From: Oceanibaculum indicum P24
GTDB taxonomy: Bacteria > Pseudomonadota > Alphaproteobacteria > Oceanibaculales > Oceanibaculaceae
NCBI RefSeq assembly: GCF_000299935.1
Contig: NZ_AMRL01000003.1
Coordinates: forward strand, 62,001-126,000
Reading direction: 5' to 3'
DNA length: 64,000 nt
This document shows positions 1-64,000 of the stretch, piece after piece; positions within the stretch are counted from its first letter, which is position 1, and every line of letters begins with the position of its first letter. Made by a program: the position numbers and the translations under genes. Under the pieces are notes generated by a model that was not told where the DNA came from, did no database searches, and saw only the letters and a list, made by a program, of their open reading frames with translations.

Positions 1-1242
1 GCGATTCTGGCCATTGTGCTGGGCGTCATGATCCTGCAGCTCGGCAACGGCCTGATCGGCGTGCTGGTGCCGCTGCGCATGGGGCTTGAAGGCCTCTCGC
101 CGACAATGGTCGGCGTCGTCGCCACCTTCTATTCCTTCGGCTTCCTGATCGGCTGCCTGCTGGTGCCGCGCATGGTGCGCGGCATCGGCCATATCCGCAC
201 CTTCGCCGTGTTCGCCGCCGCCGTCTCCGCCTCCACGCTGGGGCTGACGCTCGGCATCGACTGGGTGCTGTGGGGCGGCCTGCGCTTCCTGATGGGCATC
301 TGCATGGCCGGGCTGTTCAGCGTCGCCGAAAGCTGGATCGTCGCCCAGGCGCCGCAGCCGATCCGCGGCCGCGTGCTATCGCTCTACATGATCTCCAACA
401 AGCTGACGCTGGCCGGCGGGCAGATGCTACTGGCCATCGGCGACCCGATGGGCACCGGCTTCTTCCTGCTGATCAGCGTCTGCGCCTCGCTGTCCTTGAT
501 CCCCGTGGCGCTGACCCGCGCCGTCACCCCGCCGCCGCCGACCGTCGCCACCATGTCGCTGAAGGAGGTGTACGGCATCGCGCCGGCTGCCCTGATCGGC
601 TGCTTCGCCACCGGCATCATGAATGCCGCCGTCATCGGCATCACGCCGCTCTACGGGTTACAGATCGGCATGGCCGCCGGCCCCATCGCGGCGCTGGTCT
701 CGGTCATGCAGATCGGCAGCCTGCTGGCGCAATGGCCGATGGGCTGGCTGTCCGACCGGATCGACCGGCGCCGGGTGATCGTTGCTGGCCTGCTGGTCGT
801 GCTCGCCGCCTCGCTGGCCATCGCGCTTGTCGGCCCCAGCCTGCCGAACTGGGCGATGTACGGGCTGTTCGCAATCTGGGGGGCAACCGGCCTGTCGGTC
901 TATGCGCTGTGCATCGCGCATGCCAGCGACTTCGCGGAGCCGGGCCAGATGGTGCCGCTGACCAGCACGCTGCTGCTGGCCTGGGCCATCGGCTCCACCA
1001 TCGGACCGCTGCTCGCCACGCTGGTGATGGAGCTGATCGGTCCCGCCGGCCTGTTCCTTTATGCCGCCGCCATCTCGGGTGCTACCGGCGGTTTCGTCGC
1101 CTACCGCATGACCCGCCGAGCCGCCAAGCCGGCCGATCTGCGCGAGAAGTTCGTGAATGTGCCGGCGACCAGCCCGCAGGCGATGAAGCTCGACCCGCGC
1201 ACCCCGATGGCCGACGACGAATCGGGACCTGGGGTCAAGTAG
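1..1242 (+). CDS. MFS transporter, 5' end outside the window
   Basis: This is an inner-membrane major facilitator superfamily permease, most like the YcaD-type exporters; its substrate cannot be read from the sequence. The reading frame is open to the first base of the window. The first codons already encode a membrane helix (AILAIVLGVMILQLGNG), so a GTG at position 16 is unlikely to be the true start and the gene is probably truncated by the window edge. About eleven to twelve hydrophobic helices follow. The cytoplasmic loop near residue 240 carries the MFS signature GWLSDRIDRRR, and the C-terminal tail is hydrophilic. It converges on the SemiSWEET gene with a 6-bp gap. Confidence 0.85.
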   Translation, partial: AILAIVLGVMILQLGNGLIGVLVPLRMGLEGLSPTMVGVVATFYSFGFLIGCLLVPRMVRGIGHIRTFAVFAAAVSASTLGLTLGIDWVLWGGLRFLMGICMAGLFSVAESWIVAQAPQPIRGRVLSLYMISNKLTLAGGQMLLAIGDPMGTGFFLLISVCASLSLIPVALTRAVTPPPPTVATMSLKEVYGIAPAALIGCFATGIMNAAVIGITPLYGLQIGMAAGPIAALVSVMQIGSLLAQWPMGWLSDRIDRRRVIVAGLLVVLAASLAIALVGPSLPNWAMYGLFAIWGATGLSVYALCIAHASDFAEPGQMVPLTSTLLLAWAIGSTIGPLLATLVMELIGPAGLFLYAAAISGATGGFVAYRMTRRAAKPADLREKFVNVPATSPQAMKLDPRTPMADDESGPGVK

Positions 1243-1248
1243 GCGGGA

Positions 1249-1539
1249 TCAGACCGGTCCCGGCGTGCGGAAGCGCAGCTTGGCCGCCAGGATCGCCAGG
1301 ATCAGCACCGCCGTCACCGCATTGGCCAGGATCAGCGGCATTGAACCGAGCGCCAGCCCGTAGCACAGCCACAGCAACACGCCGGCCAGGAACAGCAGCA
1401 GCATCAGCAGCGAGACATCGCGCGCCGAGCGGCTGCGCCAGGCCTTCAGCACCTGCGGCAGGAAGGACAGCGTGGTCAGCACGGCGGCGATGCCGCCGAC
1501 CAGCTCGACGAGATCTGGGGAGAGGACAGGAACGGGCAT
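1249..1539 (-). CDS. SemiSWEET family sugar transporter
   Basis: The product is a 96-residue protein with three predicted membrane helices and one PQ-loop motif ([12 protein letters not shown]28-Q29). That is the size and layout of bacterial SemiSWEETs, which dimerise to make a facilitative sugar pore in the inner membrane. Family membership rests on the PQ motif, the conserved helix-1 region [12 protein letters not shown] and the triple-helix pattern. The substrate is unknown. It is divergent from thrS with a 219-bp gap. No co-transcribed gene is evident. Confidence 0.85.
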
Positions 1540-1654
1540 GGCCCGAACGCTCGCTTGGCAAGGAGGTTACGCAAGAGATTGCGACCGCGCGGGATAGTGC
1601 CGCGCCGCCCGGCATCCCGCAAGAGGACAAATGTAACTGCGACGCCGCACCCGC

Positions 1655-1682
1655 TTGACACACCAAGGCGGCGCATTAGAGT
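1655..1682 (+). promoter_or_regulatory. Predicted sigma-70 promoter of thrS
   Basis: A perfect -35 box TTGACA (1655-1660) is followed after 16 bp by TAGAGT (1677-1682, four of six matches to TATAAT). It lies 76 bp upstream of the thrS ATG and points towards it. Confidence 0.5.
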
Positions 1683-1758
1683 TGCAGCCCTTTTGCCGCG
1701 CTGCGGCAGAAGCCTTTTACAATGCCCTTTCAGCAACCCAAGCGGAACGCGACAGATC

Positions 1759-3672
1759 ATGGTTTCCATCACGCTTCCCGACGGCAGCGTCAAACAGTTC
1801 GAAGGCCCGGTCACGGGCGCGGACGTTGCTGCGTCGATCGGCGCCGGCCTGGCAAAGGCCGCGCTCGCCATCAAGGTGAACGGCGACGTGAAGGATCTGG
1901 CCAGCACTATCACCGCGGATTCCCGCATCGAGATCGTGACGACCAAGCACCCCGACGCGCTGGAGCTGCTGCGCCATGACGCCGCGCATGTGCTGGCCGA
2001 GGCGGCGAAGGAGCTGTATCCCGACGTGCAGGTGACCTTCGGCCCGGCGACGGAAACCGGCTTCTATTACGATTTTGCCCGCGACGAGCCGTTCACGCCG
2101 GAGGATCTGGAGAAGCTGGAAGCCAGGATGCGCGAGATTGTCGAGCGCAACGAGACGATCACCCGCGATGTCTGGAGCCGCGATCAGGCGGTCGCCTATT
2201 TCGAATCCATCGGCGAGAAGTACAAGGCCGAGCATATCGGCAATATTCCCGCCGATGAGGATATCTCGGTCTATACGCAGGGCGCCTTCACCGACCTGTG
2301 CACCGGCCCGCACCTGCCTTCCACCGGCAAGCTGGGCAAGGCCTTCAAGCTGCTGCGCGTGTCCGGCGCCTATTGGCGCGGCGACGCCAACAACGACCAG
2401 CTGCAGCGCGTCTATGGCACCGCCTTCGCGACGAAGGAGGAGCTGGAGGCTTATCTGCTGCAGGTCGAGGAAGCGGAAAAGCGCGACCATCGCCGCATTG
2501 GCCGCGAGATGGACCTGTTCCATATCCAGGAAGAGGCTGTCGGCAGCGTGTTCTGGCACCCCAAGGGCTGGACGCTGTACCGCGCGGTCGAGGCCTATAT
2601 GCGCCGCAAGCTGGACGCCGCCGGCTATGTCGAGGTGAAGACGCCGCAGCTGATCGACCGTGCGCTGTGGGAGGCCTCCGGCCACTGGGAGAAGTTCCGC
2701 GAGAACATGTTCACGGTGGACAGCCAGGACGACCGCGTGCTGGCGATCAAGCCGATGAACTGCCCCGGTCATGTGCAGATATTCCGCCAGGGTCTGACCA
2801 GCTATCGCCAGCTGCCGATCCGCATGGCGGAGTTCGGCGCCTGCCACCGTTACGAACCGTCAGGCGCGTTGCACGGCATCATGCGGGTGCGCGCCTTCAC
2901 CCAGGACGACGCGCACATCTTCTGCACGGAAGACCAGATCACCGACGAGACGATCCGGTTCTGCGCGCTACTGCAGGGCATCTACAAGGATTTCGGCTTC
3001 ACCGAAGTGAAGGTGAAATTCTCCGACCGTCCGGAAGTGCGCGCCGGCGACGATGCGATCTGGGACCGCGCGGAAGGCGCCCTGAAGGACGCGGTCGAGG
3101 CGGCCGGCCTGCCCTACACGCTGAACCCCGGCGAAGGCGCCTTCTATGGCCCGAAGCTGGAATTCGTGCTGCGCGACGCCATCGGCCGCGACTGGCAGTG
3201 CGGCACGCTGCAGGTCGATTTCGTGCTGCCGCAGCGCCTTGATGCCTCCTATATCGGCGAGGACAGCCAGAAGCACCGGCCGGTCATGCTGCACCGGGCG
3301 ATCCTGGGCTCGTTCGAGCGCTTCCTCGGCATCCTGATCGAGCAGTATGCGGGCAAGTTCCCGCTCTGGCTCTCGCCGGTGCAGGTGGTGGTCGCGACCA
3401 TCACCAACGAGGCCGATCCCTATGCCGAGGAGGTCGCGGCGACGCTGAAGGCCGCCGGCATCCGGGTTGAAACCGACCTGCGCAATGAAAAGATCAACTA
3501 CAAGGTGCGCGAGCACAGCCTGGCCAAGGTGCCGGTATTGCTCGTGGTCGGCCGCCGCGAGGCGGAGGAGCGCAAGGTCGCGATCCGGCGTCTGGGCGGC
3601 GACAAGCAAGAAGTGCTTGCGCTTGAGGACGCACTTCATAGACTTAAGGAAGAAACGCAGCCGCCGGCCTGA
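1759..3672 (+). CDS. thrS: Threonine--tRNA ligase (ThrRS)
   Basis: This 637-residue class II aminoacyl-tRNA synthetase charges tRNA-Thr in the cytoplasm. The domains are in canonical order: an N-terminal TGS domain (about residues 1-60, [11 protein letters not shown]), an editing domain of the second-additional-domain type (about 65-225), the catalytic core with the zinc-site motif MNCPGH near residue 335 and motif 2 around CHRYEPSG, motif 3 ([13 protein letters not shown]), and a C-terminal anticodon-binding domain. The ATG at 1759 was chosen because the TGS domain begins exactly there, as in the family. The frame is open far upstream, but that extension has no homologous look. infC follows. 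Confidence 0.97.
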
Positions 3673-3696
3673 TGGCCGGACCCGGCTGCAAAAGCC

Positions 3697-3741
3697 CGTT
3701 GCCGTATGGGAAGGCGGCAACGCGGTATCTTTTGCCTTCCC
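3697..3741 (+). promoter_or_regulatory. Candidate H-type RNA pseudoknot in the infC leader
   Basis: Two perfect stems interleave. Stem 1 pairs 3697-3704 (CGTTGCCG) with 3715-3722 (CGGCAACG). Stem 2 pairs 3708-3714 (GGGAAGG), inside the loop of stem 1, with 3735-3741 (CCTTCCC). Loop lengths of 3 and 12 nt are sterically reasonable for an H-type pseudoknot. If instead stem 1 does not form, stem 2 gains one pair (3715-3734). The structure ends 8 nt before the infC Shine-Dalgarno. The pairing is seen directly; the regulatory role is inferred. Confidence 0.45.
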
Positions 3742-3749
3742 GATCATAC

Positions 3750-3763
3750 GGAGGTGTTAAATA
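3750..3763 (+). promoter_or_regulatory. Shine-Dalgarno and AUA initiation codon of infC
   Basis: GGAGGT (3750-3755) is followed after five bases by ATA (3761-3763). The codon just upstream in the same frame is the stop TAA (3758-3760), so translation of IF-3 cannot begin earlier. The next possible start (CTG at 3836 or GTG at 3842) would delete the conserved N-terminus. Confidence 0.8.
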
Positions 3764-4297
3764 GCTCGTTTCCAACCAGATGCCGCGCCCAGCAAGGATG
3801 GTCCGCGGGTCAATGAAGATATCTCAGCCGACACGCTGCGCGTGATTGGCGCGGATGGGGAAAATCTTGGGGTCATGGCCCGGCGGGACGCACTACGTGC
3901 CGCTGACGAGGCTGGCCTCGATCTCGTGGAGATCTCGCCCGGTGCGGTGCCGCCGGTCGTCAAGATCCTCGACTACGGCAAGTTCAAGTACGAAGCGCAG
4001 AAAAAGCGCAACGAAGCGCGCAAGAACCAGAAGGTCATCGAGGTCAAAGAGATCAAGATGCGCCCGAACATCGACGATCATGACTATGACGTCAAAATGC
4101 GCAGCGTGAACAAGTTCCTCAACGAAGGCGACAAGGTGAAGGTCACCATGCGCTTTCGCGGCCGCGAAATGGCGCACCAGGACATCGGCATGAATGTGCT
4201 GATGCGGGTGAAGGACGATGTGGAGGAAGTGGCCAAGGTCGAACAGCATCCCAAGCTGGAAGGCCGCCAGATGGTCATGGTGATCGCGCCGCGCTGA
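3761..4297 (+). CDS. infC: Translation initiation factor IF-3
   Basis: IF-3 binds the 30S subunit, blocks premature 50S joining and rejects non-canonical start codons. The 178-residue product has the N-terminal domain ([20 protein letters not shown] and the DYGKFKYE region), the lysine-rich linker and the C-terminal domain ([23 protein letters not shown]). I start it at ATA 3761, because an in-frame stop immediately precedes it, a perfect Shine-Dalgarno sits five bases away and the N-terminal residues [17 protein letters not shown] look normal for alphaproteobacteria. A rare start codon is known from E. coli infC (AUU), where IF-3 represses its own translation through it; the same control is inferred here. 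It lies downstream of thrS as in E. coli. Confidence 0.93.
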
Positions 4298-4324
4298 GGC
4301 GCGCCGACACCCCGCCACACGGCC

Positions 4325-4353
4325 TTGCTTTCCGGCCACGCACTCTGTATAAA
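4325..4353 (+). promoter_or_regulatory. Predicted promoter of rpmI-rplT
   Basis: TTGCTT (4325-4330) and TATAAA (4348-4353, five of six matches) are separated by 17 bp. The element lies between infC and rpmI, about 100 bp upstream of rpmI, so the ribosomal-protein genes may be transcribed independently of infC. Confidence 0.5.
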
Positions 4354-4362
4354 CCGCCTTCC

Positions 4363-4378
4363 TCAGGCTACGGCCTGA
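4363..4378 (+). promoter_or_regulatory. Stable UACG-loop hairpin in the rpmI leader
   Basis: TCAGGC-TACG-GCCTGA forms a perfect 6-bp stem closed by C-G around a UNCG-type tetraloop. It would lie within a few bases of the 5' end of a transcript from the TATAAA box at 4348. It may protect the 5' end or take part in ribosomal-protein autoregulation; neither is shown. Confidence 0.5.
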
Positions 4379-4453
4379 TGGGGCAAGGCCGCGCCATGGC
4401 TTGTAGGGCATGCCTGGCTGGCCACTGTGAACCCGTAATGATGTGAGGTTGAA

Positions 4454-4654
4454 ATGCCCAAGATGAAGACCCGGAGCGGGGCGAAGAAGCGCTTCCGCCT
4501 GACCGGCAGCGGCAAGGTGAAGATGGCCGTTGCCTTCAAGCGCCACGGCATGCGCAAGCGCCCGACCAAGATGCTGCGTCAGCATACCGGCACCAAGATC
4601 ATGAGTGCCCAGGATGCTGCCCGCGTCAAAAAATACTTCCTTCCGAACGGCTAA
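4454..4654 (+). CDS. rpmI: 50S ribosomal protein L35
   Basis: The 66-residue, strongly basic protein begins [13 protein letters not shown] and contains the conserved [14 protein letters not shown] stretch of bL35. L35 is a structural protein of the large subunit. The start ATG has a GAGGT Shine-Dalgarno five to six bases upstream. rplT follows 11 bases after its stop, the universal rpmI-rplT pairing. In gammaproteobacteria and Firmicutes L20 represses this pair; the long leader here would allow similar control, but no L20-site mimic can be proven by eye. Confidence 0.97.
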
Positions 4655-4665
4655 GGAGAAGATAG

Positions 4666-5031
4666 ATGGCACGCGTCAAGCGGGGCGTCACTTCCCACGC
4701 CCGTCACAAGAAGGTTCTGGATCTCGCCAAGGGCTATCGCGGCCGTGGCAACAGCAGCTACCGCATCGCGCTGGAGAAGGTCGAGAAGGGGCTGCAATAT
4801 GCCTATCGCGACCGTCGCAACAAGAAGCGCGACTTCCGCGGTCTGTGGATTCAGCGCATCAACGCAGCCGCGCGCATGCACGGCCTGCCCTATTCCAAGT
4901 TCATGGACGGCATCAAGAAGGCCGGCATCGACATCGACCGCAAGGTCCTGTCGGACATCGCCACGCGCGAGCCGGATACCTTTAAGTCGCTGGTCGAGCA
5001 GGCCCAGGCCGCCCTCGCCAGCAACGGCTGA
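4666..5031 (+). CDS. rplT: 50S ribosomal protein L20
   Basis: The 121-residue product matches bL20 from end to end. It has the basic N-terminal tail [15 protein letters not shown], the long helix [19 protein letters not shown] and the C-terminal globular domain ending [17 protein letters not shown]20 is an early-assembly protein of the 50S subunit and often represses its own operon. An AAGGAG Shine-Dalgarno starts in the last bases of rpmI. A hairpin with a short T-run lies 60 bp downstream, before pheS. Confidence 0.97.
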
Positions 5032-5090
5032 CCAACCGTTGTGTCGCCTTGCGGTCCCGCCAGGGGATCGCGCCGGCGATTAATGTGACA

Positions 5091-5123
5091 AGAGGGGCGG
5101 TCCTTCGGGGCCGGCCCTCTTTT
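5091..5123 (+). terminator. Intrinsic terminator or attenuator between rplT and pheS
   Basis: A 13-base stem (5091-5103 with 5108-5120, one G-G mismatch and one G-U pair) is closed by a TTCG loop and followed by TTT. It ends 24 bp before the pheS start codon. There is no phenylalanine-rich leader peptide upstream, so pheM-style attenuation is not supported. Confidence 0.6.
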
Positions 5124-5147
5124 CGTATCGGGAAGACGGGACTAACG

Positions 5148-6224
5148 ATGGAAGACCTCAACCGACTGCGCGACGAATTGCTGGCCGAGGTAGGCCAGGC
5201 CGTCGATCTGGAGGCGCTGGACCGCGCCCGTGTCGCCGCGCTTGGCAAGAAGGGCCGCATCACCGAGCTGATGAAGCAGCTGGGCGGCCTCGATCCCGAT
5301 GCCCGCCGCCAGGCCGGCCAGGATCTGAATCTGGTGAAGGACGCGGTGGCCGAGGCCATCGAGGCGCGCAAGACCGGCCTTGCCGATGCCGCGCTGAACG
5401 CCCGCCTCGCCGCCGAGCGGATCGACGTATCGCTGCCGCCCCGGCCGGAGCAGCGCGGCTTCATCCACCCGATCAGCCAGGTGATGGACGAGCTGACGGC
5501 GATCTTCGGCGAGATGGGCTTCGCCGTCGCCGAGGGCCCGGACATCGAGGACGACTTCCACAATTTCGGCGCGCTGAACATCCCGCCGGAGCATCCCGCC
5601 CGGCAGGAGCATGACACCTTCTACCTGCCCGACCGCGCAGACGGGGCGAAGATGGTGCTGCGCACCCACACCTCGCCGGTGCAGATCCGCACCATGCAGA
5701 AGGCCACGCCGCCGATCCGCATCATCGCGCCCGGCCGTACCTACCGCAGCGACCATGACGCCACCCATTCGCCGATGTTCCATCAGGTCGAGGGGTTGGT
5801 GATCGACGAGAAGACCCATATGGGCCATCTGAAGGGCTGCCTGATCGAATTCTGCCGCGCCTTCTTCGGTGTGGACGATCTGCCGGTGCGCTTCCGCCCC
5901 AGCTATTTCCCCTTCACCGAACCCTCGGCGGAGGTCGATATCGGCTGCACCCGCAAGGGCGGCGAGCTGACCATCGGTGCGGGCGACGACTGGCTGGAAA
6001 TCCTGGGTTCCGGCATGGTGCATCCGCGCGTGCTGGAGAATTGCGGCATCGATTCCTCCAAGTATCAGGGCTTCGCCTTCGGCATGGGGATCGAGCGCAT
6101 CGCCATGCTGAAATACGGCATTCCCGACCTGCGCACCTTCTATGACAGCGATCTTCGCTGGCTGAGACATTACGGCTTCGTGCCGCTGGACGTACCGACG
6201 CTGACCGGGGGGCTGGCCCGATGA
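5148..6224 (+). CDS. pheS: Phenylalanine--tRNA ligase alpha subunit
   Basis: This 358-residue class II synthetase subunit holds the catalytic core of the alpha2-beta2 PheRS. An N-terminal coiled coil for tRNA binding (about residues 1-90) precedes the core, which shows the conserved [10 protein letters not shown] start, the motif 2 region ([23 protein letters not shown]) and motif 3 ([14 protein letters not shown]). The ATG at 5148 was chosen over upstream in-frame codons because it gives the standard N-terminus and lies after the intergenic hairpin. The stop overlaps the pheT start in an ATGA junction, indicating translational coupling. Confidence 0.96.
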
Positions 6225-8632
6225 AATTCACCCTGTCCTGGCTGAAGGAGCATCTCGACACCGATGCCCCGCTGGAGGAGATCGTCCGCACGCTCTCCAT
6301 GATCGGGCTGGAGGTCGAGGAAGTGGTGGACCGCTCCAAGGAGCTCGCACCCTTCACCATCGCCCATGTCGTCTCCGCCGAGCAGCACCCCGACGCCGAC
6401 CGCCTGCGCGTCTGCAAGGTCGATACCGGCAAGGAAATCCTGCAGGTCGTCTGCGGCGCGCCGAATGCCCGCACCGGCATGAAGGGCGTGTTCGCGCCGG
6501 TAGGAAGCCATGTCCCCGGCACCGGCATCGACCTGAAGAAGGGCACGATCCGCGGCCAGGAATCGAACGGCATGCTGGTCTCCGAGCGCGAGCTTGGCCT
6601 GTCCGACGAGCATGACGGCATCATCGACCTCCCGGCGGATGCGCCGCTGGGCCTGCCCTTCGCGAAATATGCCGGGCTGGACGATCCGCTGATCGACATC
6701 GCCATCACGCCGAACCGGGCCGACTGCCTGGGCGTACGCGGCGTGGCCCGCGATCTGGCGTCGGCCGGCCTCGGTACGCTGAAGAAGCTGGACACTTCGA
6801 AGCGCAATGGCAGCTACGAAAGTCCCGTCGTCTGGCGCCGCGACTTCCCGGCGGACGCCATGGATGCCTGCCCGATCGTGGTCGGCCGGCATTTCCGCAA
6901 GGTGAAGAACGGCCCCTCCCCGCGCTGGCTGCAGGACCGTCTGCGCGCGGTGGGCTTGCGCCCGATCTCCGCGCTGGTGGACATCACCAACTATGTGATG
7001 ATGGACCTTGGCCGGCCCCTGCACGTCTATGACGCCGACAAGATCGAAGGCGGCCACCTGACCATCCGATTCGCGAAGGATGGCGAGAAGTTCCTGGCGC
7101 TGAACGGCAAGGAATATACGCTGGATGGGGAGATCATCGCCATCGGCGACGATCACGGCGTGGATGACCTTGGCGGCGTGATGGGCGGCGAGCGCACCGG
7201 CGTGTCGGACGAGACCACCAGCGTGTTCCTGGAGACCGCAATCTTCGACCCGATCCGTGTTGCCATGGCCGGCCGCAAGCTGAACCTGCTGTCGGACGCA
7301 CGCTACCGCTTCGAGCGCGGGCTGGACCAGACATCTCCCTTCTGGGGCACCGATGTCGCCACTCGCCTGATCCTGGAGCTGTGCGGCGGCGAATGCAGCG
7401 ATGTCGTGGTCGAGGGGACGGAGCCGGAGTGGCGCCGCAGCTACGACCTGCGCATCGCCCGCATTGCCGAGCTGGGCGGTGTCGCCGTGAAGCAGGGCGA
7501 GGCACTGCGCATCCTCGACATTCTGGGCTTCGAGGCGGAGCCGAAGGCCGACGGCGTGTTCTCCGTCACCCCGCCGCCTTGGCGCGGCGACATCATCGGC
7601 GAGGCCGACCTCGTCGAGGAAATCCTGCGCATTCACGGCTATGACAACATCCCGGTCGAGCCGCTGCCGCGCGAGACGACCATGCCGCAGCCAGCGCTTT
7701 CCCCGGCCCAGCGCCGCGTACCGCTGGCCAAGCGCACCCTGGCGTCGCGCGGCATGGTGGAGGCGGTCACCTTCTCCTTCATGCCGTCCAGCCAGGCCGC
7801 CCTGTTCGGCGGCCCGGTGAAGCCGGAGATGATGCTGGCCAACCCGATCTCCGCCGATCTGGACGCCATGCGCCCGTCGATCCTGGGCAATCTGCTGGCC
7901 GCCGCCCAGCGCAACGCCAACCAGGGCTATCCCGACCTGGCGCTGTTCGAGGTCGGCCCGCAATATGCCGACGCCACGCCCAAGGGCCAGTCGGCGATGG
8001 CGACCGGCATCCGTGCCGGCATGACGGCCCCGCGTGACTGGACCGGCCAGCAGCGCCCGGTGGATGCCTTCGACGCCAAGGCCGACCTGTTGGCCCTGCT
8101 GGAGGCGCTGGGCGCGCCCGCCAGCAATGCCCAGGTCTCGACCGATGCGCCGGACTGGTATCATCCAGGCCGCTCGGGCTGCCTGCGCCTTGGCCCCAAC
8201 GTGCTGGGCTGCTTCGGCGAGGTGCATCCGCGCCTGCTGCAGGCCTATGACCTGAAGGGGCCGGTTGCCGGTTTCGAGCTGTTTCTCGACCGGGTGCCGA
8301 TGCCGAAGGCGAAGAAGGGCTCGACCAAGCCCTTCCTGACGCTCTCGCCCTTCCAGCCGGTGGAGCGCGACTTCGCCTTCGTGGTGGATGCCGATGTCGC
8401 CGCCGAGCAGATCGTGCGGGCCGCGAAAGGTGCTGACAAGGTTCTGGTGTCCGAGGTTGGCGTGTTCGACGTCTATGTCGGACCGGGCGTTGGCAAGGGC
8501 CGCAAGTCGGTTGCCATCAACGTCACCCTGCAGCCGACCGAACGTACGCTGACCGAGGAGGATATCGAGGCGGTCAGCGCCAAGATCGTCGCCCAGGTGG
8601 AAAAAGCCACCGGCGGCAGTCTGCGGCGGTAA
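6221..8632 (+). CDS. pheT: Phenylalanine--tRNA ligase beta subunit
   Basis: The 803-residue beta subunit supplies the editing and tRNA-binding modules of PheRS. Visible parts are the N-terminal OB-fold tRNA-binding domain (about residues 40-150), the B3/B4 editing domain around residues 210-390, the B5 domain, the degenerate catalytic domain and a C-terminal ferredoxin-fold anticodon domain ([16 protein letters not shown]). Length and order match the bacterial family. It shares an ATGA overlap with pheS, so the two subunits are made together. Confidence 0.96.
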
Positions 8633-8644
8633 GGTTCTCTCCGG

Positions 8645-8675
8645 CCGTCACCCCACATCTGTGACGGGGTGACGG
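8645..8675 (+). repeat. Short palindromic hairpin between pheT and lepA
   Basis: CCGTCACCCC (8645-8654) and GGGGTGACGG (8666-8675) make a perfect 10-bp stem with an 11-nt loop. The sequence matches the outer arm of the longer palindromic repeats found elsewhere in the window. Its position 12 bp after pheT suggests a terminator or mRNA 3' end protector. Confidence 0.6.
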
Positions 8676-8778
8676 TGGACGAGAGAGGGCAACCACATAT
8701 TTTCCTAGCCGCCGGGCGCGCCTTTGGGCAAACAGGTCGGTGACAGGAATTCTGGATCAGGAAAGCGTTTCGATAGAC

Positions 8779-10587
8779 ATGTCGATCCCGCAGAAGAACA
8801 TTCGCAACTTCGCCATCGTCGCGCATATCGACCACGGCAAGTCCACGCTGGCCGACCGGCTGATCGAGCGTTGCGCCAAGCTGCAATCGCGCGAGATGAA
8901 GGAGCAGCTGCTCGACTCGATGGATATCGAGCGTGAGCGCGGCATCACCATCAAGGCGCAGACCGTCCGCCTGCCCTATATCGCGAAGGACGGGCAGGAA
9001 TACCTGCTGAACCTGATCGACACGCCCGGCCATGTCGATTTCACCTATGAGGTCAGCCGCTCGCTGGCGGCCTGCGAGGGCTCGCTGCTGCTGGTCGATG
9101 CCAGCCAGGGTGTGGAGGCGCAGACGCTGGCCAATGTCTATCTGGCGCTGGATTCCAACCATGAGATCGTGCCGGTCCTGAACAAGGTGGACCTGCCCGC
9201 CGCCGATGTGGACCGGGTGAAGCAGCAGATCGAGGATGTGATCGGGCTCGACGCCTCCGACGCCATTCCGATCTCCGCCAAGACCGGTGTCGGCATCGAC
9301 GATGTGCTGGAAGCCATCGTCCAGCGCCTGCCCGCCCCGCCGGAGGCCGACCCGGAAGCCCCGCTGCGCGCCCTGTTGCTGGACAGCTGGTACGACGCCT
9401 ATCTCGGCGTCATCATTCTGGTCCGCGTCGTCGAGGGCACGCTGAAGAAGGGCATGAAGATCCGCATGATGGCGACGGGTGCCGCGCATCCGGTGGACCG
9501 CGTCGGCATCTTCGGGCCGAAGATGGTGGAATTCGGCAGCCTTGGCCCGGGCGAACTGGGCTATATCACGGCGGGCATCAAGACCGTGGCCGACTGCCGC
9601 ATCGGCGACACGCTGACCGAGGAGCGCCGGCCCGCGACCAAGATGCTGCCCGGCTTCAAGCCGTCCATCCCGGTGGTGTTTTGCGGCCTGTTCCCGGTCG
9701 ATGCTGCCGATTACGAGCATCTGCGCGACAGCCTGGCCAAGCTGGCGCTGAACGATTCCAGCTTCCATTACGAGGCGGAAAGCTCCGCCGCGCTGGGCTT
9801 CGGCTTCCGCTGCGGCTTCCTGGGGCTGCTGCATCTGGAGATCATCCAGGAGCGGCTGGAGCGCGAATTCGACCTCGACCTCATCACCACCGCGCCCAGC
9901 GTGGTGTACAAGATCCACATGACCGACGGCTCGACCATCGAGCTGCACAATCCGGCCGACTTCCCCGATGTGGTGAAGATCGACCGGATCGAGGAGCCGT
10001 GGATCAAGGCCACCATCTTCGTGCCGGACGATTATCTGGGTCCGATCCTGACCTTGTGCACCGAGCGGCGCGGCGAGCAGATCGAGCTGACCTATGTCGG
10101 CAACCGCGCCATGGTGGTCTATCGCCTGCCGCTGAACGAGGTGGTGTTCGACTTCTACGACCGGCTGAAATCCATCAGCCGCGGCTATGCCAGCTTCGAC
10201 TACCAGATGGAAGGCTATGTCGAGGGCGACCTGGTGAAAGTCTCCATCCTGGTGAATGCCGAGCCGGTGGACGCGCTGTCCATGCTGGTGCACCGCAGCC
10301 AGGCGGAGTTCCGCGGCCGCATGATCTGCGAGCGGCTGAAGGATCTGATCCCGCGCCAGCTGTTCAAGATCGCCATCCAGGCCGCCATCGGCGGGCGCGT
10401 TATCGCGCGCGAGACGGTCTCCGCCATGCGCAAGGACGTGACCGCGAAATGCTATGGCGGCGACGTCAGCCGCAAGCGCAAGCTGCTGGACAAGCAGAAG
10501 GAAGGCAAGAAGCGGATGCGGCAGTTCGGCTCCGTCGAAATCCCGCAATCGGCCTTCATCGCCGCGCTGAAGATGGGCGATAACTGA
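8779..10587 (+). CDS. lepA: Elongation factor 4 (LepA), back-translocating GTPase
   Basis: LepA is a ribosome-associated GTPase that can reverse translocation or assist initiation and 30S assembly. The 602-residue product carries the G motifs [17 protein letters not shown] and NKVDLP in the N-terminal third, then the EF-G-like domains and the LepA-specific C-terminal domain ([19 protein letters not shown]). I chose ATG 8779, which puts four residues before the universal [16 protein letters not shown] at 8740 would add 13 untypical residues. The gene converges on a purine permease across a palindromic repeat. Confidence 0.95.
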
Positions 10588-10618
10588 CGGCTTCTCCCTA
10601 TTCTCCTCCGAAAACTCC

Positions 10619-10725
10619 GGCCGTCACCCCCGCACTTGTTGCGGGGGTCCAGGCCTCGGCTCACTGGATCCTATGCCGAGTAAGCTGAAGCCTGGATTCC
10701 CGGGACAAGCCCGGGAATGACGGCC
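10619..10725. repeat. Double-hairpin intergenic palindromic repeat, copy 1
   Basis: The element is bounded by GGCCGTCA and TGACGGCC. It contains two strong hairpins: CCCCCGCA with TGCGGGGG (10627-10647), and TTCCCGGG with CCCGGGAA (10697-10717). An inner CCAGGC/GCCTGG pair joins them. It sits between the convergent lepA and permease genes and could terminate both. Related copies lie near 16.0, 16.2 and 54.6 kb. Confidence 0.8.
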
Positions 10726-10741
10726 AGAGGAAGCCGCTCCC

Positions 10742-12031
10742 TCAGATCACGGCGAACTTCACGACGAACAGCGCGGCCAGGATATAGACCATCACGCTGG
10801 CCTCGCCGGCCCTGCCCGACAGCAGCTTGATCGCCGCGTAGGTTATGAAGCCGAAGGCGATGCCATGGGCGATGGAGAAGGTCAGCGGCATGGCGAGTGC
10901 GGCCACCACACCCGGCACATATTCCGTCACATCCTCCCAGTCCAGTTCCGCCAGCCCGCGCGTCATCAGGCAGGCGACGAACAGCAGCGCCGGCGCAGTC
11001 GCATAGGCCGGCACGGTGCCGGCCAGCGGCGACAGGAACAGGCTGGCCAGGAACAGCACCGCCACGGTCACGGCGGTGAGGCCGGTGCGCCCGCCCGCCT
11101 TGATGCCCGCCGCGCTCTCGATGTAGGAGGTGGTGGTGGAGGTGCCGAGCGTCGAGCCCGCCACCGTCGCCACGCTATCGGCCATCAGCGCCTGCTTCAG
11201 GCGCGGCAGGCGGCCCTCGGCGTCCAGCAGGCCGGCGCGGTGCGCCACGCCCACCAGCGTGCCGGCGGTATCGAACAGATCGACGAAGAAGAAGGCGAAG
11301 ACCACCGCCAGCAACCCCACCTGCAGGGCACCCGCGATATCCAGCTGCAGGAAGGTCGGGCTGGGATCGGGCGGCAGGCTGGCAATGCCCTTGAACTCGG
11401 TGACGCCCAGCAGCACGCCGGCCATCGTGGTGGCCAGGATGGCGATGATGATGGCCCCCGGCACGCGCTTGGCGTCCAGCGCCACCATCAGGATGAAGCC
11501 GGCCGCCGCCAGCAGCACCGGCGGCGAGGACAGCGCGCCGAGCGTCACCAGTGTTGCCGGGTGATCGACCACCACGCCGGCATTCTTCAGCGCGATGATG
11601 CCGAGGAACAGGCCGATACCCGCCGAGATCGCCATCTTCAGGCTGCGCGGGATGGCGTTGATCACCCATTCACGCACCGGCAGGATGGTCAGGATGATGA
11701 ACAGCACACCGGACAGGAAGACGGCGCCCAGCGCCACCTGCCATGTGTGCCCCATGCCCAGCACCACGCCATAGGTGAAATAGGCGTTCAGCCCCATGCC
11801 CGGCGCCAGCGCGATGGGATAGTTGGCGTACAGCCCCATGATCGCCGTGCCGATGGCGGCGGCGAGGCAGGTGGCGACGAAGACCGCGCCGAAATCCATC
11901 CCCGCATCCGACAGGATCGCCGGATTGACGAAGATGATGTAGGCCATGGTCAGGAAGGTGGTGATCCCCGCCAGAATCTCCGTGCGCACGGTCGTGCCAT
12001 GCGCGCTGAGCCTGAAATACCGCTCCAGCAT
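10742..12031 (-). CDS. AzgA-type purine permease (NCS2 superfamily)
   Basis: This 429-residue inner-membrane protein is a proton-coupled purine (adenine, guanine or hypoxanthine) uptake permease of the AzgA group. It shows the family N-terminus RTEILAGITTFLTMAYIIFVNP, the APGMGLNAYFTYGVVLGMG motif, the FFFVDLFDTAGTLVGVA motif and GTSTTTSYIESAAGI, with about twelve to fourteen helices. ATG 12031 was chosen because it gives the normal LERYFRLSAHGTTVRTE start; the longer frame adds 31 residues of untypical sequence. It diverges from the ArsR gene across a 190-bp regulatory region. The exact purine is not decidable. Confidence 0.9.
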   Translation of the reverse strand: MLERYFRLSAHGTTVRTEILAGITTFLTMAYIIFVNPAILSDAGMDFGAVFVATCLAAAIGTAIMGLYANYPIALAPGMGLNAYFTYGVVLGMGHTWQVALGAVFLSGVLFIILTILPVREWVINAIPRSLKMAISAGIGLFLGIIALKNAGVVVDHPATLVTLGALSSPPVLLAAAGFILMVALDAKRVPGAIIIAILATTMAGVLLGVTEFKGIASLPPDPSPTFLQLDIAGALQVGLLAVVFAFFFVDLFDTAGTLVGVAHRAGLLDAEGRLPRLKQALMADSVATVAGSTLGTSTTTSYIESAAGIKAGGRTGLTAVTVAVLFLASLFLSPLAGTVPAYATAPALLFVACLMTRGLAELDWEDVTEYVPGVVAALAMPLTFSIAHGIAFGFITYAAIKLLSGRAGEASVMVYILAALFVVKFAVI

Positions 12032-12143
12032 TCCGTATGTTCCCCCGCAAGAAAGCCCAAAAACGCCCCGGGCGCCCCGCCCCTCGGCAGAAACCCCTCG
12101 CCCGCTTATACACGGGACTGTCACACGGCTCCACCCGGCGTAT

Positions 12144-12194
12144 TGTTGATATCAACAGTTAGGTGTTGACCTAAGTTTATTCCCGGTCTATGAC
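12144..12194 (+). promoter_or_regulatory. ArsR operator and promoter of the arsR-SRPBCC pair
   Basis: TTGACC (12166-12171) and TATGAC (12189-12194) are spaced by 17 bp and point at the ArsR gene. The -35 box is overlapped by a perfect inverted repeat TTAGGT-GTTG-ACCTAA (12159-12174). A second perfect palindrome, TGTTGATATCAACA (12144-12157), lies just upstream. The layout suggests ArsR autorepression. Confidence 0.6.
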
Positions 12195-12221
12195 GACTGC
12201 ACCGACAAAAGCGGAGGCTGC

Positions 12222-12602
12222 ATGGCGACACCCGGAGCCGGCACAGGGAGCACCGGCGGAAAGATGGCGGAGGCGGCCATCGTAGATGGCATCTTCCGTG
12301 CCCTGTCCGACCCGACACGCCGGCATGTGCTGGAACGGCTGAGTGCCCGACCGGCCTCCGTCAGTGAGCTGGCTGCCCCCTATGACATGGCCCTGCCTTC
12401 CTTCCTGCAGCACATGAAGGTGCTGGAGAAGAGCGGACTGGTGCGCTCGCGGAAGGCCGGACGGGTGCGGACCTACAGCATTGAGCCGGAACGGCTGAAG
12501 CTGGCGGAGGACTGGCTGGAACGGCAACGCAGCATGTGGGAACGCAGGCTCGACCGGCTGGGTAGTTACCTAATGAAAATGAAGGAGGAGAATTCCGAAT
12601 GA
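12222..12602 (+). CDS. ArsR/SmtB-family transcriptional repressor
   Basis: The 126-residue protein has a winged-helix domain starting at [17 protein letters not shown], with the recognition helix around [18 protein letters not shown] and the wing [13 protein letters not shown]. No metal-binding cysteine motif (such as CVC) is present, so it is not a typical metal sensor. A GGAGG Shine-Dalgarno lies five bases before the ATG. Its stop overlaps the SRPBCC start in an ATGA junction. ArsR genes coupled to SRPBCC proteins are common; the partner is often thought to bind a hydrophobic ligand. The upstream TTAGGT dyad is the probable operator. Confidence 0.88.
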
Positions 12603-13087
12603 CATCGCCCATCTTGAAGATCGACCCGAAGCTGGACCTGGTGCTGGAACGCGAGATCGACGTGCCGGTGGAACTCGTCTGGAAAGCCTGGACGATGCCG
12701 GAGCATCTGAAGGAATGGTTCGTGCCGAAGCCCTGGAGCATCGTCGCCTGCGAGATTGACCTCCGCCCCGGTGGAACCTTCAGCACGACCATGCGCTCGC
12801 CCGAGGGCGAGGAATTCCCCAATGCCGGTTGTTTCCTGGAGGTGACGCCGCTGGAACGGCTGATCTTCACCGATACGCTGCTGCCCGGCTACCGCCCCGC
12901 ACCGAAGCCCTTCTTCACTGGCGCCCTGGAACTGTCGCGCATCGGCAGCGGCACGCGCTACAAGGCCATCGCCATCCATGGCGACGAGGAAACCCGCAAG
13001 AACCACGAGGAGATGGGGTTCCACGATGGCTGGGGCACCGTGGCCACCCAGATGGTGGAGTATATCAAGGCTGGCCGCGTCGGCTGA
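12599..13087 (+). CDS. SRPBCC (Aha1/START-like) domain protein
   Basis: The 162-residue cytoplasmic protein has the AHSA1-type SRPBCC fold: an initial strand ([19 protein letters not shown]), the [13 protein letters not shown] helix, the [20 protein letters not shown] hairpin and the long C-terminal helix ending MVEYIKAGR. Such proteins enclose a ligand cavity, but the ligand is unknown. Start and stop codons overlap the preceding ArsR gene (ATGA), so the two products are made together. A palindromic half-repeat that could terminate transcription begins 15 bp after its stop. Confidence 0.88.
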
Positions 13088-13102
13088 GATGCCCGCCTTC
13101 CC

Positions 13103-13129
13103 TCACCCCCGCACTTGGTGCGGGGGTGA
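13103..13129. repeat. Palindromic half-repeat overlapping the isochorismatase stop
   Basis: TCACCCCCGCAC (13103-13114), TTG, and GTGCGGGGGTGA (13118-13129) form a perfect 12-bp stem. It matches one hairpin of the larger repeats. It lies between convergent genes, and its left edge is the stop codon of the isochorismatase gene. Confidence 0.75.
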
Positions 13130-13666
13130 CGCCTCCGCCAGCAATTCGTTGGTAGGCAGCACGCGCACCGGCGGATCGGCGATCAGTTCGCTCCACAGCC
13201 AGTTATGATGGCGGATGACCGCAGGGGCGGGCAGATGCGGCCGGTCGCTGAGCGTATGGGCGTCCGAGGGCACGACAGCCGCAAATCCGTGCGAGACGGT
13301 GGAGCGCACCGTCGAATCGACGCAGAAATCGGTGGCCCAGCCGCAGACCAGTACGCGCGACGGGGTCAGCTCCCGCAGCAGCGCCGCAAGGCCGGTGCCG
13401 GCATAGGCGTCATTCAGGGTCTTGCCGATTTCGGCATCCTCCGGCGCGCGCAGCAGTTCCGGCAGGAATTCCCAGCCCGGCGAACCCGGCTCGAACCCGT
13501 CGCCCGGCTGGCCGCAATGGCGTATCCACACCGCCCGGCCGCCGCTGCCGCGCACCATCGCCGTCAGCGCATTGATGCGCGCCACCACGCCGGCCAGATC
13601 GTGCTTCGGTGCGCCCGCCAGCATCCCGGCCTGCATATCGACAATGAGGATGGCGTAAACTAGCAT
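13103..13666 (-). CDS. Isochorismatase-like cysteine hydrolase
   Basis: The 187-residue protein belongs to the isochorismatase/nicotinamidase superfamily. The catalytic triad is visible: Asp10 in ILIVDMQ, Lys82 in EIGKTLNDAY and Cys115 in GWATDFCVDST, with the preceding residues giving the usual cis-peptide site. Substrate class (amide, nicotinamide or carbamoyl compound) is not decidable. Its last nine codons are supplied by a palindromic repeat, so the C-terminus SPPHQVRG is probably not functional. The ATG follows the stop of the AT-rich HEPN gene by six bases and has no clear Shine-Dalgarno, which suggests translation coupled to that gene. Confidence 0.85.
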   Translation of the reverse strand: MLVYAILIVDMQAGMLAGAPKHDLAGVVARINALTAMVRGSGGRAVWIRHCGQPGDGFEPGSPGWEFLPELLRAPEDAEIGKTLNDAYAGTGLAALLRELTPSRVLVCGWATDFCVDSTVRSTVSHGFAAVVPSDAHTLSDRPHLPAPAVIRHHNWLWSELIADPPVRVLPTNELLAEASPPHQVRG

Positions 13667-13672
13667 TGGTCG

Positions 13673-14626
13673 TTAGGTATTAGAGTTAAAAACCTTCTTT
13701 TGAGCAGCAATATACACATCACAACCGACATCTCTTAAGAGAGCCATACAGTCTTGTACGTAAGTAGCCTCAAAGGAGATTTTTTCACCAACCACAAACT
13801 CGTCATCTATACGATTTTTATACTTAAAATCTACCAAACCCCTTCTGTGAACAATTAAATTTCTTTGCTGAAAAATACGCCTCAACCTAACATCATTTAT
13901 TTTCTTAGTTAAAGCTTTATCTTCAAAAACAGAATGAATCGCAGATTGCATTTTTTCAATACTATCCAAAGAAACTATACTAGACAAAAAATTACCCATT
14001 GATTTTGATAAATCAAAAGAATAATCTCTTAGTCCTTCTAATAAATTTCTTGAGCTTATTATCTCTTTATAAGGTTTTATATTCGATATATTATTTAATA
14101 AACTAGGGTCTCTATTTAAAGACTCCCTCAACACATCATTTATGAATATTTCAAAAGACCCCCAAGACATTACCAAAACCTGCCTTAATAATTCGTCAAA
14201 TGTAATGTCTATTTCATCTGAGTTATTATAATTGTGGAGTCTATATATTATATTTCTTTTATGATTTACCAAAACATCATGATCTCTCAACTCTTCTTTC
14301 ATTGAATTATTTGCATTCTCTAGCGCTATTTCTTCTGAATTCTCATCCTGAACAATTTTTCTCCCCTCCGGCCTTAAAGTCCGTATCCTCTCAGCAGAGA
14401 GAATTTGGCTAAATCTAATATCTAAAACAGCTTTCGTTGCCAGTTGATATGGAATAGTTCCCACCATAAATGCAGAAAAAAGGTTTTGCCGAAAAGAGCT
14501 TAAAATAAATGTTATATCTGACTCTTCACTTAGAGAAGCGTCTATTTTATCAAAAAATGAATCCACTCCATCTAGAATGAATTTCCTTTTTACGTCCAAA
14601 TATACGCTTTCAAATTCAACACTCAT
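13673..14626 (-). CDS. Probable HEPN-domain ribonuclease, AT-rich orphan gene
   Basis: The 317-residue product is not a known housekeeping protein. Near its C-terminus lies RRIFQQRNLIVHRRG, giving R255-x4-H260, the RX4-6H signature of HEPN ribonucleases. The preceding long helices (for example LLRQVLVMSWGSFEIFINDVL, residues 147-167) resemble MAE_28990/RiboL-PSP-type HEPN proteins. The gene is strikingly AT-rich, with codons such as AAA, ATA and TTA, unlike every neighbour, so it was probably acquired laterally. No antitoxin such as an MNT nucleotidyltransferase is adjacent. HEPN proteins of this type often act in phage defence or toxin systems; that role is inferred. Confidence 0.7.
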   Translation of the reverse strand: MSVEFESVYLDVKRKFILDGVDSFFDKIDASLSEESDITFILSSFRQNLFSAFMVGTIPYQLATKAVLDIRFSQILSAERIRTLRPEGRKIVQDENSEEIALENANNSMKEELRDHDVLVNHKRNIIYRLHNYNNSDEIDITFDELLRQVLVMSWGSFEIFINDVLRESLNRDPSLLNNISNIKPYKEIISSRNLLEGLRDYSFDLSKSMGNFLSSIVSLDSIEKMQSAIHSVFEDKALTKKINDVRLRRIFQQRNLIVHRRGLVDFKYKNRIDDEFVVGEKISFEATYVQDCMALLRDVGCDVYIAAQKKVFNSNT

Positions 14627-14684
14627 AATCTCTCACATATTTCTTAGATTACACCTTCGACGTTTCCTAACACCTACTTAACTC

Positions 14685-14690
14685 ATTATA
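14685..14690 (-). promoter_or_regulatory. -10 box of the HEPN gene
   Basis: On the minus strand the AT-rich leader contains a consensus TATAAT, 58 bp before the HEPN start codon. No good -35 box is visible at 16-18 bp. The gene appears to carry its own promoter, which may also drive the downstream isochorismatase gene. Confidence 0.45.
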
Positions 14691-14731
14691 TAAGGTAAAC
14701 TTGTTATAGAAATTAAAAAAGCTTATAGATA

Positions 14732-14751
14732 AAGGGGGCTTTCGCCCCCTT
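14732..14751 (-). terminator. Intrinsic terminator of the GST gene
   Basis: On the minus strand AAGGGGGC-GAAA-GCCCCCTT forms a perfect 8-bp stem with a GNRA loop, followed by TAT. It begins 3 bp after the GST stop codon and marks the edge of the AT-rich insert. Confidence 0.7.
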
Positions 14752-14754
14752 CCC

Positions 14755-15447
14755 TCACCTTTTCTCGTACTGCTTCTTGCCGAACATGTTCTCGCGCTGC
14801 TCGTCGGTGATCGGGCCGGTGCGGCGGTGTTCCGCCAGCACGGCGAGGCCCTTCTGTACCGCCGGGCGGGTTTCCAGGCTCTCGCGCCAGCGCTTCACCT
14901 CCGGATACTGCTCGATATCCACGCCCTGCCGGTCGGGATAGCGCAGCCAGGGCATGATCGCCATGTCAGCGATGGAATAGTCGCCGGCGACATAGTCGCG
15001 GCCCTGAAGGCGCTTGTTCAGCACGCCGTAGAGCCGGTTCGCCTCATTGGCGTAGCGGTTCATGGCGTATTCGATCTTCTCCGGCGCGTATTGCAGGAAA
15101 TGGTGCGCCTGGCCCAGCATCGGCCCGATGCCGCCCATCTGCCACATCAGCCATTGCAGCACGTCATAGCGCGCCTCCCCGCCCTTGGGCAGGAACTTGC
15201 CGTGCTTGTCGGCGAGGTAGATCAGGATGGCGCCGCTCTCCATCACCGTGTAGGGCTTGCCGTCCGGCCCCTCGGAATCGACGATGGTCGGCATCTTGTT
15301 GTTCGGGTTCAGCTTGAGATATTCCGGGTCGAACTGCGCGCCCTTGCCGATATCGACCGGAATGACGTTATAGGGCAGGCCCAGTTCCTCCAGCAGGATG
15401 GAAACCTTGAAGCCGTTCGGCGTGGGCCAGGTATAGAGATCGATCAT
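14755..15447 (-). CDS. Glutathione S-transferase, YfcG/YghU-like
   Basis: The 230-residue cytoplasmic protein has an N-terminal thioredoxin-fold glutathione-binding domain (IDLYTWPTPNGFKVSILLEELG; NKMPTIVD with the cis-proline; ESGAILIYLAD) and a C-terminal helical domain (YSIADMAIMPWLRY). The TPNG motif and the helical pattern are those of the Nu-class disulfide-bond oxidoreductases YfcG and YghU. ATG 15447 was chosen because the fold begins there and an AAGGAAAGGA ribosome site lies just upstream; the longer frame adds 24 unstructured residues. It is followed by its own terminator. Confidence 0.9.
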   Translation of the reverse strand: MIDLYTWPTPNGFKVSILLEELGLPYNVIPVDIGKGAQFDPEYLKLNPNNKMPTIVDSEGPDGKPYTVMESGAILIYLADKHGKFLPKGGEARYDVLQWLMWQMGGIGPMLGQAHHFLQYAPEKIEYAMNRYANEANRLYGVLNKRLQGRDYVAGDYSIADMAIMPWLRYPDRQGVDIEQYPEVKRWRESLETRPAVQKGLAVLAEHRRTGPITDEQRENMFGKKQYEKR

Positions 15448-15570
15448 GTCGCGGTCCTTTCCTTGGACGGGCGTATTGCTATTCTCCGACAAGGTAGAGG
15501 CAGCGGGCGTCGGCTCCAAGAGGCCATCCCGTCACCTGTGCCATGAATGACAGGAAAGAATGACAGCGCC

Positions 15571-15981
15571 ATGACCGACTTTGCCCTGCACCCGCAGCTC
15601 GCCGCCGACACGCTGGAGGTCGGGCGCTATCCGCTCTGCCGGGTGCTGCTGATGATGGATGCGACATATCCCTGGCTGGTGCTGGTGCCGCAGCGCCGGG
15701 ATATCCGCGAAATCCATGAGCTGCCGCCGGAGGACCGGGCGGTGCTGATGGAGGAGATCGTGCGCACCACGCAAGGGCTGCAGGCGCGCTACAACCCGAC
15801 CAAGCTGAATGTCGCGGCGCTGGGCAACATGGTGCCGCAGCTGCATGTGCATGTGATTGCCCGCTTCGCCACCGACCCGGCCTGGCCGGGGCCGGTCTGG
15901 GGCAAGGTGCCGCCCCGCCCCTACGCCGCCGGCGAGGCGGAAAAGCTGATCGTCAGCCTGCGGCCCTTGCTGGGGCTTTAG
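15571..15981 (+). CDS. HIT-family nucleotide-binding protein
   Basis: The 136-residue protein is a histidine-triad relative (nucleoside phosphoramidase or diadenosine hydrolase type). The motif reads QLHVHVIAR, so the first histidine of HxHxH is glutamine, while the catalytic second histidine and the third are kept. The NVAALGNMVPQLH context supports a HIT fold. This short HIT subgroup with a PGPVWG tail is common in proteobacteria; its substrate is unknown. An ATG at 15547 would add eight residues and is possible. It is divergent from the GST gene. Confidence 0.82.
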   Translation: MTDFALHPQLAADTLEVGRYPLCRVLLMMDATYPWLVLVPQRRDIREIHELPPEDRAVLMEEIVRTTQGLQARYNPTKLNVAALGNMVPQLHVHVIARFATDPAWPGPVWGKVPPRPYAAGEAEKLIVSLRPLLGL

Positions 15982-16016
15982 GAAGCTGTAGGCCACTGGT
16001 GTTGTGGGATTCTGTT

Positions 16017-16118
16017 TTGTCATTGCCGGGCTTGACCCGGCAATCCAGGGGCCACGTTCTGTTTCGCTACAGGCAAGGCACCGCCCCTGGATGCCCGGAT
16101 CAAGTCCGGGCATGACAA
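16017..16118. repeat. Double-hairpin intergenic palindromic repeat, copy 2
   Basis: The element starts TTGTCA and ends TGACAA. The left hairpin is TTGCCGGG-CTTGA-CCCGGCAA and the right one is ATGCCCGGA-TCAAG-TCCGGGCAT. CCAGGGGC and GCCCCTGG pair between them. The right half is nearly identical to the copy at 54.6 kb, which lies in the opposite orientation. Confidence 0.8.
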
Positions 16119-16147
16119 GTTACTTTGATGGTCATCCCATACTCCAT

Positions 16148-16263
16148 CCGTCACCCCCGCACTTGTTGCCCAAGGGCGCTTAGGGGGTCCAGGGTTCAGC
16201 CTACTGGATCATTGCCGGAGCGAGCCGATCCCTGGATTCCCGGCACAAGGCCGGGAATGACGG
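16148..16263. repeat. Double-hairpin palindromic repeat, copy 3, with a disrupted arm
   Basis: The ends are CCGTCA and TGACGG, as in the copy at 10.6 kb. The right hairpin TTCCCGGC-ACAAG-GCCGGGAA is intact. The left hairpin is broken by about 13 extra bases (near 16169-16181) between CACTTGTTGC and GGGGGTCC. Together with copy 2 it fills most of the 589-bp stretch between the HIT gene and the hydroxyproline genes that lacks a coding region up to 16337. Confidence 0.75.
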
Positions 16264-16337
16264 TCATTGATAGTTCGACTTCCAGAATCAACCCCAGCAC
16301 CCCATAGGGTTTTTTGCGGGCATGACGCTCGAGAGAC

Positions 16338-17339
16338 CTACACCACCTGGAAGCCGTGGGCGTAGGGGTCACGGTCATCCACGAAGATGGTGTTGATGCC
16401 GGTGATGCGCGCCCAGCCGGCAACCGAGGGCAGGATGGCGTCGCGGCCGGCAAGGCTCGTCGCGGATTCGACGCGCCCCTCGAACAGGCTGCCGATGATG
16501 CTCTCATGCACGAAATCGTCACCAGGGCGCAGCTTCCCCTTCGCCGCCAGATGCGCCATGCGGGCCGAGGTGCCGGTACCGCAGGGCGACCTGTCGATCG
16601 CCTTGTCGCCATAGAACACGGCGTTGCGGCCATGCGCCTTGGGATCGCGCGGCGCGCCGGTCCACATGACATGGGACACGCCATTGATGGTCGGGTTCTC
16701 CGGATGCACGGGCTGCAGCTTTTCCTGCATCAGCCGGCGCACGATGGGCGAGTAGTGCAGGATCTCCCCCGCCGACAGGCTCTCCAGCCCGGCATAGTTC
16801 TTCTGTGGCTCGACAATAGCGTAGTAATTGCCGCCATAGGACACATCGACCGTCAGCTCGCCCAGACCCGGCACATCAATGACGATATCCGTCGCCTCCA
16901 GGAAGGAGGCCACGTTGAACAGCCGCACCTTGTCCACGAAGCGGCCATCCATCTCATACTCGACATCGACCTTGCCGGCCGGCACGTCCAGCGACAGCTT
17001 GCCCTCGACGCGCGGCGTCACCAGCCCCTGCTCCAGCGCCACCGTCACCGTGCCGATGGTGCCGTGCCCGCACATCGGCAGGCAGCCGGAGGTCTCGATG
17101 AACAGCCAGCCAATATCGCAATCCTCGCGCAGCGGCTTGTAGAGGATGGAACCCGACATCATGTCGTGGCCGCGCGGCTCGAACATCAGGGCGTGGCGCA
17201 CCCAGTCATACCGCGTCAGGAAATCCTGGCGGTAGTCGCTCATCGACGCGCCCTTGAGGGTCGGCCCGCCGCCCACGACAACCCGGACCGGGTTGCCGCA
17301 GGTATGGGCATCGACGCAGAAGAAGCTGTGGCTGGCCAT
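16338..17339 (-). CDS. 4-hydroxyproline 2-epimerase (proline racemase family)
   Basis: The 333-residue enzyme interconverts trans-4-hydroxy-L-proline and cis-4-hydroxy-D-proline without a cofactor. Both catalytic cysteines of a racemase are present: Cys90 in PMCGHGTIG and Cys253 in DRSPCGTGTSA. The C/C pair separates it from the dehydratase encoded two genes upstream. It is the last gene of a three-gene minus-strand group with a DapA-like lyase (13 bp upstream) and a trans-3-hydroxyproline dehydratase. Proline racemase would share these motifs, but the neighbours favour hydroxyproline. Confidence 0.88.
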   Translation of the reverse strand: MASHSFFCVDAHTCGNPVRVVVGGGPTLKGASMSDYRQDFLTRYDWVRHALMFEPRGHDMMSGSILYKPLREDCDIGWLFIETSGCLPMCGHGTIGTVTVALEQGLVTPRVEGKLSLDVPAGKVDVEYEMDGRFVDKVRLFNVASFLEATDIVIDVPGLGELTVDVSYGGNYYAIVEPQKNYAGLESLSAGEILHYSPIVRRLMQEKLQPVHPENPTINGVSHVMWTGAPRDPKAHGRNAVFYGDKAIDRSPCGTGTSARMAHLAAKGKLRPGDDFVHESIIGSLFEGRVESATSLAGRDAILPSVAGWARITGINTIFVDDRDPYAHGFQVV

Positions 17340-17352
17340 GGCGTCCCCGGCG

Positions 17353-18270
17353 TCAGGCGACGGAGGGCAGCTTGTCGAGGTCGGGCCGGTTCCGCACCGC
17401 CTCCTCGATGATCTTCGTCACGCGGGCGCGCTCCTCCCCCTCCAGCACCAGGCGGGGGCTGCGCACCATCTCGCTGCCGCGGCCGACGATCTGCTCGGCC
17501 AGCTTGATGTACTGCACCAGCTTCGGGAAGGTATCGAGATGCAGGCTCGGCATCAGCCAGCGATAGATCGGCAGCGCCTCCTCATAGCGGCCGGCCAGCG
17601 CCAGCTCCATCATCCGCACGCTTTCCTTCGGGAAGGCGTTGGTGAGGCCGGAGACCCAGCCGACGGCGCCCAGCAGCACGCTTTCGATCACCAGATCGTC
17701 CACCCCGGCGAACAGCACGAAACGGTCGCCCAGAATGTTGTGCACGTCGTTCAGCCGGCGCACATCCTCCGAGGAATCCTTCAAGGCCACGATGGTCTTC
17801 TCGCCGGCCAGCTGGGCCAGGCTCTCGGTCTTCAGGTCAACCCGGTACACCATCGGATTGTTGTAGATCATGATCGGCAGGCCGCTGGCCCGCGCTACGG
17901 TACGGAAATGCTGCACGGTCTCGCGCGCATCGGAATTATAGACCATGCCGGGCAGCACCATCAGACCGTCGATGCCGACCTTTTCCGCCGCCTTGGCATA
18001 GTCAGCAGCCTGCGCCGTGGTGAATTCGGCAACGCCGGAGAGGATAGGCACCTTGCCGCCCGCCACCTCCTTGGCGGCGCGCAGGATGGTCAGCTTCTCC
18101 TCGGGCCGCAGCGAGCAGTTCTCGCCGACCGTGCCCAGCATAATGAAGCCGTTCACGCCATCGTCGATCAGCCGCTGCATGTTCCGCTGCGTCGATTCGA
18201 CATTCAGGCTCTCATCGGCGTTGAACTGCGTCGTGACCGCCGGAAACACACCCCGCCAGTTGACCTTCAT
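17353..18270 (-). CDS. DapA-family lyase, probable pyrroline-4-hydroxy-2-carboxylate deaminase
   Basis: The 305-residue TIM-barrel protein belongs to the dihydrodipicolinate synthase/N-acetylneuraminate lyase family. The Schiff-base lysine is Lys164 in TIVALKDSSED, and the catalytic tyrosine is Tyr136 in IMIYNNP. Biosynthetic DapA is excluded by context: the gene lies between two hydroxyproline enzymes. In that pathway a DapA-like deaminase converts 1-pyrroline-4-hydroxy-2-carboxylate to 2-oxoglutarate semialdehyde and ammonia; this assignment is inferred from the family and neighbours. A GGGAGG ribosome site precedes the ATG. Confidence 0.82.
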   Translation of the reverse strand: MKVNWRGVFPAVTTQFNADESLNVESTQRNMQRLIDDGVNGFIMLGTVGENCSLRPEEKLTILRAAKEVAGGKVPILSGVAEFTTAQAADYAKAAEKVGIDGLMVLPGMVYNSDARETVQHFRTVARASGLPIMIYNNPMVYRVDLKTESLAQLAGEKTIVALKDSSEDVRRLNDVHNILGDRFVLFAGVDDLVIESVLLGAVGWVSGLTNAFPKESVRMMELALAGRYEEALPIYRWLMPSLHLDTFPKLVQYIKLAEQIVGRGSEMVRSPRLVLEGEERARVTKIIEEAVRNRPDLDKLPSVA

Positions 18271-18311
18271 GGCTTCCTCCCGCTGCTTAAACTGACTCTT
18301 GTGTAAAGACG

Positions 18312-19328
18312 CTAGCGCAGCAGGAACCCTTCTCGCAAGGGATCATCCGGTTCCGCGTCGAATTGTGCCCGCCCTGTGTAGTAGGCCCGCCCGCCGACAC
18401 GCGCGATGATGGCCCGGTGGCGGCCGGCCATGGTCTCCCCCGCCACCTCGCCGGTGAAATCCTGTCCGGTGACACTACGGAACAGCCTTTGCTGGCCAGG
18501 ACGGATCAGCCCGCGTGCGTGCTGCAGGGCCAGCCGCGCGGTGACGCCGGAGCCGGTCGGGCTGCGGTCCACCTGCCGCCCGGCGAAGATACAGACATTG
18601 CGCGTGGGTGCCTCCTCCCAGGCGTCGCGCCCGTCGGTCAGGATTGTGCCATAGAGGAAAGCCAGATCGGGCGAGTCAGGATGGTCGAGCCTGATCTGTT
18701 CAGCGGTGGCAAGGGCAATCGCCTCGCCCGCATCGGTCAGGTCGCGGACGGAGGAACATTCGACATCCAGCCCGATACTGTCCGCCGGCAGCACGGCATA
18801 GAAGGCGCCGCCATAGCCGATATCGAGCATGACCGGCCCCCAATCGCGCGTTTCCACCAGACGGTCGCGGGCGAACGCGAAGGCCGGCACGCTGTCGAAC
18901 CGCACAGAACCCGGCCTGCCGTCCGACACAGCGACATGGGCGCGCACCAGGCCGCAGGGGCACTGGATGTTCACTACCGTCTCCGGCTCTGTCGCCGGCA
19001 CCAGCCCCTTATCCACGGCATAGCGGCCCAGCGCGATGACCGCATGGCCGCACATGGTGGAATAGCCTTCATTGTGCATGAACAGCACGGCGAGATGGGC
19101 CTCGGGATGGTCCGGTTCGACCAGCAGCGCGCCATACATGTCGGGATGGCCGCGCGGTTCCTCCATCAGCATGCGGCGCAGGGAATCGTGCCTCTCCCGC
19201 GCGTCGCGACGCTTGTCCAGCAGCGTGGGACCGGACAGGGACGGCCAGCCGGACACGATGATCCGCACCGGCTCGCCAGCGGTATGCATTTCAACAGTTT
19301 CAATAGGTTGCATCGCCTGTCCTGCCAT
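18312..19328 (-). CDS. trans-3-hydroxy-L-proline dehydratase (proline racemase family)
   Basis: The 338-residue protein has the proline racemase fold, but only the first catalytic cysteine is kept (Cys93 in TMCGHAVIALG). The second position is threonine (Thr258 in DRSPTGSGVTA). A Cys/Thr pair is the hallmark of trans-3-hydroxyproline dehydratases, which yield 1-pyrroline-2-carboxylate. It starts the hydroxyproline group, 42 bp after sufA on the same strand. No hydroxyproline oxidase, semialdehyde dehydrogenase or transporter gene lies next to it, so the pathway must be completed elsewhere. Confidence 0.87.
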   Translation of the reverse strand: MAGQAMQPIETVEMHTAGEPVRIIVSGWPSLSGPTLLDKRRDARERHDSLRRMLMEEPRGHPDMYGALLVEPDHPEAHLAVLFMHNEGYSTMCGHAVIALGRYAVDKGLVPATEPETVVNIQCPCGLVRAHVAVSDGRPGSVRFDSVPAFAFARDRLVETRDWGPVMLDIGYGGAFYAVLPADSIGLDVECSSVRDLTDAGEAIALATAEQIRLDHPDSPDLAFLYGTILTDGRDAWEEAPTRNVCIFAGRQVDRSPTGSGVTARLALQHARGLIRPGQQRLFRSVTGQDFTGEVAGETMAGRHRAIIARVGGRAYYTGRAQFDAEPDDPLREGFLLR

Positions 19329-19370
19329 AACGCCTCATCCGGGCGGCAGGATCAGGTTACGCGAGACCGA

Positions 19371-19706
19371 TCAGACGTGGAAGCTCTCGCCGCAGCCGCA
19401 GCGGCCCTTCTCGTTCGGATTGACGAAGGTGAAGCCGGAGGTGAACTTGTCTTCCGTATAGTCCATCTCGCTGCCGATCAGGAACATTACGGCGGCGGGA
19501 TCGATGAAGATCTTCACGCCCTTGTCCTCCACCACTTCCTCGAACTTCTTCTTCTCGTCGGCATATTCGATGACATAGGACATGCCGGAACAGCCGCGCG
19601 CCTTCACGCCGACGCGCAGCGCCGCGACCGGCTGCTCGCTGCGCGCCATCAGGGCGCGCGCACGCTCGGCGGCGGCATCGGTCAGGGTAATCACTTGCTG
19701 GGCCAT
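19371..19706 (-). CDS. sufA: Fe-S cluster carrier, SufA/IscA family
   Basis: The 111-residue A-type carrier accepts Fe-S clusters from the SufBCD scaffold and passes them to target proteins. The three conserved cysteines are Cys39 (ARGCSGMSY) and Cys103 and Cys105 (RCGCGESF). It closes the SUF gene series 82 bp after sufT on the same strand, with a good GGAGGT ribosome site. ErpA-like proteins are similar; the location favours SufA. Confidence 0.92.
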   Translation of the reverse strand: MAQQVITLTDAAAERARALMARSEQPVAALRVGVKARGCSGMSYVIEYADEKKKFEEVVEDKGVKIFIDPAAVMFLIGSEMDYTEDKFTSGFTFVNPNEKGRCGCGESFHV

Positions 19707-19788
19707 AATCGTGACCTCCAGAACGCGGGACTTGAGTAACAGTATAACACCAACTGACAGATAAGCAGCAATCAGCCGATATCCAAGG

Positions 19789-20190
19789 TCAGCCTATATC
19801 CAGGGCCATCTTGGCATCCTCGGACATGCGGTCGGTGGTCCAGGGTGGCTCCCAGGTGAGTTCCACTTCGACCTCGCCGACCCCTTCGACGCCGGCCACG
19901 GCGTTGGCGACCTGCACCGGCATTTCGCCGGCGACGGGACAGGCCGGCGCGGTCAGCGTCATCAGGATATGAACGTTGCCGCCCTCCTGCCTGTTGATGG
20001 CGTAGATCAGGCCAAGGTCGTAGATGTTCACCGGGATTTCCGGGTCATGCACGGTGCGCAACGCCTCGACGATGGCTTCCTCCGGCGCGGGCGCGGTGCC
20101 CTCCGGCAGCGGCGCGCCGGCATAGGCGGTGGTGCCTTCCTCCACCTGCTTGCCGAAAAACGGCTCCAGATCGACGGCATAGGGATTCAT
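19789..20190 (-). CDS. sufT: SUF system protein SufT (MIP18/DUF59 family)
   Basis: The 133-residue protein has a MIP18-family domain (HDPEIPVNIYDLGLIYAI, then TLTAPACPVAGEMP) and ends with the SufT-type WEPPWTTDRMSEDAKMALDIG region. SufT helps maturation of Fe-S proteins when demand is high. The conserved cysteine of the PACPVA motif is present. It lies four bases after sufU on the same strand. PaaD-like proteins share the domain, but the operon position decides. Confidence 0.9.
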   Translation of the reverse strand: MNPYAVDLEPFFGKQVEEGTTAYAGAPLPEGTAPAPEEAIVEALRTVHDPEIPVNIYDLGLIYAINRQEGGNVHILMTLTAPACPVAGEMPVQVANAVAGVEGVGEVEVELTWEPPWTTDRMSEDAKMALDIG

Positions 20191-20194
20191 CGGA

Positions 20195-20658
20195 TCAATC
20201 CTCCGTGGACACCTGGTCCTTGCCTTCGACGGCGGCGGTCATGGTGTGCCAGGCCAGCGTCGCGCACTTCACCCGGCTGGGGAACTCGCGCACGCCTGAC
20301 AGCACCTCCAGCCGCTCCAGGTCCTCCTCCAGGCCGGGGGCGGGCTTCACCTCGGCGCCGGTGCACATGGCATGGAACCGCTCGAACAGCTGCTTGGCCT
20401 GCGATTCCGTCTTGCCCTTCAGAATTTCTGTCATCAGGGACGCAGAAGCCGTTGAAATCGCACAGCCTTTACCGATGAAACTGGCATCCTGCACGATGCC
20501 CTTCTCGTCCAGTGCCAGATAGACGACAAGCTGGTCGCCGCACAGCGGATTGTGGCCATGCGCGTGGTGGCTGGCATTGTCGATCTGCCGGAAATTCCGC
20601 GGCCGCTTGCCGTGGTCCAGGATCACTTCCTGATAAAGATCGCGCAAATCGTCGAGCA

Positions 20659-20659
<1 letters not shown>
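20195..20659 (-). CDS. sufU: SufU, IscU-like partner of SufS
   Basis: The 154-residue protein begins MLDDLRDLYQEVILDHGKRP, typical of SufU. Its conserved cysteines lie in NPLCGDQ (Cys40), GKGCAIS (Cys66) and VKCATLAW, and the SufU-specific insertion of about 20 residues follows the second. SufU is a zinc-dependent sulfur acceptor that activates SufS. The start overlaps the sufS stop by one base (TGATG), indicating coupling. ATG 20659 was chosen because the longer frame adds 44 residues that merely overlap sufS. Confidence 0.92.
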
Positions 20660-21905
<1,246 letters not shown>

Positions 21906-21909
<4 letters not shown>

Positions 21910-23234
21910 GACCGTTCCTTCCTTGCCTTCAGCCAGGCGCCGACCACGCGCTGGAACGGCAGCCGCGCCTCGACATTGCCGATCTCGTCCACCGCTTCCT
22001 GCACATAGGCCTCGATCAGCAGCACGCGCGCCGTGGCGCGGTCGATGCCGCGGGCCTGCAGGTAGAACAGCTGCTCTTCCGCCAGCTCGCCCACCGTCGC
22101 GCCGTGGCTGCACTTCACATCGTCGGCGTAGATTTCCAGCTCCGGCTTGGCGTTCACCTCCGCCTCGCGGGACAGCAGCAGCGCCCGGTTCAGCTGGTGG
22201 CCGTCGGTGCGCTGCGCGTCGCGCCGCACCAGGATCTTGCCCTGGAACACGCCATGCGCGCGCTCGTCCAGCACGCCTTTATAGACCTCGCGCGAGGCGC
22301 AATCCGGCACCGCATGGTCGATGAAGGTGGTGTTGTCGAGATGCTGCCGCCCGGTGCCCAGATAGGCGCCACTCAGATGGCAGCGGGCATTCTCGCCGTT
22401 CAGCGCCACCTGCACCTCGTTGCGGGCCAGCCGGCTGCCGGTCTGCAGCACGAAGCCGTCATAGAAACCCTGCGACGCCACGCTGATTCGGGTGTTGGCG
22501 ATGTGGAAAGCCTCGGGCGATTCGTTCTGCAGCTTGTAATGCTCCAGATGCGCGCCCTCGCCCAGCACCGCTTCCATGACGCCATTGGAGAAATAGGCGC
22601 CGCCGAGGCCGGCATGACTCTCGAACAGCGTCGCCTTGGTACCCTTGCCCAGCACCACCAGCAGGCGCGGGAAGAAAGCCACCGCACGGTCCGCGACCGC
22701 GCCGATGGAGACCAGATGCACCGGCCGGTCCAGCGTCACGCCGTCGGCCAGCCGCAGCACGAGGCCATCCTCCAGGAAGGCGGTGTTCAGATCGGCAAAG
22801 GGATTCTCCTCCGCCTCGGTCAGATGGCCGAGATGGGCGGAGAGCGACTGTTCGTCAGTGCGGATCGCCTCGGACAGCGGCAGCAGTGCCACGCCGTCCG
22901 GCAGGGCGTCGATGGTTGACAGCTCGGCGCGGAACCGGCCATTCACGAAGGCCAGCACATGGCCGTTGACCGCCAGCAGGCTGGAGGCCGGCAGGCTGTC
23001 CAGCGCCATATCAGGCACGTTACCCGCCGGGGTGAAATCGCCCGCCACCAGATCCTTCAGATTGGTGAAGCGCCAGGCCTCGACCCGGGTGGTCGGCAGG
23101 CCGTTCTGCCGGCAGCGCGCGGCAGAGTCGGCGCGCAGGGCCGCCAGCCAGCCGATGCCTGCACCGGACAGCGATGGCGCCAGCTCGGCATGGCGGTCGG
23201 CGAAGGGTGCCGGAAAGGAACGCGGGGTTGCCAT
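21906..23234 (-). CDS. sufD: Fe-S assembly scaffold subunit SufD
   Basis: The 442-residue protein is the SufD partner of the SufBC2D complex. It has the right-handed beta-helix core and the C-terminal SufB/D motif KCSHGATVGELAEEQLFYLQARG. The N-terminal helical part ends near residue 100. The ATG at 23234 gives the expected length and lies seven bases after sufC; the longer frame overlaps sufC. The stop overlaps the sufS start. Confidence 0.93.
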
Positions 23235-23241
23235 GATCGCC

Positions 23242-24000
<759 letters not shown>

Positions 24001-24029
24001 GTCAGTATCCGTTCAGTTGCGGCGACGCT

Positions 24030-25487
<1,458 letters not shown>

Positions 25488-25512
25488 GATCTCTTACCTG
25501 TCTCAAACTCTG

Positions 25513-26016
25513 TTACTGCGGACGGGCGCCATCGCGCCGCGCCGAGGGTACCGGGAACATCTCGAAGGCCGACGGCATCGCCAGCATTTCCTGCAGCGAT
25601 ACCGCCGACAGCGCCTCGCGGATTGCCCGGTTCACCTTGTCCCAATTACCTCGCATGGCGCACAGCGCCTCGACATCGCAGCTGCCGACGGCGCCATCGA
25701 CGCAGGCGGTCAGCGCGATCGGCCCTTCCATCGCGGTGATGATCTCGGCCACGGTGATCGACTTCGGATCGCGGCTCAGCGTGTAGCCGCCGGCGACGCC
25801 GCGCTGCGAGGCGATGATCTTGCCATGCGCCAGCATCTTCAGGACCTTGGAGACGGTGGGCAGCGGCACGCCGGTATCCTGCGCCAGCGCGGCCGCCGTC
25901 TTCGACCCTGCCGCCTCCGCTGTTTTCGCATCCCCGGAATCGGCGATCTCGCGCAGCTGGGCAAGCTGCCCCAGCACGACAATCGCATAGTCCGTCAATC
26001 GGTTGAGCCGAATCAT
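25513..26016 (-). CDS. iscR: Rrf2-family regulator of the SUF operon (IscR-like)
   Basis: The 167-residue protein has the Rrf2 winged helix (MIRLNRLTDYAIVVLGQLAQ; TVSKVLKMLAHGKIIASQRG; GGYTL) and three cysteines that can hold an Fe-S cluster (Cys105, Cys113, Cys119). A low-complexity, Ala/Gly-rich stretch of about 18 residues (near 24-41) extends the first loop compared with E. coli IscR. It leads the suf genes, so it probably represses them when clusters are abundant. The upstream promoter overlaps a candidate binding region. SufR is another name used for such proteins. Confidence 0.9.
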   Translation of the reverse strand: MIRLNRLTDYAIVVLGQLAQLREIADSGDAKTAEAAGSKTAAALAQDTGVPLPTVSKVLKMLAHGKIIASQRGVAGGYTLSRDPKSITVAEIITAMEGPIALTACVDGAVGSCDVEALCAMRGNWDKVNRAIREALSAVSLQEMLAMPSAFEMFPVPSARRDGARPQ

Positions 26017-26066
26017 TTCGCTGCCTTCTCGTGACGCCGAAACCGGCCATAATCAATTTGGACCGG

Positions 26067-26094
26067 ATTAGTACGATATAAGGGGTGCGGTCAA
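26067..26094 (-). promoter_or_regulatory. Predicted promoter of iscR-suf
   Basis: On the minus strand TTGACC (26094-26089) is followed after 16 bp by ACTAAT (26072-26067), about 50 bp before the iscR start codon. An AT-rich stretch with GTACTAATCCGGTCCAAATTG overlaps the -10 box and is where an Rrf2 operator would be expected; the match to known sites is only partial. Confidence 0.45.
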
Positions 26095-26142
26095 GAAGAA
26101 TTCAAGCGTTGCAAGCGCTTGCGAGCGATTCGCAAAGCCTAG

Positions 26143-26943
26143 TCAGAGGCCGATAACCACCGGTGAGGCGAGTTGGCGAACGGTCTTGACCACCGCCATG
26201 GCGACGATCTTGCCGGTCTTCGGATTGTCCTCCGTGGGGACGACATCCTCGACGAAGCGGAAGCTGCCGAAGGCGCCGCGCGCTTCCACCTCGATGATGT
26301 GGGTGTCGATGGTGGTGTCGGCGATGATGGTGAGATGCGTCTTGTCGAGGCCCAGCCCGGCCAGTGCCACCGCCGCCGAGATGTTCACATTCTGCGGATA
26401 GAGCCTGGCCCCTTCCCGCGCCGAGCCCTGGAACAGCACGGTCGGTTCCGCCATGTCGTCCAGGTCGAAAGCCTCCTCGGCGATGGTCCCGGTCCAGGCG
26501 GACGGGTCCTTGCGCACCACCATGCGCACGCTGTCCAGCCCGCCGACAGCCGCCGCGGACAGCATGTCCAGCGCGCCGATGCCGGCCGAGGCGATGATGA
26601 GGCGGCGGCCGAACCGTTCCGCCGCGCCGGTCAGCCGCTCCAGCAGTTCCGGGTCGGCGGCGAAGGCACCGATGGAGGTCACGACCAGATCGCTGCCGCT
26701 CAGCAGCACGCGCTCGCCATAATCCCGCAGCGCCTGATGGCCGGCCACCTCCAGCACCGCATCAAACTGCTGCTGGAAGAACTTCTCCGGCTCGGTCAGC
26801 ACCAGCGGGCCATCCGGCCCCAGGTCACGCGCACGGCGCACCAGGACGGCCGGGATCTTCACCAGATCGTCATCGGTAAAGGCGGCGCAGACCGCCTTGC
26901 CGATGGCGCCATAGCCGATCAGGCCGAGCCGGCGGATACCCAT
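26143..26943 (-). CDS. nadX: L-aspartate dehydrogenase
   Basis: The 266-residue NAD(P)-dependent enzyme of the DUF108/NadX family oxidises L-aspartate to iminoaspartate, feeding NAD synthesis or releasing ammonia. The Rossmann motif is GLIGYGAIG near residue 7. The family-specific C-terminal motifs are YPQNVNISAAVALAGLG, the catalytic TTIDTHIIEVEARG and TEDNPKTGKI. It lies one base after the ArsC-like gene. No nadA or nadC is adjacent, so the role in NAD synthesis is not certain. Confidence 0.88.
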   Translation of the reverse strand: MGIRRLGLIGYGAIGKAVCAAFTDDDLVKIPAVLVRRARDLGPDGPLVLTEPEKFFQQQFDAVLEVAGHQALRDYGERVLLSGSDLVVTSIGAFAADPELLERLTGAAERFGRRLIIASAGIGALDMLSAAAVGGLDSVRMVVRKDPSAWTGTIAEEAFDLDDMAEPTVLFQGSAREGARLYPQNVNISAAVALAGLGLDKTHLTIIADTTIDTHIIEVEARGAFGSFRFVEDVVPTEDNPKTGKIVAMAVVKTVRQLASPVVIGL

Positions 26944-26944
26944 C

Positions 26945-27295
26945 TCAGAGACGGCCTTCCAGCGTCGCCACCTCGTCCGGCCCGAAACCGACCAGCCGGC
27001 GGTCGCCCAGATCGATGACCGGGCGCTTGATGACGGAGAGATTCTCCAGCATCGAAGGCACCGGATTCTGGCCCTGCAGCAACGCCTGGGTGGCGTCGTC
27101 CAGCTTGCGCCAGGTGGTGCCCTTGCGGTTCACCAGCTTGTCGGTCCCCAGCTCCTTCACCCAGGCTTCGGCGGTCTTGGCGTCCAGCCCCTGCTTCTTG
27201 AAGTCGTGGAACTGATACTCCACGCCCTTCTCCTCCAGCCAGGCGCGGGCCTTCTTCACCGTGCCGCAATTCGGAATGCCATAGAGGGTGATCAT
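26945..27295 (-). CDS. ArsC/Spx-family protein (YffB-like)
   Basis: The 116-residue thioredoxin-fold protein starts MITLYGIPNCGTVKKARAWL, with a single active-site cysteine at position 10. The KRPVIDLGDRRLVGF segment is typical of the YffB/MgsR branch. YffB binds glutathione but does not reduce arsenate; its role is poorly known. It lies between the M14 peptidase and aspartate dehydrogenase genes on the same strand with short gaps. Confidence 0.88.
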   Translation of the reverse strand: MITLYGIPNCGTVKKARAWLEEKGVEYQFHDFKKQGLDAKTAEAWVKELGTDKLVNRKGTTWRKLDDATQALLQGQNPVPSMLENLSVIKRPVIDLGDRRLVGFGPDEVATLEGRL

Positions 27296-27319
27296 CGTTT
27301 CTTCCTTCTCTTTTCTGTC

Positions 27320-28444
27320 CTACAGCTTGCCGGCCATCGGCAGCAGCACGTCGATGACCGAAGCGCCCAGCCGCATGGCGCGTTCCGGCGACCAGCCTTC
27401 CTCCGGGCGCGGCGTATCGGCAGTGTCCTTGAAGGGCTGCTCCAGCGTCATCGCCAGCACGCCCTGGAACTCGGCCAGATAGCCGGTGGAGGTGGTGAGG
27501 TTGCCCTTGCCCGGCGCCGAGGCCGGATAACCATGGACGGTCTGGAAATCCGGGTTGATCGCCGCGTACCGGTCCTTGAACTCCTCCAGCAACTCTAGCC
27601 GCTCCGGCATCACCGAGGGCACGCCCTCGAAACCGGCGATGAAATTATAAGGCAGCACCTCGTCACCATGGACATCAAGGCACAGCTTGATGCCGGTCTC
27701 GATCATCCGCTGGCGGACATGGAACACTTCCGGGCTCTTCTCCAGGCTGGGCTCCTTCCATTCCCGGTTCAGATTGGCGCCCGCCGCGTTGGTGCGCAAA
27801 TTGCCGCGCCGGCTGCCGTCCGGGTTCATGTTCGGAACGACATAGAGCACGGCGCGTTCCAGCAGCGCGCGGGACGCTGCGTCCGCCGGGTCGAGCAGCC
27901 GGTCCAGAAAGCCTTCGACCCACCATTCGGCCATGGTCTCGCCGGGATGCTGGCGGGCGATCACCCACAGGGCCGGCTTGCCGTCCGCCGGCTCGCCGAT
28001 TTCCAGGATGTCGATGTCCTGCCCGTCCAGCGTGCGGCCCGGCACTTCCAGCGTCACCAGTGGCGAGGTCAGCGCGTCCGCCACCAGATCGGCATGCCGC
28101 TCCATCGAATAGGGCGCGAAATAGGCGTAATAGACCGCGTCCGAGGTCGGCACATGCTCGATGGTCATGATCTTGCCGTCGAACCGTGTCGGCACGCGGA
28201 ACCAGTCCTGCCGGTCATAGGAGGCGACAGCCTGGTAATTCTCGAAACCGCCCGGATAGGAGGTCTGGCCGGCATTCTCGACAACCAGGGTCAGCGCCCG
28301 GCCGCGCGTGCCGGTGACGCGGAAATAGAACCACTGCGAGAAGTCCGCCGCATTGTCCTTGCGGATACGCAGGCGGGCGGTTGCGTCGGCGATGGAGACG
28401 ACCTCGATGTTGCCGCCATCGAAGGCGCTGCTGATTGCGATCAT
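27320..28444 (-). CDS. M14-family zinc carboxypeptidase (cytosolic carboxypeptidase-like)
   Basis: The 374-residue enzyme has an N-terminal beta-sandwich (about residues 1-120, FDGGNIEVV, WFYFRV), typical of the CCP/AGBL-type subfamily, followed by the carboxypeptidase domain. Zinc ligands are His166 and Glu169 (RQHPGETMAEW) and His259 (LDVHGDE). The catalytic base is Glu335 (MTLEQPF). No signal peptide is seen, so it should act in the cytoplasm. Bacterial substrates of this group are unknown. It heads a small minus-strand group with the ArsC-like and aspartate dehydrogenase genes. Confidence 0.88.
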   Translation of the reverse strand: MIAISSAFDGGNIEVVSIADATARLRIRKDNAADFSQWFYFRVTGTRGRALTLVVENAGQTSYPGGFENYQAVASYDRQDWFRVPTRFDGKIMTIEHVPTSDAVYYAYFAPYSMERHADLVADALTSPLVTLEVPGRTLDGQDIDILEIGEPADGKPALWVIARQHPGETMAEWWVEGFLDRLLDPADAASRALLERAVLYVVPNMNPDGSRRGNLRTNAAGANLNREWKEPSLEKSPEVFHVRQRMIETGIKLCLDVHGDEVLPYNFIAGFEGVPSVMPERLELLEEFKDRYAAINPDFQTVHGYPASAPGKGNLTTSTGYLAEFQGVLAMTLEQPFKDTADTPRPEEGWSPERAMRLGASVIDVLLPMAGKL

Positions 28445-28884
28445 GAAAAACCTGACAGGCTAGGGAGCTTTAACAAGGAAACACCGGAACGGCAGGAACC
28501 CTACCCTCCCGCCGGTGCGAAGCCAATGGCCGGCGGCCACGAACCACACATCTTCAGGCGATAGCGTCATGCCCTCCACACATAGGACATCCGCACCGCC
28601 TGTCCATGGCGCCAGCCGCGCAAAAGGACCAGATAAATTGCGGGCAAGCCAGCAAAGCCGGAATGAGTGCCGGCTTGACGCAAGATTTGGTTGCCGTCAC
28701 TGTGTTTGCCACGAGCATTAGGAATCGTAGGTAAACATATCGATTCGACCCTGGAATCGACCTTAACCAATCCGAAGGGATTGGAGACGATAATCAAAAA
28801 CGAGGAACGCACCACCGGTTCAGGATACCCGGCCGCCTATACCGGCAAGGCCAGGGTCACCAGGCGGAAAGGCACGTAGAAGAC
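28445..28884. other. Non-coding leader region upstream of phaZ
   Basis: This 440-bp stretch separates the divergent M14 peptidase and phaZ genes. No convincing gene is seen. It holds two adjacent dyads close to phaZ: TCGATTC-N7-GAATCGA (28740-28760) and CCAATCC-GAAG-GGATTGG (28767-28784). A TTGACG (28675-28680) could be a -35 box, but no good -10 follows it. Confidence 0.5.
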
Positions 28885-30108
28885 ATGCTCTATCATCTCT
28901 ATGAAATGCAGCAGGCTGCGCTCGCTCCGGTGCGCATCATGACGGATGCAACACAGGCGCTGATGCGCAATCCCTGGGTACCGCTCAGCTATACCCAGTT
29001 CGGACAGTCGCTGGCCGCCGGCGCGGAAGTGCTGGAAGGTGTCATCAAGCAGCGCAACAAGCCGGACTGGCGCCTGGACACGACCCAGATCGACGGCAAG
29101 ACCGTACCTGTAACGCAGGAAATCGCGCTCAGCCTGCCCTTCTGCGACCTGCTGCATTTCAAGCGTGATGCCAAGGGGCTGAACGATCCGAAAACCCTCG
29201 TCGTCGCGCCGATGTCCGGCCATTACGCCACGCTGCTGCGCGGCACGGTCCAAGCCCTGCTGCCGGGCCACGACGTCTATGTGACCGACTGGCACGATGC
29301 GCGGGACATCCCCGAATCCGAAGGTGCCTTCAACCTCGATTCCTATATCGATTATCTGATGCAGTTCATGCGGCATCTGGGCCGCGACACCCATCTGATC
29401 GCGGTCTGCCAGCCGGCGCCGATGGTGCTGGCTGCGGTTTCGCTGATGGCCGCCGCCGACGACAAGGCGCAGCCGCGCAGCATGACCCTGATGGGCGGGC
29501 CGGTCGATACGCGCGCCAACCCGACCATCGTGACCCGCTTCGCCGAGAACCGCTCCATGGACTGGTTCGAGCGCCATGTGGTGGCCACCGTACCGCTGCA
29601 TTATCCGGGTGCCGGGCGGCGGGTCTATCCGGGCTTCATGCAGGTCGGCGCCTTCATTTCGATGAATCCGGGCCGCCACTTCCACGCCCATATCGACCAG
29701 TTCAAGCATCTGGTCCGCGGCGATGGCGAATCGGCCGACGGGCACCGGCGCTTCTACGACGAATATCTGACCGTGCAGGACATCTCCGCCGACTTCTACC
29801 TCGATACAGTGGAGCATGTGTTCAAGCTGCACTCGCTGCCGAAAGGCACGATGCGCTGGCGTACCCAGCGCGTCGATCCGGCCGCCATCACCAAGACCGC
29901 GCTGATGACCATCGAGGGTGAGCTGGACGACATCTCCGCCCCCGGCCAGACGCTGGCGGCGCATGATCTGGTGAAGAACCTGCCGAAATCCATGCAGGAG
30001 CATTACCTGCAGAAGGGCGTTGGCCATTACGGCATCTTCAACGGCCGCCGCTGGCGCGAGCAGATCATGCCGCGCATCGCCAGCTTCATCCGCAAGCACG
30101 AAAAGTAG
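28885..30108 (+). CDS. phaZ: Intracellular polyhydroxybutyrate depolymerase
   Basis: The 407-residue protein belongs to the PhaZ1-type intracellular depolymerases, which mobilise granule-bound PHB. The fold is alpha/beta hydrolase with a cysteine nucleophile, Cys175 in AVCQPAPM, in place of the usual serine. The N-terminus MLYHLYEMQQAALAP is characteristic. The catalytic histidine is probably in GVGHYGIFNGRRW near residue 380. There is no signal peptide. It is preceded by a long non-coding leader and transcribed alone. It implies that the organism stores PHB. Confidence 0.93.
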   Translation: MLYHLYEMQQAALAPVRIMTDATQALMRNPWVPLSYTQFGQSLAAGAEVLEGVIKQRNKPDWRLDTTQIDGKTVPVTQEIALSLPFCDLLHFKRDAKGLNDPKTLVVAPMSGHYATLLRGTVQALLPGHDVYVTDWHDARDIPESEGAFNLDSYIDYLMQFMRHLGRDTHLIAVCQPAPMVLAAVSLMAAADDKAQPRSMTLMGGPVDTRANPTIVTRFAENRSMDWFERHVVATVPLHYPGAGRRVYPGFMQVGAFISMNPGRHFHAHIDQFKHLVRGDGESADGHRRFYDEYLTVQDISADFYLDTVEHVFKLHSLPKGTMRWRTQRVDPAAITKTALMTIEGELDDISAPGQTLAAHDLVKNLPKSMQEHYLQKGVGHYGIFNGRRWREQIMPRIASFIRKHEK

Positions 30109-30117
30109 GAAACCCGG

Positions 30118-30825
30118 CTACTCGGCTGCCTGGCTGGTCTCCGAAGCGGCCTCATAGGCCTGCTTCAGATGCTGGTACTTGTTGCGCAGGTGATCGGCCA
30201 GCAGCCGTGAGAGCAGTGCCGAGTCGCGCTTCACCAGCGCGTCCAGGATCAGGTCATGCTCCGCGACCGCATGGTCCCAGCGCTCGCCGGACAGGTTCGC
30301 CATATAGCGGAAGCGCCGGATGCGCCCGTTCAGCGCGCCATAGGTCTGCGCCAGCGTGGCATTGCCGGCCCCTTCAATGATCGCCAGATGGATCGCCTGG
30401 TTCAGCTTGAAGTAGCTGTGCAGGTCGGCGCGCGCGTGGCAGGCCAGCATCTCGTAATGCAGCGCCTTCACCTCGGCGATGGCCACATCGGTCATCCGGC
30501 TGGCCGCCAGCGATCCCGCCAGCCCTTCCAGCGCCACCATAACCTCGACGATCTCGTCCAGCTCCACCACGGTCAGCGGGGCGACCACGGCCCCCCGGTT
30601 GGGCAGCAGTTCCACCAGCCCTTCCGAGGCCAGCACTTTCAGCGCCTCGCGCAGCGGCGTGCGCGAGATGCCGAAGCGTTCGCACAGCACACGCTCCGGC
30701 ACGCGCTTGCCGGGTTCCAGCTCGCCCTCGACGATCAGGTCGCGCAGCCGCTCCACCACCTCGTCATGCAGCGAGCGTCGGGCAATGCGCTGTTCGGTTA
30801 CGGTATCGGATGCCAGCAGGGCCAT
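30118..30825 (-). CDS. GntR/FadR-family transcriptional regulator
   Basis: The 235-residue protein has an N-terminal winged helix (LHDEVVERLRDLIVEGELEPG; LCERFGISRTPLREALKVLASEGLVELLPNRGAVV) and a C-terminal all-helical FCD ligand domain (EIVEVMVALEGLAGSLAA; HLAIIEGAGN; EHDLILDAL). FCD regulators usually sense a carboxylic acid. It lies eight bases after the FAD/Fe-S dehydrogenase gene on the same strand. Palindromes built on TTGCATGCA in that gene's promoter and in the divergent aminotransferase promoter are its likely operators. Confidence 0.9.
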   Translation of the reverse strand: MALLASDTVTEQRIARRSLHDEVVERLRDLIVEGELEPGKRVPERVLCERFGISRTPLREALKVLASEGLVELLPNRGAVVAPLTVVELDEIVEVMVALEGLAGSLAASRMTDVAIAEVKALHYEMLACHARADLHSYFKLNQAIHLAIIEGAGNATLAQTYGALNGRIRRFRYMANLSGERWDHAVAEHDLILDALVKRDSALLSRLLADHLRNKYQHLKQAYEAASETSQAAE

Positions 30826-30833
30826 GACGCATC

Positions 30834-33791
30834 CTACTCCGTCGCCAGTGCCATTTCGAGCACCCGGACGACATGCACCGCCTCGCGGCTGGCACCGTCA
30901 TGGATCTGATGCCGGCACGACGTGCCGTCGGCAACCAGAATGACGCCCGGCTCCGCCTTGCGGATGGCCGGCAGCAGCGACGCCTCGGCCATCTTCATCG
31001 AGACCTCGTAATGCTCCGCCTCATAACCGAAGGCGCCGGCCATGCCGCAGCAGGAACTGTCGATGGTCTCCACGGTCAGGCCCGGCACCAGCTTCAGCAC
31101 CTGCTGCACCGCCGGCATGGCGGCGAAGGCCTTCTGGTGGCAATGGCCATGCAGCAGCGCCTTGCTGGCCGTGATCGGCTTCAGCTCGAGCTTCAGCCGC
31201 CCGGCGCGCGCCTCGGCGGCCAGGAATTCCTCCAGCAGCATGGCGCGCTCCGCCAGCGCATCGGACTCGGCGCCGGGGTGCATCGATCGGAACTCGTCGC
31301 GCAGGGTGAACAGGCAGGAAGGTTCCAGCCCAAGCACCGGCACGCCGGCCTCGATATAAGGTTTCAGCGCGTCCAGCATGCGCCGCGATTCCGCCTTCGC
31401 CTCATCGACCAGGCCAGCCGCCAGGAAGGTACGCCCGCAGCACAGCGGCCGATCCTCCGGCGGGGCGGCGAAATGCACCCGATAGCCGGCAGATGTGAGC
31501 ACCCGAACCGCTGCGCGCGCATTCTCCACATCGAAATAGCGGTTGAAGGTGTCCACGAACAGCACGACGGCAGTGCCATCCGCCGGCCCGGTGGACAGGC
31601 CCGGCGCGCGGAAGGCATCGCTGCGCCATTGCGGCAGGCTGCGCTTCGCGGACAGGCCCAGCAGCTTTTCCGTCAGGAAAGGCAGGCCAGGTATCCGGTC
31701 GCGCAGATTCATCAGCGGCGCCAGCTTGGCGGCGATGCCGGCATAGCGCGGCAGGAAGGCGACCAGCCGGTCCTTCAGCCTGAGTCCGTGCTTCTGGCGG
31801 TAATGATGCAGGAACTCGATCTTCATCTTCGCCATGTCAACGCCGGTCGGGCATTCGCGCTTGCAGCCCTTGCAGCCGACGCACAGATCCATGGTCTGGT
31901 ACATCTCGTCCGACAGCAGCGCGTCTGGGCCGAGCTGCCCGGACAGGGCGAGGCGCAGGGAATTGGCCCGGCCGCGCGTCACATCCTTCTCCTCGCCGGT
32001 GGCGCGGAAGCTGGGGCACATGACGCCGGGGTCCGCCTTGCGGCAGGCGCCATTGTTGTTGCACATCTCGACCGCACCGGAGATGCCGCCCCACTCGCTC
32101 CAGTCCAGCGCCGTCTCAAGCGGCTGGATGGCATAGCCCGGCTTGAAGCGGAACAGGTTGCGGTCGTCCATCTTCGGCGCACGGACGATCTTGCCGGGGT
32201 TCATCATCCCGTCGGAATCGAACTCGTCCTTCACCTCCTCGAAGGCGCGGACAATGCGGCTGCCATACATCGGCTCGTGGAACTCGGAACGCACGATGCC
32301 GTCGCCATGCTCGCCGGAGTGACAGCCCTTGTATTCGCGCACCATGGCGAAGGCTTCCTCGGCGATGGCGCGCATATTCTTGGCACCCTCCTCGGTCTTC
32401 ATGTTCAGGATCGGACGCACATGCAGGGTGCCGACCGAGGCATGGGCGTACCAGGTGCCCTTGGTGCCGTATTTGGTGAAAATGTCGGTCAGCCGCTCCG
32501 TATAGTCGGCTAGGTCCTCCAGCGGCACCGCGCAATCCTCGATAAAGGAGACGGGTTTGCCGTCGCCCTTCATCGACATCATGATGTTCAGCCCCTGCTT
32601 GCGGATTTCCCAGATTTCGCTCTGGAATTTCGGGTCGGCGGCCTCCACCACGGCGCCGGGGAAGCCCAGATCGCCCATCAGCTCGACCAGGCGGGCGAGG
32701 CCGCGCAGCTGCTCGTCCCTGTCCTCGCCGGCGAATTCGACCAGCAGCAGCGCGTCCGGCTCGCCGACGACGAACTTGTCCACCGTCTCGCGGAAGGCCG
32801 GGATGTCGCGCGCCAAATCGATCATCGTGCGGTCCACCAGCTCCACCGCCGTCGGCCCCAGCTTCACGATATGCTGCGTCGCCTCCATCGCCTTGCGGAA
32901 GGTCGGGAAATGGCACACGCCCAGCGCCTTGTGCGGCGGGATCGGCTGCAAGTCCAGCTGGATGCGCTGGAACCAGCCCAGCGTGCCCTCGGAGCCAACC
33001 AGCAGGCTAGCCATATTGTGGCCTTCCGGGCGGATCGTCTCGATATTGTAGCCGCCGATCTTGCGCAGGATATCGGGAATGCGGGCCTTGATCTCGTCGG
33101 CCTCGCGCAGGCCCAGCGCGCGCATCTTCTGCACGATCTCCAGATAGCGCGGATTACCCTCCAGCCCGTCCAGATTGCCGGGGATCGGGCCGAACAGCGC
33201 CTGCGTGCCATCGGCCAGCACCGCCTCGATGGCGCGGACATTGTGCACCATGTTGCCATAGCGCAGGGAGCGCGAGCCGCAGGAATTATTGCCGGCCATT
33301 CCGCCGATGGTGGCGCGGCTGCCGGTGGAGATATCGACCGGGAAGAACAGGCCGGTGCCCTTAAGCTGCTTGTTCAGCCGGTCCAGCGTGATGCCGGGAT
33401 GCACCCAGGCAGTGCGCTCTTCCGGGTTGACCGAGATGACGTCATTCAGGAAACGGCTGTGGTCGATGACCAGCGCCTCGTTCACCGTCTGCCCGCATTG
33501 CGAGGTGCCGCCGCCGCGCGGCAGCACCGGCACCCCCTCCTCCCGCGCGATGTCCAGCGCACGCAGAACATCCGCCTCGCTGCGCGGCACGACAACGCCC
33601 AGCGGTTCGATCTGGTAGATCGAGGCGTCGGTCGAATAACGCCCGCGGCTGAACCCGTCGAACAGCACGTCGCCCTCGACCTCCCGCCGCAGGCGCGCAG
33701 CGAGGCCGCTGTCGCCCGGCGCGATACGGGCCTTGCGGGAAGAAGCGGCAGTCTTGGATGCCGGCTTGGCGGCAGGCTGGATGGCGGACAC
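30834..33791 (-). CDS. FAD-linked and Fe-S-containing 2-hydroxyacid dehydrogenase (YdiJ-like)
   Basis: The 985-residue protein fuses three modules. First is a PCMH-type FAD-binding domain (about residues 60-290; VPVLPRGGGTSQCGQ, STGSRATIGGMAGNNSCGS). Second is an FAD-linked oxidase C-terminal domain (to about 570). Third is a GlpC-like part with the ferredoxin motif CVGCKGCKRECPTG near residue 640 and two cysteine-rich CCG motifs (LCCGRTF near 784, SCCGMAGAFGYE near 915). Such fusions oxidise D-lactate, D-2-hydroxyglutarate or similar acids and feed electrons to quinone. The substrate is unknown; it is probably what the neighbouring TRAP system imports. Confidence 0.88.
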   Translation of the reverse strand: MSAIQPAAKPASKTAASSRKARIAPGDSGLAARLRREVEGDVLFDGFSRGRYSTDASIYQIEPLGVVVPRSEADVLRALDIAREEGVPVLPRGGGTSQCGQTVNEALVIDHSRFLNDVISVNPEERTAWVHPGITLDRLNKQLKGTGLFFPVDISTGSRATIGGMAGNNSCGSRSLRYGNMVHNVRAIEAVLADGTQALFGPIPGNLDGLEGNPRYLEIVQKMRALGLREADEIKARIPDILRKIGGYNIETIRPEGHNMASLLVGSEGTLGWFQRIQLDLQPIPPHKALGVCHFPTFRKAMEATQHIVKLGPTAVELVDRTMIDLARDIPAFRETVDKFVVGEPDALLLVEFAGEDRDEQLRGLARLVELMGDLGFPGAVVEAADPKFQSEIWEIRKQGLNIMMSMKGDGKPVSFIEDCAVPLEDLADYTERLTDIFTKYGTKGTWYAHASVGTLHVRPILNMKTEEGAKNMRAIAEEAFAMVREYKGCHSGEHGDGIVRSEFHEPMYGSRIVRAFEEVKDEFDSDGMMNPGKIVRAPKMDDRNLFRFKPGYAIQPLETALDWSEWGGISGAVEMCNNNGACRKADPGVMCPSFRATGEEKDVTRGRANSLRLALSGQLGPDALLSDEMYQTMDLCVGCKGCKRECPTGVDMAKMKIEFLHHYRQKHGLRLKDRLVAFLPRYAGIAAKLAPLMNLRDRIPGLPFLTEKLLGLSAKRSLPQWRSDAFRAPGLSTGPADGTAVVLFVDTFNRYFDVENARAAVRVLTSAGYRVHFAAPPEDRPLCCGRTFLAAGLVDEAKAESRRMLDALKPYIEAGVPVLGLEPSCLFTLRDEFRSMHPGAESDALAERAMLLEEFLAAEARAGRLKLELKPITASKALLHGHCHQKAFAAMPAVQQVLKLVPGLTVETIDSSCCGMAGAFGYEAEHYEVSMKMAEASLLPAIRKAEPGVILVADGTSCRHQIHDGASREAVHVVRVLEMALATE

Positions 33792-33870
33792 GGGATTCGA
33801 GCTTTCCAGTTATATGTGGAAGGAGGCGAGAGTTGCGCGCTTCGCGGTGGAACGCAAGCGTCTCCGGGAA

Positions 33871-33898
33871 AGCCTAGCATTTTGCATGCAAAATTCAA
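33871..33898 (-). promoter_or_regulatory. Promoter and palindromic operator of the FAD/Fe-S dehydrogenase gene
   Basis: On the minus strand TTGAAT (33898-33893) and TAGGCT (33876-33871) are 16 bp apart. A perfect 16-bp palindrome, ATTTTGCATGCAAAAT (33879-33894), fills the spacer. A bound repressor would block RNA polymerase. Confidence 0.6.
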
Positions 33899-33993
33899 CG
33901 CGCGCCCTGGTGGCCCTGACACGAATCCTGAAATGCAGGCAATTTCTTTGAAAATGCTGCACCGCAGAACAACCCCACACCGGCAATGGCCGC

Positions 33994-34028
33994 TTGACAG
34001 ACCCCGCCAAATTGCATGCACTATGCAA
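33994..34028 (+). promoter_or_regulatory. Promoter and operator of the aminotransferase-TRAP operon
   Basis: A consensus -35 box TTGACA (33994-33999) is followed, 17 bp later, by TGCACT. The -10 region is covered by TTGCAT-GCACT-ATGCAA (34012-34028), which contains the same TTGCATGCA core as the palindrome at 33879. This divergent pair suggests one regulator for both transcripts. Confidence 0.55.
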
Positions 34029-34095
34029 ATCAACCGCAATCGGGTTGCCCTTCGATACCCCATGGGCACCCACTCAGACAAAGAAGACAGCGATC

Positions 34096-35289
34096 ATGAC
34101 CTACCGCTCCGGCCGCCACTTCCTGCAGATCCCTGGCCCGACCAATGTGCCTGACCGGGTGCTGCGCGCCATCGATGCGCCGACCATGGACCATCGCGGG
34201 CCGGAATTCGGTGTGCTGGGCAAATATGTGCTGGAAGGTCTGAAGCCGATCTTCAAGACGAAGAACCCGGTGATCATCTTCCCGGCCTCGGGTACCGGCG
34301 CGTGGGAGGCAGCATTGGTCAACACCCTGTCGCCCGGCGACAAGGTGCTGATGGTGGAAACCGGCCAGTTCGCCACCCTGTGGCAGGAGATGGCGGACCG
34401 CCTCGGCTTGACCGTCGAGTTCGTTGCCGGTGACTGGCGCAGCGGCGTCGATCCGAAGCTGATCGAGGCCAAGCTGAAGGAAGACAAGGGCCACACGATC
34501 AAGGCGGTCTGCGCCGTCCATAATGAGACCTCGACCGGTGTGACCAGCCGCATCGGGCTGATCCGTAAGGCGATCGACGCCGCTGGCCATCCGGCGCTGT
34601 ATCTGGTCGATACGATTTCCTCGCTGGCTTCCATCGACTACCGGCATGACGAATGGGGCGTGGATGTCACCGTCTCCGGCTCGCAGAAGGGGCTGATGCT
34701 GCCGCCGGGCCTGTCCTTCAACGCGATCAGCGACAAGGCCATCGCCGCCTCGAAGAAGGCCGGCCTCACCAAATCCTACTGGGACTGGGCGCCGATGCTG
34801 GCAGCCAACGAGAAGGGCTATTTCCCCTACACGCCAGCGACCAACCTGCTGTACGGGCTGAAGGAAGCCATCGACATGCTGATGGAGGAAGGGCTGGACA
34901 ATGTGTTCGCCCGCCACGACCGCCATGCCGAGGCGACGCGCCGCGCGGTGCGCGGCTGGGGGCTGGAAATCCTGGCGAAGAACCCGGAGGAATATTCCAG
35001 CGCGCTGACCGCTGTGCTGATGCCCGAGGGGCACAATGCGGATGCGCTGCGCAAGGTGATCCTGGACAAGTTCGACATGTCGCTGGGCGCCGGCCTCGGC
35101 AAGGTCGCCGGCAAGGTGTTCCGCATCGGCCATCTGGGCGATTTCAACGACCTGACGCTGGCCGGCACCCTGTCGGGCGTCGAGATGGGGCTGAAGCTGG
35201 CCGGCGTGCCAATCAAGGCAAGCGGCGTGGCCGAGGCTCTGGCTTATCTGGGCGAGGCGAACACCGGGGCCAAGAGCGCGGCAGCCTGA
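34096..35289 (+). CDS. Serine--glyoxylate aminotransferase
   Basis: The 397-residue PLP enzyme of class V transfers the amino group of serine (or alanine) to glyoxylate, giving hydroxypyruvate and glycine. The family start GRHFLQIPGPTNVPDRVLRA and the PLP lysine Lys198 in VTVSGSQKGLM are clear. ATG 34096 was chosen because it gives the normal N-terminus; a longer frame runs through the promoter. It opens the operon with the TRAP genes, so the imported compound may yield glyoxylate or hydroxypyruvate. Alanine-glyoxylate activity cannot be excluded. Confidence 0.92.
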   Translation: MTYRSGRHFLQIPGPTNVPDRVLRAIDAPTMDHRGPEFGVLGKYVLEGLKPIFKTKNPVIIFPASGTGAWEAALVNTLSPGDKVLMVETGQFATLWQEMADRLGLTVEFVAGDWRSGVDPKLIEAKLKEDKGHTIKAVCAVHNETSTGVTSRIGLIRKAIDAAGHPALYLVDTISSLASIDYRHDEWGVDVTVSGSQKGLMLPPGLSFNAISDKAIAASKKAGLTKSYWDWAPMLAANEKGYFPYTPATNLLYGLKEAIDMLMEEGLDNVFARHDRHAEATRRAVRGWGLEILAKNPEEYSSALTAVLMPEGHNADALRKVILDKFDMSLGAGLGKVAGKVFRIGHLGDFNDLTLAGTLSGVEMGLKLAGVPIKASGVAEALAYLGEANTGAKSAAA

Positions 35290-35416
35290 GTACGGTAAAC
35301 AAATAAAATGCGCGACAACTAATGATGGCGAGGCACACCGAAATACAAGCATAATCGGATGGAAGAGCCGGCACCAAGACCGGCCCCATGCATCAACAGG
35401 AGATGGAGGAAACGTC

Positions 35417-36409
35417 ATGAGGAAACTGTTCATCGCGGGCGCCCTGCTGGGTGGTGGGCTGATAGCCGGTGGGCTGGCGGCGCCGGCCCAGGCACAGATG
35501 GAGCTGAAATTTGGCCATGTCGGCGGGCCGGGCTCGCTGTTCGAGATTTCGGCCAACGAGTTCGCCCGCCGCGCCAACGAGAAGCTGGGCGGCAAGGCGA
35601 AGGTCGTCACCTTCGGCTCCAGCCAGCTCGGCGGCGACAAGGAGCTGCTGCAGAAGCTGCGGCTCGGCACGGTGGAGTTCGCCCTGCCCTCGACCGTCAT
35701 GTCGTCCGAGGTCGATGCGTTCGGCATGTTCGAGATGCCGTATCTCGTGAAGAACCGCGAGCATATGAAGAAGATCGAGAAGGAGGTGGTGTGGCCCTCC
35801 CTCGCGCCGATGGCCGAGGCCAAGGGCTACAAGATCCTCGCGGTGTGGGAGAACGGTTTCCGCCACATCACAAACAATGTCCGCCCCATCGTGAAGCCGG
35901 AAGACCTGAAGGGCGTGAAGCTGCGCACGCCGAAGGGCAAGTGGCGCGTGAAGATGTTCCAGAGCTATGGCGCCAACCCGTCGCCGATGGCGCTGTCGGA
36001 AGTGTTCGTCGCCCTGCAGACCGGCGTGATGGACGGGCAGGAAAACCCGCTGACGCAGATCTACTCCACCAAGTTCCAGGAAGTGCAGAAGTACCTGTCG
36101 ATGACCGGCCATGTCTACACGCCGGCCTACATCGTGGCAGGCGTGCGCAAGTGGGAATCGCTGCCGGAGGATGTCCGCAAGGCGCTGAGCGAGGCTGCCA
36201 TGGAAACCCAGCCCTACGTCTATGAGCAGGCGGCGAAGCTGGAGGACGACCTGCTGGCCAAGATCAAGGCCGCCGGTGTGCAGGTGAACGAGGCCGATAA
36301 GGACGCCTTCATCGCTGCCAGCAAGGAAGTCTATGCCGAATTCGGCAAGGATGTGCCGGCCGGTGGCAAACTGGTCGATCAGGCCGTTGCCCTTGGGGCC
36401 GGATTGTAA
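35417..36409 (+). CDS. dctP: TRAP transporter substrate-binding protein (DctP family)
   Basis: The 330-residue periplasmic protein has a signal peptide of about 27 residues (ending APAQAQ). The DctP fold follows, with the RTPKGKWRVKMF motif containing the arginine that binds the ligand carboxylate, and the ALSEVFVALQTGVMDGQENP motif. A carboxylic acid substrate is therefore expected. A GGAGATGGAGGAAACGTC ribosome site precedes the ATG. A strong intrinsic terminator after the gene should leave more DctP than membrane subunits. Confidence 0.92.
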   Translation: MRKLFIAGALLGGGLIAGGLAAPAQAQMELKFGHVGGPGSLFEISANEFARRANEKLGGKAKVVTFGSSQLGGDKELLQKLRLGTVEFALPSTVMSSEVDAFGMFEMPYLVKNREHMKKIEKEVVWPSLAPMAEAKGYKILAVWENGFRHITNNVRPIVKPEDLKGVKLRTPKGKWRVKMFQSYGANPSPMALSEVFVALQTGVMDGQENPLTQIYSTKFQEVQKYLSMTGHVYTPAYIVAGVRKWESLPEDVRKALSEAAMETQPYVYEQAAKLEDDLLAKIKAAGVQVNEADKDAFIAASKEVYAEFGKDVPAGGKLVDQAVALGAGL

Positions 36410-36424
36410 CCCCCCTACCAGAAC

Positions 36425-36458
36425 GCCCTGTCGGCTGACGCCGGCAGGGCTTTTTTTT
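36425..36458 (+). terminator. Intrinsic terminator between dctP and dctQ
   Basis: GCCCTGTCGGC (36425-36435) pairs with GCCGGCAGGGC (36440-36450) through one G-U pair around a TGAC loop, and eight T residues follow. It lies within the operon, so it probably acts as a partial terminator that favours dctP mRNA. Confidence 0.85.
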
Positions 36459-36501
36459 GCCCGCCCCGCCTCCCTTTTCCGCCAAACAAGGATCGCCCGC
36501 T

Positions 36502-37023
36502 TTGTTCGCCGCCTTGAGAACAGTCTTTGAAAAGACCCTGACGGCTTTCGTCATCTTCCTGCTCGCCAGCCTGACGGTGATCATCGTCATGGGCGTCACC
36601 TACCGGAAAATGGGCTGGTCGCTGGTCTGGTACGACGAGGTCGCCTCGATCATGCTGGCCTGGCTGACCTATTACGGGGCCTCGCTGGCGGCGCTGAAGC
36701 GCGCCCATATCGGCTTTCCCGGCCTGGTGAACGCAATGCCGCCGCAGCTGCGGATCACCGCGGTGCTGTTCGCCGAGGCCTGCGTCATCGGCTTCTTCGC
36801 CATCCTCGCCTGGTTCGGCTGGGAGGTGCTGCAGATCTTGCAGGGCGACACGCTGGTCACCCTGCCGAACGTGACCACCGCCTTCACCCAGTCGGTCATC
36901 CCCATCGGCGGCGTGCTGTTCATAATGGCACAGCTGTTCAGCCTGCCCGAGGTGCTGGCGCAGGCGCGCGGCGGCGGCATCGTCGATCATGAGCAGAAGC
37001 AGCTTGAGGAGGCGCTGCGATGA
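36502..37023 (+). CDS. dctQ: TRAP transporter small membrane subunit (DctQ family)
   Basis: The 173-residue inner-membrane protein has four predicted helices and the DctQ pattern (VTYRKMGWSLVWYDEVASIMLAWLTYYGASLAALKRAHIGF). There is no ATG at the 5' end. I place the start at TTG 36502 because AAGGA lies nine bases upstream and helix 1 follows; a TTG at 36457 would fall inside the terminator T-run. Its stop overlaps the dctM start (ATGA). Confidence 0.87.
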   Translation: MFAALRTVFEKTLTAFVIFLLASLTVIIVMGVTYRKMGWSLVWYDEVASIMLAWLTYYGASLAALKRAHIGFPGLVNAMPPQLRITAVLFAEACVIGFFAILAWFGWEVLQILQGDTLVTLPNVTTAFTQSVIPIGGVLFIMAQLFSLPEVLAQARGGGIVDHEQKQLEEALR

Positions 37024-38303
37024 TCGTCGCCGTCATGTTCGTGGCGCTGGTCGCCCTCATCCTGCTGAACGTCCCCATCGCCATCTCGCTCGGCATCGTC
37101 GCCATGTCGGCGATGATCTATTCCTCGGGCATGGATGCGATGCTGAATGCGGCGCTGGTGCTGTTCAACGGCGCCACCAGTTTCCCGCTGCTGGCGATCC
37201 CGCTGTTCATCCTGGCCGGCGCCATCATGAACTCCTCCAGCCTGTCGCGGCGGCTGATCGCCTTTGCCTCGGCGCTGTTCGGCTTCGTGCGCGGCGGCCT
37301 GGCCATGGTGAATATCGGCACCTCGCTGTTCTTCGCGGAAATCTCCGGCTCGGCGGTGGCCGATGTCGCCGCCATGGGCTCGATCCTGATCCCGGCGATG
37401 AAGAAGAAGGGCTACCCGAAGGAGTTCGCGGCCGCCGTTACCTCCTCCTCGGCGACGCTGGCGGTCATCATCCCGCCCTCGATCCCGATGATCCTCTATG
37501 CCGTGATGGCCGATGCGTCGGTGGTGCAGATCTTCGTCGCCGGCATCGTGCCGGGCATCCTGGGCGGCGGTGGCATGATGGGCCTCGCCTACTGGTATGC
37601 CCGCCGCTACAACTACCCGGTCGAGGAAGTGTTCAGCCTGCGGCGCCTGAAGGAAACCTTCCGCGACGCCGCCTGGGCCTTCCTGCTGCCGCTGATCATC
37701 CTGGGCGGCATCTTCGGCGGCTGGGTCACGGCGACCGAAGGGGCTGGCCTGGCCGTGCTGGCGGCGCTGTTCATCGGCGGCGTGATCTATCGCGAACTGG
37801 ACGTTCGGCACCTCTACAATTCGATGATGGAAGGCGCGATCCAGACCGCCGTCGTCATGCTGCTGGTCGCGACCTCCGCCCTGCTCGGCGTCTATCTGAC
37901 GGAACAGCAGATTCCGCAGCAGCTGGCCCTGTGGCTCTCCTCCATCACCAGCGACAAGTACGCGGTGTTGGCGATCCTGAACGTGTTCTTCCTGATCATC
38001 GGCCTGTTCCTGCACTCCGCCGCCGCGATCATCCTGGTCGTGCCCATCGTCATGCCGCTGGTGAATGCGGTCGGCATCGATCCGGTGCATTTCGGCCTGG
38101 TGGTCACGCTGAACCTGGGCATCGGCCAGCAGACCCCGCCGGTCGCCAGCGTGCTGATGACCTCCTGTTCCATCGCCAAGGCGGATATGTGGGCGGTGAC
38201 CCGGGTGAACCTGCCCTTCATCGGGGTTCTGCTCGCCATCCTGATGCTGGTAACCTATGTGCCGGCCGTGCCGATGGCGCTGGTCGAGCTGTTCTACCGT
38301 TGA
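37020..38303 (+). CDS. dctM: TRAP transporter large membrane subunit (DctM family)
   Basis: The 427-residue integral membrane protein is the sodium-coupled transport subunit, with about twelve helices. Typical motifs are LAIPLFILAGAIMNSS, FFAEISGSAVADVAAMGSILIP and VTLNLGIGQQTPPVASVL. It forms a complex with DctQ and receives substrate from DctP. The start overlaps dctQ by four bases. The CoA-transferase gene follows after 20 bp with its own AGGAAA site. Confidence 0.94.
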   Translation: MIVAVMFVALVALILLNVPIAISLGIVAMSAMIYSSGMDAMLNAALVLFNGATSFPLLAIPLFILAGAIMNSSSLSRRLIAFASALFGFVRGGLAMVNIGTSLFFAEISGSAVADVAAMGSILIPAMKKKGYPKEFAAAVTSSSATLAVIIPPSIPMILYAVMADASVVQIFVAGIVPGILGGGGMMGLAYWYARRYNYPVEEVFSLRRLKETFRDAAWAFLLPLIILGGIFGGWVTATEGAGLAVLAALFIGGVIYRELDVRHLYNSMMEGAIQTAVVMLLVATSALLGVYLTEQQIPQQLALWLSSITSDKYAVLAILNVFFLIIGLFLHSAAAIILVVPIVMPLVNAVGIDPVHFGLVVTLNLGIGQQTPPVASVLMTSCSIAKADMWAVTRVNLPFIGVLLAILMLVTYVPAVPMALVELFYR

Positions 38304-38323
38304 GAATGAGTAATTAGGAAATC

Positions 38324-39544
38324 ATGCCCGCACGGCAGAAGGGGCCGCTGTCCGGCCTGAAAGTCATCGAACTGGCGCACATCATGGCAGGGCCGGTCTG
38401 CGGCCTGATGCTGGCTGACATGGGTGCCGACGTGGTGAAGGTGGAGAAGGTGCCGGGCGGCGACGATGCCCGCCGCTTCGTGCCGCCCTTCATCGGGGAC
38501 GAGCCCGCCGCCTACATGATGATGAACCGCAACAAGCGGGGCGTCGCCCTCGACTTGAAGACCGAGACCGGCAAGCAGGCGGTGCGCCGGCTGCTGGAGG
38601 GCGCCGATGTGGTGATCGAGAATTACCGCATGGGCACGATGGAGAAGCTGGGCCTCGGCTATGAGGAGCTGCGCAGGATCAATCCCGGCCTGATCTATTG
38701 CGAGATTTCCGGCTTCGGCCGCACCGGCCCCTATGCCGACCGCGGCGGCTTCGACCTGATTGCCCAGGGCATGAGCGGCCTGATGAGCATCACTGGCGAG
38801 GGCGAGGGCCGCCCGCCGGTGAAGGTCGGCGCGCCGGTCACCGACATCACGGCGGGCATCATTGCCGCCATGGGCGTGCTGGCCGCCTATACCAGCCGGC
38901 TGCAGACCGGCCAGGGCCAGAAGGTCGACACCTCGCTGTTCGAGGCCGGCATCGTCCATACCTACTGGCAGTCGGCGATCTGCTTCGCCACCGGCGAGAC
39001 GCCGCAGCCCATCGGCTCCGCCCATCCGCTGAACGCGCCCTACCAGGCCTTCCCGACACAGGATGGCTGGATCAATATCGGTGCCGCCAACCAGGCGAAC
39101 TGGGAGCGGCTGCTGAAGGCCATCGAGGCGCCGCAACTGAACGACGACCCGCGCTTCTCCAGCAATGCCAGCCGGATGACCAACCTGCCGGCGCTGGTCG
39201 AGATCCTGAACCCGATCTTCCGGACCCGCCCCACATCTGACTGGCTCGCCCGGCTGGAAGCCGTCGGCCTGCCCGCCGGCCCGGTCCTGACCATCCCGGA
39301 AATGCACCGCGACCCGCAGGCGCTGGCGCGCGGCGTCATCACCGAAGTCGAGCATTCGACGCTCGGTGCGGTGAAGACCATCGGCTTGCCAATCGCCTTT
39401 TCCGGCACGCCCGGCGGGCCGCAATCTGGCGCCCCGGTCTATGGCGAACACACCGCCGAAGTGCTTAGCGAGGCCGGCTACAGCGAGGCGGAAATCGCAG
39501 AGATGCTGGCCAGCGGCGCGGCACGCGGGACCGCGACAAGCTGA
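38324..39544 (+). CDS. CaiB/BaiF-family CoA-transferase
   Basis: The 406-residue family III CoA-transferase moves CoA between carboxylic acids. It begins GPLSGLKVIELAHIMAGPVCG, carries the nucleotide-side motif NRNKRGVALDLKTETG and has the conserved aspartate Asp144 in GRTGPYADRGGFDLIAQ. It is the last gene of the aminotransferase-TRAP operon, so it probably activates or recycles the imported hydroxy- or dicarboxylic acid. The pair of acids cannot be deduced from sequence. Confidence 0.9.
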   Translation: MPARQKGPLSGLKVIELAHIMAGPVCGLMLADMGADVVKVEKVPGGDDARRFVPPFIGDEPAAYMMMNRNKRGVALDLKTETGKQAVRRLLEGADVVIENYRMGTMEKLGLGYEELRRINPGLIYCEISGFGRTGPYADRGGFDLIAQGMSGLMSITGEGEGRPPVKVGAPVTDITAGIIAAMGVLAAYTSRLQTGQGQKVDTSLFEAGIVHTYWQSAICFATGETPQPIGSAHPLNAPYQAFPTQDGWINIGAANQANWERLLKAIEAPQLNDDPRFSSNASRMTNLPALVEILNPIFRTRPTSDWLARLEAVGLPAGPVLTIPEMHRDPQALARGVITEVEHSTLGAVKTIGLPIAFSGTPGGPQSGAPVYGEHTAEVLSEAGYSEAEIAEMLASGAARGTATS

Positions 39545-39618
39545 CGCCCGCCCCCTTTCAATCGAAGTGAAGCTTCCTATGTGGAAGTCATGTTTCCGGA
39601 ACCCCAAGGAGGTTTCCC

Positions 39619-40332
39619 ATGACTACCACTCCCTTCCTGTTCGTCGTGACCGGCCATACCGACCTCGGCGACACCGGGCGGAAGACCGGCTTCCATTTCG
39701 AGGAGCTGAGCACCCCCTACTACATCCTGCGCGACGCGGGCTATGAGGTGATCTTCGCCTCGCCCGCCGGTGGCGAGGTGAAGGCCGATCCCGGCTCGCT
39801 GAAGCCGCAGGGCGAGAATGCCGATTCCGTTGACCGCTTCCTGGCCGACGAGAAGGCAATGCAGGCGCTGAAGACCACGATACGCACCGATGCCGTCAAG
39901 GCGGTGGAGGTTTCCGGCATCTACCTGCCGGGCGGCCACGGCACCATGTGGGACCTGCCGCAGGACACAGCGCTGGCAAAGCTGGTGGGCGAACTGGACG
40001 CCGCCGGCAAGCCGGTTGCCGCCGTCTGCCATGGCCCGGCGGGCCTTGTTGCCGCCAAGCGGCCGGATGGCACGCCGGTGGTGAAGGGCCGGCGCGTGAA
40101 CAGCTTCACCGATGCCGAGGAACGCAAGGTGGAGCTGGAGGATGTCGTGCCCTTCCTGCTGGAATCGAAGCTGAAGGAGCTTGGCGCCCAGTTCGAGAAT
40201 GCCGGCCTGTTCGAGGCGCATGTCGCCCGCGACGGCAATCTCATCACCGGGCAGAACCCGGCCTCCGCGAAACGGCTGGGTGAGGCCCTGCGCAGCGCCC
40301 TGCTGGCAAACGCCCGCCAGGCTGCGGAATAA
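39619..40332 (+). CDS. DJ-1/PfpI superfamily protein, Hsp31-like
   Basis: The 237-residue cytoplasmic protein has the class I amidotransferase-like fold. The nucleophile elbow is AVCHGPAGL, with the cysteine near residue 140 followed by histidine, and the acidic residue is in the GIYLPGGHGTMWDL region. The long form with LGDTGRKTGFHFEELSTPYYIL is that of Hsp31/HchA-related proteins, many of which are glyoxalase III or protein deglycases. An AAGGAGG ribosome site is well placed. It converges on the hydratase gene with no gap. Confidence 0.88.
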   Translation: MTTTPFLFVVTGHTDLGDTGRKTGFHFEELSTPYYILRDAGYEVIFASPAGGEVKADPGSLKPQGENADSVDRFLADEKAMQALKTTIRTDAVKAVEVSGIYLPGGHGTMWDLPQDTALAKLVGELDAAGKPVAAVCHGPAGLVAAKRPDGTPVVKGRRVNSFTDAEERKVELEDVVPFLLESKLKELGAQFENAGLFEAHVARDGNLITGQNPASAKRLGEALRSALLANARQAAE

Positions 40333-41085
40333 TCAGCCAATCCTGACGGAGACGCTGCCGACGCCAGACAGGGTGGCGACGATCTCGCCGCCCTGCGGTG
40401 CGGGCAACATGCCGATATAGGAGCCGGTGGTGACCACCTGCCCGGCCCGGATGGGCTGGCCGCGTGCGATCAAATTGTTCGCCGCCCACAGCGCCAGCCA
40501 TCGCGGGTCGCCAGCAGGGTTGCCACCGGTCTTCTCGATCATTGTCTTGCCGTCGATGGTCACGTTGGCCGTGATAGCCTTCAGATCCATCCCCTGCCAG
40601 TCGCGCAGCGCCGGCCCGACGACCAGCGCACCGTTCAGCTGGAAATCGGCCAGCTTGCTGAACGGATCGAGCTTTTCGATATCAGCAAACCGGCTATCGA
40701 CGATCTCGATGGCCGGATGCGCGCTCTCGATGGCCGACAGGATCGTTGCATCGTCATAGGGCGAACCTGCGGCTGGCAGGTCGCGGCCGAAGCGGAAGGC
40801 AACCTCCGCCTCGATGATGACGATGTTGAACCGGTCACGCGGCACGCGCGTGCCATCGGCCAGCACATCCGACTGCTGAACTGGTGCGGCGAGCGGCGAA
40901 TCAGACGGCGATTTCGCACCGATCTTCCACGCACCCACCGGCCCCAGCGCCTGCGTCACGCCATCCTGCACCGCATAGGCCTCTGCTACCGACCCCGGCT
41001 TCGCCCCTTCCGGCAGTGCCGCAAGTCGCGTGCGACTGCGACGGGCCTCCAGCAGTGCAGCGACAGCGGCATCGGGTCGAAACAT
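40333..41085 (-). CDS. FAH-superfamily hydratase (2-oxopent-4-enoate hydratase-like)
   Basis: The 250-residue protein resembles the MhpD/DmpE group, which hydrates 2-oxopent-4-enoates or decarboxylates related oxo-acids. Family features are GAWKIGAKS, the acidic IIEAEVAFRFGRDLP segment, SAIESAHPAIEIVDSRF and a C-terminal GQVVTTGSYIGMLP. It follows the last ATPase gene of the peptide ABC operon by 16 bp on the same strand and has a GGGAGG ribosome site. The link to that transporter suggests catabolism of an imported compound; no ring-cleavage genes are nearby. Confidence 0.85.
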   Translation of the reverse strand: MFRPDAAVAALLEARRSRTRLAALPEGAKPGSVAEAYAVQDGVTQALGPVGAWKIGAKSPSDSPLAAPVQQSDVLADGTRVPRDRFNIVIIEAEVAFRFGRDLPAAGSPYDDATILSAIESAHPAIEIVDSRFADIEKLDPFSKLADFQLNGALVVGPALRDWQGMDLKAITANVTIDGKTMIEKTGGNPAGDPRWLALWAANNLIARGQPIRAGQVVTTGSYIGMLPAPQGGEIVATLSGVGSVSVRIG

Positions 41086-41101
41086 GGGCGGCCTCCCGGC
41101 T

Positions 41102-42106
41102 CTATTGCTGGTCGTTCAGATGGCAGGCAGAGAAGCGGCCGGGCGCGATCTCCCGCAGTGCCGGAACTTCCACCTTGCAGCGCGCATGGGCATGCGGGCA
41201 GCGCGGGTGGAAATGACAGCCCGGCGGCGGGTCCAGCGGCGAGGGAATCTCACCCTTGATCGGCTCGAAGACCCGGCGTCCCGGCTCCAGCCTCGGCACC
41301 TCGGCCAGCAGCGCCTGGGTGTAGGGATGGTTCGGCGCCTTGAACAGCTCGTCCGTCGGCGCGCTCTCCACCACCCGGCCAAGATACATGATGACCACGC
41401 GGTCACTCAGATGCTCGACCACGCCCAGATCATGGCTGATGAACAGGTAGGTGAGGTCGAACTCCTCACGAAGCCGCATGAACAGGTTCAGCACCTGCGC
41501 CTGGATCGACACGTCGAGCGCGGCCACCGCCTCGTCGCACACCAGGAAGTCCGGATTCACCGCGAGCGCCCGGGCGATGCCGATGCGCTGGCGCTGACCG
41601 CCGGAGAACTGGTGCGGGTAGCGCTTCTTGAAGCTGGGATCGAGACCGACGCGGGACAGCAAATCATCGATAAAGCCGTCCATCTCCCCGCGCGGCACGA
41701 TGCCGTGCACCTTCGGCGCCTCGCCGACGATCTCCTCCACCCGCAGGCGCGGATTGAGCGAACTCATCGGGTCCTGGAAGATCATCTGGACCTTCAGCTG
41801 GACATCCTTCGCCTCGGCGCCGGTCAGGCTGTTCACCTCCCGCCCGCGATAGAAGACCTGTCCCTCAGTCGCGTCATGGATGCCGGCGACGACACGGCCC
41901 AGCGTGGACTTGCCGCAGCCGGATTCGCCGACCAGGCCGACCACTTCGCCTTTCTTCACCGACAGGCTGACGCGATCGACCGCATGCACGACCTCCTCGC
42001 GCATGCTGCCGCCCAGCCGGTTCACGATCTTGGCCGCCAGGTCCAGCCGCTTCGTAAAGCGCTTGGTGACGTCCTTCAGTTCAATGATGGGGGCTTCGGC
42101 GGTCAT
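41102..42106 (-). CDS. Dipeptide/oligopeptide ABC transporter ATPase (DppF type)
   Basis: The 334-residue ATPase has Walker [10 protein letters not shown], signature [15 protein letters not shown] and Walker [13 protein letters not shown]. The C-terminal extension has the cysteines [14 protein letters not shown] seen in Opp/Dpp ATPases. It is the second ATPase of a five-gene operon; its start overlaps the preceding ATPase stop (ATGA). Nickel or glutathione importers share this architecture. Confidence 0.93.
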
Positions 42107-43080
42107 GCCGCGTCCTCCAGATGCGGGTGCTGGCAGCGGGCGAACCGCCCGGGCATATGTTCGACCATCTCAGGTGCGGCGAGGCAGGACTCGTCAGCAC
42201 GCGGACAGCGCGGACGGAACGGGCATCCCTCCGGCAGGGCAAAGGGCGGCGGCGCCATACCGGGAATCTGCCGCAGAGGCTGGCCGCGCGGATTACGCGA
42301 CGGCACCGAGCCGATCAGCCCGCGCGTATAGGGATGCACAGAGTTCTCGATCACATCATCCACCGCCCCGCGCTCCACGATGCGGCCGGCATACATGACG
42401 CACAGCTCGTCGGCGAGGCCGGCCACAACGGACAGGTCATGGGTGACCCAAAGCAGCCCCATATCCTGCTCGCGCACCAGCTTCTGCATCTCGTACAGGA
42501 TCTGCGCCTGGATCGTCACGTCCAGCGCTGTCGTCGGCTCGTCGGCGATGATCAGGTCCGGCTTGTTCAGCAGTGCGATGGCGATGGCCACACGCTGGCG
42601 CATGCCGCCGGAGAACTGATGCGGATAGGCGTTCAGCCGCTCGTCCGGCGACGGGATGCCGACCTGGCCCAGCGCATCGCGGGAACGCTGCCGCGCGGTC
42701 TCGCGGTCCACATCCTCATGCGCCAGGATGGTCTCGATCATCTGCGTGTCGATGCGCAGGACCGGGTTCAGCGTCATCATCGGGTCCTGGAAGATCATCG
42801 CGATGTGCCGCCCGCGGATCTTCCGCATCTCCGACTCGGGCAGCCCGACAAGCTCCCGCCCGCGATAGAGGATGCTGCCGCTGACCACCCGGCCGGGCGG
42901 ATCGACCAACCCCATGATGGAAAAGCCGGAAACCGACTTGCCGGAGCCGCTTTCGCCCACCAGCCCCATCACCTTGCCACGGCCGATTTCGAAGGACACA
43001 TCGTCCACCGACTTGACGACGCCCGCCTTGGTGAAGAAGTGGGTCTTGAGATTCTCGACCTTCAGAACCGCGTCGGTCAT
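42103..43080 (-). CDS. Dipeptide/oligopeptide ABC transporter ATPase (DppD type)
   Basis: The 325-residue ATPase shows Walker [12 protein letters not shown], signature [15 protein letters not shown] and Walker [13 protein letters not shown]. The C-terminal [14 protein letters not shown] motif matches the Dpp/Opp subfamily. I start it at ATG 43080, which overlaps the permease stop in ATGA; the longer frame only overlaps the permease gene. It energises the importer together with the DppF-type subunit. Confidence 0.93.
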
Positions 43081-44024
43081 CGCTGGAGCCTCGGATTCAG
43101 GATATCGCGCAGCTGGTCGCCGACCAGATTGATGGCGACGATGGTGATGAGCAGCGCCACGCCGGGGAAGAAACTGATCCAGTAACGGCCGGACAGCAGG
43201 TAGTTGAAGCCGTTGGAGATCAGCAGACCCAGCGACGGCTCGGTGACCGGCAGGCCGATGCCGAGGAAGCTGAGCGTCGCTTCCAGCGCAATGGCGTTCG
43301 CCACCTGCACCGTGCCGATGACGATGACCGGCGGCAGGCAGTTCGGCAGCAAGTGCCGGAAGATGATGCGCGGCGTGGACAGCGCCAGGCAGCGCGCCGA
43401 TTCGATATATTCCTTGCGGCGTTCGACCAGCGCGGCACTGCGCGAGGTGCGGGCGTAATAGGCCCACTGCACGATGATCAGCGCCAGGATAACCTTGTCG
43501 ACGCCGCGCCCCAGGATCGCCAGGAGCATCAGCGCGACCAGGATGGCCGGGAAGCTGAGCTGCAGATCGACGATACGCATGATGATCGTCTCGATCTTGC
43601 CGCCGAAATAGGCGGCGGTAAGACCCAGCGAGGTGCCGATGATCAGGGCGAAGAAGCCGCTGAGGATGCCAACGGTCAGGCTGATGCGCAGGCCGTAGAA
43701 GATGCCGCTCAGCATGTCACGGCCCTGGCCATCGGTACCCAGCCAGTAGGTCATGCCGGTATAGCTCTCCGACCCCGGCGGCATCTTCGAATCCATGATG
43801 TCGATCTGCGTCAGATCGAACGGGTCCTGTGGCGATATCCAGGGCGCGAAGACGGCGACCAGGATGATCGCGACCAGCGTGATCAGGCCGACGACCGCCA
43901 GCTTGCTCTCGCAGAAGCTGGAGAACAGCCGGCGCCATGGCGGGATCGCCTTGGCCTTGGCGGCCTCAGGCGCCGAATCCGGGCCGGGCACACCGGCGAT
44001 GATGTCTGTCGTCTCGGCGCTCAT
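43077..44024 (-). CDS. Peptide ABC transporter permease (DppC type)
   Basis: The 315-residue inner-membrane protein has an N-terminal cytoplasmic tail with FCESKLAVVG before helix 1, the DppC-type periplasmic loop and the EAA loop (ESARCLALSTPRIIFRHLLPN) that contacts an ATPase. About six helices are present. Its start overlaps the DppB-type stop and its stop overlaps the DppD-type start, both by four bases. Confidence 0.93.
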   Translation of the reverse strand: MSAETTDIIAGVPGPDSAPEAAKAKAIPPWRRLFSSFCESKLAVVGLITLVAIILVAVFAPWISPQDPFDLTQIDIMDSKMPPGSESYTGMTYWLGTDGQGRDMLSGIFYGLRISLTVGILSGFFALIIGTSLGLTAAYFGGKIETIIMRIVDLQLSFPAILVALMLLAILGRGVDKVILALIIVQWAYYARTSRSAALVERRKEYIESARCLALSTPRIIFRHLLPNCLPPVIVIGTVQVANAIALEATLSFLGIGLPVTEPSLGLLISNGFNYLLSGRYWISFFPGVALLITIVAINLVGDQLRDILNPRLQR

Positions 44025-44998
44025 GACTTCATATCCGACAGGCGAACGCGGGGGTCGAGGATCGAGTAGAGGATATCGACCACCAGGTTGATGGTGATGA
44101 ACATCAGCACGATGACGATCAGGTAGGACACGATCACCGGCCTATCGAGGACGAAGATCGAATCGATGATCAGCTTGCCGATGCCCGGCCAGGCGAAGAT
44201 CGTCTCGGTAACGACGGCGAAAGCGATCACCGACCCCAGCTCCAGGCCGATGACGGTGACCAGCGGGATCAGGATGTTCTTCAGCACATGCACGAAGATG
44301 ACCCGGCCAGTGGACAGGCCCTTGGCGCGCGCGAACTTCACATAGTCCAGCAGCAGCGTCTCACGCATGCCCGCACGGGTCAGGCGGATCACCAGCGACA
44401 TCTTGAACAGCGCCAGGTTCAGGGCCGGCAGCAGCAGATGGCTCCACCCCTCCAGCGAGAACAGCGTCGATTCTATGCCAAGGAAGCTGGCTGTCGGGCC
44501 GCGGCCGCCGGCAGGCAGCCATTGCAGGAACACGGCGAAGACCATGATCAGCATCAGGCCCTGCCAGAAATTCGGCAGAGAGAAACCGAGGATCGAACCG
44601 GCCATGATGGAGCGGCCGGCCACACTCTCGGGCCGCAGGCCCGCCCACATGCCCAGTGGAATGCCGACAAGGATGGACAGCAGCATGGCGGCGAAAGCCA
44701 GTTCAAGCGTCGCCGGAAGGCGCGCGAACACCAGGCTCAGCGCCGGTTCGTTGAAGACGAAGGATTTTCCGAGGTCGCCCTGCAGCATATTGCCAAGGAA
44801 GACGAAATACTGCTCCCACAGGGGACGGTCGAGACCCAGCGCACGGACGGCGCGGTCATATTCTTCCTGGGAGGCATCGGCGGAAATCAGGATATCGATC
44901 GGGTTGCCGATGGCATAGACACCCGCAAAAACGATCACCGTCATGACGGCGATCAGCAGAACGCTCTGCATCAACCGTCGCAGAATGAAAACGCTCAT
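44021..44998 (-). CDS. Peptide ABC transporter permease (DppB type)
   Basis: The 325-residue protein starts MSVFILRRLMQSVLLIAVMTV, the standard DppB N-terminus, and has the EAA loop DYVKFARAKGLSTGRVIFVHVLKN. About six helices are seen. ATG 44998 was chosen over a frame 24 residues longer, which has no membrane-protein character. A strong hairpin separates it from the binding-protein gene. Confidence 0.92.
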   Translation of the reverse strand: MSVFILRRLMQSVLLIAVMTVIVFAGVYAIGNPIDILISADASQEEYDRAVRALGLDRPLWEQYFVFLGNMLQGDLGKSFVFNEPALSLVFARLPATLELAFAAMLLSILVGIPLGMWAGLRPESVAGRSIMAGSILGFSLPNFWQGLMLIMVFAVFLQWLPAGGRGPTASFLGIESTLFSLEGWSHLLLPALNLALFKMSLVIRLTRAGMRETLLLDYVKFARAKGLSTGRVIFVHVLKNILIPLVTVIGLELGSVIAFAVVTETIFAWPGIGKLIIDSIFVLDRPVIVSYLIVIVLMFITINLVVDILYSILDPRVRLSDMKS

Positions 44999-45077
44999 GC
45001 CTTGGGCAGCTCCCTTGGGCGCGCGTGACCTGGGTAAAAGGGCAACAGGCGTAAGGCCTGCCTTTATCACGCCGTGA

Positions 45078-45103
45078 GGGGAAGGGCCCGAAGACCCTTC
45101 CCC
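45078..45103 (-). other. Intercistronic hairpin after the peptide-binding protein gene
   Basis: On the minus strand GGGGAAGGGTC-TTCG-GGCCCTTCCCC makes an 11-bp stem (one U-G pair) with a UUCG loop. No T-run follows. It starts 22 bp after the binding-protein stop and probably protects that part of the mRNA. Confidence 0.65.
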
Positions 45104-45124
45104 CTTTCGGCGATAACGGGCGGT

Positions 45125-46702
45125 TTAGTTGCCCATCTTCACGTAGGTAGCAAGGGTCCCCTGGTCGGAACGGCCGACATAGGTCAGGCCCTTCTTGGTC
45201 GCCCAGGTGGAGACCTCGTAATGCAGCGGGATCAGGCCGACATCGCTCATCGCGATCTCGGTCGCCTTCTGCAGCAGCTTCTCACGCGCCGCGTCATCGA
45301 CGGTGACCAGCGCCTGGGCGAGGGTCTCGTCGAACTCCTTGTTGGAGTAACGGCCACGGTTGGACGGGCCCATGCCCGCCGCCTTGTCATAGGTCGCCAG
45401 CAGCGACTTCAGCGGCGAGGAAGCCTCACCCGTGCCGGAACCCCAGCCAACCAGCAGCAGGCTGAATTCCAGCTTGGATGCGCGGCTGAAGAAGGTCGAG
45501 CGCGGCATGGTGTCGACCGCCGCCTCGATGCCGATGCGGCTCAGCATCTGCGCCACCGCCTGAACGATCTGCGCGTCGTTGATGTAGCGGTCGTTCGGGC
45601 CATGGATGGTCAGCTTGAAGCCGTCCGGATAACCGGCATCGGCCAGCAGCTTCTTGGCACCCTGCGGGTTGTAGGTCGGCACGGCGATGTTCGGGCTGAC
45701 ACCGAAGAAACCCTTCGGCAGCAGCTGGCCGGCCGGAATGGCAACGCCTTCCATGACGCGGTCAACGATGGCCTGGCGGTTGATCGCCATGGAGATCGCC
45801 CGGCGGACATTGACGTCCTTGAACGGGTTCTTGATCTCCTTGCCGTCCTTGCCCGTCGCATGCGGGGTGACGTCACGGTCGCTGTCGATGTGCAGGTAGA
45901 TCACGCGGTTGGAGACCGCCTGCGAGATCGCGACATTGGCGTTGCTCTTCAGCTGCGCGATGTCGGCGGTCGGCACGCCGTCCACCAGATCGACGTCACC
46001 CGACAGCAGCGCCGCGACGCGAGAGGCGGCGTTGGTGATCGGACGGAAAGTGACCTTGTCGAAGGTCGGCTTGTCGCCCCAGTAGTTTGGGTTGGCTTCC
46101 AGCACGATGGACTGGCCCGGCGTGAAGCTGACCAGCTTGTAAGGGCCGGCGCCAATGGCGGCCTTGCCGCTGTTGTAGTCAGCGGTCGTCGCACCCTCGC
46201 CATGCTTCTTGCTGACGATGCGAATGGTGCTGATGTCGTTCGGCATCAGCGGATAGGGCTCTTCAGTGATGAAATGGACCGTGTGCGGGTCCACGATCTT
46301 CACTTCCTTGATCGGCTTCGTGTAGATGCCGAAGCTGGACGGGCTGTCCGGCACATTGCCGGCGCGGCTGATGGTGAAGGCCACATCTTCCGCCGTGAAG
46401 GGCGAACCGTCGTGGAACTTCACGCCCTGACGCAGCTTGAATTCCCAGGTGGTGTCGTTGATCGGCTTCCAGGACAGCGCCAGCCCCGGCTTCAGCTGCT
46501 GGGTCTCGTCCTGCTCGATCAGCGCGCCGAAAATATGCGTCGCGAGCGCGTTGTTCGGCGACAGATTGTGATAGTGCGGATCGATCGATGTCGGTTCCGT
46601 GGAAAGAGCGATCTTAAGCTCGGCCGCCGACGCCGCGACCGGCGCGACCAGGACCGATAGCGCCGTAAACATGCCGGCGACTGTGTACATTAAAGGTCGC
46701 AT
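45125..46702 (-). CDS. Peptide ABC transporter substrate-binding protein (DppA/SBP family 5)
   Basis: The 525-residue periplasmic protein has a signal peptide of about 27 residues (ending VAASAAELK) and the family 5 fold with ALSTEPTSIDPHYHNLSPNN, WEFKLRQGVKFHDGSPFTAEDV and the late INRQAIVDRVMEG region. Peptides, opines or other amino compounds are possible ligands. ATG 46702 follows an AGGAGGG ribosome site by six bases. It is the first gene of the operon, divergent from an IclR regulator. Confidence 0.92.
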   Translation of the reverse strand: MRPLMYTVAGMFTALSVLVAPVAASAAELKIALSTEPTSIDPHYHNLSPNNALATHIFGALIEQDETQQLKPGLALSWKPINDTTWEFKLRQGVKFHDGSPFTAEDVAFTISRAGNVPDSPSSFGIYTKPIKEVKIVDPHTVHFITEEPYPLMPNDISTIRIVSKKHGEGATTADYNSGKAAIGAGPYKLVSFTPGQSIVLEANPNYWGDKPTFDKVTFRPITNAASRVAALLSGDVDLVDGVPTADIAQLKSNANVAISQAVSNRVIYLHIDSDRDVTPHATGKDGKEIKNPFKDVNVRRAISMAINRQAIVDRVMEGVAIPAGQLLPKGFFGVSPNIAVPTYNPQGAKKLLADAGYPDGFKLTIHGPNDRYINDAQIVQAVAQMLSRIGIEAAVDTMPRSTFFSRASKLEFSLLLVGWGSGTGEASSPLKSLLATYDKAAGMGPSNRGRYSNKEFDETLAQALVTVDDAAREKLLQKATEIAMSDVGLIPLHYEVSTWATKKGLTYVGRSDQGTLATYVKMGN

Positions 46703-46784
46703 TAAGGACCCTCCTGATTGTTCTGAACCCTGACTAGCCTCCAATGTCCGCCACGCACAATTCCGTCAGTTGCAATCGCCATTA

Positions 46785-46859
46785 GTGACACAGCTATCGG
46801 AATGCGATAAAATCGTAACGAACGACGGTGATCGTGTGACAAGCCTACAGCTTTGTCAA
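46785..46859. promoter_or_regulatory. Divergent promoters and candidate IclR operator
   Basis: Towards the IclR gene GTGACA (46785-46790), 17 bp and TAAAAT (46808-46813) form a strong promoter. TATCG-GAATG-CGATA (46795-46809) is an inverted repeat inside it. Towards the ABC operon TTGACA (46859-46854, minus strand) with a weak CACGAT box 17 bp on is a possible promoter. Confidence 0.55.
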
Positions 46860-46908
46860 CGCGCCTGCCAGCCTGCCACGAAAGACCTCCGTTCGAAAGG
46901 CAAACCCG

Positions 46909-47748
46909 ATGCGCGAGACCTCAACGCAAGCGCCTGTATTTGCTGCCGAAACGCAACAGCAGGAAGACGAGCGCACCGACCCGCTGTTCGTGAATTCGCT
47001 GGGCAAGGGGCTGGCCGTGCTGCAGGCCTTCGGCAGCGACTGGGACGCGCTGGGATTGCGGGAAATCGCCCAGCGTACCGGCCTCAACACCAGCGCCGCC
47101 CAGCGCTTCACCCACACGCTGACCCAGCTTGGCTATCTGAAGAAGGACGAAAAGACGCGGCGCTACCGCCTGGGCCCACGCATGCTGAACTTCGCCTATT
47201 CCTATCTGCGCGCGAACCCGCTCTACGATGTCGCCATCCCCATCGTCATCTCGGTGCGCGACGAATGGCAGGAAACGGTGAACGTGTCGGTCATGGACGA
47301 TACCGATGCGGTGGTGGCGATCCGCATGCCAAGCCAGCGGCGGATCAACTCCAACACCGCCATCGGCCGCCGCATGCCGGCCTTCTGCGTTTCCACCGGC
47401 CGCGCCATGCTGGCCTGGCTGCCGCCGGAGGAGCGCACCGCGATCCTCGACCGCACCGATTTCGTGAAGCTGACCTCGCACACCATCACCGACCGCGCGG
47501 CGCTGGAGGCGGAACTTGACCGCATCCGGCAGGACGGGTTCGCCGGCGTAGAGGAAGAAGCCGACCTTGGCGAGCTGGCCGTCGCGGCGCCGATCCTCGA
47601 TGGCGACCGCAAGCCGATCGCGGCGCTGGGCATCACCACCTCGACAGCGTACTGGACCATGGCACAGGCGCGCGAAAAGCTGTCGCCCATCGTGCAGCAG
47701 GCGGCCACCGCAATCAGCCGGTCGCTGCAGGGCTGGCACGGCTTCTGA
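46909..47748 (+). CDS. IclR-family transcriptional regulator
   Basis: The 279-residue protein has an N-terminal winged helix (FVNSLGKGLAVLQAFG; LREIAQRTGLNTSAAQRFTHTLTQLGYL) and a C-terminal ligand-binding domain with the family motif STGRAMLAWLPPEE and LGELAVAAPILDGDRKPIAALGI. A 26-residue hydrophilic N-terminal tail precedes it. It is divergent from the peptide ABC operon and probably controls it and itself through the dyad in the shared intergenic region. Confidence 0.92.
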   Translation: MRETSTQAPVFAAETQQQEDERTDPLFVNSLGKGLAVLQAFGSDWDALGLREIAQRTGLNTSAAQRFTHTLTQLGYLKKDEKTRRYRLGPRMLNFAYSYLRANPLYDVAIPIVISVRDEWQETVNVSVMDDTDAVVAIRMPSQRRINSNTAIGRRMPAFCVSTGRAMLAWLPPEERTAILDRTDFVKLTSHTITDRAALEAELDRIRQDGFAGVEEEADLGELAVAAPILDGDRKPIAALGITTSTAYWTMAQAREKLSPIVQQAATAISRSLQGWHGF

Positions 47749-47858
47749 GGGAACTGCTTGCCCTGTGCAGTCCTGTCATTCGCGCAAGACTATGGCAGAG
47801 TGGATGAAACGCGCCTAACGTGGCGCATCCCTCTCGCAAGCCAAGACGAACGGAACCC

Positions 47859-48812
47859 GTGAGCACCGCCGAATACAAGGTCGAGCTGACCGCGCCCGAC
47901 ATCAGCGCCTACCGCGCCGGCAATACCGGCATCGATTACGCAACCACCTTCGACAGCGGCAAGCCCGGCCCGCATGTGATGGTGAATGCCGTCACCCACG
48001 GCAACGAGCTTTGCGGTGCCATCGCCCTCGATTACCTGTTCCGCAACGACATCCGCCCGAAACAGGGCAAGCTGACCTTCAGCTTCGCCAATGTGGAGGC
48101 CTATCTCAGCTTCGATCCCGCCAACCCCACCGCCTCGCGTTTCGTCGAGGAGGATTTCAACCGCATCTGGTCGGAAGAGGTGCTGGACGGGCCGCGCGAC
48201 AGTGTGGAGCTGCGCCGCGCCCGGCAGATGCGGCCGCTGATCGACAGCGTGGATTACCTGCTCGACATTCATTCGATGCAGCACCCGACCGCCCCGCTGA
48301 TGCTGTGCGGGCCGCTGGAAAAGGGCATCACACTGGCCCGCGCGCTGAAACATCCGGAGATCGTGGTGTCCGACAAGGGCCACGCCGCGGGAAAGCGGCT
48401 GCGCGACTATCGTTTCTTCGGCGACCCGAACGATCCGCGCAACGCGCTGCTGATCGAATGCGGCCAGCATTGGGAAAAATCCAGCCAGACCGTCGCCCTG
48501 GACAATGCGCTGCGCTTCCTGGCCCATTACGGCACGATCGACCGGGAGGTGATGGAGCGCCACCTCTCCACACAGGAGCTGACGCCGCAGAAGGTGATCC
48601 AGGTCACCGACCCGATCACGGTGAAAAGCGACAGTTTCCGCTTCGTCGCCGACTATAAGGGGCTGGAAGTCATCGAGAAGAAGGGTTCGCTGCTCGGCCA
48701 TGACGGCGACGAGCCGGTCTATACCCCACATGACCGCTGCGTGCTGATCATGCCGTCGCGCCGGCTGACCAAGGGCCAGACCGCCGTGCGGCTGGGGCGC
48801 TTCCTTGACTGA
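47859..48812 (+). CDS. Succinylglutamate desuccinylase/aspartoacylase family protein
   Basis: The 317-residue zinc hydrolase-like protein belongs to the AstE/AspA branch of the M14 clan. Zinc ligands are recognisable in NAVTHGNELCG (His and Glu) and in LLDIHSMQHP (His); a likely catalytic glutamate is in LLIECGQHWEKS. No signal peptide is seen. I use GTG 47859 as start because the family-like VSTAEYKVELTAPDIS begins there; a GTG at 47820 would add 13 basic residues. Substrate is probably an N-acyl amino acid. The stop overlaps the next gene. Confidence 0.85.
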   Translation: MSTAEYKVELTAPDISAYRAGNTGIDYATTFDSGKPGPHVMVNAVTHGNELCGAIALDYLFRNDIRPKQGKLTFSFANVEAYLSFDPANPTASRFVEEDFNRIWSEEVLDGPRDSVELRRARQMRPLIDSVDYLLDIHSMQHPTAPLMLCGPLEKGITLARALKHPEIVVSDKGHAAGKRLRDYRFFGDPNDPRNALLIECGQHWEKSSQTVALDNALRFLAHYGTIDREVMERHLSTQELTPQKVIQVTDPITVKSDSFRFVADYKGLEVIEKKGSLLGHDGDEPVYTPHDRCVLIMPSRRLTKGQTAVRLGRFLD

Positions 48813-49917
48813 GGACACGCAGAAAGAATCTATAGGCGGCAAGGGTCCGGCGAAGCTCTGGCAGATCGCCCTGGCGCTCGCCATCGGCGCCATCGGCGGC
48901 TATATCTTCCTGATGCTGCGCCTGCCGCTGGCCTGGATGATGGGCGCGATGGTGTTCACCACTGCCGCCGCCATCGCCGGCGTGCCGATCCGCATGGCGA
49001 TGAAGCTGCGCACCGCCTTCCTTGCCATCCTGGGCGTCATGCTGGGCAGCGCCTTCCGCCCGGACATCATCGACCAGCTGGGGCAGTGGATCGTCAGCGC
49101 CATCGGCATCGTCGCCTATGTCAGCCTCGCCGGCTGGCTGGTCTATCAATATTACCGGCGCTTCAGCGGCTACGATCAGGCGACCGCCTATTTCGCCGCC
49201 TCGCCTGGCGGCCTGTCGGAAATGATCATGATGGGCACGGCGATGGGCGGCGACGAGCGCATCATCTCGCTGACGCATGGCGCTCGCATCCTGCTGGTGG
49301 TGCTGACAGTGCCGCTGTTTTTTCGCTATTTCCTAGGCTACGAGCCGCCGCCGCGCGGCGTGACCGGCATCTCGATCCTGGATATGCCGCTCTATGACCT
49401 GACGCTGCTCGGCCTGTGCGCGATCATCGGCGCTTTCCTCGCCAAGCTGGCGCGGCTGCCGGCCTCGCTGCTGGTCGGGCCGATGCTGTGTAGTGCGGCC
49501 ATCCATCTGGCCGGGCTGACATCGCACGCCCCGCCCTTCGAGCTCGTTACCGTCGCGCAGATCGTGATCGGCAGCGCCATCGGTTGCCGCTTCGCCGGTA
49601 CGAAACTCGCCCTCGTGCGTCGCACGGTCGGCGTCACCATGATCTCGACCGGGATCCTGCTGGCGGTCACGCTGGTCTTCTCGGTCGGCCTGCATCTGCT
49701 GACCGACCTGCCGACGCTGGATATCGTGCTGGCCTTCTCGCCCGGCGGCCTTGCGGAGATGAGCCTGGTCGCACTGGCCGTCGGCGGCGACACCGCCTTC
49801 GTCTCCAGCCATCACATATTGCGTATCATCGTTGTCGTGCTGCTGGCGCCACTGGTGTTCCGGCTGTTCGTCCGGCGCTCCGCCCTGCTCAGCCGCCCGA
49901 ACGCGGCGGACGACTGA
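48805..49917 (+). CDS. AbrB-family integral membrane protein
   Basis: The 370-residue protein has two copies of the membrane AbrB domain with the repeated ASPGGLSEM and FSPGGLAEMSL motifs and about ten helices. This family has been loosely called ammonia monooxygenase-like and is linked in E. coli to regulation of aidB; its transport role is unproven. The start is TTG at 48805, overlapping the AstE-like gene by eight bases. It is unrelated to the DNA-binding AbrB of Bacillus. Confidence 0.82.
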   Translation: MTEDTQKESIGGKGPAKLWQIALALAIGAIGGYIFLMLRLPLAWMMGAMVFTTAAAIAGVPIRMAMKLRTAFLAILGVMLGSAFRPDIIDQLGQWIVSAIGIVAYVSLAGWLVYQYYRRFSGYDQATAYFAASPGGLSEMIMMGTAMGGDERIISLTHGARILLVVLTVPLFFRYFLGYEPPPRGVTGISILDMPLYDLTLLGLCAIIGAFLAKLARLPASLLVGPMLCSAAIHLAGLTSHAPPFELVTVAQIVIGSAIGCRFAGTKLALVRRTVGVTMISTGILLAVTLVFSVGLHLLTDLPTLDIVLAFSPGGLAEMSLVALAVGGDTAFVSSHHILRIIVVVLLAPLVFRLFVRRSALLSRPNAADD

Positions 49918-49935
49918 GCAGAAGCGCCGCGGCCC

Positions 49936-50382
49936 TCAGTACATCTTGTACTTCAGGAACTTGCCGCTCATCGTGATGGACACCCGGTCGCCGGCGGGAT
50001 CAGGCTCGCGCTTCAGATCCATCTTGAAGTCGATGGCGCTCATGATGCCGTCGCCGAACTCCTCCTCGATCAGCGCCTTGAAGGTGCTGCCATAGACATT
50101 GACCAGCTCGTAGAAGCGGTAGATCAACGGATCGGTCGGCACCGCCGTCGGCAGCGAGCCGCGATAGGGGACCTGCTGCAGCAGCTTTACCTCGAAATCG
50201 TCAAGCCCCAGAAAGGCGCCGACGGCCTTCGCGGCCGGTTCCGGCAAGGGCATCTGCCCCATCAGGGCGGCGGTCGCATATTCCTTCGACAGCCCTTCCG
50301 CCTTGGCGGTAATGTCCTTCCACTTCAGGCCCTTGGCAATCTTGATGTCGCGGATCTTCGCGGTCAGCTCTTCACGAGTCAT
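49936..50382 (-). CDS. cynS: Cyanate hydratase (cyanase)
   Basis: The 148-residue enzyme converts cyanate and bicarbonate to ammonia and carbon dioxide in the cytoplasm. The catalytic residues Arg89, Glu92 and Ser115 lie in DPLIYRFYELVNVYGS and DGIMSAIDF, matching Arg96, Glu99 and Ser122 of E. coli with a constant offset. The helical N-terminal domain is intact. It is the last gene of a four-gene minus-strand cluster with an importer, so the operon lets the cell use cyanate as a nitrogen source or remove it. Confidence 0.96.
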   Translation of the reverse strand: MTREELTAKIRDIKIAKGLKWKDITAKAEGLSKEYATAALMGQMPLPEPAAKAVGAFLGLDDFEVKLLQQVPYRGSLPTAVPTDPLIYRFYELVNVYGSTFKALIEEEFGDGIMSAIDFKMDLKREPDPAGDRVSITMSGKFLKYKMY

Positions 50383-50421
50383 CGTTCTGTCTTCCCTGAT
50401 TTTCTTGATTTGCGGTAATGG

Positions 50422-51336
<915 letters not shown>

Positions 51337-51348
51337 GCTGCCGCCCCT

Positions 51349-52188
51349 CTATTCCTGATAGGCGACAAGGCGGGCGAACCAGCCGAGCACCTGGTCCAGC
51401 ACCATGCCGATCACGCCGATGGCCAGGATGGCGATGATCACGTTGGTGATGGAAAGATTGTTCCACTCGTTCCAGACGAAGTAGCCAATGCCGGTACCGC
51501 CCACGAGCATCTCCGCCGCCACGATGACCAGCCAGGCGATGCCGATGGAAATGCGCACGCCGGTCATGATGGTGGGCGCCGCCGCGGGCAGGATGACAGC
51601 AATCGCTGTCCGCAGCTGGCCGACCTCCAGCGTGCGCGCGACGTTCAGCCATTCCCGCCGGACCGACGCCACGCCAAACGCGGTGTTCAGCAGCATCGGC
51701 CAGACCGAGCAGATGAAGATGACGAAGATCGCCGACAGGTTGCTGTCCTTGATCGTGTAGAGGGCCAGCGGCATCCAGGCGAGTGGCGAGATCGGCTTCA
51801 GCACCTGGATGTATGGGTCCAGCGCCTTATAGACCAGCGGCGACATGCCGATCAGGAAGCCCAGCGGAATGGCGAGGATGACCGCCAGCCCGAACCCCAG
51901 CAGCACGCGCAGGATGGAAAAACCGAGCTGGATGCCGATGCCCTTATCGTTCGGCCCGTTGTCGTAGAACGGGTCGGTGACGTGCTGCCACAGCTTCAGG
52001 CCGATCTCCCCCGGCCCCGGCATGGCGGAGGCGCCGGTCACCGCCGTCGCCCCCATCAGCTTGGCATATTCCGGGTCGAGGTCCGCCGCCTTGCCGCCGC
52101 CGCTCACCGCCGCCTCCCAGGCGGCGATGAACAGGACGAACAGCAGGACCGAGAGCAACGCCGCCCGCAATCCCAGGGAGAGCTGCAT
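51349..52188 (-). CDS. Cyanate/nitrate-type ABC transporter permease
   Basis: The 279-residue inner-membrane protein has about six helices and the NrtB/SsuC-type EAA loop (ARTLEVGQLRTAIAVILPAAAPTIMTG). A long periplasmic stretch follows helix 1 (SGGGKAADLDPEYAKLMGATAV), as in NrtB proteins. It lies three bases after the binding-protein gene and 12 bases before the ATPase gene. Confidence 0.9.
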   Translation of the reverse strand: MQLSLGLRAALLSVLLFVLFIAAWEAAVSGGGKAADLDPEYAKLMGATAVTGASAMPGPGEIGLKLWQHVTDPFYDNGPNDKGIGIQLGFSILRVLLGFGLAVILAIPLGFLIGMSPLVYKALDPYIQVLKPISPLAWMPLALYTIKDSNLSAIFVIFICSVWPMLLNTAFGVASVRREWLNVARTLEVGQLRTAIAVILPAAAPTIMTGVRISIGIAWLVIVAAEMLVGGTGIGYFVWNEWNNLSITNVIIAILAIGVIGMVLDQVLGWFARLVAYQE

Positions 52189-52191
52189 GCG

Positions 52192-53553
52192 CTAGACCCT
52201 CTTGATCGCGAAGCTGGAGATATACTCCTCCGGCTTGGCCGGATCGAAAGCCTTGCCCATGACCGAGAAGCTCTTGGTGGTGGCCGTCGGCGGCGTCAGC
52301 CCTACCTCTGCCATCAGCTTGGCGGCATCGGTGGCGAGGAACACCTCCTTGGCGACGCCGGCATAGTCGATCTCGCCGGTGATCTGTCCCCAGCGCTTCA
52401 TCTGGGTCAGAATCCAGACGGCGAAGCTCTCCCACGGGAAGGGGGCGAAGTCGATGCGGTCGGGCACCTTCTGCACCTTGCCGAGGCCGTCCGCGAAGGT
52501 GCCGGTCAGCACCTGCTCTACCACCGTTACCGGCTGGTTCAGGTAATTGGCCGGCGCGATCGCCTCGGCGATCTGCTTGCGGTTCTCCGGCTTGGTCGCG
52601 AAGGCCGTGGCGTCGATGATGCCCTTCAGCAGCGCGCGGTAGGTGTTCGGCATGGTGGTGACGAATTCCTTGCTGGCGGCAAAAGCGCAGCACGGGTGGC
52701 CGTCCCAGATTTCCTTGGAGAGGATATGGATGAAGCCAACACCGTCATAGACCGCGCGCTGGTTCACCGGGTCGGGCGCCAGGAAGCCATCGAGGTTTTC
52801 GGCACGCAGATTGGCCACCATCTCGGGCGGCGGCACGGCGCGGATCTGCACGTCCTTGTCGGGGTCCACTCCATGCTCCGCCAGGTAATAACGCAGCAGG
52901 TAATTGTGCATCGAATAGTCGAAGGGCACGGCGAACTTGAAGCCTTTCCAACTCTTCGGATCGCGCTTGTCCTTATGCTTCATCGCCAGGGTGATCGCCT
53001 GGCCGTTGATGTTCTCCACCGCCGGCATGGTGTAGGGGATCGGGTTGGAGCCGGCCCCCAGGCTGATCGCCAGCGGCATAGGGGAGAGCATGTGCGCGGC
53101 GTCATATTCCTTGTTCAGCGTCTTGTCGCGCACCACGGCCCAGCCGGCGGTCTTGATGACCTCGACATTCAGTCCGTGCTTGGAATAGAAGCCCATCGGA
53201 TGCGCCATGATGATCGGCGTGGCGCAGGTGATCGGAATGAAGCCTACCTTCAGATCGGTCTTCTCCGGCTTGCCGGTGCCCTGCGCAAAGGCCTCGCGCG
53301 CCGCCGCCAGCGGGAAGAACTCGTTGATCGCCGCCAGCGCCGTACCGGCGCCAACCGCCTGCAGGAAGGCGCGCCTTGTCGCATCCTGCGGGAACAGCGC
53401 ACGGACGATGGCCGCGTCAACCACCCGGCTGTCGCGCGCCTCCTCATCGGCGGCCAGCTTCTGCCGTTCGGCGATATCGTGATCATGCTGGCTGGCATGC
53501 TCGCCGCACGAGCAGCCCAGCCGGGCTTTCGGATCAAAGGGATCTTGGAACAT
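52192..53553 (-). CDS. CmpA/NrtA-family substrate-binding protein with Tat signal
   Basis: The 453-residue protein binds cyanate, nitrate or bicarbonate-like anions. The NrtA domain begins near residue 95 (DLKVGFIPITCATPIIMAHPMGFY). A twin-arginine signal (TRRAFLQAVGAGTALAAI, arginines 60-61) precedes it and is itself preceded by about 58 residues with a Cys/His cluster, CSCGEHASQHDHD (residues 14-26). The ATG at 53553 has a GGAGG site. It is the first gene of the cyanate operon. Confidence 0.88.
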   Translation of the reverse strand: MFQDPFDPKARLGCSCGEHASQHDHDIAERQKLAADEEARDSRVVDAAIVRALFPQDATRRAFLQAVGAGTALAAINEFFPLAAAREAFAQGTGKPEKTDLKVGFIPITCATPIIMAHPMGFYSKHGLNVEVIKTAGWAVVRDKTLNKEYDAAHMLSPMPLAISLGAGSNPIPYTMPAVENINGQAITLAMKHKDKRDPKSWKGFKFAVPFDYSMHNYLLRYYLAEHGVDPDKDVQIRAVPPPEMVANLRAENLDGFLAPDPVNQRAVYDGVGFIHILSKEIWDGHPCCAFAASKEFVTTMPNTYRALLKGIIDATAFATKPENRKQIAEAIAPANYLNQPVTVVEQVLTGTFADGLGKVQKVPDRIDFAPFPWESFAVWILTQMKRWGQITGEIDYAGVAKEVFLATDAAKLMAEVGLTPPTATTKSFSVMGKAFDPAKPEEYISSFAIKRV

Positions 53554-53596
53554 GCCGCCTCCACTGTTTTTTTGTTGCAACGCAACACAGCTATAG

Positions 53597-53698
53597 ACAA
53601 GGCGCATGCCAGAGAAAAAATCGCGCTATCTCAACGGAATAGATTCTTTATATTGGAATATACTAAGCAACTGCCTGCTAAATTAGCTGCAGGTGCAA
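53597..53698 (-). promoter_or_regulatory. Candidate sigma-54 promoter and dyads upstream of the cyanate operon
   Basis: On the minus strand TGGCATGCGCCTTGT (53611-53597) fits the -24/-12 pattern TGGCACG-N4-TTGC except at two positions. Upstream lie TATATT-GG-AATATA (53650-53663), the dyad GCTAAATTAGC (53678-53688) and an NtrC-like half-site TGCACC (53698-53693). The region is clearly more AT-rich than its surroundings. Confidence 0.35.
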
Positions 53699-53720
53699 AA
53701 AATGCATGCACTTGCGAAGA

Positions 53721-54524
53721 TCACACGCATTTCGCGGTCAGGCCGCCATCGACCACCAGTTCCGTGCCGGTGATGTAGCGCGCCTCGTCGGAGGCGAGGA
53801 ACAGCGCCGCATGCGCCACGTCCCAGGCGTCACCCATGCGGCCCATCGGGCATTGCGCGTCGCGCGCACGGATCATCGCCTCCACATCGCCCGGCTTGCC
53901 ATAGGCGCCGGTCAGCCCCTCGCGCACCATCGGCGTGTTCATCAGGCCCGGCAGGATGGTGTTGGCGCGGATGCCCTTCGCCGCATATTGCAGCGCCACC
54001 GAGCGGGTGAAGGGCACGATGGCGCCCTTGGTCGTGGAATAGACGATATAGGGCACGCCCAGCCAGCGATTGCCGGCAATCGAGCCGATATTGACGATGG
54101 CGCCGCCGCCCTGGCGTTCCATCACCGGCAGCACATGCCGGCAGGTCAGATACAGGGAGGTCAGGTTCACCTGCAGCACCTTGTCCCATTCCGCCTCGTC
54201 CAGCTCCACCGGGCCGCCCAGCCCCATGATGCCGACATTGTTGTGCAGGATATCGATGCGCCCGAACCGGTCGAGGCAGGCTTCCACCATTGCCCTCACC
54301 TGCGCGCTGTCGGTCACGTCGCAGGTATGGGCGGCAATGGTGCCACCCTCGGCCGCGACGATGGCGCGGGTCTCCTCCACCGCCTGGCTGTTGCGGTCGA
54401 TGGCGAAGATCTGCGCGCCCTCCCGCGCGAACAGCGCCGCGACCGCCTTGCCATTGCCCCAGCCCGGCCCGACCGAGCCAGCCCCGGTGACGATGGCCAC
54501 CTTGTCCTTCAGCCTGCCGGCCAT
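53721..54524 (-). CDS. Short-chain dehydrogenase/reductase
   Basis: The 267-residue cytoplasmic oxidoreductase of the classical SDR family has the cofactor motif TGAGSVGPGWGNG near residue 14, an Asp after the second strand (AIDRNS, suggesting NAD preference), NNVG, the catalytic serine in NIGSIAG and the YSTTK active site. The C-terminus ends ITGTELVVDGGLTAKCV. The substrate is unknown. It lies downstream of an acyl-CoA synthetase gene, separated by a palindromic repeat. Confidence 0.92.
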   Translation of the reverse strand: MAGRLKDKVAIVTGAGSVGPGWGNGKAVAALFAREGAQIFAIDRNSQAVEETRAIVAAEGGTIAAHTCDVTDSAQVRAMVEACLDRFGRIDILHNNVGIMGLGGPVELDEAEWDKVLQVNLTSLYLTCRHVLPVMERQGGGAIVNIGSIAGNRWLGVPYIVYSTTKGAIVPFTRSVALQYAAKGIRANTILPGLMNTPMVREGLTGAYGKPGDVEAMIRARDAQCPMGRMGDAWDVAHAALFLASDEARYITGTELVVDGGLTAKCV

Positions 54525-54558
54525 GGTTTCCTCCCTGTTGGTGACTTTTATTATGGTC

Positions 54559-54657
54559 TGTCATGCCCGGACTTGATCCGGGCATCCAGGGGCGGTGCCC
54601 AGCCCTTAACCCCAGTGCTTGTGGCCCTGGATTGCCGGGTCAAGCCCGGCAATGACA
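54559..54657. repeat. Double-hairpin intergenic palindromic repeat, copy 4
   Basis: The ends are TGTCA and TGACA. The hairpins are ATGCCCGGA-CTTGA-TCCGGGCAT and TTGCCGGG-TCAAG-CCCGGCAA. Read on the minus strand, its arms match the copy at 16.0 kb almost exactly, while the middle differs. It lies between two genes on the same strand. Confidence 0.8.
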
Positions 54658-54673
54658 AAGCTATACTCCCCTC

Positions 54674-56206
54674 CTACACCCCTTCCTTCTCCAGCAGGGC
54701 GCGCAGCTCGGTCTTCAGGATCTTGCCGTAATTGTTCTTCGGCAACGCCGCGATGAAGCGGTAGCGCTTCGGCCGCTTGAAGCGGGCGATATTGTCCAGG
54801 CATAGCGCGTCCAGCTCCGCCTCCGGCACGCGTCCCCCTTCCCGCGCTACCACGAAGGCCACCACTTCCTCGCCCCAGTCGGCATGCGGCGATCCCACCA
54901 CCGAGACCTCGGCCACCTGCGGGTGGGTCAGCAGCACCTCCTCCACCTCGCGCGGATAGATATTGGAGCCGCCGGAAATAATGACGTCCTTGGAGCGGTC
55001 ATGCAGGCTGAGATAGCCATCCTCGTCGAACGAGCCCATGTCGCCGGTATAAAGCCAGCCGCCGGCCAGCGTCTTGGCTGTCGCCTCGGGATTGTTCCAG
55101 TAGCCCAGCATGACCGAATCGCCGCGGCAGATGATCTCCCCCACCTCGCCCGGCGGCAGCGTATTGTCGTCGGCATCGACCACGCGCACCTCGACCACGC
55201 TCTGCGCCTGCCCGGCCGACGCGATGCGCTGCTCCCAGCGCGGATGATCGCGCATCGCATACTGCGCCTTGGTCATGCCGGTGATGGTCATCGGGCTCTC
55301 GCCCTGGCCATAGAGCTGGGCGAGCTTGTTCCCCAGCACATCGAGCGCCTGCTTCACATCGGCCACATACATCGGCGCGCCGCCATAGACGATGGTCTTC
55401 AGGTTGCGCAGGTCCGCGCCGCCAATGCCCGGATGATTGACCAGCCGCTTCACCATGGTCGGCGCGGCAAACAGCGTCAGCCCCCGGTGGTGCGGTATGA
55501 GGTCCGCCATCTCCGCCGGGTCGAAGCCACCGGAGTCCGGGATCACCTGCGTCGCCCCCATCATCATGTGCGGCAGCATGTAGAGGCCGGAGCCGTGCGA
55601 CAGCGGTGCCGCGTGCAGAATGGAGTCGCCGGGCGCGATGGCGTCGATATCGACGAAATAGCTGAGGCTCATGGCGCGCAGATTGCGATGGCTCAGCATC
55701 GCGCCCTTGGGCCGGCCAGTGGTGCCGCTGGTGTAGAACAGCCAGGCGAGATCGTCGTCGCCCGCCGCCGCCATCGGTACCGGGTCGGCCTGTAGCATCC
55801 ACCGATGCTCTGGCGTACCGGTGCAGATAATGCGCTCCAGCGCCGGCAACTCGCCCGCCAGCCCGGCGATCACCGGTTCCAGGTCGGATGTCACGAAACA
55901 CAGCCGCGCACCGCTATGCTCAAGGATGTACTGGAACTCGCGCGCATGCAGCTTGCCGTTGATCGGCACGGCGGCGAGGCCGGCATACCAGATGGCGTAG
56001 AACAGCACCACATAGTCTGGGCAGTTCTTCATCGCCAGCGCGACCCGGTCCCCCGGTTGCAGACCCATCGCCTGCAACGCGCCAGCGACGCTGGCTACCG
56101 AGCGCGCCATGTCGCGGAAGCCCAGCACCGTGCGCGGTCCCTGCGCCAGCGCTGGATGGTCGCCCAGCCGGTGAGCCGCACGCACCAGCATGCCCGCCAG
56201 ATTCAT
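54674..56206 (-). CDS. Acyl-CoA synthetase (AMP-forming)
   Basis: The 510-residue adenylating enzyme joins a carboxylic acid to CoA through an acyl-AMP. The P-loop is LFYTSGTTGRPKGAMLSH (about residues 154-171), followed by GQGESPMT and the hinge YTGDMGSFDEDGYLSLHDRSKD; the C-terminal catalytic lysine is in PKNNYGKILK. The chain-length preference is not decidable; benzoate- and fatty-acid-type ligases look alike. A GGAGGAG ribosome site is close to the ATG. Confidence 0.9.
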   Translation of the reverse strand: MNLAGMLVRAAHRLGDHPALAQGPRTVLGFRDMARSVASVAGALQAMGLQPGDRVALAMKNCPDYVVLFYAIWYAGLAAVPINGKLHAREFQYILEHSGARLCFVTSDLEPVIAGLAGELPALERIICTGTPEHRWMLQADPVPMAAAGDDDLAWLFYTSGTTGRPKGAMLSHRNLRAMSLSYFVDIDAIAPGDSILHAAPLSHGSGLYMLPHMMMGATQVIPDSGGFDPAEMADLIPHHRGLTLFAAPTMVKRLVNHPGIGGADLRNLKTIVYGGAPMYVADVKQALDVLGNKLAQLYGQGESPMTITGMTKAQYAMRDHPRWEQRIASAGQAQSVVEVRVVDADDNTLPPGEVGEIICRGDSVMLGYWNNPEATAKTLAGGWLYTGDMGSFDEDGYLSLHDRSKDVIISGGSNIYPREVEEVLLTHPQVAEVSVVGSPHADWGEEVVAFVVAREGGRVPEAELDALCLDNIARFKRPKRYRFIAALPKNNYGKILKTELRALLEKEGV

Positions 56207-56276
56207 GACTCCTCCCGAAATTCTTGTTCTTTTCGGGAAGTCTCGCAGAGCCCGGCGGCAGCGGCAAGCGGCTGCC

Positions 56277-57692
56277 TCAGTTCGGCAGCGCCTCGATGCG
56301 GCGGTCGATCTGTTCGCGCAAGGGGGAGTCCGCCGGCGCCATCTCGCGCAGCTCCGTCCACAGCCGTCGCGCGGTTGCCGTGTCGCCCTTGCGGGCGGCC
56401 TCGTTGCCCAGGAAGAACAAGGCCTGCGGGTTGGTGGCGTCCAGCGCGTTCAGCTTGCGCATCACCGCCATGAACTCCTCAGGCATCTCCGCCTCCGGCG
56501 TGCCGGGCGGGAACAGGGCCATCGCATAGCCGGTCAGCAACGGCACGCTGTCGGGGAAATGCGTCAGCGCCTCCTCATAGGCGGCGCGTGCCTTCTCCGG
56601 CTCGCCCTGAACGCCATAGGCCCGCGTCAGCCTGATCCAGCCATCCTCGTCCTTCGGCTGGTCCTTCAGCCGCTCGGCCAGCCGCTCCACCATGCCCTGC
56701 ACGAAGGCCGCGCGCTCCTCCGGGCTCATCTGCTGCGCCGCCTCGACATCGGCGCGGCTGGGGCCAGCTGCCGGAGTCTCGCCGCCCCTCTGGCCGGCCA
56801 TCTGGCCCATCTCCTGCCGCGCGGCCTCCCGCAGAGGCGCGAGGGCAATGCCATTCTCCGCCGCCAGCGACTCCATCCTCGCCGTCAGCATAGTCATCCA
56901 GGGGGCATCCGGCGGTGAGATCACCTGCAGCCGGGCCCAATTCTCCAGCGCGGCGCGCGGCTGGCCCGCCTGTTCCGCCGCCAGCCCCAGATAATAGAGC
57001 GAGCGCGGATCGCCGGGGCTGGAAGCCAGCACATGCTCGAACACGGTGCGCGCCTCGACCGGGACGATGCCTTGCTGTGCCTGCACCAGCATCTCGGCAT
57101 AGAGGCCGAAACTCTCCGGGTCGGCCTCCAGATGGGCGGCACGGCGATAGGCCTCGGCACTCTCCTCGAAGCGTTCCATCTGACGCAGCGCATTGCCAAG
57201 GCGCAGCCAGGAGGGCCGGTCGGCCGGGTTTTCCTCAAGCCGCGTACGCAGGGCCTGCACCTCGCCGGTCAGCGCGGCACTGCTCTGCGCCACCGCCTGG
57301 ATTTCCGCCTGCCGGCTGGCCAGCGGCATGTCCGGCGCGCCGGGACTGCCCAGCGTCAGATAGATCAGGACGGACCCCAGCGGCACGATGCCGGCGGCGA
57401 GCGCCAGCGCGAAAGCGCGGTAATGCGGCGGCACGGCGCCCGGCCCCACAGCCCCCTGCTGACGGTCCTCGGCCAGCATGCGGCGCTGGATCTCGACCCG
57501 CGCGGCGGCAGCCTGGTCCTCGCTGAGTACGCCAGAGGCCAGATCGCGCTCGATCTCCTTCAGCTGTGCCCGATAGACGGTCAGCCCGTAATCGCGCCGG
57601 TCCGCGGCGCGGCCTGTTTCGCGCAGCAGCGGCCAGGCCAGCGCGGCAATGGTCGCGGCCGTCAGCAGGCCGATGGCAATCCAGATGATCAT
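56277..57692 (-). CDS. ccmI: Cytochrome c maturation protein CcmI
   Basis: The 471-residue protein is the apocytochrome c chaperone CcmI (CycH). Two N-terminal membrane helices flank the cytoplasmic loop DYGLTVYRAQLKEIERDLASGVLSE, and a long periplasmic domain with several TPR repeats follows (WLRLGNALRQMERFEESAEAYRRAA; WIRLTRAYGVQGEPEKARAAYEEAL). It hands apocytochromes to the CcmFH lyase. It is the last ccm gene; its start overlaps ccmH by four bases. Confidence 0.93.
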   Translation of the reverse strand: MIIWIAIGLLTAATIAALAWPLLRETGRAADRRDYGLTVYRAQLKEIERDLASGVLSEDQAAAARVEIQRRMLAEDRQQGAVGPGAVPPHYRAFALALAAGIVPLGSVLIYLTLGSPGAPDMPLASRQAEIQAVAQSSAALTGEVQALRTRLEENPADRPSWLRLGNALRQMERFEESAEAYRRAAHLEADPESFGLYAEMLVQAQQGIVPVEARTVFEHVLASSPGDPRSLYYLGLAAEQAGQPRAALENWARLQVISPPDAPWMTMLTARMESLAAENGIALAPLREAARQEMGQMAGQRGGETPAAGPSRADVEAAQQMSPEERAAFVQGMVERLAERLKDQPKDEDGWIRLTRAYGVQGEPEKARAAYEEALTHFPDSVPLLTGYAMALFPPGTPEAEMPEEFMAVMRKLNALDATNPQALFFLGNEAARKGDTATARRLWTELREMAPADSPLREQIDRRIEALPN

Positions 57693-58171
57693 TTAGACTC
57701 GTCCTCGGCCATCAGCGCGTCGAGCCGCTTGCGCTCATCGGGGTCCAGCGGCACGGCCCCTGCCGGCACTGCATCCGCCGCCTTGCGGCTGCCGCGCAGG
57801 TAGAACAACACGCCGATGGCGCCCAGCAGCAGGATACCCGCCGGCCCGTACCAGAGAATCCAGGTGGACGGCTTCACCGGCGGCTTCAGCAGCACGAAAT
57901 CGCCATAGCGCTGCACGACGAACTCGCGGACATCATCGTTGCTGTCGCCCTGCTTCAGCCGCTCACGCACCAGCAGACGCAGATCGCGCGCCAGCTCGGC
58001 ATTCGATTCGTCGATGGATTCATTCTGGCAGACCAGGCAGCGCAGCTCCTTGCCGATCTCGCGTGCCCGCGATTCCAGCGCCGGGTCAGCCAGCATCTCG
58101 TCCGGCTTCACCGCCTGCGCCGAGACCGGCAGCAGCAGGACGAAGAGCAGCGCCAGGACCAGCCGCCTCAT
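57689..58171 (-). CDS. ccmH: Cytochrome c maturation protein CcmH
   Basis: The 160-residue protein has a signal sequence (residues 1-20), the thiol-redox motif LRCLVCQNESI (Cys45, Cys48) and one C-terminal membrane helix. CcmH keeps the apocytochrome CXXCH motif reduced in the periplasm and works with CcmF. ATG 58171 was chosen because it overlaps the ccmG stop by four bases and begins the signal peptide; the much longer frame overlaps ccmG. Confidence 0.94.
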   Translation of the reverse strand: MRRLVLALLFVLLLPVSAQAVKPDEMLADPALESRAREIGKELRCLVCQNESIDESNAELARDLRLLVRERLKQGDSNDDVREFVVQRYGDFVLLKPPVKPSTWILWYGPAGILLLGAIGVLFYLRGSRKAADAVPAGAVPLDPDERKRLDALMAEDESK

Positions 58172-58695
58172 CGCGCGACTTCCCGCAGCAGCGGCCGGAT
58201 CGTCTGCTCGATATCCTTTGCCGTCAGCACGCCGACATGGCGGTAGCGGATATGGCCATCCCGATCCACGACATAGGTTTCCGGCACGCCATAGACGCCC
58301 CAGTCGATCGACACCCGGCCATCGGCGTCGGCACCGATCCGTGTATAGGGATTGCCCAGCTCGGTCAGGAAGCGGGCCACCGCCTGCGGCTTGTCCTTCT
58401 GGTTGATGCCGAAGATCGTCACCCCCTCGCGGGCCAGGCTGGTCAGTAGCGGATGTTCGATCCGGCAGGGCGCGCACCAGGAGGCAAAGACATTGACCAG
58501 CGCCACCTGCCCCTTCAGGTCGGCGGCGGACAGGCCCGGCACGCCCTCGATGGCCGGCGGCAGCGCGAAGGCCGGGACCGGCTTGTCGATCATTGCCGAG
58601 GGCAGGGTCTGCGGATCGCGCGTCAGGCCGACCGCGAAATAGCCGGCCACGGCAACGAACAGCAGAACCGGCAGCAGATAGAGCAGACGACGCAT
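58168..58695 (-). CDS. ccmG: Periplasmic thiol:disulfide oxidoreductase CcmG/DsbE
   Basis: The 175-residue thioredoxin-like protein is membrane-anchored by an N-terminal helix (residues 4-24). The active site is NVFASWCAPCRIEHP (Cys74, Cys77), and the cis-proline region is GVYGVPETYVVD. It passes electrons to CcmH for apocytochrome c reduction. The stop overlaps ccmH, and ccmF ends nine bases upstream. Confidence 0.95.
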   Translation of the reverse strand: MRRLLYLLPVLLFVAVAGYFAVGLTRDPQTLPSAMIDKPVPAFALPPAIEGVPGLSAADLKGQVALVNVFASWCAPCRIEHPLLTSLAREGVTIFGINQKDKPQAVARFLTELGNPYTRIGADADGRVSIDWGVYGVPETYVVDRDGHIRYRHVGVLTAKDIEQTIRPLLREVAR

Positions 58696-58704
58696 GAAAG
58701 CCCT

Positions 58705-60690
58705 TTACTCCGCCGGGACCGGCAGGGCGGCATCGCGGGACTGCCGCGCCGGGGCGCCGATGCGCAGCCGCCGGTCGGCCAGCGACACCAGCCCACCCGC
58801 CGCCATGATGACGGCGCCGAACCAGATCCAGGGCACCAGCGGATTGTGATAGAGTCGGACAGTCCACAGTCCACCCTCATTGCTCTCGCCGATCACCACA
58901 TAGAGGTCGGAGAGGCCGTTGGAGCGGATCGCCGCCTCTGTGGTCGGCATGCGCGTCACCGGATAGACCCGGCGCTCCGGCGTCAGTTCGGCGATGAAAT
59001 CGCCGTTCCGCCGGACGGTAAACACACCCTGCTCGGCCACATAGTTCGGCCCCTGTACCCGGCGGACAGTATCGAACCTCAGGTCATAGCCGGCAATCGA
59101 CAGGGTCTCACCCGGGCGGGACGCATTGACCGATTCCGTCTTCCACAGAATGTCGCCGGTGATGCCATAGATCACGACCGCCATCCCGGCATGGGCGATC
59201 CACATGCCATAGGCGGACCGCGGCAGCCCGCCGGCCCGGCGCAGGGCATCGCCCAGCGGCACGCGGAACAGCTTCACCCGCTCCGCCCAGTCGGTCAGCA
59301 CGCCCATCAGCAGCCAGGTGGCAAGCGCGAAGCCAAAGGCCGACAGCACCGGCGCACGCGTCGCGAAATAGAACACCGCCAGCGCCACGATGACGGACAC
59401 GCCGATGGCGACCCGCAGCCGGCCCAGCACGCCGGCAAGGTCGGCACGCTTCCAGGCCAGCATCGGCCCCGCCGCCATCAGCAGCACCAGCGGCACCATC
59501 AGCGGAATGAAGGTGGCGTTGAAGAAAGGCGGGCCGACCGAAACACGCTCCCCGGTCATCGCATCCAGCAGCAGCGGATAGAGCGTGCCGAGCAGCACCG
59601 TCGCCGTCGCCGTCGCCAGCAGCAGATTGTTCAGCACGAGACCGCCCTCGCGGCTGACCGGCTGGAAAAGGCCGCCCGGCTGCAGGGAAGGCGCGCGCAG
59701 GGCGTAGAGCACCAGCGAGCCGCCGACGGCGAGGACCAGCAGCACCAGAATGAAGGCGCCACGGTCCGGATCAACGGCGAAGGCATGCACCGAGGTGAGG
59801 ATACCCGAACGCACCAGGAAAGTGCCCATCAGGCTGAGCCCGAAGGTGATAATCGCCAGCAGGATGGTCCAGCTTTTCAGCGCGTCGCGCTTTTCCACCA
59901 CGATGGCGGAGTGCAGCAGCGCCGTGCCGGCCAGCCAGGGCAGGAAGGAGGCGTTCTCCACCGGGTCCCAGAACCACCAGCCGCCCCAGCCCAGCTCGTA
60001 ATAGGCCCACCAGCTGCCGAGCGCGATACCCAGCGTCAGCGCGGTCCAGGCGGCCAGCGTCCAGGGCCGGACCCAGCGCGCCCAGGCGGGGTCAACCCGG
60101 CCCTCGATCAGCGCCGCCACGGCGAAGGAGAAGGCGACCGAGAAGCCGACATAGCCGAGATAGAGGAAGGGCGGATGGAAGGCGAGGCCGGGGTCCTGCA
60201 GCAGCGGATTCAGGTCGTTGCCGTCCAGCGGCGGCGGAAACACGCGCTCGAACGGGTTGGAAGTCAGCAGGATGAACAGCAGGAAGCCGACCCCGATCAT
60301 GCCCTGTACCGACAGCACGCGGGCCTTCAGGCTGGGCGGCAAATTGCGTCCGAATACGCCGACCATGGCCCCGAACAGCGCCAGGATCAGCGACCAGAGC
60401 AGCATGGAGCCCTCGTGATTGCCCCACACGCCGGTGATCTTGTAGAGCATCGGCTTGGCCGAATGCGAATTCTGCATCACGTTCGAGACAGAGAAGTCGG
60501 ACGTGACGAAGGCCCAGGTCAGCGCCAGGAAGGACACCAGCACCAGCGCAAACTGCGCGGCGGCCGCCGCCGGCCCGGTCGCCATCAGCGCTGCCGACCC
60601 GCGCGTGGCCCCCAGCATCGGCACCAGCGACTGCACCGCCGAGACGAGCAGCGCCAGCACCAGGGCGTAATGGCCTATCTCAGCAATCAT
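58705..60690 (-). CDS. ccmF: Cytochrome c heme lyase subunit CcmF
   Basis: The 661-residue membrane protein carries about fifteen helices. The WWD domain GWGGWWFWDPVENASFLPWL lies near residue 230, with histidines nearby in membrane helices. CcmF takes heme from CcmE and joins it to apocytochrome c together with CcmH. ATG 60690 gives the standard MIAEIGHYALVLALLVS start; the longer frame overlaps ccmE. Confidence 0.95.
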   Translation of the reverse strand: MIAEIGHYALVLALLVSAVQSLVPMLGATRGSAALMATGPAAAAAQFALVLVSFLALTWAFVTSDFSVSNVMQNSHSAKPMLYKITGVWGNHEGSMLLWSLILALFGAMVGVFGRNLPPSLKARVLSVQGMIGVGFLLFILLTSNPFERVFPPPLDGNDLNPLLQDPGLAFHPPFLYLGYVGFSVAFSFAVAALIEGRVDPAWARWVRPWTLAAWTALTLGIALGSWWAYYELGWGGWWFWDPVENASFLPWLAGTALLHSAIVVEKRDALKSWTILLAIITFGLSLMGTFLVRSGILTSVHAFAVDPDRGAFILVLLVLAVGGSLVLYALRAPSLQPGGLFQPVSREGGLVLNNLLLATATATVLLGTLYPLLLDAMTGERVSVGPPFFNATFIPLMVPLVLLMAAGPMLAWKRADLAGVLGRLRVAIGVSVIVALAVFYFATRAPVLSAFGFALATWLLMGVLTDWAERVKLFRVPLGDALRRAGGLPRSAYGMWIAHAGMAVVIYGITGDILWKTESVNASRPGETLSIAGYDLRFDTVRRVQGPNYVAEQGVFTVRRNGDFIAELTPERRVYPVTRMPTTEAAIRSNGLSDLYVVIGESNEGGLWTVRLYHNPLVPWIWFGAVIMAAGGLVSLADRRLRIGAPARQSRDAALPVPAE

Positions 60691-60700
60691 CGACGGATAC

Positions 60701-61192
60701 TCATTTCCGGACGCTCTGCGACGCATCCTCGCGCCAGTGCTCAGCCCGCTTCAGCGCCTCGGCGACCTCAGGCGGCATGTAAGTCTCGTCATGCTTCGCC
60801 AGCACCTCGCGGGCAACGAACACACCCTGCCGCAGCTCGCCCTCGGCGACCACCCCCTGCCCTTCGCGGAACAGGTCGGGCAATATCCCGGTATAGGTCA
60901 CCGGCAGGGAGTTCACCGTGTCAGTGACGCGGAAGGTGATGGTCATGCTCTCGGGGCGCTGCACGCTGCCCTCCTCGACCAGCCCGCCAAGACGGAACGG
61001 GCGGCCATCCTCGACCGGCTTGGCCTGAAGGTCGCTGGGGCTGAAGAAGAACACCAGATTATCCTCGAAGGCATTCAGCACCAGTGCTGTCGCCGAGGCG
61101 AGCGCCAGCATGCCGAGGCCGACGATATAGAGCCGGCGCTTCTTGCGTGTGCCGGCCTTGATGCGGCCCTTGCCGGAGGGGGCGTTACTCAT
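60701..61192 (-). CDS. ccmE: Heme chaperone CcmE
   Basis: The 163-residue periplasmic protein is anchored by one N-terminal helix (about 21-40). The heme-attaching histidine is His134 in VLAKHDETYMPPEV, with Tyr138 nearby, as in E. coli (His130, Tyr134). It accepts heme from CcmC and carries it to CcmF. The start overlaps the ccmD stop by eight bases. Confidence 0.95.
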   Translation of the reverse strand: MSNAPSGKGRIKAGTRKKRRLYIVGLGMLALASATALVLNAFEDNLVFFFSPSDLQAKPVEDGRPFRLGGLVEEGSVQRPESMTITFRVTDTVNSLPVTYTGILPDLFREGQGVVAEGELRQGVFVAREVLAKHDETYMPPEVAEALKRAEHWREDASQSVRK

Positions 61193-61349
61193 CGGCGGCC
61201 TCCAGCCGGCTCAGTTCGGCCTCGCGCCGGCGCAAGCCTACAAAGCTCACCGCCAGCAGCACGACCAGCACGGTGGCCGCCACCGCATAGGACGACCAGA
61301 TATAGACGCCATGGCCGCCCATCGCGAAATAGCTGGAAAGATCGTTCAA
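61185..61349 (-). CDS. ccmD: Heme exporter protein CcmD
   Basis: This 54-residue membrane protein reads NDLSSYFAMGGHGVYIWSSY followed by one hydrophobic helix and a basic, charged tail (RRREAELSRLE). That is the CcmD pattern. CcmD helps release holo-CcmE from the CcmABC complex. There is no ATG at the right place; TTG at 61349-61347 gives the expected N-terminus. The frame ends at TAA overlapping the ccmE start, and the position between ccmC and ccmE is canonical. Confidence 0.88.
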   Translation of the reverse strand: MNDLSSYFAMGGHGVYIWSSYAVAATVLVVLLAVSFVGLRRREAELSRLEAADE

Positions 61350-61465
61350 ATCGACACCCGATCCTCTGGCATGACACTTCGTTTACTAAGAATAGGGGTT
61401 CCGGCCGGCGATGCCAGAGGCTAACGACGCGGATTGCTGCGGCATCTCGTCTCCGTTCGTGCGCC

Positions 61466-62203
61466 TTACGATCCCCACTCCTCCATCTTTCGCTGGCGCA
61501 AAACCAAAATACGCCGCTCCAGCAGCCGGCTGCGCACGCGCAGCAGCAGCAGAACGAGATAGAGCAGCAGGAAGGCCAACCCCATCAGCAGCAGCGGCGT
61601 CAGCATGTCCGGATGGATCGCCGGCGCATCCAGCCGCGACACGCTGGCCGGCTGATGCAGCGTGTTCCACCAATCGACCGAGAATTTGATGATCGGAATG
61701 TTGATCCAGCCGACCAGCGCCAGCACCGCGCCCGCCCGCGCGCCGCGCTGCGGATCGTCGAAGGCATTCACCAGCGCGATATAGCCGAGATACAGGAAGA
61801 ACAGCACCAGCACGGAGGTCAGGCGGGCATCCCACACCCACCAGGTGCCCCACATGGGCTGGCCCCACAGCGCGCCGGTCGCCAGCGCGATGGCGGTGAA
61901 GCAGGCGCCGATGGGCGCGCTTTCCTGAGCGATCAGATCGGCCAGCGGATGCCGCCAGATCAGCGCCATGGCGCTGGCGATGGCCATCGAGCTGTAACAG
62001 CCCATCGCCATCCAGGCCGAGGGCACATGCACATACATAATGCGCACCGTCTCGCCCTGCTGGTAGTCCGGCGGCGAGTCGAGCAGGCCGAGATAGAGGC
62101 CTGTCCCCATCAGCAGGATCGTCGCCAGCGCCAGCCAGGGCAGGATGAGCGCACTGAGCCGCGAGAAGCGGGCCGGATTCGCCAGATAATGCAGTTTCGA
62201 CAT
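61466..62203 (-). CDS. ccmC: Heme handling membrane protein CcmC
   Basis: The 245-residue inner-membrane protein has six helices, the tryptophan-rich WWD motif WGTWWVWDARLTS (residues 118-130) and two heme-ligand histidines (His59 in IMYVHVPSAW, His183 in NTLHQPAS). It loads heme onto CcmE. ATG 62203 is used because the family start MSKLHYLANP lies there, two bases after ccmB. A 116-bp gap separates it from ccmD. Confidence 0.94.
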   Translation of the reverse strand: MSKLHYLANPARFSRLSALILPWLALATILLMGTGLYLGLLDSPPDYQQGETVRIMYVHVPSAWMAMGCYSSMAIASAMALIWRHPLADLIAQESAPIGACFTAIALATGALWGQPMWGTWWVWDARLTSVLVLFFLYLGYIALVNAFDDPQRGARAGAVLALVGWINIPIIKFSVDWWNTLHQPASVSRLDAPAIHPDMLTPLLLMGLAFLLLYLVLLLLRVRSRLLERRILVLRQRKMEEWGS

Positions 62204-62205
62204 CT

Positions 62206-62886
62206 CTATTCCACCGCATGACGCAGGGCGGCCGACGCCGCCCAGGGACAGAGCGGCAGCGCCGCCAGAAACAGCGCCGCCAGCAACATCAGATGGGGCG
62301 CGGTGGGATAGCCGCCAACCGCCGCATCGACCGCGGCCACCCCGAAGATCAGCACCGGCACCGTCAGCGGCAGCACCAGCAGCGATACCAGCACGCCCGA
62401 CCGCCTGGCACCCAGCGACACCGCCGCCCCCACCGCGCCCAGCAGGCTGAGCGTCGGCGTGCCCAGCGCCATCGCCGCGACCAGCGCCGCGAACCCGTCC
62501 AGCGGCAGGTTCAGCAGGATCGCCAGCACCGGCGCCGCCAGCAGCAGCGGCAGGCCGGTGGTCAGCCAGTGCGCCAGGCATTTGGCCAGCACCAGGAAGC
62601 CCAGCGGCAGCGGCGACAGCACCAGCAGTTCCAGCGAGCCATCCTCGTAATCTGCCTGGAACAGTCGGTCGAGCGACAGCATGGCGGCCAGCAGCGCCAT
62701 CACCCAGATCACGCCGCCGGCGATCCGGGCAAGGACATTGGCATCAGGCCCCACGGCAAAGGGAAACAGCACCGCGCCCAGCACGAAGAAACCGACCACC
62801 AGCAGCACGTCGGAGCCCTGCCGTCCGGCCAGCCGAAGGTCGCGCCCCAGTACCGCGCCGAAACCGCCCAGCCCCAGCACGCTCAT
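62206..62886 (-). CDS. ccmB: Heme exporter permease CcmB
   Basis: The 226-residue integral membrane protein has about six helices with the family start LGRDLRLAGRQGSDVLLVVGFFVLG and the segment LFQADYEDGSLELLVLSPLPL. It is the permease of the CcmAB ABC complex, which uses ATP to release holo-CcmE from CcmC. Start and stop lie close to ccmA and ccmC (ATGA overlap with ccmA). Confidence 0.94.
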   Translation of the reverse strand: MSVLGLGGFGAVLGRDLRLAGRQGSDVLLVVGFFVLGAVLFPFAVGPDANVLARIAGGVIWVMALLAAMLSLDRLFQADYEDGSLELLVLSPLPLGFLVLAKCLAHWLTTGLPLLLAAPVLAILLNLPLDGFAALVAAMALGTPTLSLLGAVGAAVSLGARRSGVLVSLLVLPLTVPVLIFGVAAVDAAVGGYPTAPHLMLLAALFLAALPLCPWAASAALRHAVE

Positions 62887-63536
62887 GCCGCCTCGCTATT
62901 TGTGGCGGAACGGGACGGTGCGAAACGATCCATCGCCAGCACATCGGCACCGGGCAAATCGATCTCCGCATGGGTGGACAGCACCACCATGCCGCCCTCG
63001 GCACGATGTTCGGCGATGATCTTCTCCAACTCCGCGATGGTGGCCACATCCAGCGCCACCGTCGGCTCGTCCAGCAGCCACAGGCCGGTTTCCGCTGCCA
63101 GCAGGCGCGACAGGGCCAGCCGGCGCTTCTGCCCGGCCGATAGCCAGCGCCCCGGCGCGCCGGCCAGATGCGCAATGCCGAACCGGCGCAGCGCGGCCTG
63201 CACCCGCTCCGCATTGTCCTCGTCATGCAGGCCGGCCCAGAAGCCTAGGTTCTCCAGAACGGTCAGTGTCGGCTTCACCGCGTCCAGATGGCCGACATAG
63301 CAAAGGTCGGCGCGGTGCGCATCCGGCTCCGCCGCCACCGGCGCCCCGGCGCGGATGAGCGTTCCGGCTGCCGCCGGCAGCAACCCGGCCATGATCCGCA
63401 GCAGGCTGGATTTGCCGCTGCCATTCGGGCCGCGCAGCAGCAATGCCCCGCCCGCCGGCAGCGCAAAATCGACGCCGGTAAAGACAAGCCGGTCGCCCCG
63501 CTGGCAGGCAAGGCCGTTGCCGCTGAAATCGTCCAT
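62883..63536 (-). CDS. ccmA: Heme exporter ATPase CcmA
   Basis: The 217-residue ABC ATPase has Walker [14 protein letters not shown], signature LSAGQKRRLALSRLL and Walker B LWLLDEPTVALD. The early QRGDRLVFTGVDFALPAGG pattern fits CcmA. It leads the ccm gene series A-B-C-D-E-F-G-H-I, all on the minus strand with short gaps or overlaps, so they are probably one transcript. Confidence 0.94.
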   Translation of the reverse strand: MDDFSGNGLACQRGDRLVFTGVDFALPAGGALLLRGPNGSGKSSLLRIMAGLLPAAAGTLIRAGAPVAAEPDAHRADLCYVGHLDAVKPTLTVLENLGFWAGLHDEDNAERVQAALRRFGIAHLAGAPGRWLSAGQKRRLALSRLLAAETGLWLLDEPTVALDVATIAELEKIIAEHRAEGGMVVLSTHAEIDLPGADVLAMDRFAPSRSATNSEAA

Positions 63537-63601
63537 GCCTCTTTCTTAGTCGTTGATCAGGTTCCGGTCCAGCGGACACGGGGCCGCAACTCAGAAGAGT
63601 C

Positions 63602-63635
63602 GCGACCCCGGTCGCTTACGGTCCCGAAGGACCGT
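63602..63635 (-). terminator. Tandem hairpins after the peroxidase gene
   Basis: Read on the minus strand, ACGGTCC-TTCG-GGACCGT (63635-63618) is followed by GCGACC-GG-GGTCGC (63615-63602). Both stems are perfect. There is no long T-run, so termination is likely but not certain. Confidence 0.5.
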
Positions 63636-63645
63636 CCCCCCTCAC

Positions 63646-64000
63646 CTACTTCTTGATGACCTCAGAGGTGGGCCGCGGCGTCTTGGCGGTCTCCGGCGGC
63701 AGCACCGGATAGGTGACCGGCGGCACGGTGCCCGTCAGCGATTCCAGGAAGGCCGTGATCAGCCGGACCTCCTCCTTGTTCAGCTCCTCGCCCAGCTGGG
63801 AGGTGCCCATGATGGCCACCGCCACCTGCAGGTCCCACACCATGCCGGAGTGGAAATAGGGCGCGGTCACCGCAATGTTGCGCAACGGCGAGGCGCGATA
63901 GACATATTCGTCATCCGCCGTCTTGGTGACCTCATAGCGGCCCTTGTCGTCCGGCGGCAGGATTTCAGCACCCGGCTTTTCGATGACGCCGAACGGATAA
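63646..64000 (-). CDS. Di-heme cytochrome c peroxidase family protein, C-terminal part
   Basis: Only the last 118 codons lie in the window. The frame is open to the edge and reads YEVTKTADDEYVYRASPL, then RNIAVTAPYFHSGMVWDL, the conserved C-terminal heme-domain segment of CcpA/MauG-type peroxidases. After it comes LNKEEVRLITAFLESLTG and a proline-rich tail. These periplasmic enzymes carry two covalent hemes, so the product depends on the adjacent ccm genes. The heme-binding CXXCH motifs would be upstream, out of view. Confidence 0.85.
   Translation of the reverse strand, partial: YPFGVIEKPGAEILPPDDKGRYEVTKTADDEYVYRASPLRNIAVTAPYFHSGMVWDLQVAVAIMGTSQLGEELNKEEVRLITAFLESLTGTVPPVTYPVLPPETAKTPRPTSEVIKK

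Follow-up and report, generated by a model that had tools for sequence, protein, structure and literature searches.

Organization of the infC locus

The window, a stretch of 64,000 nucleotides of Oceanibaculum indicum P24, carries infC, the gene for translation initiation factor IF-3 (IF3), downstream of thrS and upstream of rpmI and rplT (Table 1). A frame that reads as pheS comes after rplT, and the neighbor set thrS, rpmI, rplT, and pheS matches that of Escherichia coli. The true start of thrS probably lies later than the beginning of its open frame. The infC product scores 253.7 bits against the NCBIfam model (cutoff, 60) and covers positions 1 to 70 of 70 of the Pfam N-terminal domain, IF3_N, and 1 to 85 of 86 of the C-terminal domain, IF3_C. 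Both domains exceed their curated cutoffs, as in a full-length IF3, and the protein shares 61% identity with E. coli IF3 across 164 residues. A preliminary description, made from the letters of the window, had read a normal IF-3 N terminus from ATA onward, and the fit to the profiles over the whole length of the frame bears this out.

Table 1 Features of the thrS-infC-rpmI-rplT region (coordinates are those of the window)
Feature	Coordinates	Strand	Remarks
thrS open frame, gene upstream of infC	1555-3672	+	TIGR00418, 699 bits for 1759-3669
Putative hairpin or H-type pseudoknot, genus conserved	3698-3741	+	S1, 3698-3703/3716-3721; S2, 3708-3714/3735-3741
Shine-Dalgarno sequence of infC, GGAGGT	3750-3755	+	5 bases 5' of start codon; invariant in 4/4 genus genomes
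In-frame stop codon TAA	3758-3760	+	Directly 5' of start codon; invariant in 4/4 genus genomes
Predicted AUA start codon of infC	3761-3763	+	Kept in 4/4 genus genomes
infC, translation initiation factor IF-3	3761-4297	+	178 aa with initiator; TIGR00168, PF05198, PF00707
First canonical in-frame codon, GTG	3842-3844	+	Codon 28 (ATA = 1); not favored as start
rpmI (L35)	4454-4654	+	TIGR00001
rplT (L20)	4666-5031	+	TIGR01032

infC lacks a canonical start codon

The spacer between GGAGGT and ATA consists of five bases, GTTAA (3756 to 3760), the last three of which are an in-frame TAA that excludes any in-frame start further upstream. From ATA, the frame stays open for 178 codons, ATA included, up to a stop at 4295 to 4297, and the earliest ATG, GTG, or TTG in it is the GTG at 3842. 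GTG at 3756 was ruled out as the infC start; it is in a different frame. On rereading, the letters given in the preliminary description for the stop, the ATA, and the GGAGGT five bases upstream were all correct, and its remark that no other start codon exists before residue 26 agrees with a first canonical codon at position 28.

When both strands of the window were searched, GGAGGT-N4-9-ATA occurred a single time. The looser pattern GGAGG-N4-9-AT[ACT], with 100 or more open codons behind it, was found at 11 sites; infC is the only one of these that lacks a canonical start both upstream and in the 27 codons downstream. It is a gene with an AUH codon behind a Shine-Dalgarno sequence and no canonical start that would yield the whole protein. 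We conclude that infC has no normal start codon and almost certainly begins at AUA, as judged from sequence.

The stretch GGAGGTGTTAAATA is identical to the letter in all four genomes of the genus (the window and three others). Most of codons 2 to 12 vary among the four genomes, exclusively by synonymous changes, while ATA is constant; the region 5' of the Shine-Dalgarno sequence is far less conserved, except for an element in the thrS-infC gap. This purely synonymous variation is direct evidence for translation from codon 2 onward. Together with the TAA directly before ATA, it limits the start to ATA or a codon right behind it; the codons there are not start codons.

AUA is the usual infC start in Alphaproteobacteria

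IF-3 was detected in 230 of 240 genomes sampled across Alphaproteobacteria and in each of 41 relatives, near and far. We examined infC 5' ends in 157 genomes (loci L001 to L054, L071, L074, L075, and L081 to L180), scoring every candidate start by its Shine-Dalgarno sequence and spacing and then judging doubtful loci by eye. The automatic call was wrong or unsure at about twenty loci, with a low match score, no Shine-Dalgarno sequence, or two candidates. It gave 99 ATA, 31 ATC, 11 ATT, 4 ATG, and 3 TTG starts and none at 9 loci; the curated counts are 101 ATA, 32 ATC, 11 ATT, 7 ATG, and 2 TTG, with 4 loci left without a call (L152, L156, L157, and L162). Loci reassigned by eye were L038 and L071 (to ATA), L115 and L147 (to ATC), L028 (to TTG), and L158, L167, and L180 (to ATG). 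A near-cognate start, AT[ACT], is conserved in 144 of the 157 class genomes.

A further 80 named loci comprised 59 ATA, 12 ATT, and 5 ATC starts, one CTG, one ATG, and two without a call, one of which (L255) is ATC by eye; two of the 80 are duplicates (L226 of L012 and L284 of L268). ATA is found here in Rhodobacterales, Sphingomonadales, Azospirillum, Acetobacterales, and SAR116. For 63 other Pseudomonadota, the automatic call alone returned ATT in 23, ATC in 21, ATA in 12, GTG in 1, and none in 6, so that ATA dominance marks the class, not the phylum. As a positive control, E. coli K-12 under the same reading yielded its annotated ATT with GGAGG.

The comparison of infC 5' ends thus finds ATA in 4/4 genus genomes and 101/157 class genomes, and shows AUA, as predicted from these genomes, to be the usual infC start in most Alphaproteobacteria, not an oddity of one genome. 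The argument that AUA is even rarer than AUU as an initiator, and the case for autoregulation therefore clear, was misleading: within the class, infC starts with AUA more often than with any other codon, and an AUA start of infC has already been mapped in Staphylococcus aureus by retapamulin profiling (PMC13009471).

Several loci depart from the common pattern. In Roseomonas sp. GC11 (L230), the infC start is apparently CTG; close relatives have ATA. Twelve Hyphomicrobiales loci (L231, L235, L249, L259, L262, L274 to L276, L279, L283, L288, and L300) have Arg codons directly behind ATT (IRRP...) and lack the Ala codon usual after ATA. An ATG start is seen at the Geminicoccales locus L296 and also at L099 and L137, which have similar N termini (MATAQREEYRVN type); these three are natural cases in which start-codon feedback would be expected to be missing.

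ATA is held at the start codon

Within these infC genes, isoleucine is encoded by ATC (1,061), ATT (255), and ATA (48), the last making up 3.5% (48/1,364), and in seven window genes only 2 of 142 isoleucine codons are ATA. ATA thus stands at the start in about two-thirds of genomes yet is the rarest isoleucine codon internally, which argues that it is held as a start codon. A quick IF3 tree of 135 rows, unrooted and weakly resolved with many open forks, places ATT within one Hyphomicrobiales clade nested among ATA rows, whereas ATC is scattered; row L071, in a wrong frame, is badly placed. The minimum number of start-codon changes across the 135 rows is 22. We infer that ATA is the ancestral state of the infC start.

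We also compared initiator tRNAs (matches L303 to L351, from genomes G001 to G040 and others). The anticodon arm reads AGG-CTCATAA-CCT in the alphaproteobacterial matches, with the exception of one divergent second hit (G022), and GGG-CTCATAA-CCC in the four other Pseudomonadota searched; A-U replaces the first G-C pair of the anticodon-stem triplet in the class. A search of the window's own genome gave no initiator tRNA match, probably owing to an assembly gap. As a simple cause of AUA versus AUU, the initiator tRNA was rejected: the A-U variant is present also in families whose infC starts with ATT and therefore leaves the choice of AUA unexplained.

Proposed IF3 feedback through AUA and its alternatives

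The start codon of E. coli infC is AUU, and autocontrol is lost when it is replaced by AUG (Butler et al., 1987, as cited in PMC9845219 and PMC5472188; for IF3 autocontrol, see also Sacerdot et al., 1996, as cited in the same two papers). At the third base, IF3 accepts Watson-Crick and G-U pairs in vitro but rejects pairs weaker than these (PMC10158994), and AUA mismatches the anticodon CAU at this base. Given the infC precedents and this mismatch, the simplest reading is that the familiar IF3 loop operates here through another near-cognate codon. fMet-tRNA would initiate infC at the AUA on a perfect Shine-Dalgarno sequence; initiation there would increase with a scarcity of IF3 relative to 30S subunits and decrease with an excess of it, forming a homeostatic loop. 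We regard such a start, with homeostatic repression by IF3 like that at the E. coli AUU, as very likely; the start is strongly supported by comparison of genomes, and the repression is proposed by analogy. Autoregulation, as put forward in the preliminary description, is a fair extrapolation from the E. coli precedent; the literature accessible to our search yielded no demonstration of IF3 feedback at AUA in any alphaproteobacterium. The ATG exceptions (the Geminicoccales locus and some reduced genomes) indicate that the feedback, if real, is dispensable. A bolder version, in which the class tunes the feedback to AUA specifically, perhaps with its unusual initiator tRNA, one clade has been retuned to AUU, and a few lineages have dropped the loop via AUG, is speculative, and we would not expect it to hold.

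An AUA start could also set nothing more than a low constitutive rate, with no IF3 feedback. AUA and AUU reporters reach roughly 10 to 30% of AUG in S. aureus (PMC13009471), and the order of translation in Listeria is ATG > ATA > ATT (PMC13068326); weakness alone could explain the selection, and a class-wide weak start could simply serve to keep IF3 low. On the other hand, IF3 selects against near-cognate starts in E. coli, repression by IF3 has been described for a GTC start in Streptomyces (PMC5472188), and the IF3 of the window has, as noted above, 61% identity to that of E. coli. We consider a purely constitutive start rather unlikely.

Slightly less probable still is that infC in the genus is controlled mainly by the element in the thrS-infC gap rather than by the start codon, for example through L20 binding or through termination or processing of the thrS transcript. 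The gap is 88 bases long, and the element ends eight bases 5' of GGAGGT. All 13 of its pairs are kept in 4/4 genus genomes, with one double change from G-C to A-U, and the four genus members rank 1, 2, 3, and 5 by pseudoknot score among 228 upstream regions. A terminator-like hairpin was called at 3697 to 3722, and as an alternative to the pseudoknot the element may be a simple hairpin followed by a terminator-like tail. These pairs come from four close relatives only, however, and their covariation does not clearly exceed a shuffle control (74 of 500 shuffles are as high). An Rfam scan of 3400 to 5300 with E values up to 1 returned no matches, the L20 leader model included, and the leader folded as one piece was no better than shuffles (z, 0.12). 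Pseudoknot scores of at least 34 occur in 7.0% of real upstream regions versus 1.8% of shuffles; a class-wide pseudoknot upstream of infC was nonetheless rejected, since high scorers outside the genus differ in place and shape. Unlike AUA, the element was not seen across the class.

Initiation at GTG 3842, giving an IF3 shorter by 27 residues, is highly improbable. This GTG is the first in-frame canonical codon, and the short form still fits both IF3 domains, but it would lose the first 12 of the 70 positions of IF3_N, residues that are conserved in relatives (RVN..I); moreover, codons 2 to 12 evolve as coding sequence, and the invariance of GGAGGTGTTAAATA would be left without a reason. Finally, that ATA is a sequencing error for ATG, one of two findings that the preliminary description had named as decisive against its reading, has a negligible chance; nothing was found in its favor, and it is already refuted by the same letters, ATA, in the three other genus genomes and by ATA in genomes across the whole class.

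Comparison with known systems

Textbooks already describe near-cognate starts of infC and autocontrol by IF3, and the AUA start of infC in S. aureus is likewise already known; new here is the predicted preference for AUA at infC throughout the class, of which we found no prior statement in a literature search that took in few subscription journals. The poor-start-codon design of infC appears to have been retained throughout a class that uses a codon other than the textbook one. The natural variants AUA, AUC, AUU, and AUG can be used to test IF3 feedback, for which codon swaps are straightforward, and gene callers limited to ATG, GTG, and TTG would misplace the IF3 start in such genomes. The pifC gene of Rhodobacter sphaeroides is also an alphaproteobacterial IF3 gene, whose start codon may, reportedly, already be described by Babic et al. 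(1997; cited in PMC2268962), and infC is said to be included in a survey by Gvozdjak and Samanta (2020; cited in PMC9845219) of bacterial genes that prefer non-AUG starts.

Streptomyces infC has a near-cognate start, as in the window, with another third base (ATC) and in another phylum (PMC5472188). S. aureus infC shares with the window the AUA codon and an extended Shine-Dalgarno sequence; it belongs to a distant phylum, and its start was mapped experimentally, whereas that of the window is placed by comparison. The S. aureus authors, too, suggest autoregulation (PMC13009471). E. coli infC differs from the window in its AUU codon and in a thrS-infC gap of 3 bases rather than 88, and the feedback demonstrated there is extended to the window from precedent. 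The two genes are orthologous and share the neighbors thrS, rpmI, rplT, and pheS, an AUH start behind a strong Shine-Dalgarno sequence, and no canonical alternative.

Follow-up and report, generated by a model that had tools for sequence, protein, structure and literature searches.

The window, that is, the whole 64-kb stretch of DNA that was analysed, has a GC content of 64.5% (mean over 1-kb windows, SD 4.2 points), and its sole run of 1-kb windows with less than 55% GC corresponds to an inserted segment at positions 13652-14726. Both this segment and the gene that it carries have a GC content of 31.6% (26% at the third codon positions of the gene). The gene, recognised as an ORF and through its homologues, occupies positions 13673-14626 on the minus strand, begins with ATG, is intact and encodes a 317-aa HEPN-like protein that is present in a single copy in its own genome. 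The insert contains nothing beyond this gene and the ~100 bp of DNA upstream of it, in agreement with the original prediction, made from the sequence alone, of an AT-rich segment bearing one gene. A distance of 6 bp separates the stop codon from the start codon of an isochorismatase gene (13103-13666, same strand). As judged from their translations, the neighbouring genes have housekeeping or metabolic roles, encoding LepA, a permease, a regulator, an isochorismatase-like hydrolase and a glutathione S-transferase-like protein, together with a HIT-like protein, proline-racemase-like proteins and a DapA-like protein. The window copy is surrounded by these housekeeping genes, and there is no defence island there.

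The insert is bordered on one side by the start codon of the isochorismatase gene and on the other by a terminator-like hairpin belonging to the upstream gene. This GC hairpin (14733-14750, minus strand), located after the glutathione S-transferase-like gene, persists at the right-hand boundary, with its T-run altered relative to the sister species. At the other edge (13652-13672 and 13664-13666), the insert has taken the place of the region preceding the isochorismatase gene and of the initial residues that this gene encodes, the protein beginning with MLVYAILIVDM in the window and with MDVILIVDM in the sister species (G001); owing to this replacement, the isochorismatase gene may be read through from the promoter of the HEPN-like gene. 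The latter had been credited with a TATAAT box of its own. A TATAAT-like -10 hexamer does exist upstream of the gene (14684-14691, minus strand), but a promoter scan did not detect, at about 14685, any promoter-like site accompanied by a -35 element, and roughly 0.2 hexamers of this type are expected, by our estimate, in ~100 bp of such composition; the hexamer is thus not unusual and constitutes weak evidence for a promoter. Nearby, the 3' end of the isochorismatase gene carries a GC-rich palindromic segment (13090-13140, CCCTCACCCCCGCACTTGGTGCGGGGGTGACG) with many 85-96% matches in all three congeneric genomes; it represents a REP-like repeat of the dispersed type. On both strands of 15990-16310, ORF translations such as PGLDPGIQ...WIAGSSPAMT and WIPGTRPGMT suggest a second family of dispersed intergenic palindromic repeats.

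Comparison of the locus in close relatives, which the original prediction had called for, revealed an empty site. When both flanks were searched with blastn, positions 12156-13651 and 14727-15982 of the window matched a single contig (C4) of the sister species with 89% and 93% identity, and the flanks are separated by 13 bp there versus 1,075 bp in the window; the boundaries of the insert were taken from this comparison and are accurate to within a few bases. Additionally, the gene is absent from all three congeneric species searched. Since the same genes flank the site in the sister species and only 13 bp separate them there, the difference represents the clean gain of one gene (or its loss in the relative), and the evidence supports the segment being a horizontally acquired single gene within a clean insert of ~1.07 kb. 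Neither terminal inverted repeats nor an att-like repeat were found at the ends of the insert, nor was there a target duplication that convinced, and no insertion mechanism is therefore proposed. In another congener (G002; L014, contig C18), the isochorismatase gene is joined directly to a proline-racemase-like gene, corresponding to the region of position 16339 of the window, and the glutathione S-transferase-like gene is found on another contig, an arrangement that marks the interval 13652-16339 as a variable spot within the genus.

Genome searches identified six full-length relatives of the protein, with 25-29% identity, in other species (G015, G331, G757, Seohaeicola saemankumensis, a Roseicyclus species and Humitalea rosea), at least three of which are Alphaproteobacteria. 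The family is rare: a class-level search of 385 genomes found it in the genome of the window and in two others (a fourth match, sharing only the RX4H segment, was left out of the count), and it occurs in 2 of 298 genomes in one family and in 1 of 301 in one order. Distant proteins that have only the RX4H segment in common (L004, L024, L030-L032, L051-L054) were likewise not counted as family members. Queries consisting of the protein, three of its relatives and the family alignments retrieved no copy among 50,697 phage records (INPHARED), 72,556 plasmid records (PLSDB) or the IMG/VR viral contigs. In the alignment of the seven sequences, 29 of 317 positions are invariant, including W155, E159, D205, L206, S209, M210, G211, R255, H260, R262 and D266. 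That an intact ORF retains every family-invariant residue at such low identity argues for past selection on the protein. The N-terminal 120 residues (14269-14626, minus strand), predicted to form a helical domain, are conserved within the family (19-47% pairwise identity, mean 30%) and have no Pfam match, indicating that its members have in common an N-terminal domain of their own kind; a sensory or regulatory role is proposed for this part.

The seven family genes reside in differing neighbourhoods. Five of the six relatives are AT-richer than their flanks, by 9-27 points (gene versus flank GC of 0.498 vs 0.59, 0.472 vs 0.55-0.58, 0.388 vs 0.54-0.57, 0.446 vs 0.68-0.69 and 0.421 vs 0.69), the remaining one, in G757, having a GC content of 0.482 with flanks of 0.43-0.53. 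An all-against-all comparison of the ORFs within 8 kb at the seven loci detected no common neighbour adjoining the gene; the few matches corresponded to RTX-type repeats and, in two loci, to TRAP-transporter genes at a distance of kilobases (together with an antisense ORF). Thus, the earlier description of a lone gene without a partner holds for this locus and extends to every homologue. Two relatives lie in islands bearing integrases or recombinases: the G015 copy is close to a P4-type integrase and an AAA_25 helicase, and the G757 copy belongs to an ~8.6-kb element (L057, 1926-10576) by which a gene of the comM/yifB type is split. Apart from the HEPN gene, this element encodes two recombinases, a large serine and a tyrosine one, and has a weak match to Rep (ORF2/G2P); it has the appearance of an undescribed mobile element, and its site belongs to a known class of insertion hotspots. 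Additionally, the G331 copy adjoins an ORF that, by inspection, reads like an IS21-type transposase, and a resolvase is found near the Seohaeicola copy. These differing contexts suggest that the gene moves in different vehicles and persists on its own.

The C-terminal part of the protein (residues ~121-317; 13676-14268, minus strand) resembles HEPN domains. The only Pfam family matched by the protein and by the family consensus is HEPN_RiboL-PSP (PF18735), with E=1.3e-4 (22.3 bits) for the protein, E=6.5e-5 (23.4 bits) for the C-terminal domain and E=3.4e-5 (24.3 bits; positions 13-188 of 191) for the consensus, none of which reaches the curated cut-off of 28.4 bits; when searched singly, the six relatives do not match this family. 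Alignment of the family with members of PF18735 by hhalign, using a comparison alignment of 6 members with 15-27% identity, pairs E159 and the R/H residues, with a probability of 1.4% and an E-value of 0.038. The MAE_28990 HEPN profile of Pfam gave no match at E up to 1. Hence, of the proposed likeness to RiboL-PSP and MAE_28990 HEPN proteins, the former survives as the nearest, subthreshold relationship and the latter finds no counterpart. No match was obtained in NCBIfam or, at E up to 1, among the defence families of PADLOC (2023), PDB sequence searches returned no meaningful match, and the only PHROGs match, weak and unnamed (E 0.03), was that of one relative, the window protein having none. 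The AlphaFold models are all-helical with a HEPN-like layout (pLDDT 76 for the full protein and 80 for the domain). In the structural check suggested in the original prediction, Foldseek searches of the PDB with the two models, built from shallow alignments of 3 and 7 rows, retrieved no HEPN structure (best E 0.12 and 1.0), and membership of the fold therefore rests on sequence. The top Foldseek matches of both models were generic helical proteins and were not counted as evidence.

Further indications come from the published description of HEPN domains, used here as a yardstick (PMC3710099). The RX4H motif announced at residues 255-260 is indeed present there as R-N-L-I-V-H (13847-13864, minus strand) and represents the predicted RNase active site. 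Such a motif arises in 31% of shuffles of the window protein and is, by itself, weak evidence; the invariance of R255 and H260 in seven homologues at 25-29% identity makes it more than a chance occurrence, and the other R..H pair of the protein (R124) is not conserved. As in described Rx4-6H motifs, the arginine is followed by a polar residue (asparagine in the window protein, histidine in the remaining six members), and in both models the motif is located at the end of helix-3, before the loop to helix-4: in the full model, a predicted helix at 246-262 is followed by a loop and a long helix at 287-313, the domain model being alike and both having moderate confidence near the motif. The invariant E159 (14150-14152, minus strand), within the long helix 137-172 that precedes the insert between helices 2 and 3, may correspond to the acidic residue that is conserved in helix-2 of HEPN domains; the Ex3[KR] signature occurs in four of the seven members (L003, L025, L026, L029), the window protein having EIFIN. 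The insert between helices 2 and 3, also part of the published description, is present and carries the FDLSKSMG motif.

Judging from these sequence features, the window protein is very likely a HEPN RNase, and by analogy with known one-protein systems its function is probably, if by no means certainly, phage defence. As the best overall explanation, we favour, with some reserve, the view that the gene was acquired horizontally, is self-contained and encodes a latent HEPN ribonuclease, which probably acts as an abortive-infection effector. By extension from known HEPN proteins, the C-terminal domain would dimerise and cut RNA through Arg255 and His260. Less certainly, the N-terminal domain and/or the FDLSKSMG insert may hold the protein inactive until a signal derived from the phage is received, in a manner comparable to Tha, after which RNA cleavage would stop host and phage together, as shown for Tha (PMC11087260).

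It is also conceivable, although unlikely, that the protein is an active HEPN RNase with a role other than phage defence, i.e., a stress- or growth-regulating RNase or an addiction or stability gene of mobile elements, whose antitoxin would be encoded elsewhere or consist of RNA. HEPN toxins do occur in toxin-antitoxin pairs (PMC4621449, PMC3710099), and some relatives reside in mobile elements. However, no conserved small gene adjoins any of the seven copies, and the window copy, with its own ~100 bp of upstream DNA and 6 bp downstream, survives on its own without an antitoxin. No antitoxin gene of the kind that accompanies HEPN toxins (MNT and others) is adjacent, the insert having no room for one and the seven loci no conserved neighbour. 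A toxin-antitoxin pair with the downstream isochorismatase gene was considered and rejected, since the isochorismatase gene is a native part of the locus, as seen in the sister species, and adjoins no homologue. Two further readings each appear improbable. In one, the protein adopts the HEPN fold and serves in RNA binding or regulation without being a nuclease; some HEPN domains are in fact non-catalytic (PMC3710099), but these usually lose the Rx4-6H motif, which is invariant here in all seven divergent members. In the other, an all-helical protein unrelated to HEPN uses the R..H pair for something else, as could be argued from the frequency of RX4H in shuffles, the Foldseek results and the subthreshold Pfam score; against this, the consensus matches a HEPN family alone and over the full domain, and three further features fit HEPN, namely the placement of the motif where a helix ends, the glutamate upstream of it and invariance. 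Finally, that an ancestral AT-rich gene was lost from the relatives instead of being gained here is very improbable, for even if the comparison covers one genome per species, the gene lies 33 points below its host in GC content, three congeners lack it, and its homologues are rare, scattered over distant families and flanked by unrelated neighbours.

A bolder proposal can be tentatively made, namely that the family provides an undescribed form of mobile one-gene immunity, based on a HEPN RNase, in which the N-terminal domain and the FDLSKSMG insert sense a phage component directly, and which spreads as a solitary AT-rich gene among distantly related bacteria. In the window, such immunity would be present without a mobility gene of its own and outside defence islands, and a solitary gene in such a position would escape island-based searches. 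Being located outside defence islands and without a partner, the gene is a candidate of the type overlooked by island-based surveys. Additionally, the empty site in the sister species provides a clean before-and-after pair for the gain of a single gene.

Among known systems, HEPN_RiboL-PSP ('Ribo L-PSP-HEPN'; Anantharaman et al. 2013, PMC3710099) shares with the window protein an RX4H motif of the active type and a match over most of the domain. This family is found fused to endoRNase L-PSP or in a ParB operon, whereas the window gene has neither context and its product differs by its own N-terminal domain and the FDLSKSMG insert; a search of the available literature by that name found no paper on RiboL-PSP HEPN. 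A partial likeness links the protein to a zinc-ribbon RX4H family (L024, L030, L031, L004) of ~330-340 aa proteins, 45-57% identical, that end in QQRHLLAHxQGIVD and have no Pfam family. Over the last ~62 residues, around R-H-L-L-x-H and the GxVDxxYxxxxGDxxxxGxRL segment that follows, the window family and this family align with an hhalign probability of 96%, and a search of the window's genome with their profile returned the HEPN-like gene as the only match, whereas the remaining protein is unrelated and the zinc-ribbon cysteines are absent from the window protein. Longer cousins of this family, with a winged tail, were also observed (L032, L053, L054).

The closest likeness in architecture is to Tha, a tail-activated HEPN anti-phage protein of S. 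aureus prophages (PMC11087260). Both are single proteins of ~300 aa with an uncharacterised N-terminal part and a C-terminal HEPN domain bearing R-N-x3-H (residues 265-270 in Tha, 255-260 here), a likeness of architecture only, as Tha-1 and the window protein have no alignable sequence similarity (best BLASTP E 0.31, at non-equivalent positions). Tha is prophage-encoded and has an overlapping inhibitor, formerly annotated as xis, neither of which is seen at the window gene. Another example is DS-11, a one-protein CBS-HEPN defence system from DefensePredictor that requires its HEPN catalytic residues (PMC13092281) and whose regulatory part is a CBS domain, a domain that Pfam does not detect in the window protein. 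The suggestion that the module is not yet described therefore applies to the family, within the libraries used, and not to its kind, of which Tha (PMC11087260) and DS-11 (PMC13092281) have been published. In its proposed mode of action, the window protein resembles both of these. Given these known one-gene HEPN defences, the window gene represents a new, unnamed HEPN family of a familiar type; rather than opening a new kind of system, it adds a small and rare family to the one-gene HEPN effectors.

Follow-up and report, generated by a model that had tools for sequence, protein, structure and literature searches.

Paired palindromes in a divergent promoter region of Oceanibaculum indicum as predicted operators of a VanR-group GntR regulator

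In a 64,000-nucleotide stretch of the Oceanibaculum indicum P24 genome, referred to here as the window, two related palindromes lie between a dehydrogenase unit and an aminotransferase run that point away from each other, and the locus raises the question of whether both are operators of the gntR gene encoded beside them, and what the regulator would do there. A sequence-only reading had proposed that a single GntR repressor holds both promoters and releases both transcripts when a carboxylate ligand binds. The divergent region spans 304 bp (33792-34095). On its minus-strand side, the gene for an FAD/Fe-S 2-hydroxyacid dehydrogenase-like protein of 985 aa (30834-33791) comes first and gntR (30118-30825, minus strand, 235 aa) lies downstream, which bears out the placing of the GntR/FCD gene in the same locus. 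The plus-strand side is a collinear run of a class-V aminotransferase (34096-35289), whose nearest solved relative is annotated as serine--glyoxylate aminotransferase, the TRAP transporter genes dctP (35417-36409), dctQ (36457-37023) and dctM (37020-38303), a CaiB-type CoA-transferase (38324-39544), and a DJ-1/PfpI family protein (39619-40332) that closes the run. Tail-to-tail with gntR is a polyhydroxyalkanoate depolymerase gene (28885-30108), an arrangement kept in the congener L060.

The regulator matched PF00392 with 70.6 bits and PF07729 with 88.7 bits, both above the cut-off, and thus belongs to the FCD subfamily of GntR proteins. Its AlphaFold2 model (pLDDT 89.7) has six C-terminal helices, as in the VanR group, and N142, H146, H190 and H212, which we take to be the metal-binding residues, are nearly invariant in 26 sequences and correspond to the VanR metal/carboxylate site of Asn/Asp plus three His. 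From the FCD domain, one would expect the ligand to be a carboxylate. The equivalog models for PhnR (TIGR03338; 123.8 bits, 271.5 required) and for GlcC, LldR and CsiR (69, 66 and 73 bits against curated cut-offs of 301, 311 and 218) did not claim the protein.

Both palindromes were found where the sequence-only reading had put them. Predicted operator 1, ATTTTGCATGCAAAAT, occupies 33879-33894 with a core TTTTGCATGCAAAA at 33880-33893, and predicted operator 2, TTGCATGCACTATGCAA, occupies 34012-34028; the string TTGCATGCA is common to both (33882-33890 and 34012-34020). Judged from their letters, the two sites are different in kind, a point that the earlier reading overlooked: site 1 is a strong palindrome extended by imperfect flanking half-sites to TAGCATTTTGCATGCAAAATTCAA (33875-33898), and site 2 is a weak core, AATTGCATGCACTA, with an extra half-site ATGCAA. 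The half-sites beside site 1, TAGCAT and ATTCAA, recur in many relatives. Dinucleotide shuffling of the 304-bp divergent region, repeated 3000 times, produced a perfect palindrome of 16 bp in 26 shuffles, and TTGCAT-N5-ATGCAA or a double occurrence of TTGCATGCA in none (0/3000 each). The 14-mer core of site 1 has one exact match in the genome (3,949,817 bases), the runner-up having 2 mismatches, and TTGCATN5ATGCAA likewise has one exact match genome-wide. Compared with the FadR-type operator TKGT-N2/3-ACMA, TTGC-AT-GCAA has the matching spacing of 2 with GC in place of GT, and the relatives include GTATAC centres.

Relatives of the GntR were collected from named alpha- and betaproteobacteria and from further genomes, taking in part of the gntR matches. 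An alignment of the divergent region from four congeners contained two long invariant or near-invariant blocks, one being site 1 and the other TTGACA plus site 2. In the first sample, the aminotransferase gene was divergent from gntR or the dehydrogenase in 40 of the 41 loci holding it (two of them duplicates). Ranking 8-mers by frequency with no prior motif, once those interpreted as coding sequence at the start of the aminotransferase gene had been removed, placed TTTTGCAT, TGCATGCA and GCATGCAA among the commonest; they occur in 26, 19 and 20 of 38 divergent regions, where 0.6-1.5 would be expected. These and the following matrix counts leave out the duplicates L061 and L062, and also L033, where the aminotransferase is not divergent. 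The weight matrix built from these regions reads TTTTG(C/A/T)AT(G/T/A)CAAAA, and at a loose threshold of 7.5 bits it found at least one site in 37 of the 38 regions and at least two in 34. At 13 bits, 14 of 16 held-out loci had a site, compared with a shuffle mean of 0.23 and maximum of 2. Sites of at least 16 bits were about 213 times denser upstream of module genes (87 in 57,680 bp) than elsewhere in the loci (8 in 1,132,260 bp), a ratio that partly reflects training data. Over the full sample, a site of at least 16 bits was present in 176 of the 189 gntR loci linked to the aminotransferase, equal to 38 of 47 clusters, and the cluster count is the one to trust since a few genomes remain doubled (e.g. 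L046/L261, L047/L262, L031/L272, L036/L132). This count, like those for spacing and residue 45 below, excludes the short duplicates L001-L014 and L082-L099, the weak hits L052-L059, and L180, L184, L189, L191, L192 and L198, which come from the same genomes as longer loci. Some linked gntR loci (L069, L101, L102) had no site. The palindrome system, as seen by comparison, is real, broadly conserved and ordinary in kind. A chance origin, for which one might cite that the 10-mer TTGCATGCAA alone with one mismatch allowed is no commoner in the window than chance predicts (2 found against 2.18 expected), is contradicted by the shuffles, the genome count, the congeners and the held-out loci, and with conservation having already refuted it we give it practically no weight.

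Whether the conserved sites belong to this GntR can be judged from loci in which the genes have moved apart. A dehydrogenase gene with its own promoter has its own site in L114, L080 and L103, and so does an aminotransferase gene with its own promoter in L033. When the 300-bp upstream parts of aminotransferase genes were compared by linkage (within about 1.5 kb), a site was present in 17 of 19 genes with gntR close by, in 6 of 12 with only the dehydrogenase in the examined stretch (gntR being just outside this stretch in some of them, as in the window), and in 1 of 19 near neither, 17 of these 19 being more distant homologues with 47-56% identity. The close homologues in that last group, L299 (74%) and L326 (62%), were both without a site.

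The sites also change with the protein. In FadR-type proteins, an Arg at the matching helix-turn-helix place correlates with the operator and contacts it, according to PMC4494728; by our reading of the alignment, residue 45 of the regulator, an Arg followed further on by a PNRG wing, would be position 28 of those proteins. A change of the site centre from C to A goes with a change of Arg45 to Lys, being found in 6 of 9 Lys clusters versus 4 of 42 Arg clusters (Fisher p 7.7e-4). At the level of sites, 11 of 16 were GAATTC-centred with Lys45, and 16 of 381 had A on both sides with Arg45; no site of at least 16 bits was found in 14 of 52 Arg45 clusters. Relatives linked to pdxA (L076, L078, L079, L081), which have Gly at position 45 and PSRG for PNRG, had no site of at least 14 bits. 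They form a sister GntR branch, divergent from pdxA and a tripartite tricarboxylate transporter, and their operator differs from the present palindromes.

We therefore consider that the palindromes are very probably operators, as predicted from sequence, of the locus's own VanR-group GntR, because in many alpha- and betaproteobacteria these palindromes accompany this set of genes, the sites follow relocated genes, and the site centre shifts with residue 45. The proposal of one regulator for both promoters is well supported in this respect, with the motif tracking the GntR across genomes, through rearrangements and with a DNA-contact residue. It is very improbable that some other regulator, for instance of the LysR type, binds the sites instead. 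The LysR-type pattern T-N11-A is present in TTGCATGCACTATGCAA, and sites occur in 12 of 42 gntR loci tied to neither aminotransferase nor caiB, so that the motif is not bound to one pathway; against this, the presence and the centre of the motif go with the GntR and its Arg45 or Lys45, and no second regulator was found among ten scanned genes of the locus. The genome has 10 further FCD genes, none of them with a site of at least 16 bits nearby, and cross-talk with these regulators was rejected as a candidate, only weak look-alikes having been found. One of these genes (L349 position 698, G000:C19:48997) has CTTTGTATGCAAAG upstream at 15.5 bits, likely a related, distinct operator.

The position of each site relative to its promoter bears on what the bound regulator would do. 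On the minus strand, TTGAAT-N16-TAGGCT (33898 down to 33871) brackets site 1, with the proposed -35 (TTGAAT) of the dehydrogenase promoter at 33893-33898, overlapped by one of the flanking half-sites, and the proposed -10 (TAGGCT) at 33871-33876, 16 bp away. By eye, a 16-bp spacer holding the site could likewise be read in L060, L015, L016, L021, L022 (TATTTT) and L063 (TATATC). On the plus strand, the -35 (TTGACA) of the aminotransferase promoter at 33994-33999 is invariant in 4/4 congeners, and site 2 starts 12 bp past it, so that any -10 at 16-19 bp falls under operator 2. The earlier placing of site 1 in the dehydrogenase spacer and of site 2 over the aminotransferase -10 is carried by the recurring geometry and the invariant -35, respectively, whereas a strict sigma-70 scan of the intergenic stretch returned 0 promoters and the aminotransferase -10, as judged by eye, is poor (3/6 matches).

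PmiR of Pseudomonas aeruginosa has a role in sensing 2-methylisocitrate. Among solved structures it (7xp0, 7xp1) is the best sequence match to the regulator, with 98 bits, and chains of Atu1419 of Agrobacterium fabrum (VanR group, PDB 6z74) are among the best Foldseek matches of the GntR model. Atu1419 shares the FCD domain of six helices, with 27-29% identity in structural alignment. PMC7797058 describes it as a repressor whose two palindromes, an identical 10-bp pair, share a single intergenic region; as here, the first covers a -10 and the second sits within a -35/-10 spacer. It differs in that its site is ATGTATACAT where here it is TTGCATGCAA, and it serves hydroxycinnamate degradation with methylenetetrahydrofolate as effector. 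DhdR of Achromobacter denitrificans is, like the present protein in its predicted role, a GntR repressor beside a D-2-hydroxyacid dehydrogenase gene, and excerpts of PMC8651671 place its site over a -35. Unlike here, they give DhdR the operator GTTATCAGATAAC, a single protected region and an operon without an aminotransferase, and DhdR was rejected as a match because its operator differs. A search of open PMC text found, among the matches listed, no description of these sites or of this gene set. The kind of switch is already known, and the present predicted operators appear to be new as far as the literature search reached.

In the mechanism that we propose, a GntR dimer would use Arg45 and the SRTP helix to read each TTGC half-site. 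Bound to site 1, it would fill the -35/-10 spacer of the dehydrogenase-gntR promoter, and at site 2 it would cover the -10 region of the aminotransferase-TRAP-CoA-transferase promoter; both transcripts, and hence that of the regulator itself, would be held down until released by a small carboxylate, for which a 2-hydroxy- or 2-oxoacid from the pathway is the probable candidate. GlcC is an activator, and it is possible in principle, but in our judgement unlikely, that the present GntR also activates rather than represses. The relevant precedent is Ms0535, a VanR-like GntR of Mycobacterium smegmatis that protects CCTTGCATGCATTCTTGCATGCAAGG in a footprint; according to PMC4609117, this footprint contains TTGCATGCA twice, as in our locus, and Ms0535 is reported to activate a permease gene, with its two palindromes, unlike here, abutting in 26 bp. 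Site 1 between -35 and -10 and site 2 over the -10 region, however, are polymerase-blocking positions, and two members of this structural group whose sites lie at -10 or -35/-10, Atu1419 and AlkR, act as repressors. Site placement together with the Atu1419 precedent would accordingly indicate repression. Comparison of genomes supports the identity of the sites, their link to the GntR and their link to both transcription units; binding of the GntR, repression over activation, and the ligand are what we infer. Taken as a whole, the reading in which both palindromes are operators of the locus's own GntR, repressing both transcripts until a carboxylate releases them, has a high probability in our estimation.

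As to the pathway, the dehydrogenase groups with D-lactate, glycolate and D-2-hydroxyglutarate enzymes, and 2-hydroxyacid oxidation followed by transamination is the natural reading of the gene set. Naming the ligand from curated families failed, as no cut-off was reached by the regulator, the dehydrogenase (YdiJ D-2-hydroxyglutarate dehydrogenase profile, 527 bits against 1350 required) or the aminotransferase (BhcA profile, 480 bits against 650 required). Elsewhere in the genome lies a GlcD-like gene (534.5 bits against a cut-off of 567.9), with another GlcD-like stretch, perhaps GlcE, behind it. Given this gene, a canonical glycolate oxidase was rejected as a missing partner, and glycolate is therefore not assured as the substrate of the dehydrogenase. 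The comparison assigns predicted operators, targets and a DNA-contact residue to a widespread, previously undescribed regulator, whose position beside genes for a 2-hydroxyacid dehydrogenase and an aminotransferase of the glyoxylate type gives a handle on the pathway and the inducer.

Beyond what the sequence-only reading had claimed, the two sites keep a helically phased spacing across the family. In the first sample the Rayleigh p was 2e-4, falling to 0.06 under conservative grouping, and for that reason the sample was enlarged and control distances were added. In aminotransferase-linked loci, the site-to-site distance was then phased at 10.5 bp whether the loci were clustered at 75% identity (27 clusters, R 0.64, jitter p < 2.5e-4) or at 60% identity (9 clusters, R 0.70, p 0.008), with a best period of 10.3-10.4, where it should be read that spacings of related clusters are not independent. 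Spacings gather, though not without exception, at 43-44, 52-54, 62-67, 73-78, 94-96, 105-107 and further such values. No phasing (p >= 0.07) was seen in these loci for four control distances (site to aminotransferase, aminotransferase to partner, far site to aminotransferase, and partner site to partner), and independent spacing changes along the tree favoured whole turns (n 16-24, p about 0.02).

This phasing suggests dimer-dimer contact or looping. An extension of the repressor reading, in which dimers on both operators touch as a tetramer or short loop so that the pair acts as one unit and the promoters are locked together, is a possibility that we hold tentatively. It is favoured by the phasing of the sites and not of the controls, by the tendency to whole-turn changes, and by the Atu1419 tetramer, seen in the text of PMC7797058 looping two palindromes 190 bp apart. 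The weaker p of the conservative grouping and the non-independence of related clusters count against it, as do the spacings in the window's own genus (130, 130, 136 and 142 bp), which do not fit whole turns neatly, and the single-site loci L041 and L068. For the family, we put the chance that two bound dimers touch at about even. The broader proposal, that a widespread VanR-group regulator keeps its operators on one helix face by whole-turn insertions and deletions, as a general dimer-pair or looping switch at divergent promoters, seems to us slightly less probable than its opposite; if true, Atu1419 would be one case of a common mode and not an exception. Family-wide phasing makes general DNA looping by GntR/VanR repressors a testable question.

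A CaiB-linked GntR branch (L129, L130, L141, L142, L149, L152 and others) has these palindromes as a pair, mostly 62 bp apart, without an aminotransferase gene.
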